Part shown: one piece after another, positions 1-52,712 of the stretch
How positions within the stretch are numbered: the first letter of the stretch is position 1
Layout of the letters: each line of letters starts with the position of its first letter
Notes under the pieces: generated by a model
Told to the model about the DNA's origin: nothing
Database searches by the model: none
What the model saw: only the letters and a program-made list of their open reading frames with translations
Translations under genes and position numbers: made by a program
DNA from: Halorubrum sp. Boch-26
GTDB lineage: Archaea > Halobacteriota > Halobacteria > Halobacteriales > Haloferacaceae
Length of the DNA: 52,712 bases
Direction: 5' to 3'
Assembly (NCBI RefSeq): GCF_029889805.1
Contig: NZ_JARANT010000005.1
Span: 1-52,712, forward strand

Positions 1-2
1 CG

Positions 3-461
3 CGCGCCGCGGCGCTCGCCGGCCCCCTTTTCGCCCGCGTCTGCTCTCGATCGGGCCGCGATCCGGGCGACGTCGCCGTCGAGGAACTCGACGTGACGAC
101 CGCGCGCGAGGCCGAGCGCCATCTCGCTCGGCTCGACGCCGACCGCGACGTCGCCGGGAGCGCGGCCGTGCACACGTACGAACTCACGGACCTCCCGGAA
201 CCGGCGGTCGGCGCGCTCCGCGCCGCGACCGCGGGGGCGGACGGCGTCCATGGCGCGGCGTTCGCCCTCGCGGGAGCGGCGGCGGAAGCCGCGAACCCGC
301 CCTCCGCGACCGACGGCGGCGCGCCCGGCGCCGACGAGACCGGTTCCGTCGGGCTCTTAGTCTGTACGCCTGCCGGCCGTTCGGCCCTCACAGACGCGGT
401 TTCGGGCGTTTCCGCCCCGCTCGACGCCGCGCTCGAAACGATAGACGCGGGCTTGAGGTAA
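3..461 (+). CDS. C-terminal end of an unidentified haloarchaeal protein (partial)
   Basis: An open frame enters from the left edge and ends at a TAA at 459-461, so only about 152 C-terminal residues are visible and the true start lies upstream. The sequence is Ala/Asp/Glu-rich with haloarchaeal codon usage and contains alternating helical and strand-like segments, for example a late LLVCTPAG strand. I recognise no family. It lies upstream of the pterin gene mptE on the same strand, but about 200 nt separate them, so co-transcription is not clear. The partial status is certain; the function is unknown. Confidence 0.6.
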   Translation, partial: RAAALAGPLFARVCSRSGRDPGDVAVEELDVTTAREAERHLARLDADRDVAGSAAVHTYELTDLPEPAVGALRAATAGADGVHGAAFALAGAAAEAANPPSATDGGAPGADETGSVGLLVCTPAGRSALTDAVSGVSAPLDAALETIDAGLR

Positions 462-662
462 GAGAAAGTTTATGCCGTCGTACAGACAACCGATCGACCG
501 GACGCCGGAGGGGCATGCGGGTAGGGGTACTCTATGCCACTCCGGTCCATACCATATTCGAACCCGCCAGCGGCGGTGCTGTCGGCCGCCCGCGGGAGGG
601 CGGAACCGCGCCGTCGACGCAGCGAACTCGGGGGGCGAGACGGCGATCGCGGAGGCGATTCC

Positions 663-1367
663 GTGAATTTTCCGACGTTCGAGCCGATGTACGAGGCGAT
701 CCTCGCGGATTTCGGCTTCGATCGGGCCGCCGACGAACGCGCCCGGGCCGTCGCCGCCGGACTGGCGACTCCGTTCCCGCTCGACCGGCTCGGCGATTGG
801 CGCGGCGCGACCGTCGCGGTCGCGGGCGCCGCGCCGCGTCTCGCTGACGATATCGACCTCGCCCGCGACTCCGACGTCGTCGTCGCCGCCTCCACCGCCG
901 TCGACGTCCTCCGCGACCGCGGCGTCGCTGTCGACTGCATGGTGACCGACCTCGATAAGAACCCGGAGACCGCGGCCGCGCTGACCCGCGAGGGCGTGCC
1001 GGTCGCGGCTCACGCCCACGGCGACAACGTCCCCGCCGTCCGCGAGTGGCTCCCGCGGTTCGCCGACGAGTGGACGCTGGCGACGACGCAGGCGGCGCCG
1101 ACTGGCCCGGTCGTCAACCCCGGCGGGTTCACCGACGGCGACCGCGCCGCCTTCCTCGCGGACCAGGTCGGCGCCGGCCGGTTGGTCTTTCCGGGGTGGG
1201 AGTTCGACGACCCGAATGTGAACCCGATGAAGGCCAGAAAACTCGACTGGGCCGCCCGGCTGCTGCGGTGGCTCGAACGCCGTCGCGGCGAGCGGTTCGG
1301 AGTGCTCGACGGCCGGCGGGCGGAGGCCGACGCGGCGCTCGATCTGATTTTGTCCGACAGCGACTAA
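663..1367 (+). CDS. mptE: 6-hydroxymethyl-7,8-dihydropterin pyrophosphokinase, MptE type (DUF115)
   Basis: This enzyme transfers pyrophosphate from ATP to 6-hydroxymethyl-7,8-dihydropterin, giving the activated pterin used for folate or methanopterin-type cofactors. Archaea use this DUF115 enzyme in place of bacterial FolK. Seen here are the family signature VTDLDKNPE (about residues 94-102) and the His/Asp motif HAHGDN (117-122), followed by a conserved FPGWEFDDP segment. I chose GTG 663 (234 aa) because upstream in-frame sequence from 534 is Arg/Ser-rich and unlike the family; ATG 687 is an alternative. The family assignment is strong. The exact start is less sure, and a leader of about 150 nt would be unusual for this organism. 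Confidence 0.85.
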   Translation: MNFPTFEPMYEAILADFGFDRAADERARAVAAGLATPFPLDRLGDWRGATVAVAGAAPRLADDIDLARDSDVVVAASTAVDVLRDRGVAVDCMVTDLDKNPETAAALTREGVPVAAHAHGDNVPAVREWLPRFADEWTLATTQAAPTGPVVNPGGFTDGDRAAFLADQVGAGRLVFPGWEFDDPNVNPMKARKLDWAARLLRWLERRRGERFGVLDGRRAEADAALDLILSDSD

Positions 1368-1375
1368 GGCGACGG

Positions 1376-2158
1376 TTAGGGTGCCGACTCCACGCGCTCT
1401 TTCGGCAACAGCTCTTCGCGGTCGCGCGCCTCCAGCCACTCCACCAGCTGGACGAGCTGATCGGTCGCCGCCTCGAACAACCGCTCGGCCTTCTCCGGGG
1501 TCACGTCGGTCGGGTCGCCGAAGGCGCCGTTCGCGGAGTTGTCGACGGAGTCGTAGAAGGTCCGGGCGCCGTGGACCATCGCGTCGGACTCGTCGAGGTG
1601 GACCAGCCCGTCGTCGCGGGCGTTCTCGAACTGATCTTCCCGGACGAGCTCGGGGGCGATGTGGGTGATCATCGCGGTCTCTTTCGGTCCCGCGTGCGGG
1701 CCGTTATGCTCGAACAGCTCGTCGACGAGCTCCGGGATCGACTCGTCCCACATCCACTCCAAGGCGTACGTCGTCCCGCCCTCGTGGAGCCGCCGCCCGA
1801 CCTCGCGGAGGTGCTGGACGTTGCCGCCGTGGGCGTTCACGTAGACGACGCGGTCGACCCCGTGGTACGCGAGGTTCCGGGTGAACCCCTCGACGTAGTC
1901 CCGGAACTCCGGGGCGTCGACCCACATCGTCCCCGGAAACTGCCGGTGGTGGGGGCTGACGCCGACGTGTATCGTCGGCGTGCGGACGACGCCGGTCTCC
2001 TCGGCGGCCGCGCTCGCGAGCGCATCGGCGATGAGGTGGTCGGTCGCCAGCGGGAGGTGCGGGCCGTGCTGCTCAGTGGAGCCGAGCGGGACGAGCGCGA
2101 CGGACTCGTCAGACAGCTTCGCCCCGAGCTCCGGCCACGTCTGGTCGGCGAGATACAT
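1376..2158 (-). CDS. Creatininase-family metal-dependent amidohydrolase (possibly ArfB-like)
   Basis: A 260-residue protein of the creatininase superfamily, which cleaves amide bonds with a divalent metal pair. Visible motifs are GSTEQHGPHLPLATD (26-40) with metal-ligand Glu, His and Asp, NAHGGN (108-113) and HAGPKETA (155-162). In archaea this superfamily includes ArfB, the formamide hydrolase of F420/riboflavin synthesis, and its proximity to the pterin gene mptE makes a role in pterin or deazaflavin chemistry plausible. That is inference, since other superfamily members act on unrelated substrates. ATG 2158 starts a normal N-terminus; longer frames add Arg-rich sequence. It is convergent with mptE, with only about 8 nt between the two stop codons. 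Confidence 0.85.
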   Translation of the reverse strand: MYLADQTWPELGAKLSDESVALVPLGSTEQHGPHLPLATDHLIADALASAAAEETGVVRTPTIHVGVSPHHRQFPGTMWVDAPEFRDYVEGFTRNLAYHGVDRVVYVNAHGGNVQHLREVGRRLHEGGTTYALEWMWDESIPELVDELFEHNGPHAGPKETAMITHIAPELVREDQFENARDDGLVHLDESDAMVHGARTFYDSVDNSANGAFGDPTDVTPEKAERLFEAATDQLVQLVEWLEARDREELLPKERVESAP

Positions 2159-2324
2159 ACCCGCAGGTGGGGTTCGGCACGTATGAACCCAGCCGTCCCG
2201 GCGCCGTTCGCCGTCTCGTGCGCGCCCCCCGCGGCGCCCGTCGCGACGGCCTCCGTCCGCCGGCCGACGAGGGCGTCGTCCCGTGTCGCCACCCTTTTTG
2301 TGTCGTCCGGCCGAACTCGCTCGT

Positions 2325-2720
2325 ATGTTCGGAGGAGGCGGCATGAACCCGCGGAAGATGAAACAGATGATGAAACAGATGGGGATCGACGTCGAGGAGC
2401 TCGACGCCGAGCGAGTCGTCATCGAGACGGCCGACGGCGACCTCGTCTTCGACGGCGCCCAAGTCACCAAGATGGACGCGCAGGGCCAGGAGACCTACCA
2501 GATCGTCGGCTCCCCCGAGGAGGTCGCCGACGCGGGCGCCGGCGGTCCCTCGGCGGTCGAGACCGCGCCGGATGAGGACGGTGACAGCGACGACGCTGGC
2601 ATCCCGGACGAGGACGTGGCGCTGGTCGCGGAGCGCGCCGGCGTCCCGCAGTCGACGGCTCGCGAGGCCCTCGAAGACAACGACGGCGACCTCGCTGCCG
2701 CGATCGCGGAGCTGGAGTGA
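2325..2720 (+). CDS. nac: Nascent polypeptide-associated complex protein (archaeal alpha-NAC)
   Basis: A ribosome-associated chaperone that shields newly made polypeptides; archaeal NAC is a homodimer. The 131-residue protein has the expected N-terminus [20 protein letters not shown], a NAC domain (about 7-65), an acidic linker (70-90) and a C-terminal UBA domain (about 91-131) beginning [17 protein letters not shown] 2325 matches the family; ATG 2343 is a second in-frame option. The gene ends 10 nt before the GTG of the tRNA methyltransferase gene, so the two probably form one transcript, a pairing that fits translation-linked functions. Confidence 0.95.
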
Positions 2721-2730
2721 CTGATTCGGC

Positions 2731-3471
2731 GTGACGGACGCCGCGTATCTGCTGGTTCACGAGGACCGGGAGTACCTGCTGGAGCCCGGCGAGGAGTTCG
2801 GCACCGACCTCGGCGTCCTTGAGGTCCCCGAGGACGTCGCGGGCGGCGACACGGTCGAGACGCACCTCGGCACCGCCTTCGCAGTCCGCGAGCTCCGCGG
2901 ACCGGATCTCTTCAACCACCTCGAACGCACCGGCGCGCCGATGATGCCCCGCGACGTTGGGCTCGTGATGGGTCACACCGGCGCGTCAGGCGGCGACCGC
3001 GTCCTCGACGCCGGTACCGGAACGGGGATCCTCGCCGCCTACCTCGGCCGGGCCGGCGCCGACGTGACCACCTACGAGGTCGACGCCGAGTTCGCCGACG
3101 TCGCCCGCGCCAACATGACGACCGCGGGCGTTTCCGACCGCGTCGAGGTCCGGACCGGCGACCTCACCGAGGAGCTGGACGCGCTCGCCGAGGAGGAGCC
3201 GTTCGACGCCGTCACGCTCGACACCGGCGACGCGCCGGCCGCCGTCGAGCGCGCCGACGAACTGCTCGTCCCCGGCGGCTGTCTCGCCGTCTACTCTCCG
3301 TTCGTCGAGGGCACCCGCGAGGCCGTTTTCGCCGCCCGCGAGGCGGGGCTCGGCGGGATCGAGACGCTGGAGACGATCCAGCGCGAGATGGACTTCTCCG
3401 ACCGCGGCTCCCGCCCCTCCACCGCGGGCGTCGGCCACACCGGGTACCTCGTCTTCGCGCGGGCCCCCTGA
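2731..3471 (+). CDS. trmI: tRNA (adenine-N1)-methyltransferase, TrmI family
   Basis: A SAM-dependent methyltransferase expected to make 1-methyladenosine at position 58 (and often 57 in archaea) of the tRNA T-loop. At 246 residues it has the small N-terminal domain of the family, then a Rossmann domain with SAM motif VLDAGTGTGILAAYLG (91-106) and an acidic motif II VTTYEVD. It ends with the catalytic-region strand DAVTLDTGDAP. The start is GTG 2731, 10 nt after nac. Being downstream of nac links it to translation. Recognition is by motifs and overall layout; the exact methylated positions are known only for homologues. Confidence 0.88.
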   Translation: MTDAAYLLVHEDREYLLEPGEEFGTDLGVLEVPEDVAGGDTVETHLGTAFAVRELRGPDLFNHLERTGAPMMPRDVGLVMGHTGASGGDRVLDAGTGTGILAAYLGRAGADVTTYEVDAEFADVARANMTTAGVSDRVEVRTGDLTEELDALAEEEPFDAVTLDTGDAPAAVERADELLVPGGCLAVYSPFVEGTREAVFAAREAGLGGIETLETIQREMDFSDRGSRPSTAGVGHTGYLVFARAP

Positions 3472-3512
3472 GCCGGCGCAACGTTCTTTCCGGTTCCGCC
3501 GCCACTGAGCGT

Positions 3513-4586
3513 ATGGCTCCCCCGACGGGCGAGGACAGCGCTGACAGGGACGACCCCGACGACGACGGCGAGATCGGCGATCTCCCGACCGAACCCTCCG
3601 AGGTCTCCGTCGCGATCGACGAGTACGGCGAGGCGCTCGCCGACGCGCTGGAGTCGGCGCTCGCGGGGCGGTCCGGCGTCGTCGCGGTCGGCGTCCCGCT
3701 CGGACTCCTTCCGCCGGTCCTCTCGGCTCGGGAGCGAACGACCGACGGCGCGCCGTGGCGGATCGCCTGTCGGCCTGACGCCGTCGATGCGCTCGGACGA
3801 GCGTTTTCCCTCGGCACCGCCGTCGCCGAGGCGGTCGCGGAGGGGACGATAGCGCTCCGGACGGTCGCGGGCGACGCGTCGGACGATGCGCCCGCCGACG
3901 ACTCGGGCGCCGATCCCGCGGCTCGCTCGCTCGTGTTCGCGACGCGGGACCGTGTCGACGCCGTCGCGGGGCCGCGTGCGGACCGAACGCTCGTCTCGGA
4001 GACGGGGGACGCGACCGCCGCCGCGACGCTCCGCGCGGCGGCGGCGCGGTTCGAGGCGGCGACGCCCGCGACCCTCGGGATGCCGTCGCGTGACCGCTTA
4101 CTGAGGGCGGCGAGCGAGACCCTCGACGACCGGTTCGCCGGCGACCTCGCAGCGATCCTCGACGGGCTCGACTACGGGGCGGTCGGACGGACCGGGACGG
4201 TCACCGATCAGACTCTGCTGGTCGCGCTGGCCGCCCGCCACGACCACCTGTTCCGGGATCTCAGGCGGTGGGTCGACGGCGAGGGGAGCGACGGTGAGGT
4301 CGCTCCCGCCGCCGACCGCGTCGCCGTCGCTCCCGGTCAGGAGCTCACGGCCGACCGACGCGCGCTCGTGGAGCGGGAGCTGATCGAGTCGATCAAAGTC
4401 CCGATGGGGCCGGGTCGGCCCAAGTTCCGGCTCAGGGCGGTCGACGAGGCGCTCCTCCGGGCCACGCCGACCGAGATGCTCAGCGTGCTCCGCGGGCGGT
4501 TCGCGCTCCCGGTCGACGAGGACGGGAGGCTCCGGCGGGGCCCCGGCGGCGGAGGCCGTCGACCGGTGTGGGACCGGAAGCGGTGA
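3513..4586 (+). CDS. TbsP/DUF5821-like haloarchaeal transcriptional regulator
   Basis: A 357-residue protein with an acidic, disordered N-terminus (about 1-35). A sensor-like alpha/beta region follows (about 35-190, with IALRTVAGD and SLVFATRD strands). The C-terminal segment looks like a winged helix: LDYGAVGRTGTVTDQTLLVALAARHDHLF, then a linker, then a wing-like VPMGPGRPKFRLR. The order and the KVP...GRPxxRL wing resemble haloarchaeal TbsP (DUF5821), a regulator that works with TrmB on glycolytic genes in Haloferax. It is longer than typical TbsP (about 260-280 aa) because of low-complexity insertions. Its targets are unknown; neighbours are trmI and an aminotransferase. The assignment rests on remembered family pattern, not an alignment. 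Confidence 0.6.
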   Translation: MAPPTGEDSADRDDPDDDGEIGDLPTEPSEVSVAIDEYGEALADALESALAGRSGVVAVGVPLGLLPPVLSARERTTDGAPWRIACRPDAVDALGRAFSLGTAVAEAVAEGTIALRTVAGDASDDAPADDSGADPAARSLVFATRDRVDAVAGPRADRTLVSETGDATAAATLRAAAARFEAATPATLGMPSRDRLLRAASETLDDRFAGDLAAILDGLDYGAVGRTGTVTDQTLLVALAARHDHLFRDLRRWVDGEGSDGEVAPAADRVAVAPGQELTADRRALVERELIESIKVPMGPGRPKFRLRAVDEALLRATPTEMLSVLRGRFALPVDEDGRLRRGPGGGGRRPVWDRKR

Positions 4587-4646
4587 CCCCCGAACAGAAG
4601 CGCCGACGTGACAAGAACTAACTCCCGGCGGCGCCCCCGAACGGGT

Positions 4647-5768
4647 ATGCCGAACTTCTCCGACAGGGTCGAGCGGATCTCCATCAGCGGGATCCGCGAG
4701 GTGTTCGAGGCGGCCGGCGACGACGCGATCAACCTCGGGCTCGGGCAGCCCGACTTCCCGACGCCGGCGCACGCGAGACAAGCTGCGATCGACGCGATCG
4801 AGGACGGGAAGGCGGACGCCTATACCGAGAACAAGGGGATACGGTCGCTTCGGGAGGCGATCGCGGAGAAACACCGCGCTGACCAAGGGATCGACCTGGA
4901 CCCCGGAAACGTGATCGCCACCGCGGGCGGGAGCGAGGCGCTCCACGTCGCGATGGAGGCGCACGTGAGCGAGGGCGACGAGGTCGTGATCCCGGACCCG
5001 GGGTTCGTCTCGTACGACGCGCTGACGAAGCTGGCGGGCGGCGAACCCGTCCCCGCCCCGCTGCGCGACGACCTCACGATCGACCCGGCCGCGATCGAGG
5101 ACGCCATCACTGACGACACCGCGGCGTTCGTGGTGAACTCGCCCGGCAACCCCACCGGCGCCGTCTCCTCCGAGGCCGACGTGCGGGAGTTCGCGCGGAT
5201 CGCGGACGAGCACGACGCCCTCTGCATCTCCGACGAGGTGTACGAGTACACCGTCTTCGACGGCGAGCACTACTCGCCGATGGAGTTCGCGGAGACGGAC
5301 AGCGTCGTCGTCGTCAACTCCGCCTCGAAGCTGTTCTCGATGACGGGCTGGCGGCTCGGCTGGGTGTACGGCTCCGACGACCGCGTTGAGCGCATGCTGC
5401 GCGTCCACCAGTACGCGCAGGCCTGCGCGTCGGCCCCGGCCCAGTACGCGGCCGAGGGCGCCCTGCGCGGCGACCGCGGGATCGTCGACGAGATGACCGC
5501 CTCCTTCGAGCGTCGTCGGGACCTCGTCCTCGACAGCCTCGACGAGATCGGCCTCGACTGCCCCACGCCGCAGGGCGCCTTCTACGCGATGCCGCGGGTC
5601 CCCGAGGGGTTCGTCGACGAGTGTCTCGACCGCGGCGTGATCGTCGTCCCGGGCGAGGCGTTCGGCGAGCACGGGCGGGGCCACGCGCGCATCTCGTACG
5701 CGACCGACGAGAGCGAGCTCCGCGAGGCGCTGGACGTGATGGGCGAGGCGTACGAGACCGTCCGCTAA
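4647..5768 (+). CDS. PLP-dependent aminotransferase, class I/II (aspartate aminotransferase fold)
   Basis: A 373-residue fold-type I aminotransferase. Visible motifs are GLGQPDFPTP (31-40), NSPGNPTG (164-171) that contacts the cofactor, SDEVYEY (195-201) with the PLP-ring Asp/Tyr, SASKLFSMTGWRLGW with the Schiff-base Lys at about 228, and ARISYA near the C-terminus supplying the carboxylate-binding Arg. Such enzymes move amino groups between amino acids and 2-oxoacids. The family (aspartate, aromatic or alanine type) cannot be fixed from sequence alone. ATG 4647 is the first Met matching the family N-terminus MPNFSDRVERI. It appears to be monocistronic, followed by a hairpin and repeat region. 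Confidence 0.9.
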   Translation: MPNFSDRVERISISGIREVFEAAGDDAINLGLGQPDFPTPAHARQAAIDAIEDGKADAYTENKGIRSLREAIAEKHRADQGIDLDPGNVIATAGGSEALHVAMEAHVSEGDEVVIPDPGFVSYDALTKLAGGEPVPAPLRDDLTIDPAAIEDAITDDTAAFVVNSPGNPTGAVSSEADVREFARIADEHDALCISDEVYEYTVFDGEHYSPMEFAETDSVVVVNSASKLFSMTGWRLGWVYGSDDRVERMLRVHQYAQACASAPAQYAAEGALRGDRGIVDEMTASFERRRDLVLDSLDEIGLDCPTPQGAFYAMPRVPEGFVDECLDRGVIVVPGEAFGEHGRGHARISYATDESELREALDVMGEAYETVR

Positions 5769-5775
5769 GCGCGGA

Positions 5776-5793
5776 CGGTCATAGGGATGACCG
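5776..5793. terminator. Small hairpin after the aminotransferase gene
   Basis: A perfect 7-bp stem (CGGTCAT, loop AGGG, ATGACCG) begins 8 nt after the aminotransferase stop codon. There is no T-run, so it may be a processing or pausing site instead of a true terminator. Confidence 0.4.
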
Positions 5794-5860
5794 GTAAGGC
5801 GAGCGAGGGGGCGACCGATAGACGAGCGAGAGGGCGACCGGTAAGACGAGCGGGCGGTCG
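5793..5860. repeat. Imperfect tandem repeat of about 23-24 bp, nearly three copies
   Basis: Three diverged units begin at about 5793 (GGTAAGGCGAGCGAGG...), 5817 (GATAGACGAGCGAGAGG...) and 5840 (GGTAAGACGAGCGGG...). Each is built on (A/G)CGAGCGAG followed by GGCGACC. They fill the gap between the aminotransferase and the SAM synthetase promoter and do not encode a recognisable peptide. Confidence 0.6.
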
Positions 5861-5940
5861 CGCGGTCGACCGCAGAGTAGCGTCAACTTCTGCCAACCTA
5901 TAACCTATGAGCATTACCAGCGCTCAGGAGGTTTCCGCAA

Positions 5941-5948
5941 GTTATACT
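5941..5948 (+). promoter_or_regulatory. TATA box of the SAM synthetase gene
   Basis: GTTATACT lies 26-33 nt before ATG 5974, the spacing expected for a leaderless haloarchaeal transcript. Confidence 0.55.
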
Positions 5949-5973
5949 GCGACCGACGGAGTACCGGGATGTA

Positions 5974-7176
5974 ATGGACCGGAACATTCAGGTCAGCCGC
6001 CTCGACCGGCGGGCCGTCGAGGACCAGGAGGTCGAGATCGTCGAGCGGAAGGGTATCGGACACCCTGATTCGATCTGCGACGGTATCGCCGAGTCGGTGT
6101 CGCGGGCGCTCTCGCAGCTCTACTTGGACCGCGTCGGGAAGGTGCTCCACTACAACACCGACGAGACCCAGCTCGTCGCCGGGCGCGCCGCGCCAGCCTA
6201 CGGCGGCGGCGAGGTCGTCGAGCCGATCTACGTGCTCATCGTCGGCCGCGCGACGAAGGAGTACGAGGGCGAGCAGCTCCCGGTCGACTCGACCGCGCTG
6301 GCGGCCGCCCGCGACTACCTCAGCGAGGCGATCCCGGAGCTGGAGTACGGCACCGACGTCGTCGTCGACGCCAAGCTCGGCGAGGGCTCCGGCGACCTGC
6401 AAGACGTCTTCGGCGAGGAGACCCAGCAGGTGCCGATGGCGAACGACACCTCCTTCGGCGTCGGCCACGCGCCGCTCACGGAGACGGAGACGATCGTTCG
6501 CGAGGCCGAGCGCGCGCTCAACGGCCGGTACCACGACGATCACCCCGAGCTGGGCCCCGACGTGAAGATCATGGGCAAACGCGAGGGCGACCGGATCGAC
6601 ATCACCGTCGCGGCCGCGATGGTCGACGCCTACGTCGACGGGATCGAGGCGTACGACGACGCGGTCGAGGACGTGCGCGAGTTCGTCACCGGCCTCGCCG
6701 AGGACCACACCGACCGCGAGGTCCACGTCGACGTCAACACCGCCGACGACTACGACGAGGGGTCGGTGTACCTCACCGTCACCGGCACCTCGGCCGAGCA
6801 GGGCGACGACGGCTCGGTCGGGCGCGGGAACCGCGCGAACGGGCTCATCACGCCGAATCGACCGATGTCGATGGAGGCGACCTCCGGGAAGAACCCCGTC
6901 AACCACATCGGGAAGATATACAACCTCCTGTCGACGCGGATCGCCGAGTCGGTCACCGACGAGGTCGACGGGATCCGCGACCTGCAGGTCCGCCTGCTCT
7001 CGCAGATCGGCCGGCCGATCGACGAGCCGCACGTCGCGGACGCGCAGCTCGTCACCGAGGAGGGCGTGGCGATCGGCGATATCGAGCCGGAAGTCCTCGA
7101 GATCGTCGACCGCGAGCTGGCCGACGTCACCGACGTGACCCGCAGCGTCATTAACGGCGACGTCTCGACGTTCTGA
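5974..7176 (+). CDS. mat: Archaeal-type methionine adenosyltransferase (S-adenosylmethionine synthetase)
   Basis: Makes S-adenosylmethionine from methionine and ATP, supplying methyl donors to enzymes such as the TrmI protein encoded nearby. The 400-residue protein matches the divergent archaeal family, not bacterial MetK. It has [13 protein letters not shown] (29-41), [12 protein letters not shown], a central [10 protein letters not shown] strand, [20 protein letters not shown] and a C-terminal GDVSTF end. A TATA box sits at 5941-5948 and the leader is short or absent. The gene appears transcribed alone or with the small gene that follows about 80 nt later. Identification is firm. Confidence 0.96.
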
Positions 7177-7257
7177 ACCGACGGCGAGGGGTCCGCGAGC
7201 CGCGTCGACGCCCCGACGACCGCAACCGATTTGAGGAGCGGGCGAATCCGATCAGCC

Positions 7258-7710
7258 GTGACGCGGGTGTGTCTCCTCGGCGATCCGGACGTCAACCTCA
7301 CCTACGAGCTGCTGTCGCGGGAGACCGCCCGCGACGCGCTCGCGACGTACGACATCGAGGAGCCGTTCGCGAACAGCCTCGCCGTCGACACGGTGAGCCT
7401 CGGCGCCGCGGTGTCCCTTTTAAACGACCTCAACTGGTACCTCGTGCGCTTCGTCGACGAGGCGCTCGTCCGCGAGCCGTCGGTCTCGACCGACGAGTGG
7501 CTCTCCCGGGACCTCGCCCGGGAGGTGCGCGACGGCGCGGTCCCGCCAGAGGAGACCGACCAGCGCCTGAAGCTGTTCGGCCTCGTTGACGGCCGCCCGG
7601 TCGAGCCGCTGTACGTCCGGCGGAAACAGGGCGAGACGCCCGAGTACGACCTCCGCGACGTGGAGGAGACGGTTATCGTCCGGGTGAGCGAGTCGGAATT
7701 CTCGGGGTAA
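7258..7710 (+). CDS. Small conserved haloarchaeal protein (DUF5804-like)
   Basis: A 150-residue acidic protein starting at GTG 7258 with MTRVCLLGDPDVNLTYELLSR. It has a beta-alpha beginning, a central segment DTVSLGAAVSLLNDLNWYLVRFVDEAL and a C-terminal strand EETVIVRVSES. This pattern agrees with what I recall of the DUF5804 family, which is found only in haloarchaea and has no known function. No catalytic motif, membrane segment or signal is visible. It follows the SAM synthetase gene by 81 nt and precedes an AT-rich patch and a dispersed repeat. Confidence 0.7.
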   Translation: MTRVCLLGDPDVNLTYELLSRETARDALATYDIEEPFANSLAVDTVSLGAAVSLLNDLNWYLVRFVDEALVREPSVSTDEWLSRDLAREVRDGAVPPEETDQRLKLFGLVDGRPVEPLYVRRKQGETPEYDLRDVEETVIVRVSESEFSG

Positions 7711-7770
7711 GCGGGAGTCGGAGATTTATGTCATGTATCAATGACTGCTGTCCGGGCGACTACTGTCTAC

Positions 7771-7779
7771 TTATATATT
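7771..7779 (+). promoter_or_regulatory. Orphan TATA-like element before the dispersed repeat
   Basis: TTATATATT stands in a short AT-rich patch (about 7720-7805) after the DUF5804-like gene. No protein start follows within 30 nt; a transcript from it would run into the repeat copy at 7805-8052. Confidence 0.35.
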
Positions 7780-7804
7780 GGTAGCTACTGATCGACAGAG
7801 AATA

Positions 7805-8052
7805 CTTTCAAAGCCCCAGCCGCGACGGCTCGCGCGCTTTGCTGCGCTCCTCGGTCGCTCACTTCGTTCGCTCCCTGTGGTGCTTGCTGCAGCGTGCTTC
7901 GCCCTCGCGGCTGCCCCTTAGAATCCCACCCTGCACCGCGACCGCACCTCACGCCTCCCCAGCCTCGTCGCTCGCTCGGGGCTCCCTTCGGTCGCCCACA
8001 GCGCTCGCGACTCCCTCGCACGCGCTCCTCGCGGCCGTTTAAAAACGGCCGC
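7805..8052 (+). repeat. Dispersed intergenic repeat, copy A
   Basis: About 250 bp of non-coding, C-rich sequence beginning CTTTCAAAGCCCCAG and ending in a perfect inverted repeat at 8031-8052 (10-bp arms GCGGCCGTTT / AAACGGCCGC, 2-nt loop). The same order of blocks occurs in reverse orientation at 14303-14577: CAAAGCCCCAG, CTGCGCTCCTCG, CGGCTGCCCCTT, GCACCTCACG, CCTCCCCAGCCTCGTCG and GACTCCCTCGC. No transposase, terminal target duplication or convincing reading frame is visible. It resembles a miniature non-autonomous element or a structured RNA locus. Confidence 0.75.
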
Positions 8053-8130
8053 TCGGAGGCGCGCGCCGCCGCATCGATCGTTTTCGCTCCGGACACGATC
8101 CTACAAGTCGGTTCGGAGCGCAAGGCGCGT

Positions 8131-8874
8131 ATGGCACGCGTCACGGTCTGGAACGAGTACCGCCACGAGCGCGAGAGCGACGTCGTCGCCGACCTCTACC
8201 CCGACGGGATCCACGCGGTCCTCGCGGAGGTGTTCGAGGAAGCGGGCCACGAGGTCCGCACCGCCACGCTCGACGAGGGGCCGGAGCACGGGCTCACCGA
8301 GGAGGTCTTGGCCGACACCGACGTGCTCACCTGGTGGGGCCACGCCGCCCACGACGAGGTGCGCGACGAGGTCGTCGACCGAGTCCGCGAGCGCGTGCTC
8401 GACGGGATGGGGCTCTTGGTGCTCCACTCCGCGCACTACTCGAAGGTTTTCAAGAAGCTCATGGGCACGAGCTGCTCGCTGAAGTGGCGCGAGGCCGCCG
8501 AGACGGAGCGGCTGTGGACGATCGAACCGGGCCACCCGATCGCCGACGGGATCGGCGAGTACATCGAGGTCGAGGAGGCGGAGATGTACGGCGAGCGGTT
8601 CGATATTCCCGCCCCGGACACGCTCGTGTTCAACTCCTGGTTCGCCGGCGGCGAGACGTTCCGCTCCGGCTGCTGTTACCGCCGCGGCAACGGGAAGGTG
8701 TTCTACTTCCGCCCGGGCCACGAGACGTACCCGGTGTACTACAACGACGACGTCCGGCGGGTGCTCCGCAACGCGGTCGGCTGGGCGGAACCGGGCGACG
8801 GCCCAACGCCTGAGTTCGGCAACGCCGACCCGATCGAAGAGATAGACACGAGCGACGACCGGACGGTTCACTGA
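8131..8874 (+). CDS. ThuA-domain (trehalose-utilisation-like) protein
   Basis: A 247-residue protein with the ThuA fold, a glutamine-amidotransferase-like alpha/beta domain. Characteristic parts are [13 protein letters not shown] at the start, [12 protein letters not shown] (about 69-80), a central [13 protein letters not shown] strand and loop, the Glu/His segment [11 protein letters not shown], and a C-terminal [16 protein letters not shown]. ThuA proteins are associated with sugar metabolism, but their reaction is not well defined. ATG 8131 fits the family start. No sugar genes adjoin it; the nearest neighbour, convergent, is a glycosidase-like protein, so a carbohydrate role is possible but unproven. 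Confidence 0.85.
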
Positions 8875-9135
8875 CCGGGCGCGAGCGAGGTCGTCGGCAG
8901 AATCAATATCGACGGCGGCCGCCCGCACGTGACGCGCCGAGCCGGCGGCTCACGACTGTAGGGCGACCGCCGCTACGGCGCGGACGTTGAAAGGCGACCG
9001 CCTCGCGCGAACGCGAGACGACCGGTGTGTCGCACGCCGGCGGCCGGTCGAGTAGCCGTCGGCCGCGGCGGTATATAAACCCTCGTTCGTGGGGACGGGG
9101 AGGGCGGACCGGCGGGGCGAGACCGGCGGCTCCCG
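8875..9135. other. Convergent intergenic region with hairpins and an orphan TATA box
   Basis: This 261-nt gap separates two convergent genes. It contains a GAGCC-GGC-GGCTC hairpin (8939-8951), a CTCGCG-CGAA-CGCGAG hairpin (9002-9017) and the strong TATA-like sequence TATATAAA (9072-9079). No reading frame in it looks like a real protein. Confidence 0.5.
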
Positions 9136-9996
9136 TCAGTCGGGGCGGTGGACCTCGCCGTCGCGTCCGTCGGCGTCCTTCCGGCGGAGCGCGGCGGCCG
9201 CGTTGTTGGCGTCGTAGCCGAAGAAGACGTCCTTCGCGTACGTCTCTGCGACCTCGGTCGCGTGGATCAGGTCGTCGACGGCGACGTCGACCGCGTACAG
9301 CTCCAGTGAGAACGGCGTCTCCGGCGGCGCGCCGTGGACGTCGTAGTCGCCGCCGAGCCGCGTCCGGAAGCCGCGGGCGATGGTCTCCAGCCAGTAGGTC
9401 GTCGCGTACTCGGTGTCGTACAGGGGGACGACGAACTCGTCGACGTGCTCCGAGAGCCGGTCGAGGTCGAGCCCGGCGCGCGCCCGGAGGTGGCCCGGAT
9501 ACGGGTCGGGATACAGCGTGAGCAGCAGGCGGCCGGGGACCAGCTCGGCGGCGTCGGCGACGAACTCGGTGATGACGTCGGCGCGCCAGTCGCTCCACCG
9601 CTCGCGGTCGCTCTCGGCGAACAGCCGCTCGCAGCGGTCACACCGACAGAACCCCTCGCGCGGGAACCCCACGTCGTCGAGGCGCACGTCGTCGCTCTCG
9701 GCGGCGCAGTCCTCGATTATCTCCGAGAGCCCCGCCCGGTACTCCGGGTGGGTCGGGCAGATGTACGCCCAGTCGAAGTAGTCGCGGTCGCGGGTCGCCG
9801 GCTCGCCGCGCTCGTCGACGGGGACGAGGTCGGGGTTCTCGGCCGCCGCGGCGTTGTCCCCGAAACACGACACCATGTTCACCGCGTTCGGGAGCGGCTC
9901 GGCCGCGCGCCCCGTGACGTCTTTCACCTCGTAGAAGCCGAGGTCGAACGGCTCCATCTCGACCTCGTCGGCGTTGCGCGTGACGACCCCGTACAT
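9136..9996 (-). CDS. Conserved protein resembling TIM-barrel glycoside hydrolases
   Basis: A 286-residue soluble protein. Strand-like segments that could form a barrel include MYGVVTRN, YFDWAYICPTHPEYR, VRLDDVGFP, LLLTLYPDPYPG, VDEFVVPLYD and VFFGYDANN. The Asp-Asp pair in LDDVGFP sits where some putative glycosidase families carry acidic catalytic residues. A Cys cluster CRCDRC (117-122) follows and recalls the Cys motifs of GH10-like hypothetical enzymes. No signal peptide is seen, so it acts in the cytoplasm if real. The fold is inferred from pattern only. A T-rich TATA box lies at 10021-10026, shared with an upstream hairpin. Confidence 0.6.
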   Translation of the reverse strand: MYGVVTRNADEVEMEPFDLGFYEVKDVTGRAAEPLPNAVNMVSCFGDNAAAAENPDLVPVDERGEPATRDRDYFDWAYICPTHPEYRAGLSEIIEDCAAESDDVRLDDVGFPREGFCRCDRCERLFAESDRERWSDWRADVITEFVADAAELVPGRLLLTLYPDPYPGHLRARAGLDLDRLSEHVDEFVVPLYDTEYATTYWLETIARGFRTRLGGDYDVHGAPPETPFSLELYAVDVAVDDLIHATEVAETYAKDVFFGYDANNAAAALRRKDADGRDGEVHRPD

Positions 9997-10020
9997 ACCC
10001 GTCGCTACGCGAGTGACGAA

Positions 10021-10046
10021 TAAAAACTGCGGGCATCCGCCCGCAG
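10021..10046 (-). terminator. Hairpin plus T-run terminator overlapping the next promoter
   Basis: Read on the minus strand, an 8-bp perfect stem (CTGCGGGC, loop GGAT, GCCCGCAG; 10027-10046) is followed at once by TTTTTATTCG. This is an intrinsic-terminator shape placed after the small membrane protein gene, 44 nt past its stop. The same TTTTTATT is 25-32 nt before ATG 9996, the expected TATA position for the next minus-strand gene. Confidence 0.65.
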
Positions 10047-10089
10047 GGAGACGGTCGGGGATCGATACGGCTCAGTCCGGAGTCGGTCG

Positions 10090-10194
10090 CTACTCGACGG
10101 TCACCGGCTCCTTGTCGCCGGCGAACATGAAGTACGCGAGCGCGACGAGCGACAGGACCAGGACGAGCTTCACTTTCTTGCTCATGTCAGACAT
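10090..10194 (-). CDS. Small single-pass membrane protein (34 aa)
   Basis: A minus-strand reading frame from ATG 10194 to TAG 10090 gives MSDMSKKVKLVLVLSLVALA followed by YFMFAGDKEPVTVE. This is a short positively charged N-terminus, one hydrophobic helix of about 17 residues and an acidic tail, a sensible inside-to-outside topology for a single-span protein. ATG 10185 is an alternative start. The gene lies 84 nt downstream of pyrI on the same strand and is followed by a hairpin with a T-run, which supports it being the end of a real transcript. No function can be assigned. The ordered features make it more credible than a chance frame. Confidence 0.65.
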   Translation of the reverse strand: MSDMSKKVKLVLVLSLVALAYFMFAGDKEPVTVE

Positions 10195-10278
10195 CTCGGG
10201 CGGCGGGCGCTAAAACCTACCGGAGCGTCGGACGCATCGCGGAGGCGGTCAGGGATGAACCGGGCGACTCCGCGGGCC

Positions 10279-10737
10279 TCACACGTCGATGTGGTCGGCG
10301 ATGTCGGCGCGCAGGATGGTCGAGCAGTAGTCGCAGCGGACGCCGTCGGCGACGACGTCGAACCGGGTATCGACGGGTTCGTCGGCGTTCGTGATGCAGT
10401 TCCGGTTCGGACACGAGAGCACGCCGGTCACCGAGTCGGGACGCGTCACCCGGTTCTTCTCGACGACCTCGAAGTCGCGGACGATGTTGATCGTCGCCTC
10501 GGGCGCGATGAGCGAGAGCACGTCGACCTCGGACTGCGAGAGCTCCCGCTCCTCGACTTTCACGATGTCCTTCCGGCCGAGACGGTCAGAGGGGACGTTC
10601 ATTCCGACGGAGACGCCGAATCCCTCGGAGCCGTCGATACCCAAAATCGCGAGCACGTTGAGCGCCTGCCCGCCCTCGACGTGGTCGATCACGGTGCCGT
10701 CGCGGATCTTCGAGACGCGGAGCTCGTGCTCGCTCAT
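10279..10737 (-). CDS. pyrI: Aspartate carbamoyltransferase regulatory chain
   Basis: The regulatory subunit of aspartate transcarbamoylase, which binds nucleotides and joins the catalytic trimers. The 152-residue protein has the nucleotide-binding N-terminal domain with [11 protein letters not shown] and [15 protein letters not shown]. Its C-terminal zinc domain has four Cys ligands at about 109, 114, 135 and 138 (CPNRNC and CDYC). Its ATG overlaps the TGA of pyrB by four bases (ATGA), so the two are translationally coupled and made in matched amounts. It feeds pyrimidine synthesis. Identification is firm. Confidence 0.97.
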
Positions 10738-11675
10738 CGGTCCACCTCCATGCCCTCGGCGGCCTCGGCGTTCTCCATGAGCGTGTCGAGCAGCGCCATC
10801 CGTACCGGGATTCCGTTGTGCGCCTGCTCGAAGTAGCGGGCGTGGTCGGTCTCGTCGACATCGGGCGCGATCTCGTCGACGCGCGGGAGCGGATGCATCA
10901 CGGTGAGGTCCTCGGACGCGTCTTCGAGCGTCTCGGCGTCGATCCGATACTCGCCGGCGACGCGGTGATACTCGTTCTCGTCGGGGAACCGCTCCTTCTG
11001 GATCCGGGTGACGTATAACACGTCGAGTTCGCCGATCACGTCCTCTAAATCGGTGTGCTCGCGCATCTGTGCGCCGGTTTCGTGGAGGTCGAACCGGACC
11101 GACCGCGGAAGCCGCAGCGACTCCGGACTGATGAAGTGCTGGTTGGCGTCGAAGTTCGTGAGCGCCGCGGCCAGCGAGTGAACCGTGCGGCCGTACTTCA
11201 GGTCGCCCATGATTCCGACGGTGAGGTCGTCGAGCCCGTGGTTCTCTCGGATCGTGTGGAGGTCGAGGAGGGTCTGTGAGGGGTGTTGTCCGGCGCCATC
11301 GCCCGCGTTGACGACGGGGACGGAGACGTTCTCGGCAGCCAGCGTCGCGGCGCCCTCGCTCGGGTGTCTGAGGACGAGCGCGTCCGCGTAGCCCTCGATG
11401 ACGCGGACGGTGTCCGAGAGCGACTCCCCCTTCGACACGGACGAGGAGTCGACGTCGCCCATGCCGACGGTGTTCATGCCGAGGCGTTTGGCCGCGCTGT
11501 CGAAGCTCATCCGGGTGCGCGTGCTCGGCTCGAAGAAACAGAGCGCGAGCACGCGCCCGGCGTGCCGGTCCGCGTAGGCGGCGGGGTCGTCGGCGACCGC
11601 CCGGGCCCGGTCGAGCACCGCCTCGATGTCATCCCGCGAGAGCTGCGTCGCGGTGATGAGGTGGTCCTGACGCAT
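10734..11675 (-). CDS. pyrB: Aspartate carbamoyltransferase catalytic chain
   Basis: Condenses carbamoyl phosphate with aspartate in the first committed step of pyrimidine synthesis. The 313-residue protein shows carbamoyl-phosphate-binding [12 protein letters not shown] (47-58), the SKGES loop (81-85), HPSQT (131-135), KYGRTVHS (160-167) and HPLPRVDEI (261-269). ATG 11675 starts the normal [14 protein letters not shown]-terminus; upstream in-frame codons are not family-like. pyrI follows with a four-base overlap. The region before it (11676-11862) has no strong TATA box in the minus direction, so its promoter is uncertain. Confidence 0.97.
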
Positions 11676-11831
11676 CGTCGGAGAAGGGGGTTGGCACGGT
11701 CTTGAATCCCTCGGCTTGGCCACCAACGAAGGTGTTCACGTCCGTGGGGATCGATGCGAGCAACGGCTTCGAGATTCGCAGAACGCGGTGTGCGTTCGCA
11801 CGGTCCACGTCCCCGCGACTGGCGGCCGCAC

Positions 11832-11838
11832 TTATAAA
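11832..11838 (+). promoter_or_regulatory. TATA box of the ASCH-domain gene
   Basis: TTATAAA is 25-31 nt before ATG 11863 and indicates a leaderless transcript. The rest of 11676-11831 shows nothing I can assign. Confidence 0.65.
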
Positions 11839-11862
11839 ACGATCCGTACCTAACCACGCCCT

Positions 11863-12183
11863 ATGAGCGAGAGCGATCCGGCCGACCTGCTTCCGAACGA
11901 CCGCGTGAAGCAGGCGGCGCTCGACGGCGACGTGACGCAGCTCCACCGCGGGAATCAGTACGGCCATGCGGGCGACACGTTCGAGATCGACGGGGTGTCC
12001 TTCGAGCTCACCGAGGTCGCCGAGCGCACACTCGGCGACATGACCGACGCCGACGCGAAGCGGGAGGGGTCGCCGTCGCTGGAGGCGTACAAAGAGCGGA
12101 TGGTCCGCGCGCACGGCGGGAACTTCGACTGGGACGACGACGCCGACGTGGTGCGGCACCAGTTCGAGCGCGTCGACGAATAG
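11863..12183 (+). CDS. ASCH/PUA-like domain protein
   Basis: A compact 106-residue acidic protein. The segment GDTFEIDGVSFELTEVAERTLGDMTDADAKREGSPSLEAYKE (about 37-79) has the ASCH pattern: a short beta-barrel strand pair, then a conserved helix-loop that ends in a Ser-Leu-Glu motif. ASCH domains belong to the PUA-like group and are thought to bind RNA or modified nucleosides; the specific ligand here is unknown. It is preceded by a clear TATA box and transcribed away from pyrB. No signal or membrane segment is present. Confidence 0.75.
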   Translation: MSESDPADLLPNDRVKQAALDGDVTQLHRGNQYGHAGDTFEIDGVSFELTEVAERTLGDMTDADAKREGSPSLEAYKERMVRAHGGNFDWDDDADVVRHQFERVDE

Positions 12184-12217
12184 GGAGTCTGAGAGAGAAG
12201 AGCGAGACCGAGACGGC

Positions 12218-12562
12218 TCAGTCGTCGTCCGCGGTCGCGCTGTCGTCCGCGCCGCGCCCGTCGGTCGCCGCGTCGTCTTCGATGCTCGGCGGGTACTTCC
12301 CGCGGTCCAGTTTCAGGTCGGACTGCGGGCGCGCCATGCAGGTGAGCGCGTACTCCTCGGCCTCCTCGTCGGTGAGCCCGCGGGCCGCCGGCTGGGTCAC
12401 CTCGCCCTCGACGATCTCGGCGGAGCAGGCGAGGCACATCCCGACGCGGCAGGAGTACTCCTGGGCGATCCCCTCCTCGATGCAGGAGCTGAGGATCGTC
12501 TCCGTGTCGGCCACCTCGATCGTCTCGCCGGTGCCGACGAACTCGACGGCGTACTCGGTCAT
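12218..12562 (-). CDS. [2Fe-2S] ferredoxin, plant type
   Basis: A 114-residue electron carrier. Cluster ligands are Cys 38, 43 and 46 (CRVGMCLAC) and Cys 75 (ALTCMARP), the C-x4-C-x2-C...C arrangement of plant-type ferredoxins. An extra Cys lies at 27. The protein lacks the long N-terminal acidic insertion of the main haloarchaeal ferredoxin, so it is probably an accessory paralogue with a specific partner. Its C-terminal 25 residues are an acidic disordered tail. ATG 12562 is preceded by an A/T-rich TATA element at 12584-12592, suggesting a leaderless transcript. Confidence 0.92.
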   Translation of the reverse strand: MTEYAVEFVGTGETIEVADTETILSSCIEEGIAQEYSCRVGMCLACSAEIVEGEVTQPAARGLTDEEAEEYALTCMARPQSDLKLDRGKYPPSIEDDAATDGRGADDSATADDD

Positions 12563-12583
12563 GGCGCGGAGTACCAGCCGACC

Positions 12584-12592
12584 AATAAAAAA
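12584..12592 (-). promoter_or_regulatory. TATA box of the ferredoxin gene
   Basis: On the minus strand TTTTTTATT lies 22-30 nt before ATG 12562. The remaining bases up to 12780 are AT-rich with no visible gene. Confidence 0.55.
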
Positions 12593-12790
12593 GGGTTCCC
12601 CTCGATCGCGTCGTCGTCGCGGGGACGGAAGATAGAAGCGGGAGAGAGACCCGTAGACCGATCGAACAGAAATGCCGTGTGATAGAACAACAATATCGCT
12701 CACTGTGATACCGACGCCATCTAGTAGTTGAACGGCATAATTGAGGCCTATATGGCTCTAAATAAGTGAATTACGTTCCAACAACAGGCC

Positions 12791-12812
12791 TTATACGTCG
12801 TCTAGTATAATG
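12791..12812 (+). promoter_or_regulatory. Promoter of the four-helix membrane protein
   Basis: Two TATA-like elements, TTATAC (12791-12796) and AGTATAATG (12804-12812), stand 33-38 and 17-25 nt before ATG 12829 in an unusually AT-rich stretch (about 12660-12830). Confidence 0.45.
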
Positions 12813-12828
12813 CTATATTGTCACAAGT

Positions 12829-13206
12829 ATGCAAGACACAGTGACAGACGAACGAGAGTCACTCAGCCGGCTCCAGTGGCTGGCGGTTTCGTTGGTCGTT
12901 ATTACCGGCGTTCTCCACGTGTACGCTGGCGTCATCGAGGGTCGGATCCCCGTTGCGCTCGCGGGCTTCGGCTACGCCGGCGCGCTCGCGTTGTTCTTCG
13001 TCGGCTATCGGCGGCGACTGCTGTACTTGATCGGGGTACCGTACACGGCCGTCCAGATCCCGATCTGGCTCGTGGCCAAGTCGGAATACGGCGTCGTCGA
13101 TTACGTCGATAAGGCCACTCAAGTCGTCCTGATACTCGTGTTGGGGTACCTCTATCTGAGCGCGCGGTTCGGACCTGCCGACGCCTCGGCGACAGCAGCG
13201 AACTGA
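12829..13206 (+). CDS. Four-helix membrane protein of unknown function
   Basis: A 125-residue integral membrane protein. After a polar N-terminus (1-13) come four hydrophobic segments at about 16-36, 42-59, 63-82 and 96-112, with positive YRRR after the second, consistent with both ends in the cytoplasm. I do not recognise the family with confidence; similar small four-helix proteins are common in haloarchaea. Its codons use more A/T than the neighbours, and it sits behind an AT-rich promoter. It is transcribed away from the ferredoxin gene and 100 nt upstream of mvaD. Confidence 0.8.
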   Translation: MQDTVTDERESLSRLQWLAVSLVVITGVLHVYAGVIEGRIPVALAGFGYAGALALFFVGYRRRLLYLIGVPYTAVQIPIWLVAKSEYGVVDYVDKATQVVLILVLGYLYLSARFGPADASATAAN

Positions 13207-13306
13207 CCGGCAGCATCGTCGGGGTCGAGTCAGACGCCCGTCTGGACCGTCCCGCTCTATTCTGTGCATCGCAACGACTAATCCCCCGCCGGACGCTTCC
13301 CGAGGT

Positions 13307-14305
13307 ATGACCGAGAAGGCCACCGCGCGAGCCCACCCGATTCAGGGGCTCGTCAAGTACCACGGAATGCGCGACCCGGAGCTCCGGCTCCCGTACCACG
13401 ACAGCATCAGCCTCTGTACCGCGCCGACCGCGACGACGACGACGGTCGAGTGGCAGCCCGACGCGAGCGAGGACACGTACGTCATCGGCGGTGAGGAAGT
13501 CGACGGGCGCGCCGAGGAGCGCATCGACATGGTCGTCGACCACGTCCGCGAGCGCGCCGGGACCGACGCCGCGGTCCGGCTGGAGAGCGAGAACTCCTTC
13601 CCGTCGAACATCGGCTTCGGCTCCTCGTCGTCCGGGTTCGCGGCCGCCGCGCTCGCGCTCGTCGAGGCCGCCGGTCTCGACCTCTCGCTCCCCGAGGTCT
13701 CTACGATCGCCCGCCGCGGCTCCTCCTCCGCGGCCCGCTCCGTGACGGGCGCGTACTCCCGTCTCGACGCCGGTCTCAACGACGAGGACTGCCGCTCGCA
13801 CCGACTCGACGTGGGCGTGAGCGAGGACGGCTTCGACCCCGAGGAGGACCTCCGGATCGTCGCCGCACACGTTCCCGCGTACAAGGAGACGGAAGAGGCC
13901 CACCGCGAGGCCGCCGCGAGCCACATGATGCAGGCGCGGACCGCCCACGTCCAGGACCAACTGGTCGAGATGACCGACGCGCTCCGCGAGGGCGACTTCG
14001 ACCGGATCTTCGGGACCGCCGAGCACGACTCGCTCTCGCTGACGGCCACCACCATGACCGGACCCGCGGGGTGGGTGTACTGGCAGCCCGAGACGATCGC
14101 CGTCTTCAACGCGGTCCGCGAACTCCGAGAGGACGGCGTCCCCGTCTACTTCTCGACGGACACCGGCGCCTCGGTGTACGTGAACACGCTGGCCGACCAC
14201 GCCGAGGAAGTCGAGAGTCGAATCGCCGAGGTCGGCATCGACACCGACGTCTGGGCGGTCGGCGGCCCGGCGCGCGTCCTCGACGAGAGCGAGGCGCTGT
14301 TTTAA
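13307..14305 (+). CDS. mvaD: Phosphomevalonate/diphosphomevalonate decarboxylase (mevalonate pathway)
   Basis: A GHMP-superfamily enzyme of isoprenoid synthesis, needed for archaeal membrane lipids. The 332-residue protein has the decarboxylase N-terminus with HPIQGLVKYHGMRD, the ATP loop FPSNIGFGSSSSGFAAA (about 101-117), RRGSSSAARS and a late DTGASVYVNT motif. In Haloferax the homologue works on mevalonate 5-phosphate, feeding isopentenyl phosphate kinase, so that substrate is likely here too. The TAA stop lies within a TTTAAA that is the edge of dispersed repeat copy B. Substrate assignment is from homologues; the family is clear. Confidence 0.9.
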   Translation: MTEKATARAHPIQGLVKYHGMRDPELRLPYHDSISLCTAPTATTTTVEWQPDASEDTYVIGGEEVDGRAEERIDMVVDHVRERAGTDAAVRLESENSFPSNIGFGSSSSGFAAAALALVEAAGLDLSLPEVSTIARRGSSSAARSVTGAYSRLDAGLNDEDCRSHRLDVGVSEDGFDPEEDLRIVAAHVPAYKETEEAHREAAASHMMQARTAHVQDQLVEMTDALREGDFDRIFGTAEHDSLSLTATTMTGPAGWVYWQPETIAVFNAVRELREDGVPVYFSTDTGASVYVNTLADHAEEVESRIAEVGIDTDVWAVGGPARVLDESEALF

Positions 14306-14577
14306 ATAGAAGCCGCAGTGCGGTGGCGCGTGCCGATGAGCGCCCGAAGGGCGCGAATCGCACGCGCGAGGGAGTCGGTCGCCCGAGCGAGGCGATGGGC
14401 GACCGACGAGGCTGGGGAGGCCGTGAGGTGCGGTGCTGTTGCGGGCGGGCGGGACGCAAAGGGGCAGCCGTGAGGACGAAGCCTGACGACGAAAGCACCG
14501 CAGGAACGAGCAACGCGAGTGACGAGGAGCGCAGCGAGTCACCCGAGTCCTCGCGACTGGGGCTTTGAAGGCCTTCA
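14303..14577 (-). repeat. Dispersed intergenic repeat, copy B (inverted relative to copy A)
   Basis: Read on the minus strand this region starts CCTTCAAAGCCCCAGTCGCG (about 14570) and ends in TTTAAA at the mvaD stop. It repeats, in the same order, the blocks of copy A at 7805-8052. A palindrome TGAAGGCCTTCA (14566-14577) marks its right edge, and a further inverted repeat CCGTTT-AAA-AAACGG lies at 14596-14610. There is no transposase or persuasive protein. The two copies differ by many substitutions and a longer tail in B, so this is an old family. Confidence 0.75.
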
Positions 14578-14595
14578 CCGCCGATCCTCAATCAG

Positions 14596-14610
14596 CCGTT
14601 TAAAAAACGG
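14596..14610. terminator. AT-cored inverted repeat between convergent mvaD and phr
   Basis: CCGTTT-AAA-AAACGG is a perfect 6-bp stem with A/T-rich centre, the same core as the terminal palindrome of repeat copy A. It may end transcripts arriving from either side. Confidence 0.4.
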
Positions 14611-14672
14611 GCGCAGTGGGCTTTGGCGGTGTTCGCCGCCACGGTCCCGACGCGCACGCCGACACCGTTCAA

Positions 14673-16244
14673 TTACTCGTCCGGATCCTCGCCCCGCGCC
14701 CGCTTGTACATCGCGAGGGCCTCCTCGCGGCGCTCGGAGTGGTCGACGATCGGCGACGGATACTCAGGCGCCGCGTTCGCGCGCTGGGTGGGCGACAGCT
14801 CGTGCCACTCGTGGATCAGGTCGGCATCGACCCCCCGTAGCTCCGGCACGTATTCTTTTATGTACTCCGCGTCGGGGTCGTAGCGCTCCCCCTGCGTCAT
14901 CGGGTTGAAGATGCGGAAGTAGGGCTGCGCGTCGGTCCCGGTGGAGGCTGCCCACTGCCACCCGCCGTTGTCGTTGGCGGTGTCGTGGTCGGCGAGCTTC
15001 TCCCGGAAGTGGTCGTAGCCGTGGCGCCAGTCGGCGAGCAGGTCCTTCGTGAGGAAGGAGGCGACGATCATCCGAACGCGGTTGTGCATGAACGCCTCCT
15101 CGCGCAGCTGGCGCATCCCGGCGTCGACGATGGGATACCCCGTCTCCCCGCGCTTCCACGCCGCGATCTCATCGGGGTCGTCGCGCCACTCGATACCCTC
15201 CTCGTACACCTTGTAGTTCTCCGACACCACCTCGGGGTTGTGGTACAGCACCTGCGTGTAGAACTCCCGCCACGCCAGCTGCTGCTGGTACTCTTCGACC
15301 GCGGCGACCGGGCCGTTGTCGTCGCCGTCACCCCCATCGTCGTCTTCGCCCGCTGCCCCGTCGCCCGCTGCGGCCCGCTCCTCCGCCGCGGCCATCGCCC
15401 GTTCCGTCGCCTCGTAGGCCTCGCGCACCCCGATCTCGCCGTACTTCAAAAACGCCGACATTCGAGATGTCGACCCGCGGGCGGGGTAGTCTCGCTCGGC
15501 GTCGTACGAGAACACCGCCTCCGAGAGGAACGCGTCGAGCCGCTCGCGGGCGGCCGCCGTCCCTGCGGGACCGATATCGGTATCAGGCTCCGCGAAGCCC
15601 AACTCCGCGGGCGACGGGAGGTCGCCGACGGCGACGCGGCCGGTCTCGACGCCGCCGTCGGAGCGGGTGTCCCCCTGCCGGCCGCCGTCAGCGAGGGCGC
15701 CGCCGTCACCACCCACCGCCGCCGCCAGCGCGTCGGCGTCGACGAGGTCGTCCGATTCCGGGGTCGGCGCCGGCGGGTCGGTCTCGCGGTCGGTCCACTT
15801 CCGCCAGTAGTAGGTGTACACCGAGTACGGGTCGCCGGCGTTCGTGCGGATCGAGTCCGGGGTGTGCAACACCGCGTCGTGGTGCGCCTCGCGCTCGATC
15901 CCGGCCTCGTTGAGCGCCTTGCGGACCGCCGCGTCGCGCTCGCTCGCGAGCCCCGAGTAGTCGCGGTTCCAGACGACGCGGTCGGCGTCGAGGCTCGCGG
16001 CCAGTTCGGGGAGCGCGGTCTCCGGGTCGCCGCGGGCGATGAGGAGGTCGCTGTCGCGATCGCGGTAGTCGTCTCGCAGCGCCGCCATCCCGTCGAGCAG
16101 GCGACGCACTCGCACGTCGCTGGCGTGCGCGAGCACGTCGTCGTCGAAGACGAAGACGCCGGCGACCTCGCCCCTGTCGGCGGCGGCGGCCAGCCCGACG
16201 TTGTCGGCGACTCTGAGGTCCCGTCGGTGCCAGAACAGTTCCAT
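14673..16244 (-). CDS. phr: Deoxyribodipyrimidine photolyase (CPD photolyase family)
   Basis: A light-driven flavoenzyme that splits UV-induced pyrimidine dimers. The 523-residue protein has the antenna-binding alpha/beta domain (about 1-130) starting MELFWHRRDLRVADN. An acidic, Gly-rich linker carries insertions at about 160-190 and 305-330. The FAD-binding helical domain has the motifs QQLAWREFYTQVLYHNP, YPIVDAGMRQLREEAFMHNRVRM, FLTKDLLADWRHGYDHF and NDNGGWQWAASTGTDAQPYF. The low-complexity insertions are typical of haloarchaeal enzymes. It is expected in a sun-exposed halophile. Convergent with mvaD, with repeat copy B between. Confidence 0.95.
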   Translation of the reverse strand: MELFWHRRDLRVADNVGLAAAADRGEVAGVFVFDDDVLAHASDVRVRRLLDGMAALRDDYRDRDSDLLIARGDPETALPELAASLDADRVVWNRDYSGLASERDAAVRKALNEAGIEREAHHDAVLHTPDSIRTNAGDPYSVYTYYWRKWTDRETDPPAPTPESDDLVDADALAAAVGGDGGALADGGRQGDTRSDGGVETGRVAVGDLPSPAELGFAEPDTDIGPAGTAAARERLDAFLSEAVFSYDAERDYPARGSTSRMSAFLKYGEIGVREAYEATERAMAAAEERAAAGDGAAGEDDDGGDGDDNGPVAAVEEYQQQLAWREFYTQVLYHNPEVVSENYKVYEEGIEWRDDPDEIAAWKRGETGYPIVDAGMRQLREEAFMHNRVRMIVASFLTKDLLADWRHGYDHFREKLADHDTANDNGGWQWAASTGTDAQPYFRIFNPMTQGERYDPDAEYIKEYVPELRGVDADLIHEWHELSPTQRANAAPEYPSPIVDHSERREEALAMYKRARGEDPDE

Positions 16245-16403
16245 GGGATCGCCACGGGTGCGATCACCGTGAAACCACCGGCGGCCGTCGCTCGGTCGCG
16301 GAGCGCGACCCCCGTCTCCCGGGAGGTCGTCGGCGCCGAGGGTCAGATGTCAAGTGTCAAGGGCCGATCGTCGAGCATCGGGGGTCGAGCGTCGACCGCC
16401 GCG

Positions 16404-16850
16404 TTACAGCTCCGGGCGGTCGGGGATATCCACCCGATCGAGCAGGAAGTACCCGAGCGTGAGCGCGAGCACCAACACCGCGATCGCGATCGCCGCGAGG
16501 ACCGTCTCCTGGCCCGTGTCGTAATCCTCCAGCCGGAAGCTGATCGCCCGCCGGGCGACGGCGATGATCGACGCGCTGACGACGATCCGGAGCACGGGTT
16601 CGCCCTTGGCGTACGCCAACAGCGTCCGGTGGACCTCGACGATGACCAATAGGAGGAGCACGCTGTCGAGGAGGCCGACCACCTCGTTCGGGTCGGTGAA
16701 GTTCCCGGCGACGAGGAGCTGATACAGCGATAAGAACAGGTCGAAGACGCCGATGAGGAACAGCAGGAGGAGGAAGTACGCGGCCCCGAGCACCAGCCAT
16801 TCCATCGACACCGCGGCCGGCTTCGTCGCGTCTTCGAGGTCGAAGGCCAT
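16404..16850 (-). CDS. PsiE-like four-helix membrane protein
   Basis: A 148-residue membrane protein with four hydrophobic segments at about 17-46, 60-76, 84-101 and 116-137. The pattern VVEVHRTLLAYAKGEPVLRIVVSASIIAVARRAISF is the hallmark of the PsiE (phosphate-starvation-inducible) family, whose role is unknown beyond induction in bacteria. ATG 16850 gives a polar N-terminus. It lies between phr and the helicase on the same strand, 38 nt after the helicase stop, so read-through from the helicase is possible. No phosphate genes are near. Confidence 0.85.
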   Translation of the reverse strand: MAFDLEDATKPAAVSMEWLVLGAAYFLLLLFLIGVFDLFLSLYQLLVAGNFTDPNEVVGLLDSVLLLLVIVEVHRTLLAYAKGEPVLRIVVSASIIAVARRAISFRLEDYDTGQETVLAAIAIAVLVLALTLGYFLLDRVDIPDRPEL

Positions 16851-16887
16851 ACCTCGATTGGAGGCGGCGGCGCCAAGTCGCTTGCGC

Positions 16888-19335
16888 CTACTCGTCGGGG
16901 GTCAACGCCTCCAGCAGGTGGACCGCCGGCGCCTTCGCCAAGGGGTCGTTTGCGTTGCCGCAGTGCGGCGACTGGACGCACGCCGGGCAGCCGCCCTCGC
17001 AGTCGCAGCCGTCGATGAGCCGCGCGGTCCGGGCCATCAGCTCCTCGATCCGCTCGTGACCGCGTCGCGTGAGCCCGACGCCGCCCGGGTAGCCGTCGTA
17101 GACGAACACCGCGGGCGCGTCGGTGTGGGGGTGGTACGGCGTCGAGATTCCCCCCACGTCGGCGCGGTCACAGAGCAGGTGGAACGGGAACAGCGAGATG
17201 ATCCCGTGTTCGGCGGCGTGGATCCCGCCGTTGAAGGCGTACTCGCCGCCGAGCGAACTTTCGCTCTCCCCGCCCTCGGTAGTCCCCTCTCCGCCGTCGG
17301 TCACCTTTTCGGCATCGTCGGCGTCGGCCGTGTCCTCTGCGCCGCCGCCCCCAGCGCGGCTCCCGAGCGCGCGAATCTCCGACTCCAGGTCGGCTGGAAC
17401 CGGGAAGTAGAGGGCCTTCGTCCGCAGCGTCGTCTCCGGGAGGTCCAGCGCCGCCTCCCCGAGCGACTCGCCGGTTTTGGCGTCCTTCCGGACGAATCCC
17501 GTAATCCGCTCCGTGACCGTCACGTCGGCGAATCTGACGGGGACGTCCGGGCGCGCCGACAGCTCCCGCGCCGCGAGGTCCTCGTTCACGACGATGTCCT
17601 TCTCGGTGAGCGGCTGGGTGTAGTAGTCGGCCCACGAGGACTGCAGTTCGGCGACGTCGCGGTCGAGGTCCAGTTCGGTCACCTCGTAGGTGCGCCCCTG
17701 CTGGTGGTATATCGCGCCGGGATGAGCGTCGCGGAGCGCGTCCGCGAACCCGAGCGAGGCGACCGTCTCGTTCCGCGACGAGTCGATCAGGTCGACCTCG
17801 CGGTCCCCGACCGTCCGGAGGCTCACGGACTGCTGCGGGCTCGACGAGCCGGCGTGGGTCCATCGCAGCCCGTCGGCGGTCTCCCGCCTGTCGAGGACGC
17901 CCTCGTCGGTCAGGTCGGCGACGACGCTCGGAAACGTCTCGCCCAAGAAGCGCTCGTCCACCGGCGAGAGCCAGCTCTCGTCCGCCGCGCAAGCGACGTG
18001 CCCCGGAAGCAGCTGGCCGTTCTCGGGGTCGCAGATCGCGTCCTCCGACGGCGCCTCGAAGAAGTCGGTCGGGTTGCGCATGAGGTACTGGTCGAGCTGG
18101 TCCTCGCCGCCGACCATCACCACGAGCGCGGGGTCGTCGCCGCGACCCGCGCGTCCCGCGCGCTGGTACGCCGACATCCGCGTGCCGGGGTAGCCGTCCA
18201 AGATGACGGCGTCGAGTCCACCGACGTCGACGCCGAGCTCCAGGGCGCTCGTCGACCAGACGCCCCGCAGCTCGCCGGCGTGGAGGTCGGCCTCTATCTC
18301 CCGCCGACGCTCGTTCGTCAGGGCGGCTTGGTACGCGCCGACCTTCCCCGCGAGCTCGCGCTCCCCGCGCTCTCGGAGGTCGCTCGCGCTGTCGGTCGCG
18401 TACTGCTCCGCGGTCTGGCGCGCCCGCGTGAACGCCAGCGTCTGCGCGCCGCCGGTCACGAGGTCACAGAAGAGCCGTTTGGTCTCGGTGTGGCTCGACT
18501 TCCGGCGGCCGCTCCCGCGCTCCTGCCAGTCGTCGTCGTACTCGGGTGGATTCCACAGCACCCAGTCGCGGGGTCCCCTCCCCGACGCGTCCTCGTCGAC
18601 GAGGGCGATACCTGAGGGGTCGCGGCCGGTCACGCTCGCGACGTGCTCGACGGGATTGTTGATCGTGGCCGAACAGCAGACGAACCGCGGGTCGGACCCG
18701 AACCGCTCGCAGGTCCGCGCGAGCCGGCGCATCGTCATGGCGACCTGCGAGCCGAACACGCCGCGGTAGCTGTGGACCTCGTCGATGACGACGTACTCCA
18801 GCGACGAGAAGAACCACTCCCACAGGCGCCCGGCGTACGGGAGCAGCGCGTAGTGAAGCATGTCCGGATTCGACAGCAGCACCGTCGGCTCGCGGTCACG
18901 TACGTCGCGTTTCTCGCTCCGAGAGAGCCGGCCGGTGTACGAGTCGACCGTGACGCCGCTGCCGAAGCCGAGTCCGTGAGCGAGGTCGCTCAGACTCGCC
19001 TCCTGATCGGCGATCAGGGCGTTCTGGGGGCCGATGTACAGCGTCCGTCCCCCGTGGTCCATCGCGGCCTCGAAGGCGGGGACGGTGTACGCGAGCGACT
19101 TCCCGCTCGCTGTCTCGGTGGCGAGGACGACGTCGTCGCCGTCGCGGACCGCCTCGATCGCGTCGGCCTGATGGCGATACAGTCGGTCGATCCCCTGTTT
19201 CGCCAGCGCGTCGGCCATCCGCGGTGTGAGGTCGACGTCGCCGTACGCCGGCTCGCGGGCGGGGAGGCGGCGGTGCTCCGCGATTTGTCCCTCGTAGAAC
19301 GGTCGGTTCCGCAGCCACTCGATGGCGTCCTCCAC
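16888..19335 (-). CDS. DEAD/H helicase with C-terminal DUF1998 zinc domain (Hrq1/MrfA family)
   Basis: An 815-residue superfamily 2 helicase. Motif I is ATETASGKS (72-80), motif II DEVH (185-188), motif III SATINNP, and motif VI AYQRAGRAGR. The C-terminal DUF1998 region ends in a four-Cys cluster in the segment CDCEGGCPACVQSPHC, the signature of MrfA/Hrq1 helicases. Bacterial MrfA repairs mitomycin-damaged DNA and binds zinc through this cluster. A repair role is likely here. A Gly/Glu-rich linker at about 665-700 is probably a haloarchaeal insertion. It is followed by the PsiE-like gene on the same strand. Confidence 0.92.
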   Translation of the reverse strand: MEDAIEWLRNRPFYEGQIAEHRRLPAREPAYGDVDLTPRMADALAKQGIDRLYRHQADAIEAVRDGDDVVLATETASGKSLAYTVPAFEAAMDHGGRTLYIGPQNALIADQEASLSDLAHGLGFGSGVTVDSYTGRLSRSEKRDVRDREPTVLLSNPDMLHYALLPYAGRLWEWFFSSLEYVVIDEVHSYRGVFGSQVAMTMRRLARTCERFGSDPRFVCCSATINNPVEHVASVTGRDPSGIALVDEDASGRGPRDWVLWNPPEYDDDWQERGSGRRKSSHTETKRLFCDLVTGGAQTLAFTRARQTAEQYATDSASDLRERGERELAGKVGAYQAALTNERRREIEADLHAGELRGVWSTSALELGVDVGGLDAVILDGYPGTRMSAYQRAGRAGRGDDPALVVMVGGEDQLDQYLMRNPTDFFEAPSEDAICDPENGQLLPGHVACAADESWLSPVDERFLGETFPSVVADLTDEGVLDRRETADGLRWTHAGSSSPQQSVSLRTVGDREVDLIDSSRNETVASLGFADALRDAHPGAIYHQQGRTYEVTELDLDRDVAELQSSWADYYTQPLTEKDIVVNEDLAARELSARPDVPVRFADVTVTERITGFVRKDAKTGESLGEAALDLPETTLRTKALYFPVPADLESEIRALGSRAGGGGAEDTADADDAEKVTDGGEGTTEGGESESSLGGEYAFNGGIHAAEHGIISLFPFHLLCDRADVGGISTPYHPHTDAPAVFVYDGYPGGVGLTRRGHERIEELMARTARLIDGCDCEGGCPACVQSPHCGNANDPLAKAPAVHLLEALTPDE

Positions 19336-19434
19336 GGCTACCGATCCGTGAGGAGCGACCGGGCCTAACGGTTGTGGTCGTGGGAGCCCGTGACGAACTG
19401 TCTCGGTTCGACATGCTCCGCTGGAGAGTACGGG

Positions 19435-22341
19435 TTAGACGGTCGGGAGAAAAACCGCGACGGTACTCCCCTCAGAATCGTTCTTTTCGAGGGCCACGCG
19501 GCCGTCCGACTGGCGAACGATCTCGTGGACGAGCCAGAGTCCGAGCCCGCTCCCGTGGTATAAGGGTTCGATCTCCGCCTGTTGTGTCAGGATGTTCGAT
19601 TCCATTTCCGGGATCTCGGGGCCCGTATCGATTACCCGGATCTCTGCGCTTCCGTCGTTGTGTCGAACATCGACGGTAACGGTCGGATGCTCCGCCTCCG
19701 AGTGCACCACCGCGTTCCGGATCAACTCTCCGAGTGCTTCGTCGATGTCGTACGTCGCTCTAACCTGGAACTCGGCAGGGAGTGTCGCGTCCACCTCGGC
19801 CGCCGGATAGAGGTCTGCAATTTCGGCAACGATAGATTCCACCGTCGACACGACGTCGCGGGAGGCGATCTCGGGTGGGTCAGTGAGCACCGAGGTTATC
19901 TTCCGTTGTTTCTCCGCCGTGTCGACGAACTTTCGGCTGACCTCAAGGATCGTGTCGATGTCCGGCTGAATCTCGGTCGAACCATTTGCTTGGACCATCT
20001 CCGCCCGGCCCATGAGGACGTTCATCGAGTTTCTGATATTGTGCCTGAGGATGCGGTCGACGACCTGTATCTGTTGCCGGTTCTTCCGGCGCTCCGAGAT
20101 GTCACGGATGTGATTCACGACACCGACGACAGTTCCCTCGTGATCGCGGAATCGGGAGACGGTTGACTCGCCGGGAAACTCGTCTCCGCACTTCGTTCGA
20201 TACTCGACCTCCAGTTTGCTATCGAGCGGTTCCACGTTGTCATTGCCCACTTCCAGCAAGGCGGTTTCATCGCCGACGTCTGCGAGGAGCCGCCGCAGAG
20301 GTGCTCCTTTGATATCGTCAAGTTCGTACCCGAACCGCTCGGTAAATCCGGGATTACAGTTCGTAACCCGGCCGTCCGTGTCCGTCACCGCGATCGGATC
20401 GCGAATGCTGTTAAACAGCGACACGTACCGCCGTCGCTGTCCGTTTATCTCGCGTTCGCGCTCAACTTGCTCGGTGATGTCTCGCACGACGCCGATACCG
20501 CTGATAGCCTCGCCGTCATCGTCGAATTCGACCTCCGCCCGCTCGTGGACCCACTTGGTTTCGCCGTCTACGACGATGCGGTGTTCGAAGTCATACGTCT
20601 CACCCTCCAACGCTGCAGCCCACTCTTCAGTAACCAATTCCGTATCGGCAGGGTGGACCGCGTCCAGGAACCGCTGGTACGTCATCGGCTGTTCTCGTCC
20701 GATCCCGAAGATCCGATACGCCTCCTCCGACCAGTGGAGATCCTCGGTTTCGAGATCGAGATGCCAACTCCCGACGTTCCCGATCTCCTGTGCTTGGACG
20801 AGATGCGTCTGGATCTCCTCTTCTTTCTGTTTCCGTTCCGTGATGTCTCTGGAAATGATCGCAACACCGCGCGATCCGTCGTAGAGTTCGACCGGAACGA
20901 ACCGCTGTTCGGCGTTAACGTATCCGACAGAGTCGAGGGAGAGATCGAACTCGAGGCTCAACGTTTCCGTTCCGGAGGGGCTTTGCACCCATTCGCCGAC
21001 GTCCGGCGTGGTTCCCTCCAAGATCGCGTCGAGCGCGTCCAGAAACCGCCGTGGATCGGAATTGGGAGCAGCCATCTCCTCGGTGACCGGTTCGATCGGC
21101 ATCCCCTTGATCGCCGACAACGAGATATCCGCAAACTCCTGTGCCGCCTCGTTGGCAAACTGGATCCGTTTTTCTTCATCCACGAGGAACGCCACTTCGT
21201 TCATCGATTGGATGATGACCTCCTGCGTCCGGAGGCGTTGTTCGCGCTCTTTCTGATCGGTGATGTCGTCGTAGATCGCCACGAAGTTCGTCACGTCACC
21301 CGCGTCGTTCGTCACGGGGGCGATGGTGTGTTTTGAGACGAACTGTGTCCCGTCACGCCGTTCGTTGACGATCTCGCCGGTCCAAACCTCCCCGTTCAGG
21401 ATCGTCTCCCAGAGTTCGGTGAAGAACTCGTCGTCGTGTTCTCCGGAGCGGAGGAAACTCGGCTGTCGCCCGACCGCAGCCGCGCTCGTGTAGCCAGTCA
21501 TTCGCTCGAACGCCGGATTCACGTACTGGATCACGCCATCTACATCGGTGAAAAAGACCGCGTGACCGCTTGCAGTTACCATCTGCTCAAACTTGCGCAA
21601 CTGTTTTTCGCGTTCCTTCCGTTGGGTTATTTTGCGCGTGGATCCGACGAGTTGCACGACTTCATCCTCGACGATAACGGGGGCGATGCTCGTTTCCCAC
21701 CACGACTCGTGGCCGAAAATCGATATCTGCTCCTCGTACGTCTGTTCCGTTCGATCGGCCACACACTTCCGGTACTTCTCACGGACAATCGCGCCGTCAG
21801 TCTCGCCCGCGATCTCACGAACCGTTTTACCCCGAAGATCGTCGATCGACGCCTCGGTGAGCGACTCGTAGGCTCGGTTGACTCGATTCATACGGAACGT
21901 CTCGCCGTCGTCTTCGACGTCGATGACGAACAACCCGTCCTGTGCGTTCTGAAACACCGTCTCCGCTCGATTCAGATCCCGCTCTCCCTCCGTTAGTTTC
22001 GTTGTCTCGCAGATACAGACCGTGACCCCCGTCTCGTCGGGATAGATCCGGATCTCGTACCGCCCGTCTCGCTCTCGGTTGTACCGCTCGAAACTCGTTG
22101 GCCGACCAGTCTCGATCGCCTGCTCGACGGCGTTTCGTGCCGCGGATCCCCACGACTCGGGAAACGCGTCCCAGATGGACGTGTCAAGGAGGGCTTCGGG
22201 GTCAGAATCGAGAAGTTGAGCGGCTCCGTCGTCGGCGTACGTGCACCGATGCTCATCATCGAACGCGAGTACGTCATCTGCGACCCGTGACAGTGCGTCG
22301 TGCCGATTGCGGTTTAGACCGTTGGGGTCTGAGCTTGCCAT
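19435..22341 (-). CDS. Sensor histidine kinase with six tandem PAS domains
   Basis: A 968-residue soluble kinase with no membrane segment. Six PAS/PAC units follow in order (roughly 1-125, 126-250, 251-372, 373-510, 511-632 and 633-758), most ending in a conserved D-I-T-x-x-K/R-x-x-E linker. The kinase core has the phosphoacceptor segment LRHNIRNSMNVLMG (His about 767). Its ATP domain has the N-box ELIRNAVVHSE, G1 VIDTGPEIP and G2 GSGLGLWLVHEI. It would sense cytosolic ligands or redox through PAS cofactors and pass phosphate to an unlinked response regulator, since none is adjacent. Codons are richer in A/T than the flanks, suggesting recent transfer with the transducer remnant upstream. Confidence 0.93.
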   Translation of the reverse strand: MASSDPNGLNRNRHDALSRVADDVLAFDDEHRCTYADDGAAQLLDSDPEALLDTSIWDAFPESWGSAARNAVEQAIETGRPTSFERYNRERDGRYEIRIYPDETGVTVCICETTKLTEGERDLNRAETVFQNAQDGLFVIDVEDDGETFRMNRVNRAYESLTEASIDDLRGKTVREIAGETDGAIVREKYRKCVADRTEQTYEEQISIFGHESWWETSIAPVIVEDEVVQLVGSTRKITQRKEREKQLRKFEQMVTASGHAVFFTDVDGVIQYVNPAFERMTGYTSAAAVGRQPSFLRSGEHDDEFFTELWETILNGEVWTGEIVNERRDGTQFVSKHTIAPVTNDAGDVTNFVAIYDDITDQKEREQRLRTQEVIIQSMNEVAFLVDEEKRIQFANEAAQEFADISLSAIKGMPIEPVTEEMAAPNSDPRRFLDALDAILEGTTPDVGEWVQSPSGTETLSLEFDLSLDSVGYVNAEQRFVPVELYDGSRGVAIISRDITERKQKEEEIQTHLVQAQEIGNVGSWHLDLETEDLHWSEEAYRIFGIGREQPMTYQRFLDAVHPADTELVTEEWAAALEGETYDFEHRIVVDGETKWVHERAEVEFDDDGEAISGIGVVRDITEQVEREREINGQRRRYVSLFNSIRDPIAVTDTDGRVTNCNPGFTERFGYELDDIKGAPLRRLLADVGDETALLEVGNDNVEPLDSKLEVEYRTKCGDEFPGESTVSRFRDHEGTVVGVVNHIRDISERRKNRQQIQVVDRILRHNIRNSMNVLMGRAEMVQANGSTEIQPDIDTILEVSRKFVDTAEKQRKITSVLTDPPEIASRDVVSTVESIVAEIADLYPAAEVDATLPAEFQVRATYDIDEALGELIRNAVVHSEAEHPTVTVDVRHNDGSAEIRVIDTGPEIPEMESNILTQQAEIEPLYHGSGLGLWLVHEIVRQSDGRVALEKNDSEGSTVAVFLPTV

Positions 22342-22693
22342 GGGCGAGTTACTGGTTATTCGCTTCGGTGATGATCGCCGTCATACTACGTTAGTCGAGA
22401 GATGCGTCAAAAAGTGTGTGCCAACCTCTCAGTGGGTTGGGTACTTCCCGCCCAGTAAGTCAGTTGGGACACGTATTCGTCCTGATCCGAGACGTCGAAC
22501 GACACACTGGACAGATCGCTCTGGAGTGTCGCTTCGGTTGCTGACCGCTCCGCGTTCGCTCCCCGTGATCGATTGGCGTGCCGGTCATTCAGGTGGGACC
22601 GATGTCTGGATGGAGAGTGGACTGACGGCGGCGTATGCGCGACAGCGACGCCGGAGCGGCGGTGCGCTGACCTGTCACCGATTGCCGAACCGG
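22342..22693. other. Gene-free low-GC spacer inside the signalling island
   Basis: About 350 nt between the histidine kinase start and the transducer fragment stop. It is lower in GC than the chromosome average here, and I see no gene, repeat or clear promoter. It is probably decayed sequence from the island. Confidence 0.4.
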
Positions 22694-23317
22694 TCATTCG
22701 TCGTCCACCAACTTCTCGATAGTCCGCTGGATTTCGTTGACGGATTCTGCTTGCCGCTCGTTCGAGGCGACGACATCTTTCACCTGGTCCCGCACCTCCT
22801 CGGCTTGGTCCGTTGCTTCCGAGAGGATGCTTGCGACTTCTTCGGTGCTTGCCGCCTGATCATCGGCTGCATTGGCCACCTCTGCGATCCCTTCGGACGT
22901 CTCTGCGACCGCCTCGACGATATCGTCGAGGTTGGCCATCGCGGCTTCGACGCGATCGACGCCGTCGTCGATCTGGGCGGTCGCCGACGTGAGGCTCTCG
23001 ACCGTGGCTGCCGTTTCCCGTTGGATCTCGTCGATCATCTCCTCGATTCGTCGAGCCTGTTCCTGTGAGTCCTCTGCGAGCGCCTTGACTTCGTCGGCGA
23101 CGACGGCGAATCCGGAGCCGGCTTCACCGGCTCGGGCGGCTTCGATCGACGCGTTGAGCGCCAACAGATTCGTCTGGTCCGCGATGTCGTTGATGACGGA
23201 GACGATCTCGTCGATCTGTTCGATCCTATCATCGAGCTGTTCGACGTCGTTACTGGCCTCGTCAGCGGCCGTCTTGACATCCTCGAGAACCGAAATCGGT
23301 CCGGAAAATGGCCCCGG
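22694..23317 (-). pseudogene. 5'-truncated halobacterial transducer (methyl-accepting chemotaxis protein)
   Basis: The minus-strand frame reads [20 protein letters not shown], then the highly conserved hairpin tip [38 protein letters not shown], then a coiled coil to EKLVDDE at 22694. All upstream parts of a transducer (sensor, membrane segments, HAMP and the N-terminal half of the signalling coil) are missing. The frame simply runs back to the TGA at 23318-23320 that also ends the GNAT gene. A TTG at 23164 could start a 156-residue fragment, but a lone half-coil should not signal. This is best read as a remnant cut at about 23300. Confidence 0.85.
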
Positions 23318-23983
23318 TCAGTCGTCGGCGGGCGGGCGGGAACGAGCGGCGACGGGCGGCTCCTCCGTTTCCGGCTCGGACGGCCCGAGGCGCGCCAGCG
23401 GCGGCCAGCGCACCTCGGTCGCGATCGGGTCGTCGAGGTCGAGCTCCATCCGGAGGTCGCCGCGACGGTCGACGAGCTCGAACCCGACCGTTCGGTACAC
23501 TCGGCGCGCGATGCGATTCCCGCTCTCGACGTGGAGTTCGAGCCCGTCGCGGCCCGCGGCGGCGGCGTCGGCGATCACGTGGCGGCAGAGCTCGGTCCCG
23601 ACGCCGCGCCCCTGCATCGTCGGGTGGACGAACACCGCGAGCTCCGGGCGGTCCGCGTCGGTCGGCGTGTACATCGCGTGGCCGAACAGCTCGCCGTCCC
23701 GCTCGGCGACCACGTTGCTCCCCTCCCGCAGCATCGACTCGATCCACTCCGCCCGACGGTTCCGCGTCACCGGGGGAAGGCCCTGCGCGCGATCCGCGGT
23801 CTCGAACCCCTCGTACATCTCGGCGAGCGGTGCGGCGTCCTCCCTGACGGCCGGCCGAATCGTCCACCGGGCACCCTCCTTGTCGACGAACCGCGGACAC
23901 CGCGGCGGGCAGTGGACCGTGCCCTCACACTCGCTCCCGTCCCATCCGTCGCAGGCGACGGCGTCGGTGTCGTCGTGGCTCAT
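23318..23983 (-). CDS. GNAT N-acetyltransferase with N-terminal Cys cluster
   Basis: A 221-residue acetyltransferase. The acetyl-CoA-binding motif A is VFVHPTMQGRGVGTEL (about 117-132), followed by GLELHVESGNRIARRVYRTVGF, the usual GNAT end. The N-terminus has four Cys at about 11, 19, 25 and 29 (CDGWDGSEC, then CPPRC) that could bind zinc or act as a short treble-clef-like module. The C-terminal 30 residues are disordered. The acceptor is unknown. A TATA box at 24008-24015 and a palindrome at 24027-24041 precede it. The decayed transducer begins immediately after its stop. Confidence 0.88.
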   Translation of the reverse strand: MSHDDTDAVACDGWDGSECEGTVHCPPRCPRFVDKEGARWTIRPAVREDAAPLAEMYEGFETADRAQGLPPVTRNRRAEWIESMLREGSNVVAERDGELFGHAMYTPTDADRPELAVFVHPTMQGRGVGTELCRHVIADAAAAGRDGLELHVESGNRIARRVYRTVGFELVDRRGDLRMELDLDDPIATEVRWPPLARLGPSEPETEEPPVAARSRPPADD

Positions 23984-24007
23984 GGTCGTCCATACGTCTC
24001 CGCGCGG

Positions 24008-24041
24008 GTTATACTGTGATAGCTGCTCCCACAGCGTGGGA
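24008..24041 (-). promoter_or_regulatory. GNAT promoter with upstream operator-like palindrome
   Basis: On the minus strand a TATA box AGTATAAC (24008-24015) lies 25-32 nt before ATG 23983. Eleven bases farther upstream is a perfect inverted repeat TCCCAC-AGC-GTGGGA (24027-24041), suited to a dimeric regulator. Confidence 0.5.
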
Positions 24042-24103
24042 ACGGTCGAGCGATCGGAGCGGGCCGAGAGGGGAGACGGAACGGACGGAGCCCGCGTCGA
24101 ACG

Positions 24104-24892
24104 TCACTCCCGGATCAGGACGATTCCGTCGCGGAACACCGAGTGGTTCGGGATCACGTGGTCCTCCCCGCCGGCCTCGATATGCGTGACGAACAGGTCG
24201 ACCTCTTGGACGATGCCGCGCTCCCCGGCGACCTTCACCTCGTCGCCGATGCCGTAGGGCTGCCGGAGGAGGAGGAACACCCCGGCGGCCGCGCTGGCGA
24301 CGAGGTCCTTCGTCGCCAGCGCGGCGAACAGCACGACCGCGAACGCGTACGCCGCGAGCAACACGACCAACGCGAGCGTCTGCACGCCGACCTGTCCGAG
24401 CGCGACCAGCGCGGCGACGTACACGACGCTGTATTTCACGATCGGGGGTAACACGCCGAGTTCGGGCAGCTTGATCCCGCGGAGCCGCTCGGCGACGAGC
24501 AGCTCCGCCTTGTCGCCGACGACGACGCCGACGATCATCACGACGGCGGCGATGAACAGGCGCGGGAGGAAGGAGGCGACCGACGACCAGAACCGGTCGA
24601 GGTAGTTGACTTCGGCGACGGTCAGGGCGACGATGACCGCGACGGCGACGATGAAGTAGCTGGACAGCTGTGCGAGGATTCGCACGGTCGACGTGTCGAA
24701 CTCCCGGGCGGTGCGCTCGAAGGCGGTTCCCTCGATCGCCTCGGGCACGCCGGCTCTGGTCAGCAGCCGCCGGTTGACGACCCCGACGAGATACGCCGCG
24801 ATCAGGCCGAGGACGAGCACGAACAGGGCGAGCCACAGCCGCTCTGGGACCCTCACCACGAACTCCCTGAGCGCGTTCGGTACCGCGAGCAT
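24104..24892 (-). CDS. MscS-family mechanosensitive channel
   Basis: A 262-residue membrane channel that would open under membrane tension to release solutes. Hydrophobic helices lie at about 18-38, 70-92, 105-127, 138-160 and 165-190. They are followed by the MscS pore-to-beta transition with VASAAAGVFLLLRQPYGIGDEVKVAGERGIVQEVDLFVTHIE. The cytoplasmic end is short, stopping at HVIPNHSVFRDGIVLIRE, so it lacks the large C-terminal vestibule of E. coli MscS. It begins 6 nt after the dacZ stop and is surely co-transcribed with it, which links c-di-AMP to osmotic control. Confidence 0.93.
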   Translation of the reverse strand: MLAVPNALREFVVRVPERLWLALFVLVLGLIAAYLVGVVNRRLLTRAGVPEAIEGTAFERTAREFDTSTVRILAQLSSYFIVAVAVIVALTVAEVNYLDRFWSSVASFLPRLFIAAVVMIVGVVVGDKAELLVAERLRGIKLPELGVLPPIVKYSVVYVAALVALGQVGVQTLALVVLLAAYAFAVVLFAALATKDLVASAAAGVFLLLRQPYGIGDEVKVAGERGIVQEVDLFVTHIEAGGEDHVIPNHSVFRDGIVLIRE

Positions 24893-24898
24893 GGGTTG

Positions 24899-25708
24899 TC
24901 AGTACTCCTCCGGATCGATCTCTAAGACGAGCTCACCCGCCTTGAACGCCCGCACTAACCCGTCCGACTCGGAGAGGACGATCGCGGTCGCGTTCGTGTC
25001 CCGCGTGATCGCGCCGCCGGCCATGTGGCGCGCGCCGAGCCCCTTAGGGATGTCGACGCCCTCCGCGCCAGGTTCGAGATAGCGGTACGCGGAGACGATC
25101 TTCCCGGAGTCGGAGACGACGAACGCGCCGTCGAGTCGCGAGAACTCCTTGACCATGACGTTGACGATGGGGTCGCCGACGTGGACGTGCGACTTCTCGA
25201 AGGGGTTGTACGACAGCGGGCGAGACTTGTTCATCACCTTCCCCGCGTCGCCGACGACGAACAGCGCGCCCACCGGCTTCCCCTTCTGTCCCTTCTGCCC
25301 GAGCTCGATCGCGACCTCGAACACGTCGCGGATGACGCTCGGCTCCGCCCGGGAGTTGACGAAGAGGTCGTAAATCCCGGTGTGAATCGTCTCGTCGACG
25401 GTGACGCGGACCACCGCGTCCGACCCCCCGTCGAAGATGGAAGCGATACAGACCGCCTCGTCGCCCGCGGAGACGAGCTCGGCGTCCATCGCGCCCTCGA
25501 TCCCGAACCGGATCCGGTCTTTGACGTCGTCGAACGGGAGGGGGAGCTCGACGAATGTGTCGGCGTCGACGTCGTTATCCGGAGCGACGACGACTATTTC
25601 CGTGTCGTCGTCCTCGAACCGGTCGTAAAAGGAGCTCGTCGGCGAGAACAACAGGACCGCGTCCGCGTCCTCGACGAGATCGGACAGGTGGTCGGTGAGC
25701 GAGGCCAT
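24899..25708 (-). CDS. dacZ: Diadenylate cyclase DacZ (c-di-AMP synthase)
   Basis: Joins two ATP molecules into the second messenger c-di-AMP. The 269-residue protein has an N-terminal regulatory region (about 1-120) and a C-terminal DAC (DisA_N) domain. The catalytic motifs are LDGAFVVSD (about 192-200) and GLGARHMAGGA (223-233), equivalent to the DGA and RHR motifs of bacterial cyclases. The second Arg position is Met here, as far as I can read. ATG 25708 is preceded by a TATA box embedded in an inverted repeat. The mscS gene follows in the same operon. In Haloferax volcanii c-di-AMP is essential and tightly controlled. Confidence 0.95.
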   Translation of the reverse strand: MASLTDHLSDLVEDADAVLLFSPTSSFYDRFEDDDTEIVVVAPDNDVDADTFVELPLPFDDVKDRIRFGIEGAMDAELVSAGDEAVCIASIFDGGSDAVVRVTVDETIHTGIYDLFVNSRAEPSVIRDVFEVAIELGQKGQKGKPVGALFVVGDAGKVMNKSRPLSYNPFEKSHVHVGDPIVNVMVKEFSRLDGAFVVSDSGKIVSAYRYLEPGAEGVDIPKGLGARHMAGGAITRDTNATAIVLSESDGLVRAFKAGELVLEIDPEEY

Positions 25709-25727
25709 TACCGGATTCGACTCTCGG

Positions 25728-25742
25728 ACGACGTATAGTCGT
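25728..25742 (-). promoter_or_regulatory. dacZ TATA box flanked by inverted repeat
   Basis: The sequence ACGAC-GTATA-GTCGT is a perfect 5-bp inverted repeat around a TATA core that lies 24-31 nt before ATG 25708. A protein bound to the arms would compete directly with TBP. Confidence 0.5.
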
Positions 25743-25887
25743 TGCGTCGCTGTCGGTCGGGCGTCCGACGGGTTACACGCGCCCGAAACGAACTCACTGC
25801 TCACCGTCGATCGGCCCGACGCCGTCACCGCCGATCGGCCCGACGCCGCGCGACTTTTCCCCCCGCGGCGCCACCGGTCAGACGACC

Positions 25888-27012
25888 ATGGCGACTCGCG
25901 ACGCGCTCTGGGCCTACCGCGATCGGTTCGGCGACGCCTTCGGGCGGACCTACTTTCGCCGTTTCGGCCCGGGAGTGGCCTCCAGCGTCGGGATTGGAAC
26001 GTATCTCGGTGAGCCGACCGCCGCGGTCGACGACGCCGCCCGCGAGGCGATCGGGCTCGCGCTCCGCTCCGGCGTGAACCACGTCGACACCGCGGTCAAC
26101 TACCGGTGCGGGCGGGCCGAGCGCGTCGTCGGTGAGGCGGTCCGGGACTCGCCGATCGACCGCGACGCGATCGTCGTCGCGACGAAGGGCGGATTCCTCC
26201 CGTTCGACGGCGACCGTCCCGACGACCCCGCGGCGTCCGTCCGCGATCGCTTCCTCGCGACCGGGATCGTCGACGCCGACGAGCTCGCGAACGGCGCGCA
26301 CGCGATCGACCCCGACTACGTGGAGTGGTCGCTCGACCGATCGCTCGATCGGCTCGGGCTCGATACGGTCGACCTCTTCTACGTCCACAACCCGGAGACC
26401 CAACTCGCGGCTCGCTCCCGCGAGGCGGTGTACGACCGACTGGAGGGGGCGTTCGAAGTCTTAGAGCGTCGACGAGCGGCCGGCGACGTCGGGGCCTACG
26501 GCGTCGCCACGTGGGACGCCTTCCGGGTCCCCGAGGAGCACGAGCGGTACCTCTCGCTCGCCGAGGTCCTCGCGCGGGCCGAGGCCGCCGGCGAGGCGGT
26601 CGGTCCCGACGGCGACCACGGGTTCGAAGCGATCCAGCTCCCCTTCAACGTCGCGATGGCGGACGCGTTCACGCGACGGAACCAGCGTTCCCCCGGAGGT
26701 GACGCCGGCAGCGACGCCGACGTCGAACCGGTCTCGACGCTGGAGTTCGCCCACGAGGCGGGACTTTCCGTGGTGACGAGCGCGAGCATCGGTCAGGGAG
26801 AACTCGCGAACGCGGGCGCGATACCGGCCGATGTCGACGCGGTGCTCGCCGGCGAGACGCCGGCCCAGCGCGCGCTCAACTTCGCTCGGAGCGCGCCGGG
26901 CGTCACCGCCTCGCTCGTCGGCACGAGCGACCCGGATCACGTCAGCGAGAACGTCGCCGCCGGCACCTTCGACCCCCTCGGCGCCTCGGCGTTCGACGCG
27001 GTCTTCGAGTGA
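25888..27012 (+). CDS. Aldo/keto reductase
   Basis: A 374-residue NAD(P)H-dependent oxidoreductase of the AKR TIM-barrel family. The catalytic tetrad is visible as Asp about 67 and Tyr about 72 (HVDTAVNYRCG), Lys about 100 (IVVATKGGF) and His about 167 (LFYVHNPE). It is followed by the cofactor-region strand SVVTSASIGQGEL and a C-terminal RALNFARSAPGVTASLVGTSDPDHV. An extended loop (about 105-145) separates Lys and His. The substrate cannot be deduced. ATG 25888 fits. It is divergent from dacZ and is followed directly by a 19-bp tandem array. Confidence 0.92.
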   Translation: MATRDALWAYRDRFGDAFGRTYFRRFGPGVASSVGIGTYLGEPTAAVDDAAREAIGLALRSGVNHVDTAVNYRCGRAERVVGEAVRDSPIDRDAIVVATKGGFLPFDGDRPDDPAASVRDRFLATGIVDADELANGAHAIDPDYVEWSLDRSLDRLGLDTVDLFYVHNPETQLAARSREAVYDRLEGAFEVLERRRAAGDVGAYGVATWDAFRVPEEHERYLSLAEVLARAEAAGEAVGPDGDHGFEAIQLPFNVAMADAFTRRNQRSPGGDAGSDADVEPVSTLEFAHEAGLSVVTSASIGQGELANAGAIPADVDAVLAGETPAQRALNFARSAPGVTASLVGTSDPDHVSENVAAGTFDPLGASAFDAVFE

Positions 27013-27044
27013 GCGCGCCGCTCTCCGGTCGCGATTCGAACGGA

Positions 27045-27120
27045 GAACGACCGTGGCGAGAAAGAACGACCGTGGCGAGAAAGAACGGCCGCGGCGAGAA
27101 AGAACGACCGTGGCGAGAAA
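27045..27120. repeat. Four tandem copies of a 19-bp unit
   Basis: The unit GAACGACCGTGGCGAGAAA is repeated head to tail at 27045-27063, 27064-27082, 27083-27101 (two changes, GAACGGCCGCGGCGAGAAA) and 27102-27120. A partial fifth copy (GAACGG) follows. The array starts 32 nt after the aldo/keto reductase stop. The period is not a multiple of three, so it is unlikely to be coding. Confidence 0.9.
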
Positions 27121-27200
27121 GAACGGACGGGGGCGGAGGGGAACGCGCGCGGGCACCGGCGATGGATTCGTCAGCTGCGCAGCGACGGCGGCGTGTCGCC

Positions 27201-27371
27201 TCAGCGCAGCTCTTTAAACCTGACTCCGCACTCGGGGCAGACCCGCACCGAGAACACCTCGTCGGGATCGTTTTTCTTTTTCAGGACCTGCTCGCAGTCG
27301 GCGCAGTTCAGTCGCTCGTAGGTGTCTTTGAATAAGTCGCCGTCGCGGAGTCCCTTGCGCGTCGATTTCAT
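27201..27371 (-). CDS. HVO_0758-family small zinc finger protein
   Basis: A 56-residue protein with two CxxC pairs, CADC (about 23-26) and CPEC (about 46-49), separated by a short Lys-rich strand pair. This is a zinc ribbon. Length and sequence (start MKSTRKGLRDGDLFKDTYERL, end VRFKELR) agree with the haloarchaeal HVO_0758 zinc finger family; the Haloferax protein binds zinc, but its role is unresolved. ATG 27371 is chosen because it gives exactly the family length and has a TATA box 25-32 nt before it. The frame extends upstream without a stop, but that part is low-complexity. Confidence 0.9.
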   Translation of the reverse strand: MKSTRKGLRDGDLFKDTYERLNCADCEQVLKKKNDPDEVFSVRVCPECGVRFKELR

Positions 27372-27395
27372 GTGTTGCGGTTGATCGCGTGAGGG

Positions 27396-27403
27396 TATAA
27401 AAA
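27396..27403 (-). promoter_or_regulatory. TATA box of the zinc finger gene
   Basis: TTTTTATA on the minus strand lies 25-32 nt before ATG 27371, indicating a leaderless transcript. Confidence 0.6.
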
Positions 27404-27438
27404 CCCCGTACGACGCGAGTCGGACGGCGGTCGTGTCC

Positions 27439-27497
27439 CCGGCTGTCTGGTCCCTGACACTCTCGTCTCCGGCTGTCTGGTCTCCGGCTGCCTGATC
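27439..27497. repeat. Three copies of a 14-bp motif
   Basis: CCGGCTGTCTGGTC occurs at 27439-27452 and 27469-27482, and a variant CCGGCTGCCTGATC at 27484-27497, in the gap between the divergent zinc finger and MFS genes. Spacing is irregular; function unknown. Confidence 0.6.
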
Positions 27498-27577
27498 CCC
27501 GACCGCACGACACGCGATGACCTCTCCCGGCACCGCGCTTTCGCAACGCTTGTCTCCGGGCGTCGTGAAGACCGTCC

Positions 27578-28762
27578 GTGTCACGGACCCGGCTGTTCGG
27601 ATCGCTGTGTGCCCTCGTCTTCCTCGTCAACTTCGCGCGCGTCGTGTTCGCGCCCCTGGTGGGGCAGTTCATCGGCGAGTTCGCGATCGCCGAGGGGACC
27701 GCCGGGCTCATCGTCACGCTCGCGTGGCTCGGCTCGGCCGCCCCGCGGATCCCCGCCGGGTGGGCGCTCACGCGGTTCTCCCGACGGCTGGTGATCGTGG
27801 TCTCCGGGGCGATACTGACCATCGGCGCGCTCGGCGTCGCGCTCGCGCCCGGCGTGCCGACGCTGATGACGGCCGCGTTCGCGATCGGCTTGGCCTCCGG
27901 CGTCTACTTCGTCGCCGCGAACCCGTTCGTCTCCGAGCTGTTCCCCGAGCGCGTCGGGCGCGCGATGGGTGTCCACGGGATGGCGAGCCAGCTCGCCGCG
28001 GTCGCCGCCGCCCCGGTCGTTACGGTCGCGCTGTGGTACGACTGGCGGCTCGCCTTCTTCGGGCTCGCGGTGGCCGCGGCCGCGACGACACTCACCTTCG
28101 TCCTCCTCGCCTCGCGGACGGACCTCCCCGACGCCGGCGCGGGCGACACCGACTTCGTCGGCGGCGCGCTCTCCGAGTGGAAGCTCGTCCTGTCGGGCGT
28201 CGTGCTGGTGGGTCTCACGGGCTTTCTCTGGCAGGGGCTGTTCAACTTCTACGAGCTGTACATGATCGATAAGGGGCTTCCGTCGGCGACCGCTCGGAAC
28301 CTCCTGACGGTGATCTTCGCGGCCGGCGTCCCCGCCTTCCTCGTCTCCGGCTACCTCGCCGACCGGCTCCCGCACGTGCCGTACCTGCTCGGCATCGTCT
28401 CGGCGTTCGTCGCCAGCGTCGCCCTCGTGGTCGCCGCCTCCGGGGTCGTCGCCGTCGTCCTCGCCAGCCTCGCCGTCGGCTTCGCCATTCACATGCTTTT
28501 CCCCGCGGCCGACACGTACCTGCTGGCGTCGCTGCCTGACGCGTCCCGAGCGTCGGCGTACGCCGTCTACTCCGCCGGGATGATGTCGACGCAGGCGGCC
28601 GGCTCGTGGGCCGTCGGCGAGGCGATCGAAGCGGGCCTCACCTACGACACCGTCTTCCTCGGGCTCGCGGGCGGGCTCGCGGCCGTCGTCGTCGCCTACG
28701 CCGTCTTGGAGCGCATGGGTCGCGTTCCGGGCGACGCGGCGGGCGCAGAGCCGGCGGCGTGA
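27578..28762 (+). CDS. Major facilitator superfamily transporter
   Basis: A 394-residue membrane transporter with about 12 hydrophobic helices split by an acidic central loop (about 188-205, TDLPDAGAGDTDF). The first loop carries PRIPAGWALTRFSRRLVIV, equivalent to the MFS signature between helices 2 and 3. A matching SGYLADRLPHV lies after the seventh or eighth helix. GTG 27578 puts a short charged N-terminus before the first helix, as in related haloarchaeal MFS proteins. The substrate is unknown; no neighbouring catabolic genes point to one. Confidence 0.88.
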   Translation: MSRTRLFGSLCALVFLVNFARVVFAPLVGQFIGEFAIAEGTAGLIVTLAWLGSAAPRIPAGWALTRFSRRLVIVVSGAILTIGALGVALAPGVPTLMTAAFAIGLASGVYFVAANPFVSELFPERVGRAMGVHGMASQLAAVAAAPVVTVALWYDWRLAFFGLAVAAAATTLTFVLLASRTDLPDAGAGDTDFVGGALSEWKLVLSGVVLVGLTGFLWQGLFNFYELYMIDKGLPSATARNLLTVIFAAGVPAFLVSGYLADRLPHVPYLLGIVSAFVASVALVVAASGVVAVVLASLAVGFAIHMLFPAADTYLLASLPDASRASAYAVYSAGMMSTQAAGSWAVGEAIEAGLTYDTVFLGLAGGLAAVVVAYAVLERMGRVPGDAAGAEPAA

Positions 28763-28854
28763 CCGGTGAGAGCGAACGCTGACGCGCTCCCTCCTGTCGG
28801 CACGGACCACGGGTATCGCACCTGTTTAGGGCGTCCCGCCCCTGTACAGTGATA

Positions 28855-30096
28855 ATGGAGTACGTCCAAGAGCGCGTGACGACGCTGCACGCGTTGACCG
28901 ACCACCGGCCGGACGCCCCCACCGGTCGAGCGGCGGTCGTGGTGCCGATGACGGAACGCGAGTACGGAACGCTCGCGGCCGAACGCGTCCTCTCGGCGCT
29001 AGAGACGGTCGCTCCCGCTCGGGTGATCGTCCCCCTCCGAGCCTCGTCCGATCGCGTCGGCCCCTTCGCCCGGTGGCTCACCGGCTTCGACCTCGACGTG
29101 GAGACGCTGTGGTGCGGCGGCCCCCGACTGAACGGACTGCTCGCGGACCGCGGACTCGACGGGAAACGCGGGAAGGGACGTGACGTGTGGCTCGGCCTAG
29201 GTCGCGCCCTCCAAGAGAAGTACGTCGTCGTCCACGACGCCGACACGAAGACGTACTCGCCGGGGTTCGTCGACCGACTGCTGTTCCCGGTCGCGAACGG
29301 GCACTCGTTCTCGAAGGGGTACTACGCCCGCGTCGAGGACGGGGCGCTGTACGGTCGCCTGTTCCGGCTGTTCTTCCGGCCGCTCGTCCGCGCGCTCGCC
29401 GACGCCACCGAGCGCCGCGAGCCGAGCGTCATCGAGTACCTCGACGCCTTCCGCTACGCGCTCGCCGGGGAGTTCGCGGCGACGACGGACCTCGTCTCGA
29501 AGCTCCGCGTCCAGCGCGGCTGGGGCCTGGAAGTCGGAATCCTCGGCGAGGCGCACGCGCACGCCGGCTTCGCGGGGAGCGCGCAGGTCGATCTCGGTCG
29601 CTACGAACACGACCACCGCTCCGTCGACGGGCCGACCGGGCTCGCCGACATGAGCCGGGCGGTCGGGGAGGCGACCCTCCGCGCGGTCGAGGACGCCGGC
29701 GTCGCCGTCGACTACGACGGGCTCACCGACCGCTACCGCGAGGCGGCCGAGGGGCTGATCGACGGCTACGAGACCGACGCCGCGTTCAACGGCCTCGACT
29801 ACGACCGCGACGACGAGCGCTCGCAGGCGGCGACGTACGCCGACGCCCTCGGCCGGCCGGGCCCGGACACCCGCCTCCCGCCGTGGCGCGACGCGCCGGT
29901 CACGCCGGCCGAGGTGGCCGAGGCGGCCCGAGCGGACCTCGCGGAGGCGACCCGCGAGGAGCCGGCGGAGGCGGCCGGAGACGGGGTCGACGAAGCGAAC
30001 AGTACCGGCGCCGGAACCGGCGATGCCGACGCCCGCGGGAACGGTCACCACCCGCCGGCGGACCCGCCATCCGATCCCGTGTCGGGGGAGGACTGA
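28855..30096 (+). CDS. GT81-type glycosyltransferase (glucosyl-3-phosphoglycerate synthase-like)
   Basis: A 413-residue GT-A glycosyltransferase. It has the metal-binding VVVHDADTKTYSPGFVDRLL (about 124-143), a conserved FSKGYYARV and the strand-loop GWGLEVGIL that, with YEHDHRS, matches glucosyl-3-phosphoglycerate synthases. Those enzymes move glucose from an NDP-sugar to 3-phosphoglycerate, giving the precursor of the compatible solute glucosylglycerate. That reaction is plausible but not proved. The last 90 residues are acidic and disordered. ATG 28855 is preferred over GTG 28849. The next gene starts 3 nt after the stop, so they are coupled. Confidence 0.8.
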   Translation: MEYVQERVTTLHALTDHRPDAPTGRAAVVVPMTEREYGTLAAERVLSALETVAPARVIVPLRASSDRVGPFARWLTGFDLDVETLWCGGPRLNGLLADRGLDGKRGKGRDVWLGLGRALQEKYVVVHDADTKTYSPGFVDRLLFPVANGHSFSKGYYARVEDGALYGRLFRLFFRPLVRALADATERREPSVIEYLDAFRYALAGEFAATTDLVSKLRVQRGWGLEVGILGEAHAHAGFAGSAQVDLGRYEHDHRSVDGPTGLADMSRAVGEATLRAVEDAGVAVDYDGLTDRYREAAEGLIDGYETDAAFNGLDYDRDDERSQAATYADALGRPGPDTRLPPWRDAPVTPAEVAEAARADLAEATREEPAEAAGDGVDEANSTGAGTGDADARGNGHHPPADPPSDPVSGED

Positions 30097-30099
30097 ACG

Positions 30100-30729
30100 A
30101 TGGCAGAGGAGGGCGGTTCGGACGGCTCCGCGGCGGACGGCCCCGCAGCGGAGGGCTCCGGGACCGACGCGCCGAGCGTCGCCGCGCGCGACGACCTCGC
30201 GGGCGTCGTCGACCTGTTCGGCTGGCTCACCCGGGCGGAGCTCTCGCACGCGCTCTCGGAGCTCGCGTTTAAACGGCGGACCGAAGTCGACGACGACGCC
30301 ATCGCCGCCGCGATCGACGTCGCCGTCGCGGAGTACGCGCTGGTGCCGGCGCCGCCCGCGGCGCTCGACGGGTTCGGCGATAGCGCGGGGACGACCGCGG
30401 GCGCCGTCCCCGAGGAGGTCGCCGACCCCGACGGGGGCCTCGACGCCGACGCCGTCGCGCTCGCTGTCGGGCCCGCCGCGTTCCCGTCGCTACCCGACGG
30501 CGCGGCGGACCTCCCGCACATCCTCGACGTACCCGAGCGCGACGTGGACCGTGAGAGGCTCTCGGATGCGGTTCTAGAGCGACTCTCCGAGGACGCGGCG
30601 GCGGCGATCAGCGAGGGCGACGACGACCGGTTGGCGGTCCTCGCGGACGTGACCTACGACGTCGAGGCGTGGGCGCCGGTCGACGCCGAAGATATCCGGG
30701 AGCGGATCGTCGTCGAACTGGACGCGTGA
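30100..30729 (+). CDS. Acidic conserved haloarchaeal protein coupled to the glycosyltransferase
   Basis: A 209-residue, highly acidic protein. A disordered N-terminus (1-30) is followed by a helical region DLAGVVDLFGWLTRAELSHALSELAFKRR (about 32-60) that looks like a winged-helix or HTH element. A hydrophobic AVALAVGPAAFPSLPDGA segment and an alpha-helical C-terminus follow. Its start is 3 nt after the glycosyltransferase stop, so both come from one transcript and are probably made together. I do not know the family (it may correspond to a DUF of haloarchaea). A regulatory or partner role for the glycosyltransferase is inference. Confidence 0.75.
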   Translation: MAEEGGSDGSAADGPAAEGSGTDAPSVAARDDLAGVVDLFGWLTRAELSHALSELAFKRRTEVDDDAIAAAIDVAVAEYALVPAPPAALDGFGDSAGTTAGAVPEEVADPDGGLDADAVALAVGPAAFPSLPDGAADLPHILDVPERDVDRERLSDAVLERLSEDAAAAISEGDDDRLAVLADVTYDVEAWAPVDAEDIRERIVVELDA

Positions 30730-30759
30730 TCGGCCGGCGGCGGGAACACGTTCGCCGTC

Positions 30760-31143
30760 TCAGACGTTCGCCTCGGCTTCGCCGAGCTCGCGCGCGAGGA
30801 ACTCGGCGATAGAGACGTCCGCCTCCTCGACGAACCGGGCGATCTCTTCGCCGTCGCCGTTCTCGACCACGACGGTCGGGATCAGCTCGATCCCGTACTC
30901 GTCGACGCCCTCGCCCTCCTTGCCGTCCGGTCCCTTCGTCACCGGGAAGTCCTCGATCCGGTCGTCTGGGACGCCGGCGGCGTCGAGCGCGGCAGCGAAC
31001 GCCGGGAGCTGTCGCTGACAGTCGCCGCACCAGTCGCCGCCCCACACGTTGAAGCGGTAGTCGCCTGCCCCGAGCGCGTTCAGGACCTCGTCGTCGAGCG
31101 CGTCGCCGTCGGCCCCGTCGGGCGCGAGCGTTTCGAGCGTCAT
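30760..31143 (-). CDS. Thioredoxin-fold protein with WCGDC active site
   Basis: A 127-residue cytoplasmic protein with a thioredoxin fold. The active site is GDWCGDCQRQLPAF (about 36-49), a CxxC redox pair, followed by a strand GIELIPTVVVENGDGEEIARF with the cis-Pro of the fold. It is longer than classical thioredoxin at the N-terminus, and the loop DFPVTKGPDGKEGEG is charged. It would reduce disulfides or act as a small redox carrier. It is divergent from cysteine synthase across a 148-nt gap, which suggests shared thiol physiology. ATG 31143 is chosen because a TTTACA box lies 25-30 nt upstream. Confidence 0.85.
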   Translation of the reverse strand: MTLETLAPDGADGDALDDEVLNALGAGDYRFNVWGGDWCGDCQRQLPAFAAALDAAGVPDDRIEDFPVTKGPDGKEGEGVDEYGIELIPTVVVENGDGEEIARFVEEADVSIAEFLARELGEAEANV

Positions 31144-31291
31144 GCCGTCCGATACGCCGGGAGACCTTGTAAACGGCGCGACGGCGGCATTTCCGGCGGA
31201 CTGCGCGACTGCGGCAACGGCGGCGGGCGCCGCGAACACGTCTTGCCGCGGTCCGTCGGGCATTTGAGTGCCGGTCCCGTCCGGTCGCGTA

Positions 31292-32209
31292 ATGGACGAC
31301 GACGTGTTGGAGGGGCTCGGCTCGCCGCTGGTGCGAGTCGACGCGCCGCCGGAGACGACGGTGGCCGCGAAGGTCGAATCGCGCAACCCGGGCGGCTCCG
31401 CGAAGGACCGCCCCGCGCTGTACATGGTCGAGGCCGCGGAGGAGTCGGGCGACCTCGAACCGGGCGACGGAATCGTCGAGCCCACCTCTGGTAACACGGG
31501 GATCGGGCTGGCGATGGTCGGCGCCGTGAAGGACTACGACGTGACGCTCGTGATGCCGGACGGGAAGTCGATGGAGCGCCGCCGGCTCATGCGCGCGTAC
31601 GGCGCCGACGTCGAGCTCGTCGACGGCGACATCTCCGCGGCCAAGGACCGGGCGGACGAGCTGGAGGCCGAGGGCGGGATGGTCCAGCTCCGCCAGTTCG
31701 AGAACCCCGCGAACCCGCGGTCCCACTACGAGACGACCGGATCGGAGGTCGTCGAGCAGGTCGGCGACCGGACCGTCGACGCGCTCGTCGCCGGCGTCGG
31801 GACCGGCGGGACCGTCTCCGGAATCGGTCGACGACTCCGCGAGGCGTTCCCCGACGTGCGGATCGACGCGGTCGAGCCGAGCGACAACGCCGTCCTCTCC
31901 GGCGGCGACCCCGGTGTCGACGAATTTCAGGGGATGGGACCCGGATTTGTCGCTCCGAACCTCGACGTCGACCTCATCGGCGAGGTTCACGCGGTCGACA
32001 TCGAGGACGCCGAGGCCGAGTGCCGTCGGCTCGCGCGGGAGGAGGGGATTCTCGTGGGACAGTCCTCCGGCGCCTCGAACCTCGCGGCGAAAGACGTCGC
32101 TGCGGCGCTCCGCGAGTCGGGCGCGTACGCCGGCGACGAGCCGCTCGTCGTCACCGTGTTCTGGGACAGCGGCGAGCGTTACCTCTCGGCCGGCACGTTC
32201 GACGAGTAG
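31292..32209 (+). CDS. Cysteine synthase (O-acetylserine sulfhydrylase family)
   Basis: A PLP-dependent beta-replacing enzyme making cysteine from activated serine and sulfide. The 305-residue protein shows the Schiff-base Lys in RNPGGSAKDR (Lys about 38), the substrate loop TSGNTG (65-70), the phosphate-binding GVGTGGTVSG and a C-terminal GQSSGAS. This motif set fits CysK/CysM; whether O-acetylserine or O-phosphoserine is used cannot be told. It faces away from the thioredoxin-like gene. The promoter is weak (CATTTGAG at about -30). Confidence 0.93.
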   Translation: MDDDVLEGLGSPLVRVDAPPETTVAAKVESRNPGGSAKDRPALYMVEAAEESGDLEPGDGIVEPTSGNTGIGLAMVGAVKDYDVTLVMPDGKSMERRRLMRAYGADVELVDGDISAAKDRADELEAEGGMVQLRQFENPANPRSHYETTGSEVVEQVGDRTVDALVAGVGTGGTVSGIGRRLREAFPDVRIDAVEPSDNAVLSGGDPGVDEFQGMGPGFVAPNLDVDLIGEVHAVDIEDAEAECRRLAREEGILVGQSSGASNLAAKDVAAALRESGAYAGDEPLVVTVFWDSGERYLSAGTFDE

Positions 32210-32254
32210 GTCGTCGACCCGAACGTTGAGTATCGTCGGGCCCGCAGTTCCCCC

Positions 32255-32650
32255 GTGACCACGCACGCCGCACTCCCCGACGACGACTCCGACGGGTCGG
32301 CCGTCGAACCGTCCGAGCAACGGTTCGACGGCCCGTGGCTCCTCGTCCTCGCCCTCGCCGCCGGCGGGTGGAGCGTCTTCTACGCGCTCGACTGGGCGCT
32401 GCTCTCGGCCGGCACCCCGGCTGGCGCCGCCGTCGCCTTCGCCCACGGCTACCTCCTCGCGCCGCTCGCGACCGCCGCGATCCTCCTCGACGCGCTGTCG
32501 CTCGACGAACGGGGGGTCGCCGACTTCGGCCTTTTTAAATGGATGTACGCGCTGGTCTCGCTGGTGGCGCCCCCGGTGGGTGCCGTCTACTACGCGCACC
32601 GCGAGTGGCTGAAGCCGGGCGACCCGGCGCTGCTCGGAGCCCCGCGATGA
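32255..32650 (+). CDS. Small membrane protein, about three helices
   Basis: A 131-residue protein with an acidic polar N-terminus (1-25) and three hydrophobic stretches at about 27-47, 55-80 and 95-115. It ends in a positive YYAHREWLK tail. I do not recognise its family. GTG 32255 is the most likely start. Its TGA overlaps the ATG of the following MOSC gene by four bases, so the two are translationally coupled. Function unknown; it may anchor or regulate the MOSC protein, but that is speculation. Confidence 0.75.
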   Translation: MTTHAALPDDDSDGSAVEPSEQRFDGPWLLVLALAAGGWSVFYALDWALLSAGTPAGAAVAFAHGYLLAPLATAAILLDALSLDERGVADFGLFKWMYALVSLVAPPVGAVYYAHREWLKPGDPALLGAPR

Positions 32651-33204
32651 CGGATAATGCGACGACCGGCTCGGTCCGGGGCCTCGTCACCGCCGCCGAG
32701 AGCGGCGCGCCGCCAGCACTCCGCGAGTCCGTCGAAGTCCGCCCCGGCGGTCTCGCGGGAGACCGGTACCGAAACGGCGACGGGCGCTTCCAGCTCGACG
32801 GCTGCGCCGTCACCGTCGTCGCCGCCGAGGCGCTCGACGCGGTCCGCGCGGAGACCGGAATCGGCGTCTCAGACGGCCGTCACCGACGGAACGTCGTCGT
32901 CGAGGGGTTCGGTGCGACGATGGACGGCCTGCTGGAGGCGACCGTCGCGGTCGGCGACGCGCGCCTGCGACCGACCCGGCGGCGCCCGCCCTGCGCGCAC
33001 GTCGAATCGCTGGCCGGCGAGGCGGGGCTCGCGTCGGCGCTGCGGAACCGCGGCGGACTCTGCTGTGGCGTCGTCGAGCCCGGGCGCGTCGCCGTCGGCG
33101 ACCCCGTCACCGTCGCGGATCCGGACCCGCGCACCGCGGGCGCCGCCATCGCGGACCGGCTTCGCGAACGCTCGGCGGGCGGAGATAACCGACGAGACGG
33201 CTGA
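32647..33204 (+). CDS. MOSC-domain protein (molybdenum-cofactor-sulfurase C-terminal-like)
   Basis: A 185-residue MOSC protein. These beta-barrel domains handle sulfur or bind the molybdenum cofactor, as in YiiM and mARC. The signature parts are LAGDRYRNGDGRFQL (GLxGDR pattern, about 36-50), DGRHRRNVVVEGF and the Cys-bearing PPCAHVESLAG (Cys about 117) that provides the conserved thiol. The ATG overlaps the upstream membrane protein stop (ATGA). It may detoxify N-hydroxylated bases or deliver sulfur; the role is not determined here. Confidence 0.88.
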   Translation: MTDNATTGSVRGLVTAAESGAPPALRESVEVRPGGLAGDRYRNGDGRFQLDGCAVTVVAAEALDAVRAETGIGVSDGRHRRNVVVEGFGATMDGLLEATVAVGDARLRPTRRRPPCAHVESLAGEAGLASALRNRGGLCCGVVEPGRVAVGDPVTVADPDPRTAGAAIADRLRERSAGGDNRRDG

Positions 33205-33223
33205 CACGGTCGTTCCTTCCGGA

Positions 33224-33261
33224 TGTGTGTAATTCACACACCTTCGCTTTGGTCTTTATAT
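33224..33261 (+). promoter_or_regulatory. Operator-like palindrome and TATA box of the DUF3179 gene
   Basis: A perfect inverted repeat TGTGTG-TAATT-CACACA (33224-33240) stands 14 nt upstream of TTTATAT (33255-33261), which lies 23-29 nt before ATG 33284. The palindrome sits where an activator or a repressor blocking TFB would bind. Confidence 0.55.
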
Positions 33262-33283
33262 CGTCGAGTCCGGAGCTTTCACC

Positions 33284-34474
33284 ATGGATCGCACTCGTCG
33301 ATCGGCGCTGGCCGGGCTCGCCGCGGTCGGAGTCGGCGGCGTCACCGGCTGTCTCGGCGGCTTTCCCGACTCGTTCGCCGGCGACGGCGAGGGGGGAGCC
33401 GGAGGCGAATCCGACGGCGGCGACGACTCTGGCGACGACGACTCTGGCGACGACGGCTCCGGCGGAGACGACTCCGGCAACGGGGTGCGCCCGCCCACCG
33501 TCGACGGCGGGTACCACGTCCCGCATGACGCGGAGGACCTCGTCGCGGAGTCGCTCGACGGGGGGGTCGGGAAGGACGGGATCCCCTCGATCGACGACCC
33601 CTCGTTCCGACCGATCGCGGAGGTGACCTACGCCGAGGGGGTGCCGGTGTTCGGCGTCGCTCGAAACGGGGAGACGAAGGCGTACCCCCAACACGTCCTC
33701 TCCCACCACGAGATCGTCAACGACGAGATCGGCGGCGAGCCGGTCGCGGTCACCTACTGTCCGCTCACCGGTACGGCGCAGGGGTTCCGCCGCGGCGAGG
33801 CGACGTTCGGGGTGTCGGGGCAACTCGTCAACTCGAACCTGATCATGTACGACCGCGGGACCGACAGCTGGTGGCCCCAGATGATCGCCACCGGAATCGA
33901 CGGACCGATGACCGGCGAGACCCTCGACGAGTTCCGCGTCGTCTGGACGACGGCGGCGGCGTGGGCCGAGCGCCACCCGGACTCGCTCGTCATGACCGAC
34001 GACACCGGGTACGTGCGCCGGTACGAGAACGACCCGTACGGGAGCTACGCGCCGCTCGGGGGCTACTACGCTCGGGACCGGACGATGTTCCGACCGTTGT
34101 CGTCGCCCGACGAGGGCCACGCGAAGTCGGTCGTCATCGGGGCGCGAACGGTGAGCGGCGCGGTCGCGTTCGACAAGGAGACGCTGCTCGCGGACCGGGT
34201 GCTGACCGGCTCGGTCGGCGGAGGGGGCGCCGACGTCGTCGCCGTCGCGGACTCGATCCTCTCGACCGGTCGCGTCTACCGAAACCCCGAGGGACTGGCG
34301 GTCGAGCCGGACGGTGACGCCTACCGAGTCGACGGCGAAGGCGGCGGGATCGGGGCGGGCGACCTGCCGCTGGAGCCGGTGGTAGCGCTCGACGCGATGT
34401 GGTTCGCCTGGGCGGGGTTCTATCCCGACACCGCGTTCGTCGGCGAGCACACGGGGGCGGGGGATGGCGGCTGA
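33284..34474 (+). CDS. DUF3179 Tat lipoprotein
   Basis: A 396-residue exported protein. The start MDRTRRSALAGLAAVGVGGV holds a twin-arginine motif and ends in lipobox VTGC, with Cys 23 as the lipid anchor. A low-complexity Gly/Asp/Ser linker (about 33-67) then leads to the DUF3179 domain. Conserved parts are AVTYCPLTGTAQGF (Cys about 159) and FGVSGQLVNSNLIMYDRGTDSWWPQ. The family is widespread and unexplained. A single exposed Cys and the partner membrane protein with two Cys suggest redox or metal chemistry outside the cell, an inference. The gene overlaps the next by 11 nt. Confidence 0.9.
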   Translation: MDRTRRSALAGLAAVGVGGVTGCLGGFPDSFAGDGEGGAGGESDGGDDSGDDDSGDDGSGGDDSGNGVRPPTVDGGYHVPHDAEDLVAESLDGGVGKDGIPSIDDPSFRPIAEVTYAEGVPVFGVARNGETKAYPQHVLSHHEIVNDEIGGEPVAVTYCPLTGTAQGFRRGEATFGVSGQLVNSNLIMYDRGTDSWWPQMIATGIDGPMTGETLDEFRVVWTTAAAWAERHPDSLVMTDDTGYVRRYENDPYGSYAPLGGYYARDRTMFRPLSSPDEGHAKSVVIGARTVSGAVAFDKETLLADRVLTGSVGGGGADVVAVADSILSTGRVYRNPEGLAVEPDGDAYRVDGEGGGIGAGDLPLEPVVALDAMWFAWAGFYPDTAFVGEHTGAGDGG

Positions 34475-35102
34475 GTCCGTCTCTCCGACCGAGGCGCCGG
34501 CCGCGTGGGTCGGCGGGCTGATCCGCCGGACCGGGTTCGCCGTCCGCGCGGCGCTCGGTCGGCGCGACGGTCGGACGACGGCTGGGGTCGTCGCGGTCGC
34601 GTACTTCCTCGCGTACAGCGCCGGGCTCCGCCACCTCGGCCTCCGCGACGGCGGGCGCGGCGGAACCGGCTCGGGGCTCGCGCCCGACGTCACCGTCGCG
34701 AGCGACCCGCTCGCGCTCCTGACGCGCCGAGTCGGACCGTTCCAGTACGAGCCCGTCGCGCTGGTCGCGGCCGGTTCGGTCGAGTACCTGTTCGCGCCCG
34801 TCAACGCCGCCATCGGGCTGGGACTCGCCGCGCTCGTCGGGGTCACGCTCGCGGTCTCCGTCGTCGCGTGGCGCGGCCCCGCGGCGTGCCGGATCGGGGC
34901 CGGAGCCGGCGCCGCCGCGGGGCTCCCCGGGCTCCTGTCGGGATTCGCCTGCTGCGGTCCGACGCTCCTCGTGGTGATCGGGGTCCAAGCCTCCGCGGGG
35001 TTACTCGCGGTCGTGCAGTGGTTCCTGCCGGTCGCGGTCCTCGGACTGCTCGCCACGCTGCTGTGGGTCGGGAGTCGCGTCGATCCGGCCGCCGTCGGGT
35101 GA
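34464..35102 (+). CDS. Membrane protein with intramembrane Cys-Cys-Gly-Pro motif
   Basis: A 212-residue protein with hydrophobic segments at about 40-57, 97-113, 115-135, 145-160, 163-182 and 185-203. A conserved-looking Cys pair FACCGPTLLVV (Cys 163-164) lies at the start of a helix, a motif seen in small metal- or thiol-handling membrane proteins such as MerT-like ones. It starts 11 nt inside the end of the DUF3179 gene, so translation is coupled and both proteins must work together or be needed at once. I recognise no family with certainty; the helices may be five or six. Confidence 0.8.
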   Translation: MAAESVSPTEAPAAWVGGLIRRTGFAVRAALGRRDGRTTAGVVAVAYFLAYSAGLRHLGLRDGGRGGTGSGLAPDVTVASDPLALLTRRVGPFQYEPVALVAAGSVEYLFAPVNAAIGLGLAALVGVTLAVSVVAWRGPAACRIGAGAGAAAGLPGLLSGFACCGPTLLVVIGVQASAGLLAVVQWFLPVAVLGLLATLLWVGSRVDPAAVG

Positions 35103-35210
35103 CGACGAGCGGCGCGTCCGCGGCCGACAGAGGGGAAGCCGGGAGGGGTTCCGGACGGAACCGAAAGCGTTGAGCCCCGACCGGACCCACATCCCGTCAG
35201 TGACAGCGGG

Positions 35211-36383
35211 ATGAGCTGGCAGTACCGGCACACGGTGCTGTCGCTGTGCATGCTCGCGTTCCTGGTGACGTACTTCGCGAGGCTGGCGATCAGCCCGGTC
35301 GTCCCGCTGATCGTCGACGACTTCTCGGTGTCGAACACCGCCATCGGGGTCGCGCTCTCCGGGATGTGGCTGGCGTACGGCGCCGCCCAGTTCCCGAGCG
35401 GCGTGCTCGCGGACCGCCACGGCGAGCGGAAGGTCATCCTCGTCGCCGTCGGCGGCACGACGGCGATGAGCATCGTGTTGGGGCTCGCGCCTGTCTTCCC
35501 CCTGTTCGTGCTGGCGGCGGTGCTGCTGGGGCTCGTCGCCGGCCTCCACTACGCGGTGGCGACGACGCTGCTCTCGCGCACCTTCGACGACCTCGGGACG
35601 GCCATCGGGCTCCACTCGGTCGGCGGCCCCCTCGCCGGGCTCGTGGCGCCCGTCGCCGCGGCGTGGGTCGGGGTCCGGTACGGGTGGCGTCCCGCGGTCG
35701 CGCTGGCCGCGCTCGTCGGCGCGCCGGTGTTCCTGCTGTTCGCGTGGCGCGTCGGCCCGACCGAGCCGCGGCGCCCCGACCAGCCGATGCGGGAGCGGTT
35801 CGCGCTCGCGCCGCTCGTCGAGCTCCTCTCGCGGCCGAGCGTCCTCCTCCCGCTGTTCGTCGCGATGATCGGTACGTACGTGGTGCAGGGCGTGATGTCG
35901 TTCCTCCCGACGTTCCTCGTCGAGTTCCGCGGGTACTCGCCGTCTGCCGCCGCCGGGGTGTTCTCGGCGTTCTTCGTCGTCCGCGCCGCCGCGCAGGTGG
36001 GGCTCGGCCGGCTCTCGGACCGGGCGGGCCGCGACGTCGCCATCGGCGCGGCGATGCTGGCGGGCGCGGTCGGCACCGCCGCCTTCGTCCTCGGACCCGG
36101 ACTCGTCGGCGTCGCCGTCGCGGTGCTGCTCGCCGGCTCCGGCGCGAGCTTCTTCTCGGCGATCGACCCGCGGTTCATGGACGCGCTCGGCGACGCGGAG
36201 CGTGGCGCCGGCTTCGGACTCGTTCGGACCGTCTACACGGTCATCGGTTCCGCGGGCTCCGTCGGCGTCGGGCTCGCGGCCGACCTGTTCGGCTGGGGCG
36301 TCTCCTTCGCGATCCTGGCGGCCCTGTTCGGCGTCACGTTCGCCGTGCTCGTCGCGAACTCTGCGCTGGGCACGGGGTACTGA
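35211..36383 (+). CDS. Major facilitator superfamily transporter
   Basis: A 390-residue transporter with about 12 helices. The helix 2-3 loop carries SGVLADRHGERKVILV, the classical MFS motif A, and a second version GLGRLSDRAGRDVAIG occurs in the C-terminal half. A charged central loop GPTEPRRPDQPMRERF (about 181-196) divides the halves. The protein is a distinct paralogue of the MFS gene at 27578. The substrate is unknown. It lies 108 nt after the DUF3179 pair on the same strand, so a shared role is possible but not compelling. Confidence 0.9.
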   Translation: MSWQYRHTVLSLCMLAFLVTYFARLAISPVVPLIVDDFSVSNTAIGVALSGMWLAYGAAQFPSGVLADRHGERKVILVAVGGTTAMSIVLGLAPVFPLFVLAAVLLGLVAGLHYAVATTLLSRTFDDLGTAIGLHSVGGPLAGLVAPVAAAWVGVRYGWRPAVALAALVGAPVFLLFAWRVGPTEPRRPDQPMRERFALAPLVELLSRPSVLLPLFVAMIGTYVVQGVMSFLPTFLVEFRGYSPSAAAGVFSAFFVVRAAAQVGLGRLSDRAGRDVAIGAAMLAGAVGTAAFVLGPGLVGVAVAVLLAGSGASFFSAIDPRFMDALGDAERGAGFGLVRTVYTVIGSAGSVGVGLAADLFGWGVSFAILAALFGVTFAVLVANSALGTGY

Positions 36384-36480
36384 GCCGCCGCCGGCACGGG
36401 TCCGTTACCGGGGGCGGCGCGCGCGTCCGCGATCCCAGACGACCCGAAGCTACGAGTCGGTGCGCGACCTACGACCTGGC

Positions 36481-37266
36481 GTGTACGATTATCACGCCCA
36501 CACGAACTACTCGGACGGGGCGTTCCTGCGGTGGATGGTGGACGCGGCCGCGGACGCTGGCCTCGACGGGATCGGGTTCGCGGACCACTGCAACGTCTCG
36601 CCCGAGCCCGGTGCGGAGCGGTACAAGCGGGCGCTCGGATTCAACCTCGACCTGACGTACGAGCGGCGCCGGGAGGCGATCGAAGCGGTCCGCGAGGACG
36701 CCGCCGTCGACGTGTTCGACGCCGTGGAGATGGATTACGACCCCACACACGAGGCGGCGATCGCCGACTTCCTCGCCGAGGCCGGCTTCGACTACGCGGT
36801 CGGGAGCGTCCACGAACTGGACGGCGCGAACGTCCACGCTCGCTCGCACTTCGCGGACAAGCCCGAGTCGGAGCGGCGCGCGCTCGTCGACCGGTACTTC
36901 GAGAAGCTGGTCGCGCTTGCCGACTCGGAGCTGTTCGCGGTCGCCGCGCACCCGGACCTGATCGAGCGGAACCCGCACCTCCGCGGGTTCGCGACCGAGG
37001 ACCACTACGCCGCGGTCGCCGACGCCTTCCGGGAGTCGCGGACCGTTCCCGAGATCAACGCCGGTCGACTGCTCGACGACTACGGGACGTTCCATCCGGC
37101 TCCGGCGTTCCTCGACCGACTCGTCGACGCCGGCGCACGCGTGACCGTCGGGACCGACAGCCACGAGCCTGACGAGATCGCGCCCCGGATCCGCGAGATC
37201 GACGCGGAACTGGACCGGCGGGGACTCGACCCGATCCGGCTGGACGAGGCCGTCGCGGACGTCTGA
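36481..37266 (+). CDS. PHP-domain phosphoesterase
   Basis: A 261-residue metal-dependent phosphoesterase of the PHP family, related to histidinol phosphatase. Metal ligands are in MYDYHAHTNYSDG (HxH about 5-7), GFADHCN (about 37-43), EMDYD, SVHELDG (about 120-126), AAHPDL and the late TDSHEPDE. The set of conserved His and Asp residues is complete. Histidine synthesis is one possibility; hydrolysis of other small phosphates is equally possible. GTG 36481 gives the canonical short N-terminus; GTG 36460 (seven residues more) is an alternative. Confidence 0.88.
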   Translation: MYDYHAHTNYSDGAFLRWMVDAAADAGLDGIGFADHCNVSPEPGAERYKRALGFNLDLTYERRREAIEAVREDAAVDVFDAVEMDYDPTHEAAIADFLAEAGFDYAVGSVHELDGANVHARSHFADKPESERRALVDRYFEKLVALADSELFAVAAHPDLIERNPHLRGFATEDHYAAVADAFRESRTVPEINAGRLLDDYGTFHPAPAFLDRLVDAGARVTVGTDSHEPDEIAPRIREIDAELDRRGLDPIRLDEAVADV

Positions 37267-37294
37267 ACTCGGCTTACGCCCTCGTCGAACGACA

Positions 37295-37385
37295 CGAATC
37301 GGAGATTCGCCTGCTCGACTTCGCTTCGCTCAGTCGAACACCGGCCGACGTAGTCGGCCGAGCCTGACCCGGCTACGCCGGGTCA
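37295..37385. terminator. Cluster of four hairpins between convergent genes
   Basis: Four perfect stems lie in 91 nt: CGAATC-GGA-GATTCG (37295-37309), TCGACT...AGTCGA (37315-37337, loop 11), CGGCCGAC-GTA-GTCGGCCG (37342-37360) and TGACCCGGC-TAC-GCCGGGTCA (37365-37385). The last overlaps the stop codon of the dehydratase on the minus strand. They probably end transcripts from both sides. Confidence 0.6.
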
Positions 37386-38611
37386 AACAACGTCTCGCCG
37401 TCGACCATGTGCGCCTCGACGGCGTCCATGTCGAGCGTGACGCCGAGGCCCGGCTTCTCTGGGACCTCGATGTAGCCGTCCTCGATGACGTCCTCCTCGA
37501 CGAGGTCCGCCCACCAGCCGAGCTCGTAGGAGTGGTACTCGATCGCCAGCGAGTTCGGGATGGCGGCGCCGACGTGTGCCGCCGCCATGGTCGCAACCGG
37601 CGAGGCGACGTTGTGCATCGCGACCGGGACGTAGTACTGGTTCGCCACGTCGGCGATCTTGCGGGTCTCGCGCATCCCGCCGACCTTCGGCAGGTCGGGC
37701 GCGACGATGTCGACCGCCTGGCTCTCGATGAGCCGGCGCAGCTCGGTGACGCGGTAGCGGTTCTCGCCGACCGCGATCGGCGTGGTCGTGTTCTTGGTGA
37801 CCTCCTCCTGCACTTCGAGGTTCTCCGGCGGCACGGGGTCTTCGAGCCACCACACGTCGTACTCCTCGATGGCGTCCGCGAGGCGCTTCGCGGAGCCGCC
37901 CGAGAACGTCCAGTGGCAGTCGAAGGCGACGTCGGCCTTGTCCTTCACGCGCTCGGTGACCTTCTCCACGATCTCCGCCTTGTGGCGGATCTCGCCGGGG
38001 CGGAGGTGACGGTTCGCGCGGTCCTTCTCCAGCCCCGAGGGGACGTCGAGGTCGAACTTCAGCGCGTCGTAGCCGAGCTCGTCGACGACGCGCTCGGCCT
38101 CGTCGGCGCACGCGTCGGGGTCGGCCTCCGCCTCGGTGTGGCAGTCGCAGTAGACGCGCATCCGGTCGCGGTACTTCCCGCCGAGCAGCTGGTAGGCGGG
38201 CACGTCGAGGATCTTGCCGGCGAGGTCGTGGAGCGCGACCTCGATCCCGGAGATCGCGGTGACGGTGACGCCCTCGACCGAGCCCTCGCCCGACATCTTC
38301 TGGATCAGGTGCTCGTACAGCCGGTCGATGTCGAGCGGGTTCTCGCCGACGACGAACGGCTTCATGCGCTCGATGAGTTCCGGCACGCCGGCTCCCCAGT
38401 AGGCCTCGCCGGTGCCGACGACGCCCGCGTCGGTGTACACGCGGACGAGCGTCCACGGGAAGTTCCCGTCGACCATCGTCGTCTGGACGTCCGTGATCTC
38501 GATGTCGCGGTCGCCGCCGCGCGACCCCGTGACCTCCATCGTCTCGGCGGAGAGTTCCCGCATCGTGTACTCCGCGTTCGGATCGTGGAGCGACTCGTAG
38601 TTTCGGCTCAT
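37373..38611 (-). CDS. Enolase-superfamily sugar-acid dehydratase (xylonate/gluconate dehydratase-like)
   Basis: A 412-residue mandelate-racemase-type dehydratase. The N-terminal capping domain starts MSRNYESLHDPNAEYTMREL. Visible barrel elements are the Lys-bearing YDALKFDLDVPSG, metal ligands Asp in VAFDCHW, Glu in WWLEDPVPPE and Glu in VGENRY, then PDLPKVGGMRETRKI and a His in VPVAMHNVASP. Length and sequence agree with the haloarchaeal xylonate and gluconate dehydratases used in pentose oxidation and the semi-phosphorylative Entner-Doudoroff pathway. Which acid is the substrate cannot be settled. Neighbours are not sugar genes. Confidence 0.9.
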   Translation of the reverse strand: MSRNYESLHDPNAEYTMRELSAETMEVTGSRGGDRDIEITDVQTTMVDGNFPWTLVRVYTDAGVVGTGEAYWGAGVPELIERMKPFVVGENPLDIDRLYEHLIQKMSGEGSVEGVTVTAISGIEVALHDLAGKILDVPAYQLLGGKYRDRMRVYCDCHTEAEADPDACADEAERVVDELGYDALKFDLDVPSGLEKDRANRHLRPGEIRHKAEIVEKVTERVKDKADVAFDCHWTFSGGSAKRLADAIEEYDVWWLEDPVPPENLEVQEEVTKNTTTPIAVGENRYRVTELRRLIESQAVDIVAPDLPKVGGMRETRKIADVANQYYVPVAMHNVASPVATMAAAHVGAAIPNSLAIEYHSYELGWWADLVEEDVIEDGYIEVPEKPGLGVTLDMDAVEAHMVDGETLFDPA

Positions 38612-38759
38612 GCTCGGCGGTTAATTCGGAACAGGGTAAACGTTTATGTTCGACGGGTGTTACGGGCGGGGTTCCGCGGGTCAGCGACCGGCCTCGAACG
38701 ACGTCTTCGCCGCGGGTAATAATAGGGACCTTTTCATTACCGGGTTCGCAACATCACTC

Positions 38760-39221
38760 ATGGTCGAGATCACCGATTCGCTCGCATGTCTGTTTACCGG
38801 AGAAGTCGAGGAGCGCGACGGCGACCACGTCGTCGCCGTTCCGTCCTCGGAGATCGAACACGGGACCGTCGCTCCCGACGAGACGTACCGCGTCGCCCTA
38901 ATAACGCGCGACGGGGGAGACGGCGGCACCGAGTCGACCGAGTCCCCGACCGACGCGTCGGCGAACCGAGGCGTCGCGGGCAGCGCCGTCAGCGGGTCCG
39001 CGGCGCGCTCCCCCCCGGAGGACGCCGCCGGGCCGCCGGTCTCCGAGGGCGACGTCCGCGAGGTCACGATCGAGACGCTCGGCGACAAGGGCGACGGCAT
39101 CGCGAAGATCGAGCGCGGCTACGTCGTCATCGTCCCGGACTCCAAGCCGGGCGACGAGCCGACCGTCGAGATCACGAGCGTTCGCGAGAACGTCTCGTTC
39201 GCCGAGGTCGTCGCGGAGTAG
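38760..39221 (+). CDS. TRAM-domain protein
   Basis: A 153-residue protein. The C-terminal part SEGDVREVTIETLGDKGDGIAKIERGYVVIVPDSKPGDEPTVEITSV (about 95-141) is a TRAM domain, a small beta-barrel that binds RNA; archaeal TRAM proteins act as RNA chaperones, some in cold adaptation. The N-terminal 45 residues form a second strand-rich region and a Ser/Gly-rich linker (about 47-92) joins them. That linker is longer than in most relatives. It is divergent from the dehydratase. A TTTTCATTAC box lies 20-29 nt before ATG 38760. Confidence 0.88.
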   Translation: MVEITDSLACLFTGEVEERDGDHVVAVPSSEIEHGTVAPDETYRVALITRDGGDGGTESTESPTDASANRGVAGSAVSGSAARSPPEDAAGPPVSEGDVREVTIETLGDKGDGIAKIERGYVVIVPDSKPGDEPTVEITSVRENVSFAEVVAE

Positions 39222-39254
39222 GGTTCGCCGTCGAGTCCGTCGATTACCTCACGG

Positions 39255-40355
39255 TCACTCGGGGGGGTCGCTCCGCGAGAACAGCCGCCGGAGGTGCGCC
39301 GGCGAGAAGAAGGAGCTCGGGCGGTCCATGTGGACGCCGATCTCGCCCGAGAGCGCCCACAGCCCGAGCCGCTGGACCGGTTCCGGCAGCGAGTAGCACC
39401 GACGGATCCCCTTTCCGAGCAGAATCTCGCGGCCGATCTCGTCGCGCCAGCCGGACTCGTAGTCGGCGAGCGTCGCCGGGTCCGCGGGGTCGACGACGTC
39501 CGCTGCCACGTCGGCCGCGGTCATCCCGTAGAGAATTCCGCCGCCGGTGAACGGCTTCGTCTGCGCGGCCGCGTCGCCGATCAGGAACGCGCGGTCGGCG
39601 GTGACTCGGTCCGGCGGACCGATCGGGATCGCCCCGGAGCAGAACCGGTCGGTCGTCGCGCCGTACGCGTCGGTGAGCCGGTCGAACATCGCCGTGACGT
39701 CGTCGCTCGGCGGGGCCGCGAGCCCGTACTCGACGCCGGCGTCGCCCCGCGGGATCCGCCACGCGAAGAACGTCGGCGCGGTGAGGTGGACGTCGACGAG
39801 GTCGCCGTCGTCGGGCGCGTCGTCGAACGCGAGCACGCCGTGGAGCAGCTCGTCCGGCTCGGGGAGGCCGAGCGACCGGCGCACGCGGGAGGTGGGACCG
39901 TCGCAGCCTGCGACCATCCGGGCCTCGACCGTCTCCACGTCCCCGCCGGGGGTCCGGACCTCGACGGCGACCCGGTCCGACCGCTCGTCGACGTCGAGGA
40001 CGGTGTGGCCCTCGCGGACCTCGGCGCCGGCTTCACGGGCGCAGTCGGCGAGCGTCCGGTCGAGCCCGACGCGGTCGATGACGTTCGACACGGGCCGATC
40101 CTTGTAAAACGGGTGCGCCGTCGAGCCGGGGCCGCCGACGTGGAACCGCGCCCCGTACACGCGGTTCTGGAGGAGTCGGTCGCGGGACTCCTCTGGGACG
40201 TACCCCCAGACGTCGTCGGAGACGTGACCCGAGCAGGCCAGCGGCTCGCCGACCGTCCCCTTCTCGAAGACGACCACGTCGCGGTCGGCTTCCGCCGCGC
40301 GCCGGGCGAATCTGGAGCCCGGCGGGCCCGCGCCCACGACGATGAAATCGTACAT
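39255..40355 (-). CDS. FAD-dependent reductase of the geranylgeranyl reductase family
   Basis: A 366-residue flavoprotein. The FAD-binding start is MYDFIVVGAGPPGSRFARRAA (GxGxxG about 8-13), the second contact motif is AFLIGDAAAQTKPFTGGGILYG and the central part has ARMVAGCDGPTSRVRR. Such enzymes saturate isoprenoid chains in archaeal lipids or quinones, or perform related reductions. A Cys in the PLACSGHVS motif (about 42) is shared with geranylgeranyl reductases. ATG 40355 fits the family. It is convergent with the TRAM gene. The exact substrate is unknown. Confidence 0.9.
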   Translation of the reverse strand: MYDFIVVGAGPPGSRFARRAAEADRDVVVFEKGTVGEPLACSGHVSDDVWGYVPEESRDRLLQNRVYGARFHVGGPGSTAHPFYKDRPVSNVIDRVGLDRTLADCAREAGAEVREGHTVLDVDERSDRVAVEVRTPGGDVETVEARMVAGCDGPTSRVRRSLGLPEPDELLHGVLAFDDAPDDGDLVDVHLTAPTFFAWRIPRGDAGVEYGLAAPPSDDVTAMFDRLTDAYGATTDRFCSGAIPIGPPDRVTADRAFLIGDAAAQTKPFTGGGILYGMTAADVAADVVDPADPATLADYESGWRDEIGREILLGKGIRRCYSLPEPVQRLGLWALSGEIGVHMDRPSSFFSPAHLRRLFSRSDPPE

Positions 40356-40396
40356 ACGGGAACGGTCGTGACGGACGCTTATAATTACGACGCGAC

Positions 40397-41737
40397 TTAC
40401 TCCAGCCGCGCGAGCAGGTTGAGGATGTGAGCGGTCCGGAGCATCCGCGCGGAGGTCCCGCGGTCGAACACCAGCTCGTCGCGGTCGAGCACGTGCGAGA
40501 GCACGTCCGCCGAGGCGTGCTCGGGTGCGGCGGCGATCCCCCAGTCGCGCTCGGCGATCCACTCCATCACCCGCAGGTCAGACTTGCTGTCGCCCATTAC
40601 CAGCAGGAACGGGTCCCGTACGTCGAGCACGTCGAGTGCGGCCTCGACGCCGGCGACCTTGTCCAGCTCCAGCGAGCTGATCTCCGCCGCGTCGCCGCGG
40701 TAGTAGCCGACGGCAATCTGATCGAACAGCGCGGCGACCGGCTCCGGGATGTCCGCGAGCGCGGCCGGAGCGGGCGCCGCTTCTCCCCCGTCGGCGCTCG
40801 CCTCAAGCACCTCGCGGATCTCGGGGTCGGCGGCCGCGTAGTGGGCCCGGGCCCACGCGGCGCCGCGCTCGGCGGGTGCGGGGTCTTCCGCCCGGCGACC
40901 GCCCTCGCCGCCTTCGGCCGGTCCGTCGCCATCTCCGTTACCCTCACCGCCGACCGCCACGTCCGCCCGCTCGACGACGACCACCCCGAGCAGGTCGATC
41001 AGGTGGACGAGTCCGTCGTCGATCACGGCCTCTGCGTCCGCGCTCCCGGTCTCGAAGTTCGGCTTCAGGGTGACGTTGAACTCGTTGCCTTGGAGGTGAC
41101 TGCCCCGGCGGATGTCCTGCGAGGCCTCGGGCAGGACGCGGGAGCGAACGGCGTCGAAGATGCCCCGAACCGACTCGTCGAGTTCCTCGTAGAGGAGCCG
41201 CTTCGTCCTGGAGCCGTGGCCGGGCGTGAACACGCCGTTGCCCGACTCGTAGACGATCGAAAAGGAGCCGGAGTGGACCAGTTCGTTCCCGAGCCCCTGG
41301 ATCATGAACCCCTTCACGTTCTCTAACGTCTGACCGGTACAGATGACAATCGGCACCCTCGCGTCGTGGAGCTCCGTCAGCACGTGCAGCGTCTCGCGGG
41401 GGATCTCGTTGTCGGTTCCGCCGGCCGACCGGAGCGTCTCGTCGACGTCCAACACCAGCGCGTTGACGGCGCGGCCGTACCGGGCGTGGAGGTCGAGCGC
41501 GGTGAACGCCGTCTCGCGGTCGGCGTGGGCCGCGATCTCCGCGAACGTGGCGCCGCCCGGGAGCGCGTCGCGGATCTCCGATTTCAACAGGGTCAGCTCG
41601 TCGCTCGCCTCCTCCCAGTGTTCCAGCGCCACGCGCGAATCGACCGGCGGAAACAGGTCCACGAACGACTGGTGCTCGCGGAGGGTCTCGACGTCGAACT
41701 CGTCGTACAGCCGATAGAGGAGATCGTACCGCTCCAT
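40397..41737 (-). CDS. HAD-superfamily hydrolase
   Basis: A 446-residue protein of the haloacid dehalogenase superfamily, mostly phosphatases. Motif I is LVLDVDETLRS with the nucleophile Asp 97 and Asp 99. Motif II-like VPIVICTGQT follows and the C-terminal motif IV is LVMGDSKSDLRVMEW. The order recalls Cof-type phosphatases with a large cap between about 150 and 350, here enlarged by a Gly/Glu/Ala-rich insertion (about 265-290). A 90-residue helical N-terminal extension precedes the HAD domain. Substrate unknown. It ends 41 nt before the geranylgeranyl reductase family start, so the two may share a transcript. Confidence 0.85.
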   Translation of the reverse strand: MERYDLLYRLYDEFDVETLREHQSFVDLFPPVDSRVALEHWEEASDELTLLKSEIRDALPGGATFAEIAAHADRETAFTALDLHARYGRAVNALVLDVDETLRSAGGTDNEIPRETLHVLTELHDARVPIVICTGQTLENVKGFMIQGLGNELVHSGSFSIVYESGNGVFTPGHGSRTKRLLYEELDESVRGIFDAVRSRVLPEASQDIRRGSHLQGNEFNVTLKPNFETGSADAEAVIDDGLVHLIDLLGVVVVERADVAVGGEGNGDGDGPAEGGEGGRRAEDPAPAERGAAWARAHYAAADPEIREVLEASADGGEAAPAPAALADIPEPVAALFDQIAVGYYRGDAAEISSLELDKVAGVEAALDVLDVRDPFLLVMGDSKSDLRVMEWIAERDWGIAAAPEHASADVLSHVLDRDELVFDRGTSARMLRTAHILNLLARLE

Positions 41738-41791
41738 GCGCGCCCCTCAGATCCGGGGTCCGTAAAGCGTGCCGACTCGGTGATGCCCCCG

Positions 41792-44023
41792 CTAGGCCGA
41801 CCGCCGCTCCGCCAGCCACGCCAGCGCCGCGTCGAGATCGGTCTCCGGCGGCGAGCAGGTCCGGTTCTCACAGACGTAGGCGGTCGGCTCGCCGTCGACC
41901 GCGTCGCGCCCGGCCCAGATCGGCGGCGCCTCGTCCATCCCGAGCCGGTCAAGCCACGCGTCGAGTCCCGCCTCCGTCGGGGGACGCGGCGCGACGAACG
42001 CGCCGGGGAGGTACCGCTCGCCGAGGGTCTCCCGCCACGCGGTCGGCACCGCGTCGGCGGCGATCGTCGCCTCGATGCCGCCGGTCTCGACGCGCTCGGC
42101 CGCCCGCACCAGCGAGACGTGCTCGAGCGGGCTCGCACGGATCCGGTCGGCGTGGGTCGTCACGACCGCCTCAGCGATGTCGGCGAACTCGCGGTCGGTC
42201 CGGAACCCATCGAGCAGCGCCAGCGTCTCGGCCGCCACGCCGAGGCTCGACGGCGTCGATCGGTCGGTGAACTCCTGCGGGCGGGCGAAGAGGGCGCCGT
42301 CGCCGGAGGCGTTCCCGTCCGTCCCGCCCGCTCCCTTCGCCTCCGGATCCCGCGTGAAGTAGATCGTCCCGTCGTCGGCGTCGTAAAAGTCCGCGACGAT
42401 CGTCTCGGCCAGCTCCAGCGCGAACCCGAGCTGTTCCGGGTCTCCCGTGGCGGCGTAGACGTCGAGCGCGCTGCGCGCGAGGAACGCGTGGTCGTCGAGG
42501 TACCCCGGGCCGCGGACGTCGCCGTCGAGCCACCGGCGTGCGAGATCGCCGGACTCGGCATCGTACAGCCGATCGCGACAGAAGTCGAGCGCCTCGCTGG
42601 CGATCTCGGCGTACGGCTCCCCGAGGACGCCTCCCGCGTTCGCGAACGCGGAGATCGCCCGGCCGTTCCACGCCGCGAGCACCTTCTCGTCGCGAGCGGG
42701 CCGCGGGCGCGACTCCCGCGCCTCGAACAGCGCGACGCGGGCGTCGGTCAGGACTTCCCGGACCTCCTCGGTCGAGAGGTCTCGGCCCTCTGCGAGCCCC
42801 TCGATCGACGCCGCGACTGTCGGCACGGTCATGCCGCGCTCGAAGTTCCCGCCCGACTCGATCCCGTACCGCTCTTTCGCCAGCGACGCGGCCGGCTCGT
42901 CGAGGACCGCGTCGACCTCGGCGGGCGTCCAGACGTAGAAGGCGCCCTCGACGTCCGCGGCGTGGCCGCTGCCGTTGTCGCTCGCCTCTCCTCGCCGGCT
43001 CTCAGACGGTGCGGACCGCGCGTCGAGCGTGCTGAAGAAGCCCCCCGCCTCGTGGCGGAGCTCGCGGTCGAGGAACCCCAGCGTCTCGCTCGCGACGCGG
43101 GCGTACGCCGGGTCGCCGGTCACGCGGTACCCGTCGAGGTACACCAGCGGGAGCTCCGCGTTGTCGTACAGCATCTTCTCGAAGTGCGGGACAGTCCAGC
43201 TCCGGTCGACCGCGTACCGGTGGAACCCGCCGCCGATCTGGTCGTACATCCCGCCGCGGGCCATCCCGTCGAGCGTGCCGGTCGCGGCCGTGAGCGCGGC
43301 GTCGCGACCGCTCCGGTCGTACGCGCGCAGGAGCAGGTCGATCCGGCCCGGCATCGGGAACTTCGCGCCGCCGCTCCCGAACCCGCCGTACTCGTCGTCG
43401 TACCCGCGGATCGCGGCGGCGGCGGCCCCGTCGAGGAGGTCGGCGCCGGGTGGATCGGCGTCGCTCGCGTCCCTCGCGGCGTCCGTGTCGGGGACCGACT
43501 CCAGCTCGTCGCGGGCGCTCGTCGTCCACTGCTCGGCGCGCCGCTTCATCTCCTCGCGCTGTTCGGGGTCCGCCCACGAGTCGGCGATGCGCTCGCACAG
43601 GTCGCGGAACCCCGGCTGGTTCCGGCGCGGCTCGGGCGGGAAGTAGGTCCCGACGTAGAACGGTTTGCCTTCGGGCGTACACCACGCGGAGAGCGGCCAG
43701 CCGCCCCCGCCGGTGACGAGCTGCGAGACGGTCATGAACGTGCTGTCGACGTCGGGTCGCTCCTCGCGGTCGACTTTGACCGGCACGAACGACTCGTTGA
43801 GGACCTCCGCGACCCCCTCGTTCTCGAAGCTCTCCTCGGCCATCACGTGACACCAGTGGCAGGAGGAGTAGCCGATGGAGACGAACACCGGTACGTCGTG
43901 TTCGCGGGCGCGCTCGAACGCCTCGTCGCCCCACGGCTGCCAGTGGACCGGGTTGTCGGCGTGCTGCTGGAGGTACGGACTCGCCTCGTCTGCGAGGCGG
44001 TTCCGCTCCGTCGGCTGTGACAT
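41792..44023 (-). CDS. DUF255 thioredoxin-domain protein (YyaL/SPATA20-like)
   Basis: A 743-residue cytoplasmic protein. The N-terminal thioredoxin-like DUF255 domain has the redox site YSSCHWCHVMAEESF (Cys about 55 and 58). Conserved KVDREERPDVD and GGGGWPLSAW(C)TPEG segments follow. The rest (about 195-690) is an alpha/alpha barrel like that of N-acylglucosamine epimerases or cellulases. The C-terminus has ENRTCSPPETDL with another Cys. The family is universal and its reaction unknown; redox or sugar binding are guesses. ATG 44023 is the family start. It is divergent from purD. Confidence 0.92.
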   Translation of the reverse strand: MSQPTERNRLADEASPYLQQHADNPVHWQPWGDEAFERAREHDVPVFVSIGYSSCHWCHVMAEESFENEGVAEVLNESFVPVKVDREERPDVDSTFMTVSQLVTGGGGWPLSAWCTPEGKPFYVGTYFPPEPRRNQPGFRDLCERIADSWADPEQREEMKRRAEQWTTSARDELESVPDTDAARDASDADPPGADLLDGAAAAAIRGYDDEYGGFGSGGAKFPMPGRIDLLLRAYDRSGRDAALTAATGTLDGMARGGMYDQIGGGFHRYAVDRSWTVPHFEKMLYDNAELPLVYLDGYRVTGDPAYARVASETLGFLDRELRHEAGGFFSTLDARSAPSESRRGEASDNGSGHAADVEGAFYVWTPAEVDAVLDEPAASLAKERYGIESGGNFERGMTVPTVAASIEGLAEGRDLSTEEVREVLTDARVALFEARESRPRPARDEKVLAAWNGRAISAFANAGGVLGEPYAEIASEALDFCRDRLYDAESGDLARRWLDGDVRGPGYLDDHAFLARSALDVYAATGDPEQLGFALELAETIVADFYDADDGTIYFTRDPEAKGAGGTDGNASGDGALFARPQEFTDRSTPSSLGVAAETLALLDGFRTDREFADIAEAVVTTHADRIRASPLEHVSLVRAAERVETGGIEATIAADAVPTAWRETLGERYLPGAFVAPRPPTEAGLDAWLDRLGMDEAPPIWAGRDAVDGEPTAYVCENRTCSPPETDLDAALAWLAERRSA

Positions 44024-44166
44024 ACCCCCGCTTGGCCCCCGCGAGGCAAAAAGCCGTCACACGAGCGGCGGATCCGCGGCCCGCCTCGGAATTCGATCCA
44101 CGTGTGTGTCGATCTCAGTGTGAGAGGAAAGTAAAGCTTACACTACCGTGTACTTATCCGTCGAAT

Positions 44167-45450
44167 ATGACCGAGACCGTACTCCTCGTCGGCGGCGGCG
44201 GCCGCGAGCACTCGATCGCCCGAGCGGTGGCCGACGACTGCGCGCTGTACGCCTGCGCGAGCAACCGGAACCCGGGTATCCGCCGGCTGACCGACGGCTT
44301 CGACTCGATCGACGAGACGGACGCCGACGCCGTGGCCGACTACGCGACCGACGTGGGCGCGGACCTCGCGGTGATCGGCCCGGAGTCCGCGCTCGCGGCG
44401 GGCGTCGCGGACGCGCTCGACGACGCCGGGGTGTACGCGTTCGGCCCGCAGGCGGAGGAGGCGCGTCTGGAGACGGACAAGGCGTACCAGCGTGAGTTCA
44501 TGGAAGAGGCCGACGTGCCCGGCTGTCCGGACTACGCGGTGTTCGACGAGATGGACGCCGCCTGCGACTACATCGACGCGTACGACGGCGACCTCGCGGT
44601 GAAGCCGGCCGGGCTCACGGGCGGGAAGGGAGTGAAGGTGATCGGCGACCAGGTGACCGCCGAGGAGGCGAAGGCGTACCTCCGCGACTCCGACTACGAC
44701 CGCGTCGTGTTGGAGGAGCGGCTCGTCGGGGAGGAGTTCACGATCCAGGCGTTCGTCGCGAACGGCGACGTCCGGACGACGCCGGCGGTCCAGGACCACA
44801 AACGCGCCTACGAGGGCGACGAGGGGCCGAACACGGGCGGGATGGGCTCGTACTCGGACACGGAACGCTCGCTCCCGTTCATGGACGACGGCGACTACGC
44901 GGCCGCCGTCGGCGTGCTGGAGGCGGTCGTCGAGGCGCTCCCAGACTACAAAGGCGTCCTCTACGGCCAGTTCATGCTCGCGGACGAGGGCCCGAAGGTC
45001 GTGGAGTTCAACGCGCGCTTCGGCGACCCCGAGGCGATGAACACGCTGCCGGTGTTGGAGACGCCGTTCATAAACGTGCTCACCGCCGCCCGCGACGGGA
45101 ACGCGCTCCCCGAGCTGGCCTTCTCCGGCGAGGCGACCGTCTGTAAGTACGCCGTGCCGGACGGCTACCCGGTCGATCCCGACTCGGGCGCGGAGATCGC
45201 GGTGGACGAGGAGAGCGTCGGCGACGCGCTGCTCTACTACGCCAGCGTCGACGAGCGCGACGACGGTCTGTACACGACCACCTCGCGGTCGTTCGCCGTG
45301 GTCGGCCGAGGCGACTCGATCGCCGCCGCGGAGCGACAGGCAGAGGACGGGCTCTCGGCGGCCGGCGGTGGGCTCCGAATCCGGCACGACGTCGGGAAGG
45401 CCGACCTCGTCGAGCGGCGCGTCGAACACATGAACGAGCTGCGGGAGTAG
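44167..45450 (+). CDS. purD: Phosphoribosylamine-glycine ligase
   Basis: The second step of de novo purine synthesis: ATP-dependent joining of phosphoribosylamine and glycine. The 427-residue protein has the N-terminal LVGGGGREHSIARAV (7-21). The ATP-grasp core has LAVKPAGLTGGKGVKVI and VVLEERLVGEEFTIQAF, and then NTGGMGSYSD and a metal region VVEFNARFGDPEAMNTLPVLET. ATG 44167 is preceded by a short AT-rich stretch (AAAGCTTA, about -30). It is not clustered with other pur genes, as is common in haloarchaea. Confidence 0.97.
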   Translation: MTETVLLVGGGGREHSIARAVADDCALYACASNRNPGIRRLTDGFDSIDETDADAVADYATDVGADLAVIGPESALAAGVADALDDAGVYAFGPQAEEARLETDKAYQREFMEEADVPGCPDYAVFDEMDAACDYIDAYDGDLAVKPAGLTGGKGVKVIGDQVTAEEAKAYLRDSDYDRVVLEERLVGEEFTIQAFVANGDVRTTPAVQDHKRAYEGDEGPNTGGMGSYSDTERSLPFMDDGDYAAAVGVLEAVVEALPDYKGVLYGQFMLADEGPKVVEFNARFGDPEAMNTLPVLETPFINVLTAARDGNALPELAFSGEATVCKYAVPDGYPVDPDSGAEIAVDEESVGDALLYYASVDERDDGLYTTTSRSFAVVGRGDSIAAAERQAEDGLSAAGGGLRIRHDVGKADLVERRVEHMNELRE

Positions 45451-45653
45451 GGCGGCTCGCCGGTGACACGAGACGGGCGCACGGCTCGGGAGCGCCGTGG
45501 CGAACAGGCGGTCGTCGATCGCGTCCGCACGGCGGTCGACCGCGCACCCGTCTCGGCCGGCCGTGGGCCCTCGTCAGGTCGTGGGGGGCGCTGGGCGCGG
45601 GATCCGAGTTTAACCTTCGCGTCGAGATCGAAGCCGACCGGCCGTTTCATGTT

Positions 45654-45691
45654 TCATAATCGAGCGACCGTCTCATAATCGAGCGACCGCT
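45654..45691. repeat. Two tandem copies of a 19-bp unit
   Basis: TCATAATCGAGCGACCGTC (45654-45672) is followed at once by TCATAATCGAGCGACCGCT (45673-45691) and then TCAT. Non-coding. Confidence 0.85.
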
Positions 45692-45724
45692 TCATCTGAT
45701 CTTTCCCTCGCGCGCTTCAGCGGG

Positions 45725-45731
45725 CCTTTTA
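45725..45731 (+). promoter_or_regulatory. TATA-like box of the acyltransferase gene
   Basis: CCTTTTA lies 25-31 nt before GTG 45756 and supports that start over GTG 45735. Confidence 0.45.
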
Positions 45732-45755
45732 CGCGTGCCGTCCGAACGTCCACTC

Positions 45756-46367
45756 GTGACACACGAGGACGTCGACGTGGCGGCGGGGACGGCGGAGCGT
45801 GCAGGGGGGCACGCGGACGGCGACGCCGCCGGCTCTCGGACCGACCGGCTGGACCGCCACCCGACCCCCGGGTCGCGCAACTCGCTGTGGTCGTGGCCGG
45901 ACGCGAAGTCGCCGCTCGTCGTCGTCCGCAACTACGTCGTGATCGTGCTCGCACGGATCTGTCCGAGCCTCCGGCTGAAGAACTGGCTGCTGCGGCGAAT
46001 CGGCGTCACGGTCGGCGCCGGCGTCGCCTGGGGCTTGGAGTCGACGCCGGACGTGTTCTGGCCCGAGCGGATCACCGTCGGCGACGACGCCATCGTCGGA
46101 TACGACGCAACGCTGCTGTGCCACGAGTTCCTCCGCGACGAGTACCGCCTCGGCGACGTCGTCGTCGAGGAGGGCGCGATGATCGGGGCCGGCGCGGTCG
46201 TCCTGCCGGGCGTCACGGTCGGCGAGGGCGCACGGGTCGCCGCCAACTCGCTCGTCGCCGCGGACGTGCCGCCGGAGACGACGGTAGCGGGCGTGCCGGC
46301 CGAAGTGGTATCGCGGGCGGACGAGGGAGGGAAAACTGTCGACGCGACCGCCGAGGCGACCGAATAG
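45756..46367 (+). CDS. Hexapeptide-repeat (left-handed beta-helix) acyltransferase
   Basis: A 203-residue acyltransferase of the maltose/galactoside O-acetyltransferase type. The hexapeptide repeats lie at about 85-190: ITVGDDAIVGYDATLLCHEF and later VEEGAMIGAGAVVLPGVTVGEGARVAANSLV, AADVPPETTVAGVPAEVV. The His in LLCHEF is the probable catalytic base. An acidic disordered N-terminus (1-35) and a hydrophobic helix-like segment SPLVVVRNYVVIVLARI (about 52-68) precede the repeats, so it may associate with the membrane. Acceptor unknown. It is convergent with the coiled-coil protein gene that follows. Confidence 0.85.
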   Translation: MTHEDVDVAAGTAERAGGHADGDAAGSRTDRLDRHPTPGSRNSLWSWPDAKSPLVVVRNYVVIVLARICPSLRLKNWLLRRIGVTVGAGVAWGLESTPDVFWPERITVGDDAIVGYDATLLCHEFLRDEYRLGDVVVEEGAMIGAGAVVLPGVTVGEGARVAANSLVAADVPPETTVAGVPAEVVSRADEGGKTVDATAEATE

Positions 46368-46370
46368 GAG

Positions 46371-46673
46371 CTACGCCGCGTCGTCGCTCTCGGGCTCGCC
46401 GCCGTCGCTCTCCTCGGCGACGCGCTCCGCCTCGGTGATGTGCGCCTCGGTGCTGACGCTCTCCAAGTCGACGCCGACCTCGCGCGCGACCGCGTCGAGG
46501 ACGGCTCGCTGTTCCGCCATCTCGTTTTCGAGCTGTTGGACGCGCTCGGAGGTGTCGAGCACGGTCGTCTGAGTCTCCTCGACCTCGCTGCGGAGCTCGT
46601 TGATCTTCTGGTACGTGCGCTCGGCCTTGTCGGCGAGCGTCTGGATCTTCTTCGCCGTGTCCCCGAATCCCAT
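46371..46673 (-). CDS. Small coiled-coil protein (DUF5798-like)
   Basis: A 100-residue protein: MGFGDTAKKIQTLADKAERT, then a heptad-rich helix (about 15-70) with regular Leu/Val spacing, then an acidic tail. The pattern agrees with the haloarchaeal DUF5798 family, of unknown function. It should form a coiled-coil dimer or larger. Stop codons of this gene and the acyltransferase are 3 nt apart on opposite strands. It is divergent from surE. Confidence 0.75.
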   Translation of the reverse strand: MGFGDTAKKIQTLADKAERTYQKINELRSEVEETQTTVLDTSERVQQLENEMAEQRAVLDAVAREVGVDLESVSTEAHITEAERVAEESDGGEPESDDAA

Positions 46674-46783
46674 GCCCGTCGGTGAGGCCCCGGGATACGT
46701 GGGCCTTTCCGTTCGTCACGGCCGGACCGGCTCCCCCGGTGAGCCGACGGTGGGCTTTTGTCCGAACCGCCCGATGTAGCGGT

Positions 46784-47662
46784 ATGAGCGTCGAGCGGAT
46801 CCTGTTGACGAACGACGACGGCATCGACGCCGTCGGCTTCCGCGCCCTGTACGACGCCCTCGCGGTCGATTACGACGTGGTCGCGGTCGCGCCCACCGGG
46901 GACCGGTCGTCGATCGGCCGCGCCATCTCCGCCGACGTGGCGGTCGCCGACCACGAACTGGGCTACGCCGTCGACGGGACCCCCGTCGACTGCGTCGTCG
47001 CCGGCCTCGACGAGCTCGTCCCCGACGCGGACCTCGTGGTCGCCGGCTGCAACGAGGGCGCCAACCTCGGCGCGTACACTCTCGGGCGGTCCGGGACCGT
47101 CTCGGCGGTCGTCGAGGGGTCCTTCTTCGGCGTCCCCGGGGTCGCGACGTCGATGTACGTCCCGGGCGGCGACGACTGGTGGAAGCGGGAGCTCCCGCCC
47201 GCGTCGTTCGCACACGCCGTCCGCGCCACGCGGTTCCTCGTGGACGAGGCCGGCGCTGCGGGCGTGTTCGATCGGGCCGACTACCTCAACGTCAACGCGC
47301 CGATGGCGGAGCCCGTCGAGGGCGACGGCGGTCGAGAGAAAGCCCCGAGCGACGGCGGTCGAGAGAAATCCCCGAGCGACGGCGTCCCGCGTGCGGCCGC
47401 GGTCGACCCCGCGGCGATGCGCGTCACCACGCCCTCGGAGTGGTACGGAATGGAGGCGAGCTCCGACGGAAACGGCGGCGTCAACATCTCCGACCCGATC
47501 TGGGGCCGGATGACGCCAGCGGACGTACCCGACTCGATCGGCACCGACCGGCGCGCGGTCGTCGACGGCGAGGTGTCGGTCTCGCCGCTGTCGGTGCCGC
47601 ACGCCGCGGAGCCGGACGCGGGGCTCGACGAACTCGCGAACCGGTACGGGGACGCGGAGTAG
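46784..47662 (+). CDS. surE: 5'/3'-nucleotidase SurE
   Basis: A metal-dependent nucleotidase that dephosphorylates nucleoside monophosphates. The 292-residue protein has the metal residues Asp 11 and Asp 12 in LLTNDDGIDA, Ser 42 in DRSSIGRAIS and Asn 90 in AGCNEGANLGAYT. A Pro/Gly/Arg/Glu-rich segment at about 181-200 is an in-frame 27-bp tandem duplication (DGGREKAPS then DGGREKSPS), an expansion absent from the core fold. The duplicated region lies in a loop likely to be surface exposed. Start ATG 46784. Identification is firm. Confidence 0.95.
   Translation: MSVERILLTNDDGIDAVGFRALYDALAVDYDVVAVAPTGDRSSIGRAISADVAVADHELGYAVDGTPVDCVVAGLDELVPDADLVVAGCNEGANLGAYTLGRSGTVSAVVEGSFFGVPGVATSMYVPGGDDWWKRELPPASFAHAVRATRFLVDEAGAAGVFDRADYLNVNAPMAEPVEGDGGREKAPSDGGREKSPSDGVPRAAAVDPAAMRVTTPSEWYGMEASSDGNGGVNISDPIWGRMTPADVPDSIGTDRRAVVDGEVSVSPLSVPHAAEPDAGLDELANRYGDAE
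47324..47377 (+). repeat. In-frame 27-bp tandem duplication within surE
   Basis: Two near-identical 27-bp units, 47324-47350 and 47351-47377, encode DGGREKAPS and DGGREKSPS. They differ at one visible base and keep the reading frame. Confidence 0.85.
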
Positions 47663-47684
47663 AACCGAAATCCGGAAACGCCGA

Positions 47685-48374
47685 CTACGACTCGTCGGCG
47701 CTGACGGTGACCTTCGCCTCGCTGACGACGCGGTCGCCCATCTCGTAGCCGGGCTCGTACACCTCGTGGACAGTACCGTCTGGCTGGTCGCTCTCGACGC
47801 GCAGCATTACCTGGTGGCGCGCCGGATCGACCTCCTCGCCCGGTTCGGGATCGATCGATTCGACGCCCTCCTCGGCGAGCACCTCGTCGAACTTCTCCAG
47901 CGTCGACTCGACGCCGGGGCGGAGGTCGCTCCCCTCCTCCTGATCGAGCGCGCGCAAGAGGTCGTTGCGGACGGGGGCGATCCGCTCGACGAGCGACTCG
48001 GAGGCGCGCTCGCGGATCTCCTCTTGCTTGCGCTTGGCGCGCTGCTTGTAGTTGCTGAAGTCCGCCTTCACGCGGGCGAGTTTGCTCGTCAGCTCCTCCG
48101 CCTCCTCCTCGGCCGCGAGCAGCTCCTCGCGCGTCTCCGCGAGCTCCGCCTCCAGTTCCGCGACCTCCCGGGCGAGCGCCTCGTCGTGCTCGGCGACGGC
48201 GGCGGCCAGCGCCTCGCCGTCACCGCCGCCGTCGCGGGCCTCGCCGTCCGCGCCGGCCGACTCGCCGCTCGTTCCCTCGGCGGTCGCCTCCGCCGTGCCG
48301 CTCGCTCTCGCCGCGTCGCCCTCGGCGTCGTCGGGGGACTCGACCTCGACGTCGACGGCGTCGTCGTCGCTCAT
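47685..48374 (-). CDS. grpE: GrpE nucleotide-exchange factor
   Basis: The cochaperone that releases ADP from DnaK. The 229-residue protein has an acidic low-complexity N-terminus (1-55), a long coiled coil (about 55-135, with ELEAELAETREELLAAEEEAEEL) and the beta-rich head with DFSNYKQRAKRKQEEI, LVERIAPVRNDLLRAL and EVYEPGYEMGDRVVSEAKVTV. ATG 48374 is preceded by GCTTATGC at about -28. Neither neighbour is dnaK or dnaJ: surE lies convergent and DUF1028 divergent, so grpE stands apart from its usual partners. Confidence 0.95.
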   Translation of the reverse strand: MSDDDAVDVEVESPDDAEGDAARASGTAEATAEGTSGESAGADGEARDGGGDGEALAAAVAEHDEALAREVAELEAELAETREELLAAEEEAEELTSKLARVKADFSNYKQRAKRKQEEIRERASESLVERIAPVRNDLLRALDQEEGSDLRPGVESTLEKFDEVLAEEGVESIDPEPGEEVDPARHQVMLRVESDQPDGTVHEVYEPGYEMGDRVVSEAKVTVSADES

Positions 48375-48515
48375 ACCCGATCGAAGTCGGTCGGCGTGCA
48401 TAAGCGTTGCAGAACGCGGTCGCGAGCGCCGGCGCGGAGTGCGAGATCGGCCGTCGTTAGTCGCCGCCACGACCCCGACCGGATTTATGAGGTCGGCCGC
48501 CGATCCGTCGATCGC

Positions 48516-49481
48516 ATGCCACCCCGTCCCTCGACGTTCTCGATCGCCGCACGCGACCCGGAGACCGACGCCGTCGGCGTCGCCGTCCAGTCGAAGTTCG
48601 TCAGCGTCGGCGCGGTCGTCCCGTTCGTGAGCGCGAACGCCGGCGCGGTCGCGACGCAGAGCTTCGCGAACGTCGCCTACGGCCCCGACGGGCTCGACCT
48701 CCTCCGCGGGGGGCGCGACCCGGCGGCGGTCGTCGACGAACTCACGAGCGACGACGACGAGGCGCCCTCGCGACAGGTCGGCGTCGTCGGCCTCGACGGC
48801 GAGCCGGCCGCGTTCACCGGCGACGAGTGCCACGACTACGCCGGCGACCTGCAGGGCGACCACTACACCGTCCAGGGCAACATCTTGGAGAACGCCGAGA
48901 CCCTGACCGCGATGGCGGCGGCGTTCGAGGAGATCGACGAGGGACTTCCGGAGCGGCTGCTCGCCGCGCTCCACGCCGGTAACGCGGCCGGCGGCGACAA
49001 GCGCGGCGAGCAGTCGGCGGCGCTGTACGTCGCCAAGCCCGAGGGCGGCTACGACGGCCGCAACGACCGATGGATCGACGTGCGCGTCGACGACCACGAC
49101 AGCCCGATCGACGAGCTGGAGCGCGTGTTCAAGCTGTACGACGTGACGCTCTTGGAGCGCGAGGCGCCCGACGAGACCCGGGAGCTGACGGGCGACGCGG
49201 CCGCGGCGGTCGCGGAGGTGTTCTCCGACCTCGGCTTCCTCGACGAGGGCGATTCGGCCGAGGGCGACGTGGCCGAGACGGACGCGGCCGAGGGCGACGC
49301 CTTCGGCGATCCCCACCGCGAGGCGCTGGAGACGTTCCGCGGGATGAACAACTTCGAGAACCACCCCGTGCCGGTGCTGGAGGACGCCATCGCTCGGGGC
49401 TGGGAAGACGCGGAGGGCGAGGGGGAGGACCGCCTCGTCGACGCGGTGTGGCACGGGCTCTCCCGACTCGATCGGGTTTAA
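48516..49481 (+). CDS. DUF1028 protein (Ntn-hydrolase fold)
   Basis: A 321-residue protein with the DUF1028 core, a putative N-terminal-nucleophile hydrolase fold: STFSIAARDPETDAVGVAVQSKF at the start, VSVGAVVPFVSANAGAVATQSFAN and GLDLLRGGRDP. A GDKRGEQSAALYVAKPEGGYDGRNDRWIDVRVDDH motif follows. No N-terminal Cys/Ser/Thr nucleophile is exposed by simple Met removal, so autocleavage is uncertain. The C-terminus has Glu/Asp-rich repeats (EGDVAETDAAEGDA) before a final helix. Members are often near peptidases. TTTATG at about -32 is the likely promoter. The TAA lies in a TTTAAA. Confidence 0.88.
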   Translation: MPPRPSTFSIAARDPETDAVGVAVQSKFVSVGAVVPFVSANAGAVATQSFANVAYGPDGLDLLRGGRDPAAVVDELTSDDDEAPSRQVGVVGLDGEPAAFTGDECHDYAGDLQGDHYTVQGNILENAETLTAMAAAFEEIDEGLPERLLAALHAGNAAGGDKRGEQSAALYVAKPEGGYDGRNDRWIDVRVDDHDSPIDELERVFKLYDVTLLEREAPDETRELTGDAAAAVAEVFSDLGFLDEGDSAEGDVAETDAAEGDAFGDPHREALETFRGMNNFENHPVPVLEDAIARGWEDAEGEGEDRLVDAVWHGLSRLDRV

Positions 49482-49503
49482 AAGGGCCGCCGAGACGGAC
49501 GCC

Positions 49504-49569
49504 GACCCCGAACCACGGCGCCGCCGACCCCGAACCACGGCGCCGCCGACCCCGAACCACGGCGCCGCC
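49504..49569. repeat. Three perfect tandem copies of a 22-bp unit
   Basis: GACCCCGAACCACGGCGCCGCC is repeated exactly at 49504-49525, 49526-49547 and 49548-49569, with a further partial GACCC. It lies between the DUF1028 stop and the menD promoter. The period is not a multiple of three. Confidence 0.9.
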
Positions 49570-49581
49570 GACCCGCGGGAG

Positions 49582-49609
49582 TATTTAAATATCGACCACC
49601 AAGCGGTGG
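49582..49609 (+). promoter_or_regulatory. menD promoter: TATA box and downstream inverted repeat
   Basis: TATTTAAATA (49582-49591) is an excellent TATA box 21-30 nt before ATG 49612. A perfect CCACC-AAGC-GGTGG inverted repeat (49596-49609) lies between it and the start codon, where a bound protein would block initiation. Confidence 0.6.
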
Positions 49610-49611
49610 CA

Positions 49612-51465
49612 ATGACCGCGCCGAACCGGAACGCGCTGTGGGCGGGGGCCCTCGTGGACGAGCTCGTCGCCGCGGGCGTCGACGCCGTCGTCGTCTCGCC
49701 CGGCAGCCGTTCGACGCCGCTGACGATGGCCGCCGCGCGCCGCGACGACCTCCACGTCTTCTCGCAGCTGGACGAGCGCTCCGCCGCCTACTTCGCGCTG
49801 GGCCGCGCCCGGCGGACGGGGAGCGTCACACCGCTGATCTGCACGTCCGGCACCGCCGCCGCCAACTATCATCCCGCCGTGATGGAAGCGAGCAACGCTC
49901 GCGTCCCCGTGCTCGCGCTCACGGCCGACCGCCCGCCGGAGCTACGCGACTCGGGCGCCAACCAGACCGCCGACCAAGAGAAGCTGTACGGCGACGCCGT
50001 CCGGTTTTATAAGGATCTCCCCGAGCCGGCGCCGAACGACCGCGCGCTCCGCTCGCTGCGGACTACCGTGAGCCGAGCGGTCGCGGCCGCCGAGGGCGCC
50101 GACCCCGGGCCCGTCCATCTCAACGTCCCGTTCAAGAAGCCGCTGGAGCCGACGCCGATTCAGGACGACGTGCCCGAGGGCCTCGACCCGGTCGCGGAGG
50201 CAGGCCGCGACGCCCCCTACGTCGACGTGACACCGGGGTCGCCGGAGCCGGGCGACGACGAGCTCCGCGCGCTCGCGAACGAGCTCGCGACGGTCGACCG
50301 CGGGCTGATCGTCGCCGGGCCCGCGGACCCGCCCGGGCTCGACGCCGAGTCGGTCACGGCGCTGTCGCACGCGACCGGGTTCCCGATCCTCGCCGACCCG
50401 CTCTCGGGCGTCCGGTACGGCGGCCACACCCGGGTCGCGCCCGTCATCGGCGCGTACGACGCGTACCTCTCGTCGGCGGTCGCCGGGGGCTCAGAGTCCT
50501 CGACCGAGTGGACCGACCCCGAGGTCGTCATCCGGCTCGGCGCGTCGCCCACCTCGAAGAACCTCCGCAAGTACCTCGCCGGCACCGGCGCCGACCAGTA
50601 CCAGGTCGACCCCGCGGGGCGCTGGCGCGAGGCGGAGTTCGCCGCGACCGACCTCGTCGTCGCCGAGCCCAGTCGCCTCTGCGCACGGCTCTCGCGGCTC
50701 GGCGGCGGAGGCGGCGGCGACCCGGACTGGCGGGCGCAGTGGGAGGAGGCCGACGGCGTCGCGCGGGCGGTCCACGGCCGAGAGGGAGACGGAAGCGGGG
50801 ACGCCCCGACGGCCGACGAGCCGGCCGGCTTCCACGAGGGGGACGCGATCCGAGCCGTGGCCGGAGCGCTCCCCGATCCCGCGACGCTGTTCGTCTCCAA
50901 CTCCATGCCCGTCCGCGACCTCGATCGGTTCGTCGGGCCGACGACGACGAGCGTCACCGCGCTCGGCAACCGCGGAGTGAGCGGGATCGACGGGATCGTC
51001 TCCAGCGCGCTCGGGGCCGGCTCGGCGACGACGGACGGTCTCACCCTCGTCGTCGGCGACCTCGCCTTATACCACGACACCAACGGCCTGCTCGCGATCG
51101 ACCGGTGCGACGTCGACGCGACGGTCGTCCTGATCAACAACGACGGCGGCGGGATCTTCCACGCGCTCCCGATCGAGTCGTTCGAGCCGGAGTTCACGGA
51201 GTCGTTCAAGACGCCGCACGGAATCGAGTTCGAGCCGGTGGCCGACCTCCACGGGCTGGAGTACGCGCGGGTCGACGCGCGGCCCGAAGCGGTCGCGGAC
51301 CCCGCCGAAACCGCCGCGGAACTCGAATCGGCGTGCGAGCGGGCCCGCGAGGCCGACGGCTCCCACCTGATCGAGGTCCGGACCGACGCCGAGTCCAGTC
51401 ACCGGACGCGCGAGCGGCTCGCGGCGGCGGTCGAGGACGCGGTCCACGGCGGCGGCTCGGACTGA
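49612..51465 (+). CDS. menD: SEPHCHC synthase MenD (menaquinone biosynthesis)
   Basis: A thiamine-diphosphate enzyme joining 2-oxoglutarate-derived succinic semialdehyde to isochorismate in the first dedicated step of menaquinone synthesis. The 617-residue protein starts MTAPNRNALWAGALVDELVA. It has VVVSPGSRSTPL, the activating Glu in QLDERSAAYFALG, TSGTAAANYHPAV, GNRGVSGIDGIVSSALG and the cofactor motif VVGDLALYHDTNGLL...VLINNDGGGIF. A Gly-rich and charged insert lies at about 365-390. Strong TATA box. Other men genes are not in the window and may follow elsewhere. Confidence 0.96.
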   Translation: MTAPNRNALWAGALVDELVAAGVDAVVVSPGSRSTPLTMAAARRDDLHVFSQLDERSAAYFALGRARRTGSVTPLICTSGTAAANYHPAVMEASNARVPVLALTADRPPELRDSGANQTADQEKLYGDAVRFYKDLPEPAPNDRALRSLRTTVSRAVAAAEGADPGPVHLNVPFKKPLEPTPIQDDVPEGLDPVAEAGRDAPYVDVTPGSPEPGDDELRALANELATVDRGLIVAGPADPPGLDAESVTALSHATGFPILADPLSGVRYGGHTRVAPVIGAYDAYLSSAVAGGSESSTEWTDPEVVIRLGASPTSKNLRKYLAGTGADQYQVDPAGRWREAEFAATDLVVAEPSRLCARLSRLGGGGGGDPDWRAQWEEADGVARAVHGREGDGSGDAPTADEPAGFHEGDAIRAVAGALPDPATLFVSNSMPVRDLDRFVGPTTTSVTALGNRGVSGIDGIVSSALGAGSATTDGLTLVVGDLALYHDTNGLLAIDRCDVDATVVLINNDGGGIFHALPIESFEPEFTESFKTPHGIEFEPVADLHGLEYARVDARPEAVADPAETAAELESACERAREADGSHLIEVRTDAESSHRTRERLAAAVEDAVHGGGSD

Positions 51466-51490
51466 GACCCCGACCGGGACCGGCGCCGAC

Positions 51491-51868
51491 TCACTCGACC
51501 GCGACCGTCGCGGTCGCCCGCGCGTCCTGTCTCTCCCCGGTCAGCGATCCGACGATCAGGTACTCGCCGGGCGGCGGGTCGGACCACGTCCCCTCGTACG
51601 TCGCCGACTCGCCCGGTACGAGCGTCTCGCTGCCGAGCGCCTGCGTGAACAGCCGTCCCGCGGCGTGTCGCCAGACGGGGTCGGCGTCTCGGTCGCGAGC
51701 GTCGGCGGCGGCGGCGAGCCCGCCGTCGGCTCCCTCGTAGGCCGCGAAGTCGACGCGCTGGCCGGTCCGGAACCGAAGCGCGACCGGATCGTCGCCGTCG
51801 TTCGTCACGGTGAGCGCGAGGTCGAGCCCTTCGTCGCCGTCGGTGGTCGTCAGCGCGGCGGTGAGCAT
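51491..51868 (-). CDS. BsuPI-like protein
   Basis: A 125-residue protein with the beta-sandwich pattern of BsuPI, the Bacillus intracellular proteinase inhibitor domain: LDLALTVTNDGDDPVALRFRTGQRVDF, then an acidic helix-loop, then LVPGESATYEGTWSDPPPGEYLIVGSL. ATG 51868 gives a soluble cytoplasmic product; no signal is seen. Inhibition of a protease is possible but unproved, as the family is known mainly from structure. It is convergent with menD, with only about 25 nt between stop codons. Confidence 0.8.
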   Translation of the reverse strand: MLTAALTTTDGDEGLDLALTVTNDGDDPVALRFRTGQRVDFAAYEGADGGLAAAADARDRDADPVWRHAAGRLFTQALGSETLVPGESATYEGTWSDPPPGEYLIVGSLTGERQDARATATVAVE

Positions 51869-51955
51869 GCGTTCGGCTCGCGCGCATGTCGAGTTAAAAA
51901 CCGGGGCGCACCGGACGACGACGCGCATAAGTCCCGGCTCCGCCTACGTAGACGC

Positions 51956-52708
51956 GTGCAAGTCGTGGGCTACGAGTCGGGAGCGGGGCTCTACGTCGCC
52001 AGCGGCGGCGCGGTCGAGTTCGTCGAGGCCGACGCCGGGACGGAGCTCGCCTACGGGCTCGGCGACCGCCGCTGCGCGGGGACCGTCCACGACGGCGAGC
52101 ACGTCGCCTGCGACGACTCCGACGCGCCCTACTGCGACGCCCACGGGAGCGTCTGGGTGTGCGCGCGGTGTACGGGGACCTGTTTGAAAGACGAGATGGA
52201 CTGTCACGAGGAGCACGCGCTGTACCTCGCCGCGTTCGCGCCCGACGTGCTGAAGGTCGGCGTGACGCGCCTGTGGCGGCTGGAGACGCGGCTCCGCGAG
52301 CAGGGTGCGGACCGAGCCGCCCACGTCCGGACCTTCCCCGACGGACGGATCGCCCGGCGGGTGGAGGCCGAGCTGGCCGAGGCCGACGATCTCGTCGACC
52401 GCGTCCGGGTGCCGACGAAGCTCGCCGGGTTCGGCCGCGACGTGGACGAGTCGGCGTGGGAGGCGCTGTTGGAGCGGTTCGACCCGATCGCGCGCTTCCC
52501 GTTCGACGACGGGCTCGACCTCGACGAGCGGCCCGTCGCGGAGACGATGGCGGCGGGAACGGTGCGCGGCTGGAAGGGTCGGGTGCTGGTGCTCGACCGC
52601 GGCGGGTCGACGTACGGGGTCGACGCCCGCGAGCTTGTCGGCCACGAGCTCACCGACGAGGTGCCGGGCCGCGAGCTGCAGTCGAGCCTGGGGGCGTTCG
52701 GGGAGTGA
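51956..52708 (+). CDS. DUF2797 protein
   Basis: A 250-residue protein with an N-terminal beta-rich region. Cys- and His-rich pieces follow, RRCAGTVHDGEHVAC, PYCDAHG and WVCARCTGTCLKDEMDCHEEH (about 40-85), probably binding zinc. Next comes YLAAFAPDVLKVGVTRLWRLETRLREQGA (about 87-115), a GIY-YIG-like core seen in DUF2797. The function is unknown; a nuclease-like or RNA-binding role is only suggested by the fold resemblance. GTG 51956 has a GCATAAGTC box at about -28. The gene ends 4 nt before the window edge. Confidence 0.85.
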   Translation: MQVVGYESGAGLYVASGGAVEFVEADAGTELAYGLGDRRCAGTVHDGEHVACDDSDAPYCDAHGSVWVCARCTGTCLKDEMDCHEEHALYLAAFAPDVLKVGVTRLWRLETRLREQGADRAAHVRTFPDGRIARRVEAELAEADDLVDRVRVPTKLAGFGRDVDESAWEALLERFDPIARFPFDDGLDLDERPVAETMAAGTVRGWKGRVLVLDRGGSTYGVDARELVGHELTDEVPGRELQSSLGAFGE

Positions 52709-52712
52709 CGGG

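Follow-up and report, generated by a model that had tools for sequence, protein, structure and literature searches.

The window (the whole 52,712-nt stretch of Halorubrum sp. Boch-26 DNA analysed here) carries, behind an operator-like dyad, a gene for a predicted lipoprotein of the DUF3179 family (PF11376) and a gene for a membrane protein, hereafter the partner, to which searches of Pfam and NCBIfam assigned no family (Table 1). The coordinates of the two genes agree with the 11-nt overlap claimed in an earlier note on this DNA.

Table 1 Features of the DUF3179-partner locus, in window coordinates
Feature	Position	Strand	Details
Operator-like dyad TGTG-N9-CACA, TGTGTGTAATTCACACA	33224-33240	+	44-60 nt before the DUF3179 ATG
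TATA-like TTTATA	33253-33258		just downstream of the dyad
Predicted DUF3179 lipoprotein, CxxT type	33284-34474	+	396 aa; PF11376 E 4e-87, whole model covered
Putative MerT-like membrane protein with four predicted helices (partner)	34464-35102	+	212 aa

The gene pair, its distribution and its operator

The upstream gene encodes a full-length DUF3179 member (292.8 bits against a cut-off of 27) whose N-terminus, as read from the sequence, has twin arginines at residues 5-6 and a lipobox, VTGC, with Cys23. By these motifs the protein bears the predicted signature of a Tat lipoprotein, and the same residues recur among paired archaeal DUF3179 proteins (R5 in 100%, R6 in 98% and Cys23 in 78/80). 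As the earlier note had observed, there is one cysteine in TYCPLTG (C159-P-L-T162), the only one apart from the lipobox Cys23; it is kept in 80/80 paired DUF3179 proteins, alongside the other conserved residues H142, E143, N146, D147 and D190.

In a survey of 292 haloarchaeal genomes, we found DUF3179 in 157 and the partner in 108. When the lists were matched by eye, DUF3179 was also present in 105 of these 108 genomes; in the remaining three (G025, G068 and G184) the partner matches are only partial. The survey holds 110 other partner places; 80 were inspected with their flanks, and 79 of these 80 have a DUF3179 gene directly upstream on the same strand—the association with a CCGP-bearing partner for which the earlier note had proposed surveying haloarchaeal DUF3179 neighbourhoods. 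At the sole exception (L108, 2800-4300), a transposase-like reading frame, which by eye we take to be TnpB-type, sits at the DUF3179 position; the final DUF3179 residues can still be read, and the partner is intact. The picture of a pair that is kept together, with cysteines that do not vary freely, therefore held up on both counts.

Species genomes scanned with a query made from paired DUF3179 proteins yielded 80 loci, 79 of them with the partner and 20 of them bacterial (all 80 carry CPLT, a biased figure since the query was built from paired proteins). The bacterial pairs belong to Halomonas, Billgrantia, Litchfieldella, Bisbaumannia, Aquisalimonas, Ectothiorhodospiraceae and Pseudomonas, as well as to a Nitrococcus MAG and a spirochaete MAG. 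Among Proteobacteria at large the pair is rare: DUF3179 occurs in 48/398 genomes, and nearly all of those read are unpaired CxxC proteins. Collectively, these findings support a conserved two-gene extracytoplasmic module with an operator and, because the genes have stayed together across haloarchaea and several bacteria, the pair with this shared history probably works as one unit, handling thiols or a thiol-loving metal at the membrane. Within the available portions of the literature on mercury in haloarchaea, MerT/MerF, selenoproteins and DUF3179, we found no paper on the pair, and the published passages there that name DUF3179 are silent on this partner. The window genome also holds a second, partial DUF3179 match (L162, C1:32127-32387; E 3.2e-22, positions 45-126 of 292), apparently a remnant.

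The earlier note had further proposed a dedicated operator. Among 103 distinct regions upstream of archaeal pairs, the dyad occurs exactly in 14 and with at most one mismatch in 41, and 36 of these 41 sites lie at -57 to -61; shuffled controls gave a mean of 1.18 and a maximum of 5, and coding sequence gave 0/136. The dyad thus exists and recurs upstream of haloarchaeal pairs, but it is not strictly private to them, being present also upstream of 3/21 unpaired haloarchaeal DUF3179 genes. Three exact sites occur in the window genome, of which only that of the pair stands at promoter distance; no metal gene was found at the other two (C1:20040 and C145:14450), the former of which overlaps a likely start codon.

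The CxxT motif, the DUF3179 tree and the DUF3179 fold

The third residue after the conserved Cys is Thr in paired DUF3179 proteins and Cys in unpaired ones. Across 258 distinct DUF3179 sequences, we counted 147 paired and 6 unpaired CxxT proteins, and 0 paired and 98 unpaired CxxC proteins, with 4 CxxC sequences cut by a contig end and 3 unreadable sequences set apart, and with paired loci over-represented because many were fetched for carrying the partner. The window protein, being CxxT and paired, is thus unlike other DUF3179 members, which are CxxC or, as published, UxxC/T. This division favours the main rival to the interpretation we prefer, a thiol-redox relay in which the lipoprotein would act as a thiol oxidoreductase or in repair: a CxxC form (98 proteins, unpaired) would resolve its own disulfide, and a CxxT form (147/153 of them paired), lacking the resolving Cys, would be reduced or oxidised by CC and C142 of the partner in the manner of CcdA/DsbD. 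We hold it less likely than the preferred reading, though ahead of the other rivals, on grounds that follow from the tree and from the partner. In its favour too, the passages of two reviews that list PF11376 as a selenoprotein family give the motif as UxxC/T, Sec forms that suggest a reactive Cys (PMC9312934, PMC13188914). Some haloarchaeal members are named '(seleno)protein' in plasmid records; with TGA read through, we found no U at the C159 position in 255 readable DUF3179 sequences, and the window protein has Cys there.

To place these motifs in a phylogeny, we masked the trait column and used a tree of 159 DUF3179 proteins, reduced from 208 by excluding proteins shorter than 230 residues, those with no readable Cys, contig-end cuts and near-copies. 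On this tree CxxT requires 2 changes and pairing requires 2 changes, and CxxT falls in one well supported clade (109/159 rows). Independent, repeated evolution of CxxT together with pairing was accordingly rejected, and the counts of 147, 6, 0 and 98 are therefore not 251 independent cases; what is repeated is that the pair has been retained throughout this clade, in archaea and bacteria alike, with changing surroundings. Of the unpaired CxxT proteins, L188 lies inside the paired clade and represents partner loss, L310 and L361 form long separate branches, L378 is a broken gene, and L301 and L368 are sisters of all paired DUF3179 proteins. Because these two sisters have CxxT and no partner, the Cys-to-Thr change would most simply have come first and the pairing afterwards, each once. 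A change that seems older than the partner argues against the thiol-redox relay, in which the partner makes up for the missing Cys.

The structure model of the lipoprotein (pLDDT 87, pTM 0.81) is of an internally duplicated beta fold, and profile comparison of one half with the other points the same way (P 3.8e-4, reversed control 0.19; P 3.4e-10 once unpaired members are added). The window protein has no Cys in its second half. Searches by sequence found no relatives of solved structure. When predicted residues 128-224 were compared with solved folds, the best match reached Z 6.9 (89/103 residues at 2.8 A; the tool advises 8), and the best 33 rows are all proteins that we take, by title or family, to be Rieske-domain proteins. 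Unlike Rieske domains, the window protein has neither of the cluster-ligand motifs C-x-H and C-x-x-H, and profile comparison with 21 haloarchaeal Rieske domains gave no signal (P 0.15, reversed control 0.047). Rieske homology by sequence was rejected on this profile result, and the likeness appears, from the model, to be one of fold only. An alternative built on it would give the lipoprotein, on its Rieske-like fold, a metal centre with a structural or electron-transfer role, loaded or anchored by the partner, with iron or copper destined for assembly instead of detoxification. The 33 best rows and the conserved residues H142, E143, N146, D147, C159 and D190 are consistent with such a centre; a Z below 8, the missing profile signal and the absent ligands make it improbable.

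The membrane partner and its likeness to MerT

The partner's motif FACCGPTLL spans residues 161-169, so its vicinal cysteines are C163 and C164. These are highly constant in haloarchaea (C163 in 78/81 and C164 in 79/81), as is a third cysteine absent from the earlier note, C142 (78/81), and all three are invariant in an alignment of 69 archaeal and bacterial partner proteins. Such constancy bears on the idea that only co-expression or protein assembly holds the genes together, with the partner as an anchor or stability factor and the cysteines structural. The gene overlap and the single operator fit this idea; three near-invariant Cys in an otherwise divergent membrane protein speak against it, as does a pair that archaea and bacteria have both retained despite scrambled surroundings, and we regard it as highly improbable.

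An AlphaFold2 model of the partner (pLDDT 82) has helices at residues 34-54, 112-137, 147-172 and 177-205, with a beta-rich outside loop at about residues 57-110. From this model and the charge pattern, the N-terminus is predicted to lie inside and C142 on the cytoplasmic side. The CC pair, which the earlier note had put at the start of a helix, is instead predicted inside the third membrane helix (147-172). Vicinal cysteines in such a position are a better fit to metal transfer than to disulfide exchange, a further point against the thiol-redox relay, as is the finding that the partner has no profile similarity to CcdA/DsbD_TM (PF02683; 6 haloarchaeal members; P 0.1), with which the shared idea is thiol chemistry across the membrane. 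Comparison of the partner with solved folds gave no convincing match (best Z 4.6).

Sequence profiles suggest that the partner is a distant relative of MerT with the CC pair in register. The MerT family PF02411 was matched by 42/48 partner proteins (E up to 10; best E 2.6e-5) and by 39/69 in a broader set (E up to 1), and a profile made from 11 MerT-family proteins finds partner proteins with values down to 8e-9. The window partner alone scored E 0.85 and 10.1 bits, below the cut-off of 32.9. In a profile-profile comparison (hhalign), the match of the partner to MerT (P 1.5e-5) spans profile columns 144-199 and places CC on CC, compared with P values of 0.06 for a reversed control, 0.34 for the N-terminal half of the partner and 0.1 for CcdA. 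A weak match was also seen to MerF (P 0.0048 over 49 columns), a two-helix mercury transporter that shares the CC-x-x-P hairpin pattern, but is less than half the size of the partner and has no DUF3179 protein beside it.

In the passages of PMC5715351 that describe it, the MerT path leads from the Cys pair of MerP to Cys24/25 in the first membrane helix of MerT, then to Cys76/82 at the cytoplasmic face and on to MerA; MerT, too, is listed as a selenoprotein family in the relevant passages of PMC9312934 and PMC13188914. The pair resembles MerP-MerT in joining an extracytoplasmic Cys protein to a small membrane protein, and the partner resembles MerT in its vicinal CC and cytoplasmic-side Cys, both as predicted, and in a profile similarity that, over the CC hairpin, is distant yet significant. 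There are also differences. The surface protein is DUF3179, whereas MerP is an HMA domain; the partner has four predicted helices, with an added N-terminal half and the beta-rich loop; and where MerT has a second, cytoplasmic Cys pair following its second helix, none was found after the CC hairpin of the partner, whose one cytoplasmic Cys, C142, precedes the CC helix. Unlike the Mer path, with a thiol pair at each station, the relay here would have one pair and two single Cys.

Gene surroundings and a candidate soft-metal relay

Mer genes lie near a minority of pairs. In Pseudomonas mendocina EF27, merA-merP-merT is divergent from merR-grx-DUF3179-partner (grx, glutaredoxin), and in a second Pseudomonas the merT, merR and glutaredoxin genes stand beside the pair in the same positions. 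Halomonas sp. DQ26W, Billgrantia antri and Halobacterium sp. TGN-42-S1 have MerA over the TIGR02053 cut-off at most about 7 kb away from the pair. For the bacterial loci, 4/20 near mer corresponds to P 7e-7 if one mer locus per 4 Mb is assumed, a value that ignores both the clustering of resistance islands and the close relationship of two of the four; these neighbours may reflect only shared resistance islands. Most pairs have no mer gene nearby: no match to MerA, MerP, MerT or MerR was found near the window pair, unlike MerP-MerT loci in this respect, nor was MerA over the cut-off found anywhere in the window genome. Across haloarchaea, MerA over the cut-off is present in 35/292 genomes, 15 of which have the partner against 12.9 expected (P 0.28), so MerA and partner are independent; a genome-wide mercury link was rejected on this result, and because of it we do not claim a 'mercury system' as such. 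In one haloarchaeon (L377, G011:C6:60823-62298 and 62956-63855), an unpaired DUF3179 gene and a MerA gene over the cut-off are separated by about 0.66 kb.

Redox genes also adjoin DUF3179 and are consistent with the thiol-redox relay: the glutaredoxin gene of P. mendocina, thioredoxin-domain genes beside unpaired DUF3179 in Thiothrix and Pseudanabaena, and, next to some of the haloarchaeal pairs, genes for DsrE-like proteins and for disulfide reductases other than MerA.

Weighing these findings, we tentatively prefer, at a little less than an even chance, a reading in which the pair relays a soft (thiol-loving) metal ion from thiol to thiol, much as MerP and MerT do, but with another surface protein in place of MerP. 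The surface-anchored DUF3179 protein would bind an ion, with Hg(II) or Cu(I) as candidates, at Cys159, presumably with neighbouring side chains replacing the lost second Cys; the ion would then pass to Cys163-Cys164 inside the partner's third membrane helix before reaching Cys142 at the cytoplasmic face. The earlier note's suggestion of metal or thiol transfer between surface and membrane gains support from the distant MerT kinship, the invariant Cys, the listing of DUF3179 and MerT as families with Sec or Cys, and the mer genes near the pair in some bacteria; a metal as the ligand and cargo, the order of transfer, its inward direction and the contact between the two proteins are what we infer. 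Counting against a metal relay are the sub-cut-off MerT score of the window partner, the independence of MerA and partner in haloarchaea, the lack of MerA over the cut-off in the window genome, the lack of mer genes near most pairs, the chance that mer neighbours mark shared resistance islands, and the single Cys at two stations where the described Mer path has thiol pairs. A single Cys is also an odd carrier for two-coordinate Hg(II).

Possible, and held with more doubt, is the proposal that the pair represents a second, independently assembled Mer-type relay, in which a duplicated, Rieske-like CxxT DUF3179 protein stands in for MerP, and a four-helix MerT-like carrier receives from it a soft metal, either as such or as a thiolate complex. 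Such a relay would occur widely among haloarchaea, with halophilic bacteria sharing it, and the lost second Cys of DUF3179 would mark the hand-over to the partner's CC. If a soft-metal relay is what the pair forms, archaea without classical mer genes would carry a common entry system for soft metals or thiols on a MerT-like core, with a testable role both for DUF3179, mostly known as an unexplained (seleno)protein family, and for the unnamed membrane family of the partner, and with a bearing on the origin of MerT-type carriers. With two genes, one operator and four conserved cysteines, the pair is tractable for functional work.

Turning to the wider surroundings, a conserved larger operon is unsupported: shadow frames aside, the next families occur in at most 39/161 loci, as judged from a clustering of reading frames within 6-7 kb in which, the DNA being GC-rich, the pair's own antisense and shadow frames made for noise. 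In 11 loci (L101, L107, L128, L129, L131, L139, L142, L085, L213, L227 and L233; family checked for L128), a 2Fe-2S ferredoxin-like gene in the same orientation precedes the pair by no more than about 1 kb, and a DsrE-like gene lies near the pair in 14 loci at varied distances. In L105 (2872-6564), genes for a disulfide reductase (NF004946), a DsrE-like protein, DUF3179 and the partner follow in a row on one strand, the reductase ending in a C-terminal QHH tail that is histidine-rich in relatives such as that of L080. Upstream of the window pair, positions 30760-33204 hold a gene on the minus strand for a thioredoxin-like protein, one for a PALP protein (pyridoxal-phosphate, cysteine synthase-like) and one for a MOSC protein. 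Around the bacterial pairs (L216-L247), a Pfam scan of 79 reading frames chosen from 180 gave matches to sigma-70, DUF2064, DUF302, glycosyltransferase and MerR families, 2-5 each, with 3-5 for each of the first four. Finally, in Thiothrix (L163, 2540-6822), a CxxC DUF3179 gene stands beside genes for a GDCCVxC (seleno)protein, a DUF4395 protein and a thioredoxin-domain protein.
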